A stretch of 64,000 nt of DNA from Entophlyctis helioformis. Its lineage: Eukaryota > Chytridiomycota > Chytridiomycetes > Chytridiales > Chytriomycetaceae. The translations under genes and the position numbers were made by a program. The DNA lies in assembly GCA_025526915.1 (NCBI GenBank), contig JAHLKH010000001.1, positions 124,001 through 188,000 of the forward strand. The letters run 5' to 3'. Below are positions 1 through 64,000 of this stretch, one piece after another (the first letter of the stretch is position 1; the number at the start of each line of letters is the position of its first letter). The notes under the pieces were generated by a model. The model was not told where the DNA came from and made no database searches. It worked only from the letters and a program-made list of their open reading frames with translations.

Positions 1-802
1 GGGATCTCCTGGACACATCGCATGCACCGTCAACGACGCAGAACATTACATCAACGGCCATTTCGAACCTGCAGATTCACCAGTATGGCGGTAAGTCCTG
101 GGAAGTCTCCGCGGTTGTCCATGATCGGATAAGTATTGATGTTCGTGTTCACTCGCGCGATGGCGGAAATGCAGGCAAATCAAGTACTGGCCAGCAGTTT
201 ATAGCTGCTGGCGACGACGCAGGCACGCTGCACATTCTGGAGATCCCACGTAATTTGCAGAAACAGTCCAAGAATGAGGTTTGTTTTGTTCACAATGTCC
301 CGTTGCACGCTTCATCGTACTAGTTTGCTTGCACCAACACCTTGGCGTGCCTAGAAATCTGTGATTAGCGCCTTTTTCGAGAGAGAGGGTCGTCGGCTTG
401 CTTACAGCAACGGCCGCAAACAGCAACGCGTCCGCGAGCGCGCTGGATTTGAAGCAGCGTTGCTTGAGGCCACGGCATCTGTACGTTTCTGGAGATGTGT
501 GGCTTGGACATGTATGGCTTCAAAGCAGATCTGCCCGCCAAGCTCATTAACCATGCTGGCAACGATTGATCTGGAACCTCATTCCATGGCGCAATGACTG
601 ACAGGCTGCAAAGGCAGCGGCGGCAGCGGCAGCGGCGGCCCCCAAGCCAGAAGCAACAGCAGCAGTGGCGGCAGAAGGCCAATCAGCGCCTGCACCTGCA
701 ACGACCGCAGCCGACGACGAGGAAGACAAGGCAGAGCAAGAGTTTCTCAAGCTTGAGCGCGCATTTTTGGAGGCAGAGGGACTGATCGCCGCCCCGATCT
801 AG
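1..802 (+). CDS. DNAI3: Axonemal dynein intermediate chain, C-terminal part (DNAI3/WDR63, IC140 type)
   Basis: The 5' end lies outside the window. Four exons join in frame: 1-90, 175-278, 355-480 and 605-802, with stop TAG at 800-802. Seen: the end of a WD40 propeller (FIAAGDDAGTLHILEIP), then a charged helix (SAFFEREGRRLAY) and an Ala/Glu-rich tail ending in AEGLIAAPI. Known: DNAI3/WDR63 and Chlamydomonas IC140 end with this arrangement, a last blade followed by an 'FxRExxRLxY' helix, and are intermediate chains of the inner-arm dynein f/I1 complex in motile cilia. Inference: this is the DNAI3 orthologue. DNAI4/IC138 is less likely. The gene implies that the organism builds motile flagella. 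Confidence 0.78.
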
Positions 803-835
803 ATTTCATTCAACCAAAGCCTTTGATGGGCCAGT

Positions 836-2978
836 ATGTGGACTGGGCTCACCGATAATAAAGTTGAGGCGACCAGTGTTGACGCGGTTGGCAACAGACG
901 CGACAACACGAGCATGTCCTCGAAAGCGCCGTGGAACTCGAGCACCAAGGTGGTAAAGGGCGACAAGAAGCGGACACCCAATAGACAACAAGCTTCATCA
1001 TCGCCATCGCCGTCCCTGTCGTCTGCAGGCGGTCCTGCGGTCGCTGCAACAAGCGTGTCCGTAGCCCAAGCTGCAAGCACTGCACTTGGCCATTCGCCTT
1101 TGAAGCCTCTTCAAGCTGCCCACGCCTCGGGAGATGCAGTTCCTTTCATGACGGAGGCAGGCCTGGCGGGAGCTTCCGCATCGACAGAGTTGATGGCAGC
1201 AGGAGCAGTAGCAGCATCAGCAGCCAATCCTCCAGCAGCAAGCGCAGCCGCAGCAGCAGAGTCGACACACGGTGCAAACAGCACCGGAAAGCGCGGCAAG
1301 CAGCCTGGTCCCGGTTCAGTTGCAGGTCCAGTTTCCGGCCCAAGTCCAGTCCAACATGCTCCCCAGCCAACCAGAAGGGCAGCCTCTTCGCAACCGTCGA
1401 GCGGCCTGACGTCAGGCGGCGCAGGAACGCATTCTTCTGCGTCCCAACGGACGTCGGCCACGTGTGCCAATGCGGATCCACAAACGGACGCCGTCCATGA
1501 GTACGTTGAGATTATCACATCGCGCAACACAAACGATCGCGAACTGCGCGAGTCGCTTAGACGATTGCGGCACCTTATCCTGTCAAAAGGAATTCCAGAC
1601 ACTGCTCGAGTGGGTTGGGTCATGCTTGTTTGCGGTTGTGCAAGTCAGTCCAATAGACAGCCTAACCAACCGACTTGGACGATTGCATTGGTGGCAATGT
1701 GCAAACCACGTAGGAGAACAATGGCCATGGCTGCAACCTTCGCGGGCGTGTCTGGAAAGCACTGCTGAGCATTTACCGCGTGAATGCGCTGGAGTACGCG
1801 ACGCTTGTGCAGCGCGGGCCATGCTCTGTAGCAGAAAAGATACAAAACGACACGTTCCGTACACTCATGACAGACAAGGGATTCCAGAGTCGCGTCAGCA
1901 ATGACATGCTTCTTCGTGTCTTGAATGCCTTTGTTTGGAAAGCGCAGGGTATTTGCATTGCGTGGCCGGTGTCTGCTTTGGACAAGCTGAATTTGTCTGC
2001 AACATACTGACAGCTTCCGTCTGTGACATACTCGCACGCACGCCCGCACGCACGCATGTCAAGATCAACCGCCTTCACGCCTGCTGAATCTGCGCTTCTC
2101 GTATGTCCAGGGCATGAATGTCCTCTCGGCGCCATTCCTGTACGTGCTTCCTGAGCTCGACGCCTTCAACGCGTTTACGTCCTTTATCCAGCAGTCGTGC
2201 CCGCTCTATGTACAGCCTGCACTTGAGGGCGTGCATTGTGGTCTCAAGGTAATGCAAAATCATGCCATGCGCGGACCATCTGCAAGCCCATCTGCGATGG
2301 CCGCCTGCTTTGCAAGCATTCGCATTCCCTCAAGCCATTCACACACAATGTCCAGCTTCTTGATAGATGCCTCGAAGAGATAGATCCTAGCCTGTTTGCG
2401 TTCTTGAAGGCCAAGCAGCTGACAGCGACAGTATACGCGTTTCCATGTAAGCAAACACGGCTTGCTTACGATTCGTGGCATTCGACGAGCATGGCTGCCT
2501 TTGCGAGCCACTGACTGGCTGGTCTACATGCTCAGCGGTCATGACCTTTTCGGCATGTACGCCGCCACTCGATCAAGCACTGCATCTGTGGGATCTATTC
2601 TTGGCGTATGGCGTTCATCTGAACATCCTTTGCATAGTTGCACAACTGCTTGCCATGAAAACAGAGCTGATGAGCTCATCCAGGTAGGCAATCGCCTTGC
2701 GTTGGCTGTTCTCCTGCCGTAGCCCTGGTACAGCACCATACAAGCGTGCATCAATGCATGTCTAATCGCTGCTGTTCACAACACCATTGCGCACATGTGA
2801 TACGGAAAGCCCAATGCGGATGCTGAGGTCTTTCCCAGAGCTCGACGCACGCAAAATCGTATCAACAACAACAGCCCTCATTCCACGACTGCCGGAAGAC
2901 TTGTATGACCTTCTTGTGAGGCACACGTTCGACCCAATCGTGTGCGACATGCTTCTTCAGGAAGACGCAGAAAACTAG
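836..2978 (+). CDS. BUB2: BUB2/Cdc16-like TBC-domain GTPase-activating protein
   Basis: Six exons (836-1609, 1714-1948, 2064-2248, 2356-2446, 2536-2683, 2810-2978) join to 533 codons plus stop. The TBC domain covers roughly residues 225-500, with GIPD near the start, SYVQGMNVLSAPFLYVLPE, the LLDRCL segment, YAFPSVMTFSACTPPL and SPMRMLRSFPELDA. These match the Bub2/Cdc16 subfamily closely. Known: Bub2 with Bfa1/Byr4 stimulates the GTPase Tem1/Spg1 to control mitotic exit and septation from the spindle pole body. Odd: the first 200 or so residues are low-complexity Ser/Ala/Pro and unlike the short N-terminus of yeast Bub2. ATG 914 is an alternative start that removes 26 residues. The first splice junction (after codon CGA at 1607-1609) is the least certain. 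The gene converges with FOR20, 74 bp away. Confidence 0.85.
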
Positions 2979-3052
2979 TGGCGAGCTGCTCAAACATACG
3001 AGCGGTGCACACCAGTAAAAGCGATCTATCCGAAAGGAGCGTGGCGAAAGTG

Positions 3053-4027
3053 TCATGGACCCACTTGGGTGTGCTCGTCAATAAGAATAGAGTCGACAAG
3101 TAAGGATGTAGTCATGATGGCATTATTTCCAAGTGTCATTTCTGTATCAGTTCTGCTCAGCCCCTGCTGGATTGGGATCATGGCGGACCCAAAAGTCGCG
3201 CTGCTGATCTCCAATGCCAAGGCTACTGGCATCGTCATTGCTACTATGCTTCTGCGCATGGCGATGGCTGGACGATCGACTTGTATACCGTACTCGAGTC
3301 CTGCCACAGCTGCCGCTGCTTTCGCCGTATCGATAGCCGAACTTCCATGATCCACATCGCGAACAAGCCTGTCAGGATTCGCCTGTGTGCGGTGCTTGAA
3401 TGACAGTCCGTACAGCAAGGGCCTGGCGAGACAGGTGGCATTAGCGACGGTTGCGGACAGAAAGATGTGCAGCATCACTGATGCGGATCGACATATGCGT
3501 GCACTCACAGCTGCGGCTGGTACAGCTTGGGGTGGATCGACAGTTCTTGTGAGATATACTCACGCTCGGGTATGTCCTTTGGCAGGCCGGCCTCTGCGAT
3601 GACCAAGAAGGAGTGGCAGGACGAGGCGGTCAGCAACATGCCACAGCCGCAACACAAAGGCGGCCATTAATCCAAGCCTGCTCGGCGACACCGCCGACCG
3701 GCATGCATACCGGCAGAAAAGACAGACAGAGAATGGCCGTAGCCGTTGTATCTCAGGTACTCTCGAATGAGCTCATTGACAAGAGCAGTTTCTCGTGTGG
3801 CAGGTGGCGGTGGCTGAGCATCCTGTTGGGGTGGTGAGCACAAGGGTCGGCGAGCCAGCAAGCGGCGAGCGAGGCCTAACTGCATCCAACGCCTTGAACA
3901 CTTCGGCCCGCATGGCGGCTTCAAAGCGGGCCAGCACTCCTCTAGCAGCAAGGTTCTCCCTGAGTGCTTCGCACAGACACCATCGCATTGCGTCAGTCTT
4001 GGCGGCCGTTGCTTGGATGAAAGCCAT
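3053..4027 (-). CDS. CEP20: FOR20/CEP20-like centriolar LisH protein
   Basis: Four exons on the minus strand (4027-3881, 3822-3711, 3593-3509, 3422-3053) give 237 residues. Exon 1 holds a FOP/FOR20 N-terminal region (RAEVFKALDA). Exon 2 holds the LisH motif ETALVNELIREYLRYNGY. Exon 3 gives EAGLPKDIPEREYISQEL, and exon 4 starts with LPLLYGLSF, all in the order known for FOR20/FOPNL. Known: FOR20 sits at centriolar satellites and basal bodies, is needed for ciliogenesis, and is absent from fungi without flagella. Odd: exon 4 runs about 110 residues past the PLLYGL motif with no homology I recognise, so the tail could be mis-spliced or lineage-specific. It is followed in the same direction by no gene; BUB2 converges on it. 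S1P lyase lies 103 bp upstream on the same strand. Confidence 0.83.
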
Positions 4028-4129
4028 GGCACACCATCCTTGAGCTCTGCGAATCCTTCCGACGGCCCGTCCATCGTGTTTATTGGGAAAGAATGAGGGA
4101 TGGATGGCGGAGAGGCAATGGCACACAGC

Positions 4130-6316
4130 CTAGATCTTGGTGAGGCCATCCAGGAAGCCACGAGTCACGTCGGAGATGATGCGGCGGTCGGGCACCGAGG
4201 CGGCTGTGCCATAGATGGCCGCCACGTCACCCTTGCCGGCACTGGGGTCTTTACGCAGCGTCTCGACAGTGTCCTCAATGTCTGCAAGCAGATCGTCAAC
4301 AGCATTGACCGTCAAAAGTGTGCAGGCGATGTGGATGGACGGCGGCGCTTGCAGAATGTTCAGATGCCAGCCCTTGCGAGAGAGGATGTCGGCAACAGCA
4401 TAGGTCTTGATGGGCGCGACGGCTTCAAACGCCACCACGGACAAGAGTGGCTCACCCAAGACGCGGAGGCCGTCAATCTCGGACACACTGTGCACATTGT
4501 GTGTGTGTGTGTGTGTGTGGTGTGTGTTTGGAGGAGCAGCAGCCGGGTCAGACCGTGCATCGCAGCACAAGAGATATGCACGTGGGGATGATATGTCCAG
4601 AGAGTGTGTCACTGACCCAGCACGGATGCGACGCGCAGCACCAATAATGTCCTTGGCGGTCGAGGCGTAACCGTTCAGGCCAAACCGCAGCATGGCGGTC
4701 CAACAGCCAGCAATGAGCGCGCCAGGACGCGAACCTGCGATGGAGGGAGACCCGTAGATACCGCCGGGCCATTCTGTCTGCACAAAGTACTGGTACTTGC
4801 GGATATCCTTGGATCTGTAGAGCACAACCGACGTGCCCTTGGGAGCAAAGCCGTACTTGTGGGGATCGACTGAGATGGATGTCACGCCGTCGATGCGGAA
4901 GTCGCAGGGGTGGGGGAGTGGGAAACCAGCAGCTTCGGCAAACGGCACCAGGAATCCACCAAGACAGGCATCAATGTGCATGCCAATCTTGTTCTTCTTG
5001 GCAAGGGCAGCCAGGGCAGGGAGGTCGTCGATGATGCCGTGAGGGAAGCCAGGAGCAGATCCGACAATCATGACGGTGTTGAAGTTGATGGCCGCGGCGA
5101 CCTTGCTCACATCGACCTTGCCAGTGACGCTGTTCACGGGGATGTGCACAATCTTCATGCAGAAGTAAGCAGCGGCCTTGTCAAAGGCGGCATGGACAGT
5201 GATGGGCACAATGCTGCGACGAGAAAGCGGCCAGGCACGTCAAGGCCGGTTCATGCACCAAAAGTCAGCACGCGACGGCACCGCAGTTGAGAGGACTGGT
5301 GGCACGATAGTGGGCGTCGACTTACATCTCCGGCTCAGTGACGCCACGAAGCGCCTTGGCCATGTCGCGGTAGGTTTTGACAGCCATGAGGATGCTCTCG
5401 GTGCCGCCGGAAGTGACCGAGCCGCAGACGCCAGGCGGGCCATTGTACATGGCACCAACCATGGACACGATCTCGGCCTCCATCTTGCGGACACCAGGGA
5501 AGACCTCGGGGTGCAGGGGCTGTTGCGAATCGAGCCGATCCCAATGCGCGGCGCGTGGCCCAGTTTGCGGCATGTGATCAGGACGTGCACACGGACAGGA
5601 GATGGATGCACACGCAGCGGCGCTTACATTGGACACAACAAACATGCCGTAGGCTTCGGTGATGATGGAGGACAGGTCGTCGCCGCCGTGGTAGATGGCG
5701 CCAGAGACCCTGCCGCCCTCCCAATCGACATGGCCCATGGCCTTGTAGCGCGCGAGCTCAGTGCGCACGGTGCGGTCGCTCAGGCCCTCTTCGGGCAGCG
5801 TGATGTACTTGTGCTCGCCAGGCACATCGGGCACCATGGAGCGCTGAACGGCAGCAATCTGCTTATCGATCTCGGCCTGCACAATCCTGTCGACGCCTGG
5901 AACGCCTGCACGGAGCAAGTTGGAGACGGACTGTGGCGTCCGTTTGTCGACGGTGGTGAAGGGCCACAGGCGAGCGGGACGGGCGTGTGTGTGTGCATGT
6001 GTGCGTGTGTGTGTGTGTGGTGTGTGCGTGTGTGTGCATGTTGAGATGGAGCATCTGTTTGTTTGTGGCTGTCTGTGCAGCTGTCCAGTGCTGCCGCCTT
6101 GCCACTAGAGACGAGGGCATATGATGGTGCAGAGGGTCGACGCACCTGCCCAGCGGCGTGTATGAGGCTGCGGAGGGAGCCAAGGATGCCCTTGATTCTG
6201 TAGCTGCGGTACAGGATACGGATGGCGCGGGTCAGGAAGATGCCGAGCAGAATGTTCTTGAGCACCTCGACGGGCCGCATGCGAAGCAGCAGCGATATCG
6301 TCGCCACACTAGACAT
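4130..6316 (-). CDS. DPL1: Sphingosine-1-phosphate lyase (Dpl1/SGPL1)
   Basis: Five exons (6316-6146, 5930-5628, 5519-5326, 5213-4617, 4487-4130) join to 540 residues. An N-terminal membrane segment (ILLGIFLTRAIRILY, around residue 24) precedes a complete group II PLP decarboxylase fold. Visible motifs are HPEVFPGVRKMEAE, TSGGTESILMA and the PLP-lysine region SVDPHKYGFAPKG. The C-terminus is KGDVAAIYGTAASVPD. Known: the enzyme, in the ER membrane, splits sphingosine-1-phosphate into phosphoethanolamine and hexadecenal, the only exit from sphingolipid metabolism. Start: ATG 6316 was chosen; an in-frame extension to 6340 would begin with GTG. Two introns contain TG/CA microsatellites (about 4499-4527 and 5985-6043). 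Length and motifs are normal, so I expect a functional enzyme. Confidence 0.96.
4499..4527. repeat. TG/CA microsatellite in S1P lyase intron 4
   Basis: A nearly pure TG run lies immediately next to the polypyrimidine/acceptor side of the intron, on the minus strand as CA repeats ending in a GCACAG acceptor. Confidence 0.9.
5985..6043. repeat. Interrupted TG/CA microsatellite in S1P lyase intron 1
   Basis: Alternating TG runs broken by single CA/CG variants fill part of the 215-nt intron between exons 1 and 2 of the lyase gene. Confidence 0.9.
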
Positions 6317-6456
6317 GAGGCACCTGTGGTTGGCCAGCACATCGCGCCCATGGCCTGGCAGTCAGCAGCTTGCATAGACGGCCAGCGGGCGACTCATATC
6401 TGCGAGCGTGCGACCCACAAGAAGGAGACTTTAGTCAATGGGAGATCTCAATGAGG

Positions 6457-6515
6457 GGTGGGCAATAGGGCGAGGGATTGCCGGCAAACCGCCGGCAAAT
6501 GGCCCGACATTCAAA
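6457..6515. repeat. 59-bp dispersed repeat, copy A
   Basis: The 59 bases are identical, in inverted orientation, to 48255-48313. The core holds the perfect palindrome TTGCCGGCAA followed by a second GCCGGCAA. The copy lies between the 3' end of the FEN1-Fanzor gene (stop 6746) and the 5' end of S1P lyase (6316). Its left edge, GAGGGGTGGGCAA (from 6453), also appears at 16401 and 38959. Confidence 0.9.
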
Positions 6516-6745
6516 CAATTGCCAAGCGTTTTGGAATTGGATTCGACCCGAGAGGCGTCGAATGCAAGCAAGCACATCACACGATTGAAGGTTCGAGTCA
6601 GCAACGAGCATGCAACGACAGGCGGGCGAGGCACATCCAACGAGATGCTCACCTTGCACCATTGTTTGAACAATGATGTGATAAGTGACCCGTTAGGTCG
6701 ATCGGGAGGTGCCCCGATTCAAAGTGTTGGTGGTTGTGCTGGAAG
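6516..6745 (-). other. Structured 3' flank of the Fanzor gene: candidate guide-RNA region
   Basis: The 230 bases downstream of the Fanzor stop have no convincing reading frame. They contain two small inverted repeats. One has 7-bp arms ATTCGAC/GTCGAAT with a 9-base loop at 6541-6563. The other has arms CATTGTT/AACAATG with a 2-base loop at 6660-6675. The palindromic 59-bp repeat follows directly. Known: TnpB/Fanzor guide RNAs (omega RNA) usually start in or just past the 3' end of the nuclease gene and extend into the element end. That this stretch is such an RNA is inference only. Confidence 0.3.
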
Positions 6746-9700
6746 TCACATGGAGTGACGTGCTGTGTCCATGGAGGATGCTGCTGCGATGCTGTTGACA
6801 GGCTGACCGGCTGGCGTGTGCGTCAAGTAGAGCGGCCGGTGTCCAAAGAGCAGATGCCCCAGTGCGACCATTCCGATGTTGGTGGCTCCAAGCACGTCGC
6901 GGTGGTAGACAGTCTCGCATGGTATGCACTCGTAGCGTCGCAGGTTGGTGCGGTTCTTGTCTGGGATCCGTTGCTTGCACTGCGGGCACATCTGGCTGGT
7001 CAGGTTCTCGTTGCAGCGGTAGATCTGTGTGTGTGTGTGTGCATGATTGTGTCAGTTGGTGCACAGATGGATGGATGGATGGACAGTGTGGCATCAGACG
7101 CACATAGGCATATCCAGACGACCGCAGATGCCTGATGAGAAACCTCTCAAACACAGCGTGCCGGCCACCTTGGCCTGTAAAGTCGATGCCAAATGCCCAC
7201 ACAACGGGAATGTTGTCCTCTGTCGACTTTGTTCGGTCGACAGGGAGGCCTTGAGATGCAGCTGATGCGCGCTCTCCAGTGGTCGAGCCTGCCAGATTCA
7301 TGATGCCCTCAAGAGCGTTTCCGCGAATAGACGTGCTGTTGCTGCGCATGGTGAACCGCTTGGCCTTGACCTTCTGTGGAATGCCATGCCATGCCATGCC
7401 ATCCAGTGTAATCAGCAGGCGATCAAGCAGCATGGCGGCCATGCCAATGGACATCCAGAAACAGAGAAAACGTACCCGTGCATTCAGGAATGGCGTGCAG
7501 TACGCATGGCAGCGCAGATCCCAAAAGGCTCTCTCGCCAGGCTTGACGTTTGGATCGGCATGCTTTGCTGTCTTGAATGCAATGGCCTCGTGGACGTCCG
7601 CAGCCTTGGCATATCGATTGTTGAGCCTGGCGCAAGAGGCAGGCGCTGTGAGTTGATCTGGTCAAGAGTGCGCGTGGCAGAGTCATTGCATGCATACCAC
7701 CGCTGAAGGCTGTGCTCGGCTCGTGCCATGCCAGAGGAGAGCACGTAGTTGGCCTCGAGCGTGTATGTCTCCTCCTTGACATTGACCAGCATGCTGGACG
7801 CGCCATACAGGTACCGCTGGCCCCAATCAAAGCTGACAACGCGAACAAAGTCCTTGTCGGCGAGCAGCTTGTTGGCATCAGCAACATCGGGCAGTCGCTG
7901 CGATGCATTAAAGTTGCGCTGAGCCTGCCATGCCATGACATGAGTGAAGAATGCACAATGCATGTGCACCAATGCGCGAGGTTGGCATGCAAGTGGCTTA
8001 CAGGATTGGTTGCTTTTGGCTTGGCAGCTGATGGGTCGGCTTGATTGGCGGCTGTGGATGGCATGTCAGTTGGTGTGGACAACAAGTGTGCGTCTGCATT
8101 GGCACAGCAACTCACATGTGACATCCATGTGGTCAGGCTCGATAAATTGACCATTCAAGGCATTAAGGATGCCAACAGCAGCATCAGCAAGACTGGGCTG
8201 CTGGGCTGGAGACGCCGCGTTGGGATCTGCAGAGCAAGGCAGTGGTCAGAATCAATGCATGCACCAAAGCATCCAAGCACAGCACATACTGCGAGGCGAC
8301 TCTGGACGGTCTGTGCGGCAGTCCAGTGCCAGCTGATAGACCGTGTATCCATCCGTCATGATGCTGCCTTGTCTGATCACTTGCTTTGAAGCCACCAGAG
8401 GCTGAGAATCAACCGCAGCCTCATCACCCTCGGCCTGCGTTGGACGGCGTCGATTCTTGGGGCGGAGGCCGGGCAGGAGGATGTCAAGGATGGCCAGCTC
8501 CTTGCTATTGCTGAAGGCCGTTCGGATGTCATTGTTAGTCGACTCGAGAGTCAACGTGCCATCTATGTAGTTTTGGATAAAAGTGGAGTGTCAGCATCAA
8601 ATAGCATTGACGTGGCATAGACACATGCAACTTACCAACTGTGGCCAGGAGCTCCTCTTGCAATGCTTGGAGGACAGGATCGCGCTTGCCCTGGATGCGA
8701 TCCCTTTGCTGCCCCACCACCGCCCAAAAGAGGGTGGCCTCGGTGATGAGGACAAAAGGATCGCGGCTTGCTGGCTGCGGACAGAGCTTCATCACCGAAG
8801 TGCCAGCAAGCTTGAGGAGTTGGTAGAAGCGTCCAATGTCCGATGTTGACGTGCTGCGCACAATCGCCTGAATCGGATGCAGCTCTTGCGGGATCTCGAT
8901 GGCGTCCCCGTCCTGTGCGGCTGGTGGTGTGTCCTGCGAGGCATCCGTGGCGACAGGGGCAGTAGTCTCGTCCTTTTGCCTCTTGGATGCACTGCCATCA
9001 GTGGCCAGCAGAAGCTGTGACGCGGTCCGCTTGAGACTTGGGGCGGGAGGAGCGACATCCTGAGCGGCGTCCATGGCGTCGTCCATGGCGTCGTCCACGA
9101 TGGCCGGCAATGGGGCGTCCTGAGCAGCGTCCTGGGCAGTGTCCTGAGTGGCGTCCTGAGTGGCGGCACACCTGGCGACCTTGGTGGTCTCAACGGTCGC
9201 AAATATGGCATCGACCCACACTGCAATCTGCTCAGAAGTCGCAGCAGGCATTGCTCTCTGGGCTGCGACCAATGCCAGCTTTGACCGGTTCTCGATGAAG
9301 TGCTTGGCGAGTGTGGCGCTCACCTCCCTCGCCAGGTTGCTGAATATGTCGCCGCTCGCGGTCAGCAGGGTGTTGACAAGCCGATAGGGCACAGCTGCCT
9401 GCTGTGCATCAGCCCGTTGTGAATTGTCTGGGTGTGAGCTCGACCACCATCTGGTCGGATGCCGCGCGCCTGCCTTCCACTCGGCCTTCCGCGCGTCGTT
9501 CTTGGTCGTGCCCTTCTGCCGCGCGTCGTTCTTGGTCGCGTTGGCTCTCTTGGTCGCATTGGCCTGCAACGTGCTCGGCGTCCAGCAACGATGGATCATG
9601 AGCTGGGCGATGGTCACGAGCCAAGCATTGAGCTGGAGCATGTTGGACTGCGGCTGCTCCATCCCGCTTCCAGTCAACACATACGACACGTGCCGGAAGA

Positions 9701-12700
9701 GGGATGCCATAGACGACTCATCCGTCGTGATGATCGAGAGAATGTCATCCGGTGTTGGCACTGCCAGTGCTGGTGCTGCCAGTGCTGCTGCTGCTGGCTG
9801 CTCAGGCTTGCCGTGATCATCGGGCACAGCTGGCTGGGGTGCAACTGGTTGATCGTCGGGCTGCTTGGCGGTGTCATGCTCGGGCGACTCCAGCGACTCG
9901 AATGTACAGCACTCGAGTGTTGTACCCTTCGCCAGTTTCACTGGGTGCCCAAAGCGACGTTCCTGGCTCGTGTGGTTGTATCGACTCCGTCCGTACATGA
10001 CCCGCGCGGTGATGCCCTCGCGAAGGATGAACCGACCAGACAGGAGCTCTGCCTTTGTTACGCCACCAAGGCCCTTGATGATGTCCTTGTCGCCGATGTC
10101 GTCAAGTTGCTTGAAGTCGACATCCAGGAAGCAGTACCGCGTTGTCTGGCCATCAAGCCAGCCGTAGACATGGTACTTGGGCGGTAGGGGTGCGTCTTGA
10201 TCCAGCTCAAGCAGCTCTTCGAGGATGGCGCCAATGATGACAAGGCTGGCATGTCGCGCACCGACGGTAAACGAGTGCACCCTTGCGACGACGTCCTGGG
10301 AGAGCAGAGGACGCGTCCAACCTGCCGATGACCTGATGGCATGAACGCCAAAGATCGGGGCACTCTGCGGGCCACTGGACAGCATGTCCTGAGCACCATG
10401 CCAGCCAAGATGTCAGTAAATGCAAAGTCATACATGCATGTAGACAGGCAGAATGGTGATCCTAAATCGTACCTCCAGCTCCACTCTCATGCTACGATGG
10501 TCAGGTGTGTCTGCAGCAGGTGGATCAGGTGCGTCGGTGGTGGGATGGCCGGGCGCGTCCGCAGCTGGCTGTTGATCATCGCCGCTGGTGACTGAAGCAG
10601 GCTGTTGATTGTCGCTGGCGGTGGCCGCAGAGAGCGTCATGGGTGCCCCTGACATGAGGCGTCCCCCCTTTCTGTCAACCCGACGTTGTGCCACTCGTGC
10701 TCCATCTTTGCGTCTGCAAAGCCCACACATGTCAGCAAGCATGCCCAAGGCACATGGCACAGTGTACAACACGTACGTCTGCTTCTTTTTGCTCCCTGGT
10801 TTCTTCCGGCGGTCTTGCCGGCGTGCACTCTCCTTGTTCCTGTCGATGGCCTTGTCTGCCGCGGCCTTGGCAGCTTGCTTTTCGCGTTTCTGCTTGTTCG
10901 CAGCCTCCTGTTGCTTGGTGATTCGGCGTCGCGCCTGTGGAGGTTGGATGCACGATCAGCAATGCATTCCAAGTGCACACAATGCATATGCAAGCAACAA
11001 TGGAACACGAGAACTGACCGTCGTCCGGATGTCTGCATCGTGATTGAGATACAAGATCTTGCGGTCTGCTTGACCAGCCTGGCCGTCGGCGGATGGCGGT
11101 TCTTGCTCGGGCAGCTTGGGCAGTTGAGCCTCCTGTCAAGTGGAACAATGAGCAATCGTGCCAAGTCATTGCATGCACACACAGCCAGTGAAGATGAAGA
11201 CGCACCGTGGCTTGCTTGATGATGGACTCTAGCAAGTCAATGGCTGCTTCCAGCTGCTTGCGGCGTGTCACTGGTTGGCCATCCGTGATGCTTCTCAGTT
11301 CGTTCAGCCTGTCCACGGCCTTGTCGCAGATGTCGGCAGCAGTCAATGGGGAAACGCCTCTGGTGATGGCCTTGCCTTGATGCTTGACTTGCTGCGTGGC
11401 TTGCTGTGGGTCTTTCTGTGAGTCCTTCTGCGCTTCTGTTTCTGTAATGGCACCGTTCAGCAAAGAAGGTGCTGTCAGTACACGAGTTGGCATGATCCCA
11501 ATGCAAGCAGTACGTACGCGGTGTCGATAAGTGGCGGTGTGGTTTGCATGGACGATTGACAATCTTGCCCAACTGCTTCTTCATCCTTTCAGCAGCGCCC
11601 TGTACAATGAGCAGTGGATTGAGTTTGAAACGTCCAGGCGAGGAGTGCACATGCATCAGAGACATGCAGCAACTTACGTGTCCATCCCAAACAGCCTGAT
11701 CGACTGGCTCGAGCGTCGCGCGTACTGTCGCTGCTTGAGACTGCTCATGGACAATCCGTAACAGTTTCGAGCTCGCCGACCTGCTGATCTTGGCCAGAAG
11801 ATCACGGGCAGCAACGCTGTCTGGCATGCCAGCGAGGCAATCTGCCGCGTGCTTGAGGACACAGTTGAGAGCGATTGGGCAGTTCTTGATCTCGTCCAAA
11901 GTTGCATCCATCTCCCTCGCGTTGAGAATGTCGATGCCAAGCCGTTCGACGTCCTCCAGAGTCAGATGTACGGCGATCGAGTTGGGGTTGTGTTTCTGCG
12001 ACTTGGGGTGAACAAGAACGCAGCCGTCATGCAGCTGGCATCTGCATCACGATCCAACAATGACATCAAAATAGGAGCATAAGTCTGTAATGCGAGAACC
12101 CGCAGAGATCACATGCATACATACCGTTCTTGGGGCGTGGTGGTCGTGTTGGCAGCCTGGCTGCTGTCATTTCCACGTAGCAATGGATGGTCAGTATGGT
12201 GCTATGCATGCAAATGCATCCACAATGCAGCGTCCTCGAACGGTCAAGCAAGGACTTGCCTCGGCACTGGCGCGGTGGATTGACTGCTGTCGCCAGTCTG
12301 GGCGACGACCGTGTTGGCGAAAGCCCCAGATTCCTCGTGTAGGATGAAAACGGCAAAGGCGTTCAGGAAAGTTTTGGCAAGAGCCACGCCTCCAACCTTC
12401 AGCAGGTCGTTGTAGTACGCGAATCCGACAGTGTACGCGAAATCCATGGCCTCCATAGGATCGTGAAGGAGCGCACAGAAGTCGGCCGGGTTGTTGAAGC
12501 CGCGCTTCTTTGCTGCGGCGTCAAACTGCTTGTTAACGAACTTGACGGCAGCAGCAATGCCTGCAAGATGATATGAGTGGCAACACGAGTTAGTCAACGC
12601 CACAGGATCGATGACAACACAGAGCATGAAGCCAGGAATCGCACATACCTCGCCCGTAACAATCGTGATAGTCGTTTTTTGCGAGGGCGGCGACCAGTCG

Positions 12701-13648
12701 GCAAGCGCCTGGGAAATTCCGCAATCCCAGGGCAGCTGCAACGGTCGCAATGCCCTGGTGATTGTATGTGTGGATATTGGTGGCGCGGCCGCGGTACATG
12801 CGTGTTGTGATCACAGGACAACGTCCGGCGCAGTGGAAAATGACATCTGAGTCGTTGGCGATCACTGCCATGGGAATGTTGCTGTTGTGAGATGCAGATT
12901 GTCAGCCATCAATCACAACAGACAGATATCATGGTGATCTGTACCTTGGCTGGCTTGCATACTCGGCAGCGTCGCGTGCAATGCAAACGTCGGCCTCGTG
13001 GGCACACCAACAGACCCTATGCGGGGAAGTGGGTCCAAGCAGCATCTTGAGAGCCTCGGCAATGTGGCCCTTATGGTCGCGTGTCAACGTGAATGAATGG
13101 AGGAGGGCTTGCAGCTCTTTTCTGCAACATTGACTGTTAGTTAGGATCGCCACATGCAACACAAAGCAGGGAACTTGCATTGCTAGCTGTCTAAACCCTT
13201 GATTGGTTGCACGTTTGGCAAAGAACTGCTGGACCTTGGCCGCTGCGCGCAAGACGCTCAAGGTGCGGCTGGTATGCGCCTGCTGCTTGATGCCAGAGTC
13301 GCCGTGCTGGCCGTCGATGTGGAAGATGATGATCCGGCCGTCGCCGACCGACTTGAGGAATGCCTCAAGGATGGGTGCGACGATTGCTAGCCACTCACCA
13401 ATGGACGATGGCGGCTGAAGTGCGGCTGCTGCCGCGAGCTGCGGGTAGAACACACTCAGCACATCAACGAGGATGATGATGATGCTGGGTGCGGCTGGTT
13501 GATGAGGCTGGTGCTGTTGATGATGAGGCTGGTGCGGCTGGGTGGCTCCAAATGCCACGTCCAATGCATCGGACACTGTGCAGTCGGGGGGTATTGCGAC
13601 GCTGCAATACCCCTTCTTGGATACTTGGCCGAACTCGGCGATTCCCAT
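6746..13648 (-). CDS. FEN1/XPG-like nuclease fused to a Fanzor (TnpB-like) RNA-guided endonuclease
   Basis: Eighteen exons (13648-12945, 12881-12649, 12560-12260, 12163-12125, 12041-11678, 11599-11518, 11441-11206, 11132-11019, 10934-10777, 10713-10473, 10388-8636, 8562-8290, 8226-8116, 8051-8002, 7924-7698, 7626-7476, 7373-7104, 7024-6746) sum to 5586 nt, 1861 residues. Residues about 56-320 form a FEN1-type PIN nuclease with all seven acidic positions: D62 (ILVDV), D112 (HIDG), E218/D220 (HEAD), D245/D247 (NDSD) and D305 (KNDY). Residues about 730-757 are a basic NLS-like stretch. The C-terminus is a Fanzor: RuvC-I D1586 (SFDWGQRY), the rearranged glutamate E1775 (CNENLTSQ), zinc cysteines 1782/1785/1802/1805 and RuvC-III D1812 (HRDVLGATNIG). 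At the usual RuvC-II place stands AFGID, without the glutamate, as in other Fanzors. The 12259 intron uses a GC donor. One gene or two adjacent genes cannot be settled without cDNA. Confidence 0.82.
7025..7043. repeat. Short TG/CA repeat at the acceptor of the last Fanzor intron
   Basis: On the minus strand a CA run leads directly into the acceptor of exon 18, which starts at 7024. Confidence 0.85.
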
Positions 13649-14436
13649 TCTGTGTTGAGGCGAGTGGTGGGGGCGTCAGCATGTGGCAGTGAAGAGTGCG
13701 TGTCTGCAAGAAAACATGCGGCAAGAAAGCACGTGGCAGCGGCGAAACAGAGCGTGCGGCAAGGAGTGGGACTTACTGTGCGGCTGACAAGGTCTTGGGC
13801 AGGCGGCTGATGAGGCAGCAGTTGTGGGCTGGTTGTCTTGGGAGGCGGTAGTTGTGAACTGATGAGGTCTTGGGCTGTGAAGAGCGTGGCAGGCAGGGGC
13901 ATAGAACAGCGTGAGGGTCAGTACCAGCAAGCGCTTCTACTTCCAGCAGTGCATCAGTGCAGCCTGCCGTCTGTCGCTCAGTTGCGCCTGCATGCACACG
14001 TCCCTCTCCACCACATGCACACACAAACATGCCCACGTCCACGCCCACGCACACACACACACACAGACACGCAAACAGGCACACAGGCACCCAAACACAC
14101 CTGTCAGCAGCCGTGGGTGGTGCAAAGTGCAATGTTTGTCGGGATGGGAGAAACCCCAGAGCTGCCCATATCCACTATTATCGCATCAGATCCACCTGCC
14201 ACGTGGCAGCTTGGCCCAATTTTCCGCCAGCTTGGTTGGTGCCTTTGTTCGCCCACTTCCCGATGTCCATCCGCCCGTCGGAACCATCCGCCCATCAGCT
14301 GCCACTGTGTCGTCGCCCATGTTGTGCTCGCTATTGATGGCGCGCATTTGGGCAAGTGCCGCGACCAGATCTGGGCTCGACCAATCACAGCGATCCCACC
14401 ACCAGTGGCAGTGGCGCTCTGGCGACAGAGTTTGTA
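13649..14436. other. Intergenic region between two divergent genes
   Basis: This 788-bp stretch separates the starts of the FEN1-Fanzor gene (13648, minus) and the unrecognised gene at 14437 (plus). It contains a CA-rich block at about 14045-14100. A CAACACAG acceptor-like site sits one base before the Fanzor ATG, so a 5' UTR intron or an extra upstream coding exon is possible. The short frames inside are low-complexity and no protein family was recognised. Confidence 0.6.
14045..14100. repeat. CA-rich microsatellite
   Basis: Imperfect CA/CACG/CAGG repeats in the divergent intergenic region. Confidence 0.85.
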
Positions 14437-16183
14437 ATGGACAAGCAACAGCCAACACATGCCGCTGTGCACCAGCAGGACGACATGGACGCAGCAGCCA
14501 CCACAGAGCCAGCTCCCAGTCAAGCAGACCCGCAGGCCATCGACCCAACAGGAAAGGTTCTGGACAACAGCTTGTGCTTCCACTGCGACAATGGTTCATT
14601 CGAAAGCATGACACTGGTGGACAAGAAGAACCAAATACATTCGCTGCTGCCACTTGTCAAGCTCACAGATGGCCCGCGTAAAGGCGTCATATGCGTCCAA
14701 GTGTCTCGCCTCCCCTTGGTTCTGACAAGTTTCGTTCCAAGATGACTTAACAACAACGTCCCTGCTCTTGCCATCAAGGCGAAACTTGGCGGCCGTGAAG
14801 TATTGGTGGTGCTTCTCAAAGACATTGACAAGCTTCTCGTCATGCTCCCATGCCTCAAAGATCCCAGCAATCCTGACATCGTGATGCATGGCGTTGCATC
14901 CTGATCCCTCGTTCAAGAGCAGCGTCCTCCAACTCCTTGAGCACTATGCAAAGTACCGCGATCATCACAAAGTAAGTCTGATCACCCACAACGCACAATA
15001 AGCAGTGCAATCGCTCACTGACTTCTAAACCTCACACGGCAGTTTGGCGAGACGAGTGTCTTTGCAGCAGCCAACAACCAGAATCTGGGCATGCTTGTGA
15101 CACTTGATCCAAATGCAGAGCTTGCAGTCCCAGAAGGAGCGACCTTTACACACCTGTATGGTCGCGCGCTTACGTCCTATCCCGTGGAGCAGGTGAGCCT
15201 ACAAGCATGCAGGCGACACACTCTCCTTGACGATCAGCACTAACCATTGCATGGGACACAGCTGTTTAACGCATGGCGAGACAGTTTACGACGGACTGGA
15301 AAGGGCCGGAATGACAAGTCAGACCTGGAAGAGTTCATGTCAGTCACACGACAGATGCAACTCATCTTCAAGATCAGGTCGATGGACGTTGAGGAGCGCG
15401 GATTCCTTGTTGAGCCATCCTCCAAATGCTGGTAGGATATTCTCATAGGATGTGTATCCACTGATCGCACAGCAGACTGACTGCACAAACAGCACATACA
15501 CATCCTACGACAGATCGTACAACATCTTTGTATGGGGACCCATCAGCAATCCCATCCAGAAAGAGTATGCTGTGTACACCAAGGCAGTCAGGACAGAGGT
15601 TGACATGAGTGAGTAGAATTGCAGCAGGCATTCTCTGTGTATCGCCTCGACAGTTCTCAAAGTCAGACCAAGCCAAGCGCGATGCCTTACAGCAGCTCGA
15701 CGATACGCGGCAGCTCAACCATCCGCCGAGTGATCCATCCACGTCCTCGTTGGCGAGCTCGTCTGTGCGATGGCTGCCAACAGTTGCGACTCTGTTGACA
15801 CTGTGTGCCTTGACAATCTCGACGACGGCAAGTACATTGCGGGCGAGCCTGGAGAGCCAACCGTTGCTGTAGCTGCCACGCCAACAGCCAGCCGCCAAAG
15901 AGCGACAAGCAAGCGGAAGAGAGCAGCAGCTGATGCCAGTGAGTCTGTGTCGGCTGTGACGTCGCCCGTTCGGACATTGCAGCAGGCAGCCCCAACAGCA
16001 CGCACAAGTGCGCCGCCTGGATGCAGAAGGCCAACAGCTGCAACAGGCAGTCGCACGAGAGTTCTTGGTGACACTACCAACACGCAACCAACTGCTGCCC
16101 CTGGGGCAGGCTCAGCAGTCCACAAGCAAGCGCCAAAGCGACCACGACTTGAGAAGGCATCGGCTGCAGACCGCTCAGAGTGA
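14437..16183 (+). CDS. Unrecognised protein, head-to-head with the FEN1-Fanzor gene
   Basis: I do not recognise this gene. A consistent model is 14437-14700, 14779-14880, 14918-14971, 15043-15192, 15262-15431, 15493-15598, 15654-15764 and 15833-16183, giving 435 residues. Seen: a low-complexity Ala/Gln N-terminus, a CxxC (LCFHCDNG), a globular middle part (exons 4-6, including YNIFVWGPISN) and a Ser/Thr/Ala-rich tail with two basic NLS-like patches (SKRKRAA, KRPRLEK). Weak points: the 37-nt second intron is shorter than any other here, and exon 6 needs a poor GTTGAC donor. ATG 14888 is an alternative start that would drop the first two exons. An open frame on the opposite strand (14596-14916) overlaps exons 1-2. 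The position suggests, but does not show, a partner role to the nuclease. Confidence 0.5.
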
Positions 16184-16383
16184 CTGGGAATCCGGACAAG
16201 AATATGAAATTGGATTCAAAAAGTCTGAAAATTGGATGCCAAATTGAACAAAATTCGAGGCAAACCAGCCGACCAATCAGGTGCCGGCAAAGGGTGCTCT
16301 ATGGGAACGAAATCAATTACCCCCCCCTCCCGCGGAACGAGGCGGCATGGAAGTCTGGTCACGTGTGACACGTGACTTGATGT
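16184..16383. other. Short convergent intergenic region
   Basis: Between the convergent ends of the unrecognised gene and CMC1 there are 200 bp with AT-rich stretches and a C-run around 16320. No gene is seen. Confidence 0.6.
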
Positions 16384-16911
16384 TCATTGAGATGGCCTCT
16401 GAGGGGTGGGCAATTCACCAGTTGAGCTTGCAGCGGGTGCGGACGGCTTGGCAAAGAGCTCCTCGACGGGCCACTTTCCAATCGACTTGAGAAACTCTCG
16501 CTTCTTGAGCAGCTCCTCCTCGCGGAACCTGTCGAGATCAGACTCTGTGGTGTACTGCTGCACGCATTCTTGCACCTTGCGGTTCTGCTCGCGGCACATC
16601 ATGACGAGCGAGAAGGTACGGTGGCGAGTGCAGTTGACCAGATCTGCTCGCCCATCAGCAGATGGTAGCAGATGGCAGCGGATGGGAGAGGATGGCCGAG
16701 CATGGCCCAGCATCCATATGTCCATGCAGTCCACATGCAGTCCATGTCCAGTTGGCCACGATCAGTCGATCCATGTTCAACAGCAGTCTCGCTCAAGCGC
16801 TGCCCGTCGACGAATGCAGGCCAGACATGAGAACGCACCATCCAGGTAGCTTCTGCACTTGTCTCTTGCGCTCTTCTTGAAGCGCTGCAGAGCAACTTCC
16901 TGCATGTTCAT
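16384..16911 (-). CDS. CMC1: CMC1-like twin CX9C mitochondrial protein
   Basis: Two exons (16911-16839 and 16643-16384) join to 110 residues. The splice restores the first CX9C pair: KCRSYLDDLVNC is split by the intron, and the second pair is CREQNRKVQEC. It is followed by the RFREEELLKKREFLKSIG helix typical of CMC1. Known: CMC1 is an intermembrane-space protein imported through the Mia40 pathway that stabilises newly made Cox1 during cytochrome oxidase assembly. Start ATG 16911 gives MNMQEVALQRF, slightly short compared with relatives, so a small upstream exon is possible. The last codons overlap a copy of the GAGGGGTGGGCAA motif (plus strand 16401-16413). The WDFY3-like gene is divergent, 382 bp away. 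Confidence 0.82.
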
Positions 16912-17293
16912 TGGTGTCAGCTGTGTCCAAGCTGCTCAGGCCGATGCCACATTGGCTGCGCTTGGACCGAGTATCGTGGCATGCCGGCGGCAAGAAAGCA
17001 AGGCGCTGGCAGGCAGCTGGCACTCAGGGCCACCCGTCTTGCTCGTCCAGCCTGATCCAACAAGAGGTAGCCACGAGCGTCTTGGATGCACACACACACA
17101 CACACCTCTTCTTCCGAACTGAGCACAGCAATGACAGTCATGGTATCGGCGAGCGAAGCCCATGCTCGGATTGCAAATGCCTGCCCTCATCAGTCACATG
17201 ACCACACGTGACGTTCAACTCGGATGCCATGCAGAACCACGACGCAGCCAAACCACGACGCAGCCGATCTGCCCGCGACTCGCCCAACGAGTC
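16912..17293. other. Divergent intergenic region between CMC1 and the WDFY3-like gene
   Basis: The 382 bp hold a CA run at about 17089-17104 and no supported gene. An in-frame ATG at 17162 exists upstream of the chosen WDFY3-like start, but the intervening residues look non-coding. Confidence 0.55.
17089..17104. repeat. CA microsatellite
   Basis: Short CA run in the CMC1/WDFY3-like intergenic region. Confidence 0.85.
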
Positions 17294-32510
<15,217 letters not shown>

Positions 32511-32769
32511 ACAGGCCCGATTAAATGGCGTTGCCATGCGTTTTTCCGCGTTTATCTACGGTGTTCCGTTTGAGGCCTGGCCCAAGGTTGTCCCAAAATG
32601 CTCCAAATGACGAACCACCACCTCGCTGCCCAGCTGGCTGCGGCTGCGTCTGCACCTGGGGCTTGCGCAACGCCGGCCTGCCGCCCCCGCGCTCTCGATC
32701 CTTTGCAGCGACGCACACGCCCAGCATGCCTGCTCACATGTCCAGCTCTCGTCGCTCTCCATCCGCACC

Positions 32770-35700
32770 ATGTCGTCGCTGCCGTCTCTGCCGTCGCTGC
32801 CGTCGTCGATTCCCTGCTCGGCTCCTTGGCGGTCGCTGCGGCTAGGCCAGACGCCTGCTGGAGGCATGTGCAGCAACGGTGCAAGACGAGCTCTGCATGC
32901 CATGCCGCAGCCGCTTCTGCAGCGCCGACCCCGCTCTGCCACGCCCCGCTTCCTCTTCCAGGCCGACGAGGAGACGGATCCTGCGAACGCTGGCTTGGCA
33001 GCAGCCAAGCGCGGCGACGAACCGTCGTCCGATGTCAAGTCGCAGTCGCTGGCCAGCAGCGACGCTGGGAGCAGCGGCAGTAGCAATGGAGGCGATAGCA
33101 TCGGTGGCAGCGGCGATGGCAACGCTCCTGGTGAGCCAGGCGACGGAGACGATGGGGACGGCTCCAGCAAGGGCGGTCGCCGTTCAAGCACGGCTCTCGA
33201 CGAGCGTGGTGACGGCAAGGATGATGTGTCTGACAAGGACGCACACGACAAGGACGCCCAACAGGCAAGCGATACAGACGCCAAGGACGCCAAGGACGCC
33301 AGGGATGGCCGCGATCCCAAACAGCCGTCTCGCCCAGAAGCCGTTGTCCGCGGCCGTCCTGTGCGCCGATCCACGTCCTCGGACACAACGCTGGCTCGTG
33401 TCAACCAAGACAGCACAGCGTTGGAGCGCGTGGTGGTTCCCGAGACGTATCCGCAGCTTCTTGCGATCCCGCTGACTCGCCGCCCTCTGTTCCCCGGCTT
33501 TTACAAGTCCCTTTACATCAAGGACCCGCGTGCCATTCAGGCTATCCAGTCGCTTGTTGAGCGTCGCCAACCGTACATTGGCATTTTCCTCGCCAAGGAC
33601 GACACGGCCGACAAGGACATTGTGACCGACGAGAGCCAGGTCCACAAGGTTGGCGTCTTTGCGCAGATCACCAACACCTATCAGACCGGGCCCGACAACT
33701 CGGCCCTCACGGTCGTGGTCTACCCCCATCGCCGTATCCGGATATCAGAGCTGGTTCAGGCTCAGCCACCTGCTTCAGATGCCGACAATGCCAGCGCCGC
33801 ATCCGCCACGCCAGGCTTCCTTCCCATCAACGCGCCGCTGATTGAGTACGATGTCCCCCTCGCCAACGTCGAGAACCTTCCAGACCAACCATACAACCAG
33901 GAAAACCGTCTGATCAAGGCCATCACGTCCGAAATCATCAATGTGCTCAAGGAGATTTCGCAGCTCAACCCGCTGCTGCGCGACCAAATCATCAGCATCT
34001 CGGTTCAGACGGGCAACCTGCTGCTGGATCCGTCCAAGCTCGCCGACTTCTCGGCCGCCGTGTCGTCTGGCGAGCCGGCTGAGCTGCAAAGCATCCTGGA
34101 GAGCCTCGTGGTGGAGGAGCGCCTGCACAAGGCGCTGGTGGTGCTGAAGAAGGAGCTCGCCAACGCCAAGCTGCAGCAAGAGATTTCCAAGGAAGTCGAC
34201 CGCAAGATGACGCGCAAGCAGCAGGAATACTTTTTGATGGAGCAGCTCAAGGGGATCAAGAAGGAGCTGGGCATGGACTCGGATGGCAAAGAGAAGCTAG
34301 TTGAACGATTCAAGGAGAAGGCGACCAAGCTTGACATGCCGCCAGCCATCCAGAAGGTCTTTGACGAGGAACTCGGCAAGCTACAGCACCTAGAGCCAGC
34401 CGCATCCGAGTTTAACGTGACGCGCAACTACCTCGACTGGCTGACGCAGATTCCCTGGGGCCAAACGTCCAAGGAGAACTTTGACGTCAAGCACGCTGCA
34501 TCGATTCTGGACGAGGATCACTATGGGCTCAAGGATGTCAAGGAGCGCATTCTCGAGTTTATTGCTGTTGGCAAGTTGCGCGGCACCGTCGAGGGCAAGA
34601 TCATCACCATGGTTGGGCCTCCAGGTTAGTGAACCGCCGCCTTGCTCCACTTGCTTGTCTTGGTGTCGACTCTGTCTTGGCAAACCTTGCCGTCACTCAC
34701 GCATTTGATCGCCTGCAACGTTTGTATGGCTGAATCCTGCAACCGTGCATGTCTTGCTACCGCCAGGTGTCGGCAAGACGTCAGTGGGCAAATCCATTGC
34801 ACATGCCCTCGGTCGCGAGTTTTACCGCTTCAGTGTGGGCGGTCTTGTTGACGTGGCTGAGATCAAGGGTCACAGACGGACGTATGTCGGTGCCATGCCC
34901 GGCAAGGTCATCCAGGCGCTGAAAAGGGTGCAGACGGTCAACCCGCTCATTATGATTGACGAGATCGACAAGCTCGGTCGCGGCCACCAAGGCGATCCGG
35001 CCAGCGCTCTGCTTGAGCTGCTCGATCCAGAGCAGAACAACTCGTTCCTCGACCACTACATGGACGTGCCCATCGATCTCTCCAAGGTTCTGTTTGTGTG
35101 CACAGCAAACACGCTGGACACCATCCCTGCTCCGTTGCTGGACCGCATGGAGGTCATTACCCTGTCTGGATATGTCTCGGAAGAAAAGGTGGCGATTGCA
35201 TCCAAGTATCTTGCGCCTGCGTCGCGGACTTCCAACGGCCTTGACAAGCACAACGTGACGATTTCCAACTCGGCTATTGAGGCGCTGATCCGACAGTACT
35301 GCCGTGAAAGCGGCGTGCGCAACCTCAAGAAGCACATTGACAAGATCTACCGCAAGGCTGCCTTCAAAATCGTCCAAGGCAATCCAGGCGTGGCTGTTGG
35401 CAGTGGGTCTGCGCAGCCGTCAACCGACTCGCCAGCCCCGGCTGGCTCGGATGCAGTGGACGCCACGCCAGTGTCCATCGAGGTTACTCCGGAAAACCTC
35501 AAGGAGTTTGTTGGATCGCCCATCTTTACCTCGGACCGCATGTACGACCAAACACCACCAGGCGTCGTCATGGGCCTTGCATGGACGCAGATGGGTGGCT
35601 CCTCTCTATTTATCGAGTCTGTGCTTGAATCAGCAGTGACGCCGGACTCGAAGCCGTCTTTCAGCAGGACTGGGCAGCTGGGCGACGTCATGAAGGAGAG

Positions 35701-36207
35701 CTCCACGATTGCATACACCTACGCGCGCGCGTTCTTTGCAAAGCGGTTCCCTGACAACAAGTTTTTCCAGCATGCGAGCATTCACATGCACGTCCCTGAA
35801 GGCGCCACTCCAAAGGATGGTATGTGCCAGAGTGTCCTGGCCACGACTGTGGATGCAAACTGCCTATAACATTGCAACAACTAACGCGGTGGTTCTTGGT
35901 GGATTGGCAAGGCCCCTCGGCGGGCATCACCATCACCAGCTCGCTTCTGTCGCTTGCTCTCGACAGACCGCTCATTCAAGAGGTTGCCATGACGGGAGAG
36001 ATCACACTCACGGGCAAGGTGCTCAAGATTGGAGGAATCAAGGAAAAGGCGATTGCTGCAAAGCGAAGTGGCGTCAAGAACATCATTTTCCCACACGCCA
36101 ACAAAGCCGACTGGGACGAGCTTCCCGAGTATGTCAAGGAGGGTCTGCAGCCGCACTTTGTGCAGCGGTACGAGGAGGTTTTTGCGATTGTGTTTCCTGA
36201 ACTGTGA
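32770..36207 (+). CDS. PIM1: Mitochondrial Lon protease (Pim1 type)
   Basis: Three exons (32770-34624, 34767-35819, 35912-36207) join to 1067 residues. A long Ser/Asp/Gly-rich, partly basic N-terminal extension of about 230 residues (presequence plus linker) is followed by the LON substrate-binding domain ([19 protein letters not shown]). The first intron splits the Walker A motif ([13 protein letters not shown]). Walker B is LIMIDEIDK. The serine-lysine protease domain has the nucleophile in DGPSAGIT and the lysine in [12 protein letters not shown]. Known: Pim1 is the hexameric ATP-dependent protease of the matrix that degrades misfolded proteins and binds mtDNA. All catalytic residues are present, so it should be active. 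It follows the WDFY3-like gene by 259 bp and converges with PP2A. Confidence 0.96.
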
Positions 36208-36534
36208 TCCACATGTGATCTCTATGTGACGATTAGGCTGGGGCAGGTGTATGGCCAGTGTTTCCGTTGGAATGAATGCTTCAACATCCGAACGAGAACG
36301 CTCAAAAGGATGCCAGAGACAACGCCCAGTGGGTTGCTATTGCCTTCAAGTGGTGTGGGAAACGAGTACGAGAACGGAAAGGAACAGAGGGGGAGAGATG
36401 GGGATGATGCAAGATAAGACCAAGACCACGGAAGATGTGCCTGTACGTCGATTATGGCGTCTTGATCATCAGGTCAACACAACAAGCTGTGCTCGGCAAT
36501 GCTCTGGACGCGGCATGGGCTGCTGCCAAACGCA

Positions 36535-38753
<2,219 letters not shown>

Positions 38754-38958
38754 GGTTGAGACCTAGATGTCCGCACGTCCAGCCAAGCAAGAAAGTGGGT
38801 CAGCATCGGAACGGTAGGCGACAGAGCGGCTGGCGGCTGCTTTGCCCGGACAATGCCTCTGTACTCCCAGGCTGAGAATGCCTTACTTCTTGGTATTGGT
38901 GGCAAAGTCAAAATTGTCCAAAAATGGTCGATTTGTATTGTGGTCCACGGTGCGACTC

Positions 38959-38983
38959 GAGGGGTGGGCAAAAGGGCGATCAG
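38959..38983. repeat. Short copy of the GAGGGGTGGGCAA motif (copy C)
   Basis: GAGGGGTGGGCAA is followed by AAGGGCGA, matching the first part of the 59-bp repeat with one change, and is preceded by CGACTC as at copy B. It lies at the 3' end of the CCDC92-like gene and about 200 bp upstream of the PP2A start. Confidence 0.7.
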
Positions 38984-39140
38984 AGACCCTTCTCCTTAGC
39001 GTTCTTCCAGCGCTGGTCGCGCACGATCTTGCTGCGAGCCATCCGCCCAGCGTATCCCTTGGACGCAATCTGCGGGCTTTCGTTGGGCGACAAGGAAGAC
39101 GATTGCACCGAAGACTGGTCGGACGATGCCTTGGCTTGCG

Positions 39141-39174
<34 letters not shown>

Positions 39175-41555
39175 GAAGAGCACCTCGGCAGCCTTCTCCG
39201 ACAATGAGCCATACACACGATCACGGCCAAGTGACGCGCCAACTCCAGGCGGCGATCCTTTGGGTGATGTGCCTGGCGGGAATGGCCCGCTGCCTGCACG
39301 AGCAAAGCCATAGGGCATCTGTACAGCCGCCATCTGCCCAGGCTCGTACATCATTTCGGCATATGCCTCGGCGCTTTGCAGTGTGCCACTTCCAGATGTA
39401 GCACTCATTGTGTTGGACGGAACTCGCACTCGTCGCGGCTGCGGATACACGGTGCTACGATCGTCGCCTACGACTCCGCCCATCTGCGATCGTGCATCTT
39501 CGGTCGGCGCCGCCTCCACAAATCCGTTGATTTCGCCAACGTCCTCATCGCCAGGGTAAAAGTGCTCGTTGCCGTAAGTCAGGTGAGCGCGATGGTTGTA
39601 GTCCAGGTTCTGGTTGTGCAGCTGAATGGCGGCAACCGAGTCGTCATTTCCGCCGCCGCCGCCGCCGCCCCCGACATGCTGCTGCTCCGCGTCATCGCCT
39701 CGTGCCATGCCATCTCTTGCGTCTGAACGCTCGTCTGCACCATCTTGGCCGTCCTGCGCTCCATTCTCGGTCCGTGGACGGTATCGTACGGCGCGAATCT
39801 TGCCGGATGCAACGCCGGGCACGTCGTCTGCTGGTGGTGCGACCACTGCCCCTCTTGCAAGCCTTGCGTCGGCCGGGCCAGGCTTGCCTGTGCGTCCACT
39901 ACCCTCCGCATGGTGATCAGCGAGCGACTCGTGCTGCTGAGAGTGTGCCGGCTGCCTATCGTCACGCTTCGCACCAATTGGTGGCAGCACAGATATCTTG
40001 CTCTTTAGACTCACTTGAACGACATTGGACGGCACAAGAGTACGCTTGGACCCCACGATGGCGGCTGTACGCAACTGATTCGGCTGCTGCTGCTGCTGCT
40101 GATTCTTAGCCTGGATAATGTTTTGGAATTCTTTGAGGTCCAGTGTCAGGCCAGCCAATGCAAGCACCTCGCGCACGACGCTCATCTCGCCGCGCATCTG
40201 GTCAATCTCGGCCTGCTTTCTCTTGTTTTCCTCATTCATGCGCTCGATCATTCCCTGGTACTTTTTGCGTTCGCGGTCAACAAGAATGTACATGGGCTGC
40301 TCTGGTGCATGTGTGGCGGCCTGGTTGTTGGCTGAATTGGCTGCTGCTGTGGCGGCCATGATCGCTGCGTTGATACTTGCAGGAGCGCCGCGTGCACCTG
40401 CGTTGCTGCCGGACACGCCCGTGCCTCCGATAACCGATGCTGCTGCATTGCGATTGTGCGAGTCGGGATCCGAGTGGCTCATCCAGTCTCGCATCTTGCT
40501 GAAAAAGTCGCTTGCGGTTGCAGTACTCTGCTGCGCTTGGCCACCATGGTCAGCTCCAGAGCCCGCAGCACCCCGCTTGCCAGCGTCGTCCTCGCCACCT
40601 GCGTTGCTTGGCCCGCCCATGCCTAGACTGCGCAGTATTGACCCTCGACGGCCAGTAATATCCAGTGCTCCCAACAGTGCAGAGCGTCGACGAACATGTG
40701 TACGATCTGCATCGATGCAGCAGCCAATGCGGATCGTTGTCCAAAGGAAGCATTTGGTGTCAGCTCCACGGCCACATCAGCAGCCCTTGTCATTGTCCAT
40801 GCATGGCATCCGTAGCCATCTGGCAAAGGCGTGGGTATGCGCCATTTGCAAGGATATTCACCTCCATCGTCGTTTCGAAAGGCAGTCTTGAGCATCAAGT
40901 CTTGGGCCAGCGATGAGCAGGTGAGCATTGTCCATGAGCACGCCCCCCGACAAGGTGGTTAGATGATGAGGCCGGTTGCCCAGCGTGTCGCGGAATGCAT
41001 CGGCATTGGGTATGGTATGCAGCAAGGTGTCGGCATGGCATGGCATGGCATTGCAAGCGAAAGGCATGCGACTGGCTTTTGCAAAATGGGCTAGTGCCTA
41101 TGGAATGCCGGCCAGCCAGCCGGCCAGCATCGACATCGACATCAAATAAACACGTCGGTAGAGAGCCGCTTACCAGAAACAACGCCCTGCAGCCTCTCGA
41201 CTTCGCCATGCAGGCTTTTGAGGGTGGTGGCATGCTGATCTTGGAGGTATTCAATGGTGCGCTCGAGCGACAAGATGCGGCTTGCCTGTTTGGCATGCAG
41301 AGCATGCAGATCGGCCTTGCGAGCCGCAGCAGCGACCGACGCTGCAGTCGGCGCTGCTGGATTTGTAAGGGCCGCGGGACTGGAAGACACCTGCTGGTTT
41401 GTGGTACGCGCACGAGCCTGAAGGCCGTCGCCGTTGCCGCCTCCACCTGAAGCGCCTGTGGAGGGGCCGGTGCCCGAAGCAGGCACATCCGACGATGCCA
41501 GCGAGTGGATGTTGATGACCGGCACCGGATTTGAGCTGCTGACGAGGATCGTCAT
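38980..41555 (-). CDS. CCDC92-like coiled-coil protein
   Basis: Three exons (41555-41174, 40900-40862, 40706-38980) join to 715 residues. Around residue 100, ILSLERTIEYLQDQHATTLKS and LHGEVERLQ match the CCDC92 family signature (a heptad helix with 'FLQxEHAxTLKGLHxEIxxLQ'). A second coiled coil lies in exon 3 (MIERMNEENKRKQAEIDQ). The rest is low-complexity: an eight-Gly run, a Gln run from a (CTG)10 tract at 39141-39170, and many Ser/Ala stretches. Known: CCDC92 proteins are centriole/ciliary-base proteins in animals. Function here is inferred from that helix only. The PP2A gene lies downstream on the same strand; the Gde1-like gene lies upstream, also on minus. Confidence 0.68.
39141..39171. 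repeat. (CTG)10 coding microsatellite (poly-Gln)
   Basis: The trinucleotide run encodes a glutamine tract in the CCDC92-like protein on the minus strand. Confidence 0.9.
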
Positions 41556-41657
41556 CCAGACCGTCTCGCTGTGCTGTTTTTGGGGATAGCGAAAACTCGC
41601 GCTGAGCTTTCATTCAAAATGAGAGGTGTCCGAGACTCGCACCAAAAACGCATGCAC

Positions 41658-44600
41658 TCATGGCTGCGAAAGGCCAACAGCAATGGTGCGCACTTTGTCG
41701 ACAATGATGCCGTCACACCATACGCGCGCTGGATCTTGCAGTTGGCCACAATATTGCTTGGCGTGCCGTAAGTAAAGAGCAGCAAGCCCGGCGTCGAATG
41801 GCCGCGACGATGCGCGGAGCCAACAAAAGGGGATCAACAAGAGTCACGATGCCCAAGCAGCCCGTGCGCTTGGCGACTAGAATGGCGCTCCACAGCGAAT
41901 TGAGTCGAGCGTCGTAGTCTTTGGCCATGCCGCCCTGCGTCAGGAAGAAGACAGGGTACTTGTTCTGATAAAGAGTGGAATCAGCGGGTGCCAATAAAGT
42001 CAGCACATGCCATACGGCCCTGTGGTGCACAGCATGCGCATCAGAAACGCAAACCTGACCTGCTTTTGCGTGAGCAGCAAGCAAATCTCTGGGTGGAAGC
42101 TTGAAAAGTAGATGGCGCGTGGCACATGCGCGTATTTGAAGGCCGTGGACAGAATGCGATCGCAGTAGTAGTTGATGTCTGCAAGCGAGATCTGCAGCGT
42201 TTCAGCCTCTTGAAGACTAGGGTACTTGATTTCGATGTTGAAGCCAGTTGACGCTGGAACATGCTGTTGTGCGAATGATGGAGAGGCAATCAAACAGTGA
42301 GCCCACATCCCATATGCTCAAGAATGGGCGAGGTGCCTGACTCTGTGTAGAGTGCCTGGGCAGCATCCCAAAACCAATGCAGTGCATGGTGCCAGAATGA
42401 TCGTTTGTGGTTGGGAGAAAGCCCATACCTTGAACAGATCGTCAAATGACGGGAAAGGCGCCTGGACTGATCCGTCAGAGTTGGCTCGCATTTTGCCTTG
42501 TGGAGTTAACAGATGAGGATGCACGGGAATGCGACGGCCGTCGGGGCTCTGAGCCCGTTTGGGTGGATGGCGCGCCTTGTCGTGAAGGTTCAGGAACTCT
42601 GAAAGAGTCAGGTGGTTAACGGCAACAACGGGCCCGGCCTCTGTGGTCACAAAGTTGTGATAGATGACTGGTACGCCGTCCTTTGTGAGCTGGACGTCAA
42701 ACTCGACATATTCTGCGCCAAGCTCGCCTGCTTTTGTCAATGACATGACCGTGTTTTCGCCGAGTTGGAGGTATGAGCGACCGTTGGCGGGCGGGCGGTT
42801 GGCACCAAGACCACGATGGCCAATGACTTTTGTGGCGCTCGAGTGCCAACGCCCTCCACGAGGCGTGGCTGCAACCGTGCCTGGATGGGCAGGCATCACC
42901 TGCACAATCTCTGCAAGGATGGTTCCAACGGCCGATCCTGGTTGGTGCGTGTTGCTTGTTGCGATGATTGGGAGGACGAATCGGCCACAGGATTCTCCGG
43001 CATCCTTCCAAAGTGGAAACTTGGCAGAAGTAATCAGCGCTTGTGCAGCGGCAATGGGGCTCGACTGTGCAGCTGTCTGGCCGTCGCTACCGAGGGCAGT
43101 GTTTGATGAAGCATCGACAATCGGCCAGATCTCGAAATGGATCACTGCGCAGCTTGGGTTCTTGGTACGAAATACGAATGGCGACGTGATTGGGCTCGTC
43201 CGAGTGGGCAGACGACCATTGTGCAAGAGAACAGAGCAGGCGCGCTCCTCGGTGTCGGCGGGTGATGCCTGATCGACCCATACCTTGAGAAGCAGCGGTG
43301 CACATCCAACCGTGTTCATGAATGCATCGCCAATGTCAACTGGCGGACGTGTCTCGCGCGAATCAAACGATCCAAGATAGATTTGCACAATGGTATCGTC
43401 GGTAAGAATCCCATCCTGGCCAAAGCCCCGATCGACAACGCGGTCTTGATCCGGGAAAGGTACGGCGGGAATAGGTGGATACGGTGCAGATAGACGCTTT
43501 GAGAGAACGTCTGCAACGGCAATTTCACCGTGCAGCACGGCAGCTTCATGGGCAGCGAGGCCGCAACGGTCCTTGATATTGACATTGATGTGCGGATAAT
43601 CCAAGAGCCTTTCCACAAAGCCTTTGTGTCCTCCAGCAGCTGCACGGCCAAAAGGACAGTAGAGTTTTGCAGCAGGGTGAGACAAGAGAAGAATGGCCAA
43701 CGCTACTTTGAAATAGCACGCAAACGACACCTACCCGCAATGATAAGCGGTGACTGCCCTGCCTTGTTGACGGCATTCCAGTCAAGAGCATGGGCCGACT
43801 TTGAGAGCACGTCAATGGCAGCCACTCTGTTGTACCGAGCAGCAACGTGCGCAACCGTTTCGCCAGTGTTGTCCTTGGCGTTCAAGTCGATTGCAGGCAC
43901 GCCAAGCAACACTGACAGAGCGAGATCGTGCCCCATTAAACAGCACTGGCGAGCCAAATCGCCCAGGTCACTGCTACTAAAGGGCAACGACCCAGAGGTG
44001 TTGGCAGATATCCACGACAGCAGTGTTTGGACGGTGGCATGGTGACCAGAAGCCACGGCGAGATCGAGAGGGGTTTGGCCAAGATCGTCACGGGTCGAAA
44101 TGGCAGACAACGCAGCTTCCTGCGATGCCGAAAGGATGATGTCTGCTAGAGAGTGACGGCCGAGATGCGCAGCCATGTGCAGCGGAAGGCGGCCAAGAGA
44201 GTCTCGCGAAACGAGAGCTTTCTGAGAATGGCCGTTTGCTAGAATGATGCGCAGGTTGTCCGCGTCACGGTCAACGAGACTCTGGGAGCTTGGAGATGTT
44301 GGTGGACCTGAAAGCCGGTCGTGCACACCGCGGGCAATGCGGTGCAATGCGTTTCCGCCATAGACATCCACAGCCAGGGGCTCAGCAGGATCGAACGTGT
44401 CAGACTTGGCGAGAGCGGCAATGCATGCAGGCGCTCTTTCCAAAAGAGCACGGGAAACAAGCCAAGACAGGGCAGGGTGTCCCGCCTTGGCATGGCATAT
44501 GCCGATGATCGGACCAACACAACACAACACAACATAGCATTCACCGCAGGAGACAATCGTAAATGGTGAGTGGATGTCCAAGCCAGCGACCAATGACGGA

Positions 44601-45624
44601 ATAGATACCTTTTGGGCTTCGACCAGAAGCAATGAAAATGCGGCCGCGTCGTCGCATTGGAGGGCAGCGGTCAGCGGGTCGACGGCACTGATTTCAGGCG
44701 GAGCCGTGCGAGAGATGGCTTGTCTTAGATGAGATTGGGCCGCGATCACATGGCCGAGATGAGAGTCGAACGGTGCAAACGACGCAAGGAATGGATAGGC
44801 TGCGACGTACGCCGGCCATGCTGGCGGCGATGCTGGAGTGGCACTCTCTGCCGGGAGCAACAGTGTAAACTCCTCGAGGGCGGTGCGGAACCTTGATCTG
44901 TTGTTGTCAAGCAGTCCAAGAAGCGAGTCCAGAAGGCGAAGCACATTGGCCAGGTCGTGCAGAGCACAGAGATCGTGTCCCGAGGTGCCTGTGTGGCAGA
45001 CGCGACGGAGATGGCTTGAGCGGCATCGGAGCCTGTTGGATGCCAGCAGCGGGAAGCAGTATTGTATAGGCAGGCAAGACAAAGAGCAGCGTCAGACGAG
45101 GATATGGCAGGAATGTCTCGACAATGCTGGTGAGCCAGCGCCAAACTCACAGTGCCTTGCCAAGGATGGTGCGGCACGCAGCCAGCGGTCGACGGTGGAC
45201 TTGGACAGGGCCAGCTCCGTATCGAACAATGCTTTCCAGTCTGCGCGGTGCCGCAGCAGGACACAGCATTGTGGACAAGAGGTAGTCAGCCATGGTATCG
45301 TCGGTTGTACGATGTGTGTGGTCGGCATGCAAGACGGCTCGACTCACCACGGCAAGCTTCTGCTGGGCTGAGCGGCGAATGTCCAGGAACGGCAAGCAGG
45401 CCCAGGACAGCGGCAAGAGCGGCATGCGGCTTTGCAGCGAGGCTATGGTTGGGCATGTATGCACGGACAGTCATCTGTTAGCCAGTGCTCAGTCTGGCTG
45501 AGGTTTGGAGCAGGTGCTGATGGCGAGCCAGTGCTCACAGGGCCGTCCAATCTGCCGCCCCAGATTCCATCTTGACAGGCACGATTGGGCGGAAGGCAAG
45601 TGCAGCCGCGTCTGGATCTGGCAT
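41658..45624 (-). CDS. GDE1: Gde1-like glycerophosphodiester phosphodiesterase with ankyrin repeats; frameshifts near the 3' end
   Basis: Seen from N to C: a poorly conserved part (45624 to about 44600) with a possible degenerate SPX helix (LLGLLDNNRSRFRTALEEF), ankyrin repeats (about 44560-43500; DSLGRLPLHMAAHLGRH, NKAGQSPLIIA), a Gde1 linker, and a GDPD TIM barrel with catalytic motifs HRGLGANRP, GENTVMSL and EFDVQLTKDGVPVIYHN. Exon ends at 42429 and 42056 are clear. Known: yeast Gde1 hydrolyses glycerophosphocholine to choline and glycerol-3-phosphate in the cytosol. Odd: the last conserved strands are found in three successive frames (VTLVDPLLLAPRIV, then LLLFTYGTPSNIVANCKIQ, then DGIIVDKVRTIAV), so two single bases seem to be missing near 41785 and 41717. 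N-terminal exons and start are uncertain. Confidence 0.75.
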
Positions 45625-45917
45625 GGCGCGTTGTTGCTGTGCTCGCATCGCGCAGTGTCTGCACCTCGAGAGGGCTCTCAAGATCGACCCATCAGAGCGA
45701 TTCCACCAGGGTAATGGTATGGAGACGGACATATTTTCTTGCAAGCCATTCACAGTGGGACGGGCCAAGAGCTTTGGGAGGGCTTGGGGGAGGACACGGG
45801 GAGGGCACGGGGAGGACTGAGGGGAGGCTGAGGGGAGGGCTTGCTTAATATATTGGCGAAGGGGCGGGAGAGGCAAAGCGGAGGGAAACAGGAGGGATTG
45901 GAAGAGGGAAGGGGATG
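45625..45917. other. G-rich intergenic region
   Basis: Between the Gde1-like gene and the 3' end of the BAR gene there are about 290 bp without a convincing gene. 45775-45910 consists of many short G runs on the plus strand (repeated GGGGAGG units), able in principle to form G-quadruplexes. Confidence 0.6.
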
Positions 45918-48136
45918 CTAGTTCTTGGGTGCGTTTTGAGGATTGCTGTCAGAGCCAAAGCCGATGTACTTGGACACGGGCTCCTCGTCAGCGATGGGCA
46001 GGCCAGAAGGCTGGAAGCCGCGGTTGAACCACTGGTGGGCAACAAGGACCTTGCGCAAATGTGCCGACAGATCAACCTCACGCTTCATCTGGAGGAGACC
46101 AGCCTTGTCAATCATCTGAGTGGACATGGACTGGTAGCGGTTCTTGGCATCCTGGAATCGCTGGCGGGTAGTTTCGAGCTCACGCTCATTGGAGGAGTCG
46201 GACATGCCAAAGGTGCCAGGCGACTTGGCAAATGTCCTGCAGATTCACGCGCGGTCGGGTCAGCACCCGCGCCGTGTGTGGAACAAAGGATGGTACCGCC
46301 AAAGACGGATAGACGAGCAAGCAGCGAACCGATACGTACTTGAGCTTCTTCTCTTCCAGCTGGCCAAGCTTGGAGCCATAGCCGTCCAGCTCAAGACGGG
46401 CGACCTGCTGCTTCTTCATCGTATCAAGGGCATCAACAATCGCCTTTTCTCTAAAGACGGTCAGGAACTGCGAGTACTGCTCGTACGACTGGATGAGCGG
46501 CATTCTCTCCTCTGAAACGGTGCGGTACACCTGCGAAAGCTCGCTCATGGGCTTGCGAATGGCCTCGGAGGACTCTTGGAATCTGGCAAGCGGGATCAGC
46601 GGGACGAGATCAGACACAATGGCAAGCCAGCCACAGACAAAGGTCGCTCGACGCACCCTTGCTGCTGGTAGAAGAGTGACATTTCCACGTCCAAATCGTT
46701 CAGCCTTTGCATCGCGTCCGTCTGGCGCGCAACCATCTTTTCGAGACGCAAGAAAAAGTCGTGCAAGTCTTGGACTTGCTTGAACGCCTCGTCGACTTCG
46801 GGCTGTGACGTGATGTGGGCCCATTGAGAGCCGAGGCGCTCCTTCATGCGCTGCTGAAAGACTCTGTTAAAGGAATGCCAGTAGAAACGACGCATTGCAG
46901 AGTTAGGGGCACGGCATTTTGGCCAGCGAGTGACGGAGGAAGTGAGAGCCCCGATCACGCACCGATAGTTACGATCAAGCGATTCTGGGGCACCCGCGGC
47001 AAGTCGAGCTACTTGCCTCGTAAAGAACTCGGCGATCATGTACTGGAAGGTGCAAGAGAGCAGCCCGAGTTGCAACACGAGGCAGGCAGGCCAACACAAG
47101 ACACGAGAGAGGCAGCGGGCGATGAGATGAGATGACGTTGGCGATGAAAAAGTGGCGCAGACCGTGTTTCATCAAAGGCAGCGTGGCCATCCAGTGTTGA
47201 GCCGAGAGAGAGGGTGTGCGTTTGTGTGTGTCAGCCAATGCGACAGCGTCCTAGAGCCGTGTGGGGCAGCCTGCCAGCCAGCTAGACAGCCTGCTTGACA
47301 GACAGCCCAGACAGCCAGGCAGTGGCAAGCCTGTGCATGAAAAATTCGTCTCTGCAAGCACCGCAGAGCCCACAGCCGAGCAGAAGGCGCACACAGGTGG
47401 CTCAAAGTTGCGCACAGGGCACCGAGGAGACATGCCGTGGACAGCAGGAGAAGGGAAGGGATAGGCAATGGCACCTACGTCGACTCGCTGGTTGAACTGC
47501 TTGGACTTGGAGTTGTCGCTGAGCGGGTTGTAGGCCTCGGACAGCTCGGCCGGAGGAGGAGAGATGGACGGCGGGGCAGACGGGCGGAAGCCCAAGTCCG
47601 TGCGGGGCGGCTGTGGTACGTTGGCCAGCGATGCAGGCGACGGCGTAGCAAACGTGGGCAGGCTGGAGCCCTTGGGGGCGGGTGTGCTGGTGTCTGTGAG
47701 GCCGGTTGCCTGGACAAGCTGGAAGCCTTGGACAGGATCGAGCTGGCCAACAGCGCTGCTGGCCGTCGATGCAGCGCCTGCACCAGTGGCAACGCCGGGC
47801 AGCAGCACCGGCAGCAGCAGCAGAAGCAGCAACTGGCGAACCCGCCTTGTACTTTTCGCCGAGCGGGACCTCGTCTTCGTCCTGAGCGGCATCCGTCGCA
47901 GGTGCAGGAGCGGTAGCATCTGCTGCAGCTGCTGCTTCTGCAGAGGCAGTCACTGCAGCTGGAGCGTGGCCGTCAGCCGACGATTCAGCCGTGGCTGTGA
48001 CGGCCGTCTTTGCAAGGCTGGCTGCAGCGTCATCGACGGCGACGTCGACACTGTCGTTGGCGGGCTCCTGGCTGGGGATGTTTGCAAAGCTGCCCATGTC
48101 GCCGTCATCCTCCATATCCGTGTGCACGCCCATCAT
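45918..48136 (-). CDS. BAR-like coiled-coil membrane-curvature protein
   Basis: Six exons (48136-47842, 47777-47479, 47042-46963, 46863-46657, 46582-46340, 46236-45918) join to 480 residues. The first 200 or so residues are acidic, Ala/Pro/Ser-rich and probably disordered. From YMIAEFFTRQVARL onward three long helices can be seen (VDEAFKQVQDLHDFFLRLEK; VYRTVSEERMPLIQSYEQY; ETTRQRFQDAKNRYQSM), ending with LRKVLVAHQWFNRG. Known: this layout, with the aromatic motif at the end of the last helix, is typical of BAR/arfaptin-homology proteins. I cannot assign the subfamily; ICA69-like, Ivy1-like or a sorting-nexin relative without PX are possible. It is head-to-head with the Vrl1-like PX-BAR gene, 211 bp away. 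Confidence 0.62.
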
Positions 48137-48254
48137 GACTTGCAAGGCCGGCTCGAGTCAGCAACCTGCATGGACGTCCAGTCGGCGACGCACATCCATG
48201 AGCGTACCTCGTCTGCTTCGTGGCCCGTTTGGTTGATAAGGCGGAGAAAATTGA

Positions 48255-48313
48255 TTTGAATGTCGGGCCATTTGCCGGCGGTTTGCCGGCAATCCCTCGC
48301 CCTATTGCCCACC
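48255..48313. repeat. 59-bp dispersed repeat, copy B
   Basis: Identical over 59 bp to the inverse complement of 6457-6515. It sits between the divergent BAR and Vrl1-like genes; its TTGCCCACC end is 35 bp upstream of the Vrl1-like ATG. Outside the 59 bp the two copies diverge at once. Confidence 0.92.
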
Positions 48314-48347
48314 ATCGAGTCGAACCTGGCCCGAGCGCACACACGGC

Positions 48348-51300
48348 ATGTCGCAGTCGCATCCGTTACTGGAGCGCCTGCAGCAAGAGTGAGTGTGCCG
48401 CTCTGCGCGAGTCGGTTGGCATAGCAACTCACACTGGCGCATGCGGATGGGCCAGCTTCCCTGCCATCTACAGCTCTGTCGAAACGCACGACTGGATTGT
48501 GCTCCTTCCGGTCAGTCACCTGCTCGCTCATGCAGACCAAACAGCAGCAGTGCAACTGACGAGCGTCCTGGAGAACAGCCTGCACACCTGTTTCTCCAAC
48601 ATGTCGGCGTCGTCTCTGAGGACTTTATCTGTACGTGGGCACTGAGTACGCTATGCCGGCCTGACACACCAGCCGCAACTCGCCCTCAGCCACGCTGGAT
48701 GCTCTCAATGCGAAGGCATGGCGATTGCCGCGCCGTGCATGATCTGACACTGTGGCACTCTCTGTCGTTCACAGCATCACACATCGTCCGCACTTTTCTG
48801 TCCGACTCGGTCCACGTCACGCTCAACAACAAGCAGGTGCATGCATCCCGTTGCTGCCTGGCTGCATACAGAGGACTCATGCCAACCCATGCCTGGGCTC
48901 GTGAGCCTTGCAGATTGTGATTGACGGCACAACTATCCTTACAGACTTGGGATTTGACACCGAAGCCTCCTGCGAGATTCTCGATGACGCCCTCCAAGTC
49001 AACGCGACCGGCCGCTCGTTCACCGTCTATTTCATCGACAAGCCCCTCTTGAGGCTTGACGGTGCATCAGACAGGTCGGCTGTCTCGGACGCTTCAAGCC
49101 TTGTGTCGCTACTCGGGCAGGTGACTGGCGGCGCGCATGTAATTGAAAGGATCATGCAGCGTGTCACCATCTTCAACGACCTCGCCATCTCCATGGACTC
49201 GCTGGCCGCTATTGAAGAAGACATTCAAAAGCTGCTCAACGACTGCTCTACGCTGCTTGGGTCGCTGGACGAAAAACAGCTCCTGCCTCTGCTGAGGCAG
49301 CGCAACTTGTCGTGGGATGCGTTGTACCAGCTGATCGAGACATTCGTGATGGAGCACACGTACGAAATCGTGTTCTTCCGGGTCACAAGCTTTCACCGCC
49401 AGCAAGACGCACGTCTCGTTGACATCCTCAGCAGTGTCAGCACCTTGACCTCTGCCAAATGGGAATTCCCACGCAATTTGGGCCCAATCTCGTCGATGCT
49501 GCCAAAGTATGTGTTCTCACAGCGTTGCCGATGAACGCTTTGCATGTATGCACTGAACGCAAACAATTGGGGACCCATAATGTGCTTGTACTGGATGCCT
49601 CTTGTCTCATCTCGACACCTGCGTTGGATGCGCAGGAGTTTGTCTCTGTGGCTGTCGCGCGCACACCGATTGAAAAGATCAAATGCCTCCGACGCTGCAT
49701 CGAGATCCTCAGCGGAACGCAAGCGCACACTGATGTTTCAAGGGCATCTCGTTTGCACGAAACGGAAGAGCACGAGGCATCGTCACCCACACTGCTCCTC
49801 ACAACGGATACGCTCGTCTCGCTGCTCATTCTGATCATCATCCGCAGCAACACGTTCAACATCACGTCAAATGCATACTACATGAAGCACTTTAGCTTTG
49901 AACACGATGTAGAGTCTGGCGAATATGGTAATCGCTTGTTCTTACATCGTCAATTAGATTGTATGGGATGTTCAGCCAGCTTGCTAACGCGATTGTGGCT
50001 TTCATGCTCCAAAGGCTACATACTTTCGACACTGGAGGCCGTACTGCATTACATTGATACAAGTCATGAGCTGCTTGCCAATCTGTCCAGCCTCGCATTG
50101 ACGTTTCTTGATGCAGCCAGAGATGGAGACGTGTCAAGGATCCAGCGCTCTATTCAGAGCAAAACTCAATGCCGCCATCTCAGGATCAGGCAGTCCGAGC
50201 ATATTGCCTCCGCGTCTGCTGCCGCTCAGAGCACACCATTGGCAAGTGGCCAGCTTGGATCGCTTGCAAGCCTCTCCCCAGCGCAAACGGTGACCCGCTG
50301 CCGGACGTGGCAGGGAGAAACTGGCTTGATTTTGGCAGTTAGACACAGACGCGGGGAACTTGTGCAATTCTGTATGTTGTCATAAGATAAGCCGCTTGTG
50401 AGACCCGGAATGCTGTCTTGACAGGACTTTTCGTGTGCTGACCAATGATGGCGATGGTTTGCAGTCTTGGATCAAGGAGAGGATCCAAGTGTCGCCGACT
50501 ACACCATGACGACGCCGCTGCACATATGCGCCAAAGACGATCTTGCAGACTTGGCAGATATGCTGCTGCGATCCAATGCAGACCAGCGCCGTGCTCGGAA
50601 TTGCTTTGGTGAAACACCGCTACTGCTTGCAGTGGCAGCAGGACACGATCGTCTCGTCGAGTCGCTGGCGCAGGATTCGGAAGTGCTGGACATCCAAACC
50701 TGTTCTGGAAACACAGTTCTACACGTGGCAGTGACTGCAGGACTTGTTGCGCGGCTGTTACGACTTGGCGCCAATCCCAACATTCGCAACAACGACGGTC
50801 TTACACCAGTGCTGCACCACTGCCATGCCGGTCAAACAGAATGCGCTCGTGAACTGATCGTCAATGGGCTTCAGCCCAATGGCGTGGTGGACCTAAAGTG
50901 CTACGACTTGGGCCATAGAACGATCCTGCATCTGTGCGCTTTCCGCGGATCATGCCTGCTTGTCCAGATCATGCTCGATAGCATCGATACGAACTCTGCC
51001 TCGCCAAAATCGGTGTCGTCTGGTCGAAAGTTCTGTATTGATGCTGTCTCTCTCCGGGGTAACAGCGCCTTGCACAGTGCAAGTGACGCTGGCGAATTCG
51101 AGATTGTCGAGTCGCTTCTCAGGGCCGGTGCAGATCCCCAACTGCGCAACTTTCAAGACCGATCGCCCGCCGATGTTGCGCACAATGAGGACATTCGAAA
51201 CCTTATTGAAGGTCAGATGCGCGCAATGGCCCAGGCAAACAAGCCAAATGGAACACCTTGCTGATCCATGGTTTGTCCTGTCACTTGGCGCGCTTTTCAC

Positions 51301-53195
51301 GCGTTCACACATCAATGTTCGCCTTGCAATGTCGTAGACTATGCACTTTGTGCAGGATCTCGTGCGCCAAAAGATGCAAAGGTTGCCAAGGTCGTTCGGA
51401 CGCAAATCACAGGCTCGGATCTTTGCTTTATCGTCAAGTCGGGCACGGTCAGTCTGGCCGGCCATACCAATATTGTGGCGCACACTAACACTTCAACTTT
51501 CGGCCCTGCGTTTATTTGCACTTTAGCAAGACCAGCATGGATCAATTTCAACTGTCGTTCGACGTCTGCAGGACTTTGGTGTCCTTCGGAGTCAAGTATG
51601 TCGGCTAGCAAAATGATCAGCAGTGCTGCTTGGAGATGCCCGTTAACTCACTCGCAAACCTTTGCCTTGTGCCCTTTGTGGACAATGCCGACACGCATGT
51701 CTGCATGGAAGCTGCTTATTGAGCACCCCGAGGCCGGCATGTAAGAAGCAAATGGCATAATTCACTGATCCGATGTGATGTAACCAACATTGGCAGCTGA
51801 CGATCGGTTGGGGATCAGACCAGATATGCGAGAGCTGTTCAGCAATCCTCCATGGATTGTGGACAACGTCAAAACAAGCGGCAGCATGCAGAGCCGTCTT
51901 TTGCGCAAGATCGTGCGACGTTTGGGTAAGTCTGCATCCAAAGCCAAGCCAATGTGGAAAGACACATAGAGTTCTGCTAACGCCATGTGTTATGTTCAGA
52001 CAAATTCATCGACTTTCTATTGAGGCACCCCATCTTTGCAAACCACGAACTTACGTGGGAGTTTCTTGTGCTTCCAGAGATTGAGGTTCGTTTTGTTGCC
52101 AAGTGCACACGTGTGCAAACAGTCGTGTTAATGCGGCGTATCTTGATCCTTGTCCCTGGTACTGCAGCCGGACATGGTTCGGGCTCGCAGCCGGTCCAAG
52201 CTCGAGTACATCAAAGAGACGATCCGGGAATCGTATCATCCGTTTGTTGAGAACCTGGCTGAGAACACGTCGCGGGTCGAAGACGAAGATGCTCGTCTAT
52301 TGATGCTCCATGCAGCAGTGAGGCAGACGGGGCTATCGTGCCGAAACGTTGGGAAAGCACGCAAAGGTCAGTTGGTATTCCGTTGCTCCCATTACACAAA
52401 GATTGACCGCCGACTGATCACTTCACGTCCAGCTCTGGCGTACCAGTTTCGCTTGCTCAGCATCACCTGTCCCGCCCGAGTAGCACGCTGTTTGAGAGCA
52501 AGTCGCAGTTTTCGGAAGTGTTTCGCAAGAGCGCCAGCAGTTTGATGAAGCAGGTGTGTTGAATGCCCATACGGCTTGGCAATATCCTGCTGCCAAACAC
52601 ACGCCATGTCCAAGGCCAGCATCCCCCTTATGCTGATCCAACGTTTCATACCCCGCGAAATGGCAGGCATTGAGCGAATCTCAGGACGCAGGCGACTTCT
52701 TTCTCGAATGTGTGTACGAGATCTCAGGGTTGCGCCAAGGTCTCATCTACTACCAACAGGTCGTGGAAGAGTACATCCAGTTTGCCGAACAAGCCAACTC
52801 GCTCAATGATTCTCTTGAAAAGCTGCATTCGCAGGCTGCGCGCACCAGCACAGAAGACTCTGTCCGCAGGCTCAACGATGCGTACTACGAGTACTCCAAG
52901 ATTGCAGCTGTGGTGGAGGAAAAGGCATGCGCCTTGAACCACACCACCAAGTGTGTGTTTGAGGAAATGGGCAACTTTACAAGCGTAAGTGGTGTCAAGC
53001 GGTGCTGGTGTGATGTCTGGCTGGCTGGGTATGTTCTGCAGAAGAACATGAGTGATGCTAAATGCACGTTCATGCCAGTATCACACTCAGCTCGTCCAAG
53101 ATCGTCTGGATGCGCACGTTCGTAGGCAGATCGGCTATGAATCATCGCTATTGACATCACTCATGGAATCGCTTGGACTGGACGGAACGGAATAA
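48348..53195 (+). CDS. Vrl1/VARP-like protein: VPS9, ankyrin repeats, PX-BAR
   Basis: The start MSQSHPLLERLQ is at 48348; stop TAA at 53193-53195. Domain order: an N-terminal VARP-like part (about 48430-49500), a VPS9 RabGEF domain (about 49640-50110; LLTTDTLVSLLILIIIRSN, SNAYYMKHF), ankyrin repeats (about 50290-51210; GNSALHSASDAGEFEIVESL), a PX domain (about 51354-52250; STVVRRLQDFGVLRSQ, KFIDFLLRHPIFANHELTW) and a C-terminal BAR (about 52430-53190; SLNDSLEKLHSQAARTS). The ankyrin-to-PX join uses a donor at 51210, which bypasses a stop at 51261. Known: yeast Vrl1 has exactly this order and works as a VARP-like sorting-nexin BAR protein with Vin1; animal VARP lacks PX-BAR. Several small exons remain unresolved. 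Confidence 0.82.
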
Positions 53196-53291
53196 ACGTG
53201 AATCTATTGTGCATCGCATGTTGCTACATCGCATGGGTGCCGCCGACAACAAGCTCGTCCACCCCCTGCATTCACGGCATTTACGGGTCTG

Positions 53292-56200
53292 TCAGCATCT
53301 CGATCCTCGTGTTGGTATCCGCCAACAAGCCAGGCCGCAACAGGATGAACCTACACGCGTTCTTGTCTTGCCGCGCGTTGCCTTGAGCTGCGTCTCCAAA
53401 TCAGCAAGCTTGTCGTTGTAAACTTTGATACTGCCAGCCCCTCCAGAGACAAGTCGCCGATTCTGATGTCAGTGCACGCCGAGCGAGTCCGTTTGAATTG
53501 GTTTCCAAAGATCGATAATGTGTCAGACAACTGGAGTCTCGATGAGTCGGCCCATCCTGTGGTCGTCTTACCCCTTCAGTTGGGTTGTAGAGGAGAGGTT
53601 TTTGAGACGCCAGCTGCTCGCTGAGCGGCGCAAGCTTCTGTGGCTGCTCGCGATACAGCTTTGCAATCGCCAGGCTTGCATCGTCCAGCTTGGCATACAA
53701 CGGCGTCTGTCCAGCGGCGTTGTAAGCCAGGTATGCTTGCCATACATTGCGTGCTCACGGCACCGATAGAGCACAATGGTCGGATGGAAATGACACGGAC
53801 CTTTTGCCACGGCCCTGGAACGTTATCAGAAACCTGCTCCGAGTTGGCAAGAGCGCGGAACTCGCCCGTTGCAAATGCCCGTGACAGGTTCTTGAATCGC
53901 TTGAGATAGCTGCATGCAATGGGCAGACAACACATAATCCAATGTCAGAATATCAACCTAAAAATGAACAGCATCAACTGGCACTCTACTCACACGTAGC
54001 CTCGCTCAAGCTCCACATTAGTGTTAAGAGTGCGAACTGGCGAGTGCACATTTGGCGCCTTGGGAGCTTTTCCTGTTCGAGTCATTGGTGAGCATCCATA
54101 AATTTATAGGTCAGAGCTATGTAAATCAATCCGAGGGTTTGCTGCTTACTCCCTTGTCTGGGATTCGTGGCTTGACAATAGATGACACGCCATTGAGCTG
54201 CTGTTGAGAGCTGTTGAAGGCAACACAAGCAGATCAGCGACCAAACACAACTTCCTCCTTGGTAGACAATAGATTCGTACCCAAGGTTGTTGCTTGGCTC
54301 GATGTTGGCAGATATGACAGCCTCTTCATCGTCGGCTGTTCAAAAGTCGACGAAAAATGAGCACAAACATCAACGCGCTCACGAAACTGGCAATCATCTG
54401 CAAAGGATGCCGGGGAAATTACCAATCTTTGCAAGGCGTTTGGCGCGATCTTTGCGCGCTTGTCGTGCTCGGCCAGCCAAGAACTCTTCGAACGTCCGAG
54501 TCTGTTGTCCAAACACGTTCGCGCGTTAACAGATCTGCCATCAGCCCATCGACAACAAGGTACGCACCATGTCGTTGAACTCAGTCGTGCGTCTGACCAT
54601 TTCCTTTTCAAGGAACTCGACAAGCTTCTCCTTTTCTTTGACCTTCTTGCCCAGATTCTGATTTTCTGCAAGAACGGCATCGTACTTGCTGCCCAGCTCC
54701 TCAAACTCGGCATGCAAGCTGGTTGTGTCCTGGTGAGCAAGCGAATACGTTACGTTGCATGCGTATGCCATCATGGGAGACCATCAGAACGTAGTAAGCA
54801 ACACGAATTCATATGATCATGCTCCGTTGATTTGTGCCATCATGACCCGGCTTACTCTCGTCAGACGCTTGAGCATGTTTTCGATTGAGTTTTCGCCTTC
54901 TCCCTTGGCATTGAGGTTAAGCCGAATAACCTTGTGACGAAGATGCTCTTTTTCTTGCGCAAGGGTCGAGATCTTGTCATTGGCATCCGCGATCTTTTTC
55001 TGTTTTCCAACACCGCATGAACAGTCTGCTTAGCATTGATGCGCTAACAAGAAGCAGGCCTGCATTCCAGACGCCAAGTCAACATGCAGTCCTATCACCA
55101 TAAATTCTTGCTCCATTTTCTGTCGTGCTTCGTCACGCTCGTTGATGGTTTTGTTCTTGAGATCGATGGTGTTCATGAGCTCCTTCATGCGAACCTCCAT
55201 CGTTTTAAGATGCGCCTGGAGCTTCTCGGTCTTTGACTCGAGGCTAACGTTTTGGCGTTGGAGTAGCAATATCACGTTTTTGGACTCGGAGTCGTGTTCA
55301 GACTTGACACGCTCGAGCTCTTTGGCATGCTCCTTGCGCATGTTTTCCATGTCCTTTGCGCAAAGCACCACCGCGGTTATTGACCACAATATGATCGCTG
55401 GCCATCAAGTGGACGCTCCTTACCAGCTCGTGCTTTTGCATTATGCTCTGCAGGTCGGATCCCTCAATCAAACCCATAATCTTGGCGTCCTTGGCAACCA
55501 TCATGTCCGAATAGAACTTGTCCTTGGCCTGGATGACGTACATGATCTCTTGCTCGTAGCGAGAGGCCTGCGAGGCTATTTCGTCTTCCAGCTTAACCAT
55601 TTCGACATTGAAGAGCAGCTCGGCAGTCGACCGGTACTCGTCAAACTGAGACTGCATAGCCGAAAGGATGTTCTGTTGGATCATGCATGGGGTAATAAAC
55701 GGAAGAAAATGAGTGGGCAAACGGCGCAGCGCGGCAGCATCTGGCAGACCAAGGCGTACCTGGTATTCCATGGTCAAACGCTTCTTCTCCTCAAACGACC
55801 TGTTCTTGTGCTCCTCAAAGTCAGACTTGAGACTCTCATACTCTGCCTGTTGCAGTGCACGGAATGACTCGTTTTCCAGCTTGGTGATCTGGATGAACTC
55901 ATCATACTCCCGACGGATGCCCTCGATGAGCTGATTGCATTGAAAAAGAATGCATCAGTGAACAGGCCTGTATCCAAGCCCAGAGCAAAGTGGTTAGCAG
56001 GTGCACCGTCGGCATTCAACTTACACCTTCAACACCTTGGAGTTGGTTTTGCTGAGCGTTATGTACACGGTTTGCTTCGAGTGCAATCTCCATCATCTGC
56101 TGCTTCATCACAAGTCGTGCAGCCTCCAGATCTTTGATTTGCTGCTGGTACATTTCGATCTCCTCTGGTGTCGATTGAGCCACTATGTCAAAGTAGCCGT

Positions 56201-57383
56201 CATACAGTCGCAGTCAGTGTTTGTATAGGATTGGAAAGGCAGGTTGGATACACCCTAGCCACTCACCTGGCTTGGCGGCAAGCTCAGCCTCCTTTGCAAG
56301 AGCCATTGCTTTAAAGTCCCGCAGCTGTCGAAGCTCGTTGAGCATGTCCGTGTTGTCTCGAGTCAGATTGTCTTGTGGGAGATGCGCGCATAAGCAGCTC
56401 AAGGTCAGTATGGAGGTGCATGCTGACCACGAGCCCACAAACGCAACGTACAAACTTTCTCTGTCTCTTCATCAAATGCAATATGTGACTTGTTCAGTTC
56501 TTCGCGTAGCTGCTTGATCTCTGCTTGCTGCCGCTCGATAGAAAAAAGCGCCTCTTCCAGGTCTTTGACCTTGCCCGTCGATGTTGACACGGACTTTATG
56601 CAACCGGCCACGCCAGCCCGCAACCAACATGCATGGATGAAAGCCAAATGGTTGTCCATCAACCGATCGCGGGCCTGTCAGTCTGCCAAGTGTAGATGTT
56701 GACTCGATGCCAACAAAACTCACAGCCTCGTCAGACTTTTTCTCGGACTGTTTCTTTTGGCTGCGCGCCTGGCCCTATTACAAGGCTTAGCAAAGTACAA
56801 GGGTGTCTGGTATCAAACAAGACAGGCACAGTGCGCTTACAGACATCGGCCGAAGAGCAGGTTTAGCATCGAGATCAACTTTAAGCTTGAGCTGCTTGAT
56901 CTCCTCGTCAGCAACCTCGAGGAGGTTTGTCTTGTTGTAGAGCTAATGATTGGTGAAAACCAGACCGCACACGCAACGCCAGAGGCCATTGAAAGTTAGC
57001 AGCGTGTTTGCATATCCACTAATTGAGAGAGGGCACATCTGCGAGCACATCTGCGAGCATTTTGGAGATCATATTGGCAATGCGCCTCATGATACAGCTG
57101 CCTTCCACGCCTTGTTTTGCCTTGGGCACCTCTTCCCGCTACAAACCCAACAAAAGAGTGTTGTTTGCTTGTCCAACGCTGCAGCCAACAAACTGGTGAA
57201 GCACAGGCGTGAAGCTGGATCCGGCGCATGCCCTATATCTCCAACGAAGCACTCCCATACGTGCCAGCGTTTGCTTGGCATGCGTAGGTCCCTCACCTCA
57301 CGCTGGAGCGCTGTAAACTTGGCTCGGAGCTCATTGTTCTCTCTAAAGAGATGGTGGAGGAAATCCGTGTCTGCCTTGTCCAT
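53292..57383 (-). CDS. Long coiled-coil protein, probably ciliary or basal-body
   Basis: The start MDKADTDFLHHLFRENNE is at 57383. About fifteen exons follow, nearly all heptad coiled coil, for example EVADEEIKQLKLKVDLD, IERQQAEIKQLREELNKSH, YQQQIKDLEAARLVMKQQM, ERVKSEHDSESKNVILLL and EKEKLVEFLEKEMVRR. The C-terminal part is less helical (YREQPQKLAPLSEQLA; LADLETQLKA), and a stop in frame with it lies at 53292-53294. I do not recognise the family. Only 54 bp separate its ATG from that of the WD40 gene on the other strand, and both lie in a window rich in flagellar genes, so a ciliary role is a reasonable guess. Exon boundaries were not all resolved. Confidence 0.62.
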
Positions 57384-57437
57384 GTGCTACGCTACTTTCC
57401 GCGAGGGAAACTTTGGTTTCTTCCGAGATTGGAAACA
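57384..57437. promoter_or_regulatory. 54-bp divergent promoter region
   Basis: The start codons of the coiled-coil gene (57383, minus) and the WD40 gene (57438, plus) are separated by only 54 bp. Any promoter must therefore be shared or overlap coding sequence. No TATA-like box or known ciliary RFX X-box was recognised. Confidence 0.5.
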
Positions 57438-60272
57438 ATGCCCCTCTACACCGGCCGCGAAATCAACCTGCCCAATGTTCGCGTTCCAAGCGCATCAGCG
57501 CATGTCCAAAGCTTGCTCAAGTACAGCGACAATTACCACGGCGTCCGAGGTGGGTCGTATTGGCAATGGCTGCTCATACAGCTGCAGGATAGCCATTAAA
57601 CCGGCCTTTCCGTGCAATGGCAGCGTATGACGGGTCTCTTGGTGGACGCAACATCCGCGTGGCAAACAGACGCGTTGTCATCACCACACTCAAGAAGAGC
57701 TTGGCATTTGACTTGAACATCTCGGCGTTCGACATCAACCTCATGGCCAGCTTACTGGTCATCTGCGCCGGACGCATCATTCATGTTTGGAACGTTGAGA
57801 CTCTCATTCTCAAAAATTCTGTATGAGCGCTCCATCTATTGTTGTCACTGCTGACTGTTCCAGTCACGACTGGCGTTGATGATTATCAGAACTAATGATA
57901 CCAACGTTGCCATTCATCAACCACTCCATTGTTCACACTGACAGCTCGGCAAGACAGGAGGAAACTTGCATAAAGGTGTGTAGCTTTGGAAATCGCTAAA
58001 GTAATGATATGGGAGACTGACCGTCTCGTTGGTGCATCAATCCCGTCTCTGCAACAGCACCTATCCGAACATGTTCATTGAACATCTCGGGCACAATGGT
58101 TGTTACCGCAGGAGATGACAAACGTATCATCGTATGGAGCATCGAGCAGTGGCGGGCAATCAAGTAGGAAGCAATCTACGATCCATGAGTAACGGCAACT
58201 GCTAACCCAAATTGTGCAACACACACAGATCAATCGACGGCCATAAAGGCATAATCTATCAGGTGGAATTCAGTACAGATAGCGAGCGCATTTACTCGTC
58301 ATCAGATGATGGCTTCGTGCTTGTCTGGGACTGGAAATCGGGTAAATACTTCAACTGCAGCACTTTGGTTGGCTAGAACACAAAATGAGTCCAACCGGCT
58401 GATGAAAAATACAGGAGCAATCGTCAACTCGTGCATGAGGCATCCATCAGCCATCAGGTCGTTTGACTTCAACTACGATCGGCCAGAACTTGTTGTTTGC
58501 GGTCGCAGCGACGGCCATGTTACAGTTTGGAACGTGCAGCACTCTCTTCGAATTGATAACATCATGCCCGATCCTTCATGGATGCAGCACACCAACGAGG
58601 AGAATCTGATGGCCTGGGCAGACAAGGAAAAGAATCACACAGGTTAGTCAGAGGCAATGGCCTTGGTCTATATCCCTTGCCGTTGCCTATCAGAGCTCGG
58701 ATTTTGATACCTGTGCTACATTTGGTTCATGTCGAAACCAGGATCGGTGCTCTGCGTCAGGCTGTCCCCAAACGGCCGATTTCTTGCCACAGGGGCCACA
58801 GACCACACATGCAAGATCTGGAATGTGACTTCGTACCGAAAAGAACTTGACGCCGTCCAGAAAGAGTTACAGCAAACCGAGGCGTACATTCGAAAACTCA
58901 ACGGATACATTGACGTCACGGATCCGTCCTACGACGAGCAACTTAAATATCAGGAGTTTTCTGTGCTCAAGCTTGGCGAAACCCCGTTAAGTTCTGGATA
59001 CCATGCCGATCTTCGGTGCACCTTGCGCCACGATGCGCCGGTGCTCTGTGTGAGATTTACTTGCAATTCAGAGTAGGTGGCGAAGGATGATGGAAACACT
59101 ACAAACTTGTCATTCAGTTTGCAGAGCCAGCGGCGGCTGGAGCTAATTCGCTTTCAACCATGTTCTTAACGCAGCATCACAATAACAGGATCCATGGATG
59201 CAACGTGCAGACTGTGGTCGAGCCGTCGTGGCGATCTCCTTTTCCAGATCAACACCCCAGCTCCCGTGACGCTGATTCAAGTTGACTTGCGCGACTTTGT
59301 TTACATGAGTTGCCAACACCGTCTTCTGGTAGGAGGGATTTAGTTGGACATTGTTGAATGGTCACATGATCTTACCACAGTCTGCAGATATTTGGTGTCA
59401 AGGCCATGTTCAAAGAAGACGACTTGCCTACTTACTGGTGAGAGACTTACTCCTTCAAGGACGATGAAGGATTGTCGACTGGTGTTTATGACAATGCTCT
59501 TCAGGCAGGGACCAGAAATCAAGAATATTGTTGATCAGATCAGATCAAATGCATCTGCCGTAAGTGAATGGGTAACATGTCTCTGTTTGCTATGTTTTCA
59601 GTTGGCTACTCGAATGATTGTAAAACTTACCAGCCATGGATACAATAGGGACGCAAGTCTCCAAAATCACCGGATCTTGCCGAGCCGATGGGCCTGCGAA
59701 GTGCGTTATCTTATGGCCGTTTCAGCCAGGGTTTGATGCTCTTTACCGCCTGTTCGGCTGACATTTTTCTTCCAATTACTCTGAATCCACAGACGTGTCC
59801 ATCTCTGAACTGCGGCGACTGCTTGCACATGGTCTTGTTCTTCCACGTTTTTTGGAAACTCTGATGGAGCAGTACAAAGATGTGGACAGCAAGCAGCTCG
59901 AAATCAACATGAAGCGGGTTCGTTGTTTGCTGCATGCCTGGGCTGTTGGTCTTCCAGCAATGGATAAACTATCATTGGAGATACTCACTGGGCATTCAGA
60001 ACAACCTCGGAGCACGTCATGTGATGCGTTTAATCACCAACAGCCAGTTTCATCCACACGATATCCTGAAGGCCCTTTCTTCAAGAGGAAACACAACAGT
60101 CCTATATTCACTGATTGCACATGTACGGAACTGCTGCAGCTTACATCGATAGGACACAATTTCAGGAACTCACCAACAGTTTCACTATAGGGGAGCCCTA
60201 TTACTGGATACATGTTGAAGCTTGGCTTCAATCAAGTCGATGAGGACAGAGGTAAATGTGTATTCGTTCTGT

Positions 60273-60306
<34 letters not shown>

Positions 60307-61670
60307 GCTAATCATTGTTTACCAAAGACCTTTCGATGATCAAGATTGACTACAGAGACTTTCAGCCACCAGCACGAGAGCAGAACAAGGACCGACACAT
60401 GCGTAAGCCAAGTTGTATAATCCAGCTGGTTATGCCTATCGTTAGCAACCTCGTTCTGATTATTTGTTTCTATCCAGCACGCAAACCTCATGGTGACTTT
60501 GATTATGACAAATGGTGGGAGGGCTGGTACAAGATCGACCAAGAGCCTGATTCAGGATCAGATGACGAGGAAGACGCCATCTTTCAGAACATGCTTCGAC
60601 CGCAAACGCAGCCCAAGGGCAAGGTTCTGCATTTTATCCCGTCTGAGCAGCTTAAACTCATCAAAGGTTTGCCAAACAACAGCTTGCTGGTTTGTTTCGC
60701 TGATGAATCGTGTGCTGACCTTCAACTCCCTTCAAGATCTTCATGCGAATCGCGGCGTCAAGCCAATCTTCTTGCGCCAACTTGCTGTTGAAGGCGAAGA
60801 TGGGCGGGCATTTCCAAACTTTGATCCGCAAGATGAGGTTGTTGACCAGCGGGTGAGCTCCCATTGAGCGTGACTGTGCTTTTAGCGTGCACTAATGACA
60901 CTTTGGGTTGTTTACACAACATCGAAGCCGGTTGTTCATCGAACGGTTCTTCCTCGCCAAGGCATCCGATTTAACGAAAAGTATGTGTAGTTGTGGCAGT
61001 CAATGTATCAAAAATCAACAGTTAGTTAACCGTTTGATGCCAGGATTATTGGCCAAGGAAAAGGCAGCACAAGACGGTCTCGTATCTCTCGGGTATTTGT
61101 CAAAACACGTGGTGCTATCTGCTGCTGATGGCAGCAGTGCAAATGGCTCACATTTCACACTCCTGTTAGGCGGCTCGCGATGATGATGCACCACAGCCAG
61201 TTCCGCTTGGCGAGTATGCTGCCTGGAAGGGATCATTGAGCAGCTCTCGCACACTGTTCAAGCCAGAGCGATATTTCCAGACTCGTGGCCTCAATCTCAC
61301 CTTTGAAAATCCCGACATACTCGCGGACATGATCCTACCCGAGCCTAACGGATACTTTGGCCGTGGAGGTCTCGACAGCGGACCCAATGCAAGAAACCGC
61401 TCAAGCACAATAGCAGGCAGTGTCAATGGTCGCGCGGGGACCGGCCGCAACAAGGGAATTGTGTTTGCTGAGCCGATCATTATCAAAGAGTCAGAGGGAG
61501 GGGTGCGTTTGACTGAACATGCCCTTTAATTGATTGTTTGTTTGCAGCAATGGTGTTCACGCATGCTTGTGCCTCTCCAATCACAGAATGATCGCACACA
61601 GTTGGCTGTCGGGTCGCCCGTCATGTTTAACGATGAAGTTATTGCCGACGAGGACGAAAACCAGTCTTAG
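57438..61670 (+). CDS. WD40-repeat protein of unknown function
   Basis: The start MPLYTGREINLPNVRVPS is at 57438; the last exon ends NDEVIADEDENQS with TAG at 61668-61670. At least six WD repeats are visible (LMASLLVICAGRIIHVWNVE; GIIYQVEFSTDSERIYSSSD; LCVRLSPNGRFLATGATDHT; DITITGSMDATCRLWSSRRG). One blade carries a helical insertion (LDAVQKELQQTEAYIRKLNG). After the propeller come helical segments (ISELRRLLAHGLVLPRFLET) and an acidic linker with SGSDDEEDAIFQNM. A CA microsatellite lies in an intron at 60273-60300. I do not recognise the family. Some exon joints, especially 57550-58250 and 60850-61240, are unresolved. Confidence 0.68.
60273..60300. repeat. (CA)14 microsatellite in a WD40-gene intron
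   Basis: Perfect dinucleotide run between two exons of the WD40 gene. Confidence 0.95.
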
Positions 61671-61744
61671 AGTCCCGTCGTTTTCCAACAGAAACAACGA
61701 GAAGCGGCGGGCATTCACCAGGTTGTTTTATTGCGCTTCAACGA

Positions 61745-62764
61745 TCAAGCGGAATCTCTGTGGATGTGGGCAACGCTTGCCTGACGTGTTGGGAAAACGA
61801 CCATGGAGGAGATCTGGACGTGAGGGCGACGAGAGGTGGCAAACACAATTGTCTGATCACAATAAAGCAAGGTATCAGAGTATTCCTCTTGGCATGCGTC
61901 TGTGACAACCCCAGCAAGCTGCGTCTCTCACCTCAGCAATGTCTGTGCCATTGAGCGGCACGAGGCCTTTGTACACCGAGTCTGCACGGCTCTTGTCGCC
62001 ACCAAAGCGGACGACCGAGAATTCTGTCTCAACAAGTCCTGGTTCAATGCTTGTCACGTTGATATTGGTCGAGATCAACTCCATGCGCAGCGAGCGAGTA
62101 ATGGCGTCAACTGCGTGCTTGGATGCGCAGTAGATGCCTCCACCCGGATAGGCTTCTGTGCCAGCAATGCTTCCAATGTTGACAATGTGGCCCGAGTTGC
62201 GAGCCTTCATGATGGGCAGCACCGCCTGAGTAACGTTCAGAAGCCCCTTGACATTTGTGTCGAACATGGTGTTGACGGCATCCTCCGTGACCGACTCGAC
62301 ATGGTCGACGCCAATGACGAGACCTGCATGCGGTTCCCGATTACAACACCAGCTGTCAGATGCGTCCCATCACACCAAGTTTCGACGCCAACCAAGCTGA
62401 TCTCCCACCTGCATTGTTCACCAGGACATCGATGTTGCGGAAGTCGGCCGGCAGGTTGTTGATGGTCGACAGGACTTGCTGACGGTCTCGGACGTCGAGG
62501 GTGACAGGCAGCACACGGATGGTGGGATAGTCCTTGGCAAATGCATCGGCAATGCTCTGGATACGGTCGCTGCGCCGAGCGGCCAGAATCAGATGCGAGC
62601 CAGCCTTGGCAAACTCGACGGCACAGGCCTCGCCTATGCCAGCTGACGCTCCTGTACTATTCGTCCTTGCCGTGGTTAGTCTCAAGGCGTCTGTCCGTAT
62701 GTGCAGGCGCTTGACCCTCACGGGCATACATGAGAACGGTCTTGCCCAGCAAACGAGATGCCAT
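61745..62764 (-). CDS. NADP-dependent short-chain dehydrogenase (YMR226C/YdfG type)
   Basis: Four exons (62764-62730, 62656-62409, 62323-61932, 61852-61745) join to 260 residues. Seen: the Rossmann motif TGASAGIGEA, split by intron 1; the NADP-type AARRSDR turn; NNAG; the catalytic Ser in NIGSIAG; YxxxK as YCASKHAV; and the family tail VFPTRQASVAHIHR. Known: classical SDRs of the serine dehydrogenase/YMR226C group oxidise 3-hydroxy acids such as L-allo-threonine and serine with NADP+ in the cytosol. All catalytic residues are present. The gene converges with the WD40 gene, 74 bp apart. Confidence 0.93.
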
Positions 62765-62951
62765 TTGGTTGCTACTCGCACCACCATCCTTGTGTCAGCG
62801 TCGCAGTTGCCCATCTCGCCATGTTGTGTCGACGAGGTTGGACTTACAAATCTTCGGTGAACGTTTGCTAAAAACGACCGAGGCCAGTGGTCGTCAAACT
62901 GGACGACTCTCTCTTGCACTTCATAAACAACTGATGTTATGCTTGAACGCA

Positions 62952-64000
62952 TTAATTGGGCTGGTGGACATGGGCACAATTGGCACAGGTACCGTCTTTG
63001 CGGTATGGGGCAGTTCGGAATTCGCTGCATCCACACTGCCGGCAGTGATTCGAGTCAGAGATGTCAATCAGTGGCTTGACTTTCGGTTTGCTTGCCGTTG
63101 AGCCATGTCGCGGCATGGCGGCAGACGACGATGTCTCTCCTTCGCGCTTGGATCGATTCCTGGTAGACCTGCCAGACGCATGCGATGACAATGGTTCCTC
63201 TGAGCCGTCTTCGTTGTGCCGCAGACGGCGTGTGGACGACGAGCTTGGCGGGGGCGATGGCGACTGCCCTTCATAGAATCGGCGCGACCTGCTGTTGGGA
63301 TCAAATGGCGGCGGAGACAAGGCGCGGCTGCCGGGTTGCTTGCTGCCACCACTGCTGCCGTTGTTGGCAGGCATAGCGATAACGGATGCCGGCATGCCAC
63401 GCATTTTCAGCATTTCCCGAGCCTCGCGCTCCTTGCGCTCTCTTCGCCGCCTTTCCTTCTCGTGGCGGTATGCCTCTTCGTCGGCAGGCAGCGAAGGTAT
63501 CACATCCACCGCCATGGCTTGATCTTGACCTCGCCCCTGTTGTGCTCGTCGGAGTGCGCGCCGCCTTTCCTTTTCACGCCGGTATGCTTCTTCATCCATG
63601 GCTGGTGCCAGCATTGGCGCAACGAGATGAGACGAGTGTGAACGCGCATATTCGTCTGCCGGAACGCGAATTGGACGTTGCTTGGTCGTGCTACTGTTGC
63701 GTACGGCACCACCATACAGGGGATGGTTGGCGTCTGGAGCAGCAGTAGCAGCAGATTCGCTTGCTGCCAGGATGCTTTCAGAATGCTTTGGAGGCGGCTG
63801 TGGCGACAACGGTAGCTGGCCCAGAAATCACAAGTATACACGCAGATTGATGAATGGATTGTCAGAATCAGTGATGTACAGATCATCAAACCAACACATG
63901 CGCATTCGACCCACAGGTGAAAATGGACCCAGCTGCGGTGCTTGCGACGCTGCTTGCACACGCTGTGAGGCGCTTGCTGATGCGAGTTGCGGAGAGCGAA
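62952..64000 (-). CDS. Disordered protein with a C-terminal four-cysteine zinc finger (5' end outside window)
   Basis: Two exons are visible: 64000-63915 (open at the window edge) and 63815-62952. Most of the protein is Pro/Ser/Ala-rich. It contains two similar charged helices (DEEAYRREKERRRALRR and DEEAYRHEKERRRRERKERE) about 40 residues apart, an internal duplication. It ends with a small zinc finger (CRQCGCSEFR then GTCANCAHVH) and stop at 62952-62954. I do not recognise the family; the CxxC-x(14-20)-CxxC spacing fits a rubredoxin-like or ribbon finger. The exon joint keeps a continuous proline-rich frame (GPFSP then LPLSPQPPP). Confidence 0.6.

Follow-up and report, generated by a model that had tools for sequence, protein, structure and literature searches.

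In the chytrid Entophlyctis helioformis, a predicted gene that fuses a FEN/EXO1-type 5' nuclease to a Fanzor1-type nuclease is carried by a 9.9-kb multi-copy transposon, and the two parts probably act together in guide-directed cutting, 5' resection and homologous copying. The gene lies in the 64,000-nucleotide stretch of DNA that was analysed here as a whole (the window), and its parts are listed with those of the element in Table 1. Removal of 18 introns from the minus strand between 13648 and 6746 yields, under our splice model, a CDS of 5526 nt with 1841 residues and no internal stops. The continuous frame from the PIN/FEN part to the Fanzor part is present in the DNA, the introns themselves being predicted.

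Table 1. Coordinates of the element, the gene and its parts in the window.
Feature	Position	Strand	Description
Whole transposon copy	6453..16329	-	About 9.88 kb; in gene orientation the 5' end is near 16329 and the 3' end near 6453
Conserved 3' noncoding region and terminus	6453..6745	-	17 aligned rows from 15 distinct copies; candidate guide-RNA scaffold
PIN/FEN-Fanzor gene	6746..13648	-	1841 codons in 19 predicted exons, with introns that recur in 10 paralogues
Exon 19	6746..7024	-	Glutamate E1755 (CNENLTSQ), C4 zinc ribbon, RuvC III D1792
Exons 16-18	7104..7924	-	From the RuvC I region (D1566 of FDWG) to the former RuvC II site (AFGID)
Exon 13	8290..8562	-	TDG motif at aa 1458, in 8/11 copies, window included
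Exon 12	8636..10388	-	aa 805-1388; conserved; candidate Fanzor REC/WED part
Exons 8-11	10473..11441	-	aa 556-804; weakly constrained linker; stop-free in 10/11 copies; mean pS 0.41, pN 0.34
Exons 5-7	11518..12160	-	aa 395-555; linker block, conserved; exon 6 has 149 matches in its own genome and pN<pS in 55/55 pairs
Intron 4	12161..12259	-	GC-AG, weak; if retained, stop at 12246-12244, just past the PIN domain
FEN/EXO1-like nuclease domain	12260..13489	-	aa 54-394; D62, D112, E199, D201, D226, D228, D286 invariant; weak XPG_I_2; fold matches
Intron 1	13122..13178	-	57 nt; GC-AG in window and 4/10 paralogues, GT-AG in the other 6
Divergent second ORF region	14437..16183	+	Several exons, approximate
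5' terminal 0.76 kb	15568..16329	.	90-93% identical in matching copies; ends in a C-rich tract

The initial annotation had united both nucleases in one frame, and that frame holds, being open over 1841 codons with the linker exons open in 10 of 11 copies. Its count of 17 introns and 1861 residues is superseded. Because the 57-nt GC-AG intron at 13178-13122 had apparently been retained, its residue numbers from E218 onward were 19-20 too high; D62 and D112 keep their numbers, and the later positions become E199, D201, D226, D228, D286, D1566, E1755 and D1792. In this revised numbering the residues examined in the window protein are D62, D112, E199, D201, D226, D228 and D286 in the N-terminal nuclease, and D1566, E1755, C1762, C1765, C1782, C1785 and D1792 in the Fanzor part. 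Two of the 18 introns (1 and 4) are of the GC-AG type, and the GC donor of intron 1 recurs in the four copies closest to that of the window, whereas the six that are more distant have GT-AG. A full-length protein search, with a reach of close relatives, found no fused protein outside E. helioformis among 7985 candidates scored, and searches with the Fanzor part and the PIN part had E. helioformis models alone among the matches listed (5 each).

The seven acidic residues of the N-terminal domain are invariant in 11/11 sequences (the window and 10 paralogues) and make up what we take to be the FEN/EXO1 (XPG/RAD2) active-site pattern. Pfam returned no match for this domain on the window protein, also when the PIN part was searched alone, and PDB sequence searches gave ribosomal and other chance matches. 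As these searches were uninformative, paralogues and a fold search were needed. The XPG profile search suggested in the initial annotation yielded a weak XPG_I_2 match in 4 of 8 family members (Pfam profile, best E 0.0053) and none in the window protein; the PIN alignment comprises eight rows, with L034-L036 left out. A moderate-confidence model of the N-terminal domain of paralogue P0006 has EXO1, a plastid exonuclease, XRN1 and T5 FEN as its best fold matches, with FEN1 lower down, and its fold alignments to solved EXO1, FEN1 and T5 FEN structures show sequence identities of about 9-20%. A FEN fold is thereby predicted for the domain at the confidence of this paralogue model. The earlier description of a complete FEN1/XPG-type nuclease survives at the level of the FEN/EXO1 superfamily, on the invariant acidic residues and the fold matches. 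Assignment as a FEN1 orthologue proper was dropped, since there is no recognisable FEN1 sequence orthology and FEN1 is not among the best fold matches. A PIN profile search of viral contigs gave no match.

The C-terminal half is likely a Fanzor1-type nuclease and is predicted to be RNA-guided. The Fanzor/TnpB zinc-ribbon domain PF07282 is recognised on the window protein by Pfam (E 2.6e-10, 40.7 bits against a cut-off of 26.3), and NCBIfam TnpB models match with E 5.7e-6 and 1.2e-5, both under their whole-protein cut-offs. The published Fanzor/TnpB motif, D-X(125,275)-[TS][TS]-X-X-C4 zinc finger-X(5,50)-RD (PMC3627910), is present in full as D1566, 191 residues, T1758 S1759, C1762 C1765 C1782 C1785, five residues, and R1791 D1792. 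The PF07282 match, which a zinc-ribbon profile search had been proposed to look for, the full motif and the invariance of the RuvC and zinc-binding residues in 11/11 sequences all support, at the level of sequence, the RuvC/zinc-ribbon call of the initial annotation. A TDG motif is described as characteristic of the Fanzor1 WED domain (PMC10711439); by the presence of this motif, the window copy and seven others would belong to Fanzor1. Profile searches found no known domain in exon 12, including a search with a six-row alignment from which L033-L036 and L041 were left out. Structure prediction for the Fanzor part, with P0001, gave no usable model (pLDDT 40, pTM 0.21).

Comparison among copies gives the gene its evolutionary context. 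The window protein was aligned to ten other copies with our own splice-aware script, which recovers the window model over the first 800 residues. Overall identity to the window is 46-93%, and introns lie within ~4 codons of the window position in 173 of 180 copy-intron cells, 144 of these within a third of a codon. The PIN-to-Fanzor frame is undisrupted in the window, L034, L037 and L039; the gene has 1-6 frameshifts in 7 of the 10 paralogues, with an additional stop in L041. All 14 catalytic and zinc-binding residues checked are invariant in 11/11 sequences. With pN<pS in 45/45 divergent pairs for the PIN part and in 55/55 pairs each for RuvC and exon 6, both nuclease parts are under purifying selection as judged from these substitution patterns.

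If two genes were present, the boundary between them would fall within exons 8-11. These exons (749 nt in the window copy) have no stops in 9 of 10 paralogues, one stop in L041, and no frameshifts. The splice script penalises both stops and frameshifts, so the stop count is biased towards an open frame; as a control, the other reading frames of these exons contain 3-17 stops each. Substitutions indicate weak constraint on these exons (pN<pS in 51/55 pairs), and residues 672-745 of the linker form a basic tract with 39% K/R. An assembly error at the junction is very unlikely because of the copy number. The donor of intron 4 is GC in 8 of 11 copies; L042 has GT at the identical position, in L040 a GT lies about one codon off, and splice-aware alignment of the 11 copies did not find the intron in L041. 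Since read-through of intron 4 ends the frame after the PIN domain and the database gene model P0006 likewise ends in the read-through sequence, a separate PIN-only isoform is possible.

In its stronger form, this would mean that the locus makes two proteins rather than mainly a fusion, with retention of intron 4 giving the PIN-only product and a shorter transcript giving the Fanzor part. The immediate stop on read-through, the end of P0006, the predominance of the GC donor and the weak constraint on exons 8-11 are all in its favour, as are the database models, P0003 and P0004 among them, that begin in or near the Fanzor half. We nevertheless find it unlikely: 10 of 11 copies have a stop-free linker, the intron 4 donor of L042 is GT, and exons 6 and 12, which lie past the supposed end, are under purifying selection. 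The fusion could also be without function, in a gene that is passive cargo in decay, as the 7 disrupted paralogues among 10 might suggest. Against this stand the 14 invariant residues, none of which is lost in any of the 11 sequences, the excess of pS over pN in every divergent pair, and the four frames that remain undisrupted, which together make such decay very improbable.

The initial annotation had linked the gene to mobility, and we now find it inside an element that is present in many copies, 9 of the 17 tested being flanked by target-site duplications. The transposon family, the recurrence of introns in divergent paralogues and the divergent second ORF region of the same element had been missed. 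In the genome assembly searched (29.6 Mb, 482 contigs), the Fanzor motif pattern occurs at 213 places, against one for a backwards control, and the linker exon (exon 6) has 149 own-genome matches. Pairing used 100 of the 213 motif places and 125 of the 149 linker places; of the 100 motif places listed, 53 are preceded on their own strand by the linker exon at a distance of 4.3-7.6 kb and 47 are not. At no fewer than 89 of 124 linker places, a PIN match of the same orientation lies up to 4 kb upstream, a lower bound because these were compared with part of the 229 PIN matches, and none of the matches listed is placed otherwise within 4 kb.

The copies share a 3' end at ~6453 in 14 of 16 cases and a 5' end near 16329 in 12 of 14; in L041 and L042 similarity is lost ~47 bp short of the 3' end. 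At nine of 17 copies, 7-9 of 9 flanking bases match as expected for a 9-bp target-site duplication (8-9 bases in five), while mispaired controls gave 7 matches in 8/272 and 8-9 matches in 0/272. The duplication was not found at the other 8 of the 17, window copy included. This set of 17 leaves out C50, C53, C162, C333 and C418, in which one end is unrecognisable, and C298 and C22, in which the 5' end is unread. At C82 a longer flanking repeat is visible by eye and was missed by the 9-base scan. Possible terminal inverted repeats are short, imperfect GAGGGG-type ends noticed by eye. The second ORF region gave no match to a known domain or family, and its frame differs among copies. No transposase domain was recognised in the element, and the MULE transposase PF10551, the one transposase family searched for, had no match in the genome (exon by exon, six frames) or in the element. 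These features fit a many-copy DNA transposon with 9-bp duplications, of the kind known from MuDR-like Fanzor elements that lack a transposase (PMC3627910).

For the 3' noncoding region, 32 loci besides the window were considered and 16 passed the length and coverage limits, L005 and L008 being repeats of L039 and L056. With L035, which has a different terminus, also dropped, the consensus fold of the 14 remaining copies is weak (z -1.84 sense, -2.88 antisense), and the region has no Rfam match.

Divergence is distributed unevenly along the element. Across 45 divergent copy pairs, mean pS is 0.67 in the PIN part, 0.57 in exon 12 and 0.17 in RuvC, and the nearest neighbours of copies mostly differ from one gene part to another. 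In L038-L042, DNA identity is 83-88% over the final 1.6 kb of the gene, and the centre is 65-75% identical or unalignable. At the other end, the identity given in Table 1 for the 5' terminal 0.76 kb comes from the matching copies among 40 candidates scored out of 101. Recombination from the ends is proposed because the Fanzor C-terminus is alike in copies that are highly divergent elsewhere; recombination between copies, working inwards from the ends, would leave such a pattern.

In the mechanism that we favour, a guide RNA would derive from the 3' end of the element, and the Fanzor part would break guide-matched DNA. The break may leave 5' overhangs, by analogy with the chytrid Fanzor SpuFz1, which cuts in this way in vitro (PMC10432273). 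The tethered EXO1/FEN-like nuclease would then resect or trim the broken 5' ends, and the resulting 3' single strands could enter homologous recombination with another copy, by which the element would be copied or its ends homogenised. In the same study, Fanzor breaks are put forward as a possible aid to the copying, and hence the spread, of single-stranded transposons, in the manner of TnpB (PMC10432273). Initial insertion with 9-bp duplications probably depends on a transposase supplied in trans. More tentatively, the protein may be a single-chain cut-and-resect machine, in which covalent coupling of the Fanzor break to EXO1/FEN-like 5' resection forces homologous copying and homogenises the element's own copies as a by-product.

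The similar ends may, alternatively, reflect ordinary ectopic recombination among repeats, independent of the nucleases and compatible with a real fusion. The high copy number offers many templates for it. Against it, though not decisively, similarity peaks at both element ends around a centre that differs, which is what breaks near the ends would give. We hold this to be a serious possibility, if somewhat less than probable. It is quite improbable that the two nucleases themselves excise and insert the element in place of the missing transposase. Such a role would agree with the lack of a recognised transposase domain in the element and of MULE matches in the genome, a search of a single transposase family. 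However, DDE transposases leave fixed 9-bp duplications, so that those found here are typical of such enzymes, and known Fanzor elements whose ends are MuDR-like and whose duplications are 9 bp long also encode no transposase (PMC3627910).

Coupling a programmable cutter to a nuclease that processes the ends is a concept of genome engineering, and nature has apparently produced such a fusion and maintained it by selection across many copies. If active, the protein would reveal one way in which an RNA-guided nuclease of eukaryotes helps its own element to spread, a question left open in the Fanzor literature examined. The family also contains many naturally occurring variants in which the halves are shuffled. 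The initial annotation knew of no described FEN1-Fanzor fusion; a full-text literature search, whose reach excluded most subscription papers and preprints, likewise found no Fanzor fused to a FEN/XPG nuclease.

Several known systems resemble parts of the element. In SpuFz1 the RuvC glutamate is relocated, as in the present Fanzor. AcademX transposons are DNA transposons with an XPG-like nuclease and, to our knowledge, without a Fanzor. EXO1, FEN1 and T5 FEN are among the fold matches of the N-terminal domain (FEN1 lower) and have a similar set of acidic residues; they differ in that identity is about 9-20%, the window protein has no Pfam match, and the present domain is transposon-borne. SpuFz1/SPu-1 of Spizellomyces punctatus is likewise a Fanzor1 from a chytrid, carried by a multi-copy element and bearing the D ... 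TS-xx-C4 ... RD motif, and the ends of its element are inverted (PMC10432273, PMC3627910), but SPu-1-1p has 633 aa in a single ORF within a ~2.1-kb element (PMC3627910), whereas the present protein has 1841 aa, is encoded by an intron-rich gene and bears an N-terminal nuclease. In MCi-2 of Mucor circinelloides, the 3' Fanzor part hardly varies among copies and the 5' side differs, as here, but the duplications are 11-12 bp, there are no recognisable inverted ends, and no fused nuclease is mentioned in its description (PMC3627910). Closest in transposon type are the Fanzor elements of Bao and Jurka that have MuDR-like ends, leave 9-bp duplications and lack a transposase (PMC3627910). Among these, ROr-4, PBl-3 and MCi-4 are Fanzor1 elements for which term searches of that paper gave no XPG or fused FEN-type nuclease, whereas the present Fanzor is fused and its family is large. 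What is new here, as read from the predicted protein, is the covalent end-processing partner on a Fanzor.

Gene models of the fusion family that were located among public E. helioformis annotations (P0001-P0010) are fragmentary. Several of them lose the reading frame, in one case at the GC-AG intron 4 of the predicted PIN/FEN-Fanzor gene, which probably explains why the fusion has gone without annotation. The element also carries a divergent second ORF region, multi-exon and conserved among copies; the copies differ in its reading frame, and a domain search of this region revealed no known domain.

Element-related features of the window
Feature	Position
Divergent second ORF region	14437-16183
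Region corresponding to the short 3' pieces	7249-6497
15-base match to the element's 3' terminus	16400-16414
Isolated copy of the element's 3' end	48249-48313

At three of the first eight loci matching the Fanzor motif (L001, L003, and L007), all that is present of the element is a short piece from its 3' part, 86-92% identical and roughly 0.43-0.7 kb long. The pieces span RuvC II to the zinc ribbon, intron included, and two of the three start at the identical base; the piece at L001 additionally contains the element's 3' noncoding part. L003 and L083 are one locus, as are L007 and L084, and the latter also has ∼0.3 kb resembling the 5' part of the element locus L042, with other sequence in between. 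The flank past the 3' end is common to L036 (contig C298) and L064 (contig C162), and some copies may therefore be allelic contigs or parts of larger duplications, in which case copy numbers may be slightly overestimated.

Sequences of the element's 3' end also occur elsewhere in the window. The 15-base match, ∼70 bp outside the element's 5' end, is identical to the 3' terminus plus the next flanking base, and chance, an old insertion, and target preference are candidate readings. When the rest of the window was compared with the element, no further part matched besides the isolated 65-bp copy (98% identity). This copy could be a relic, or possibly a guide-RNA-only ghost locus as in Spizellomyces.
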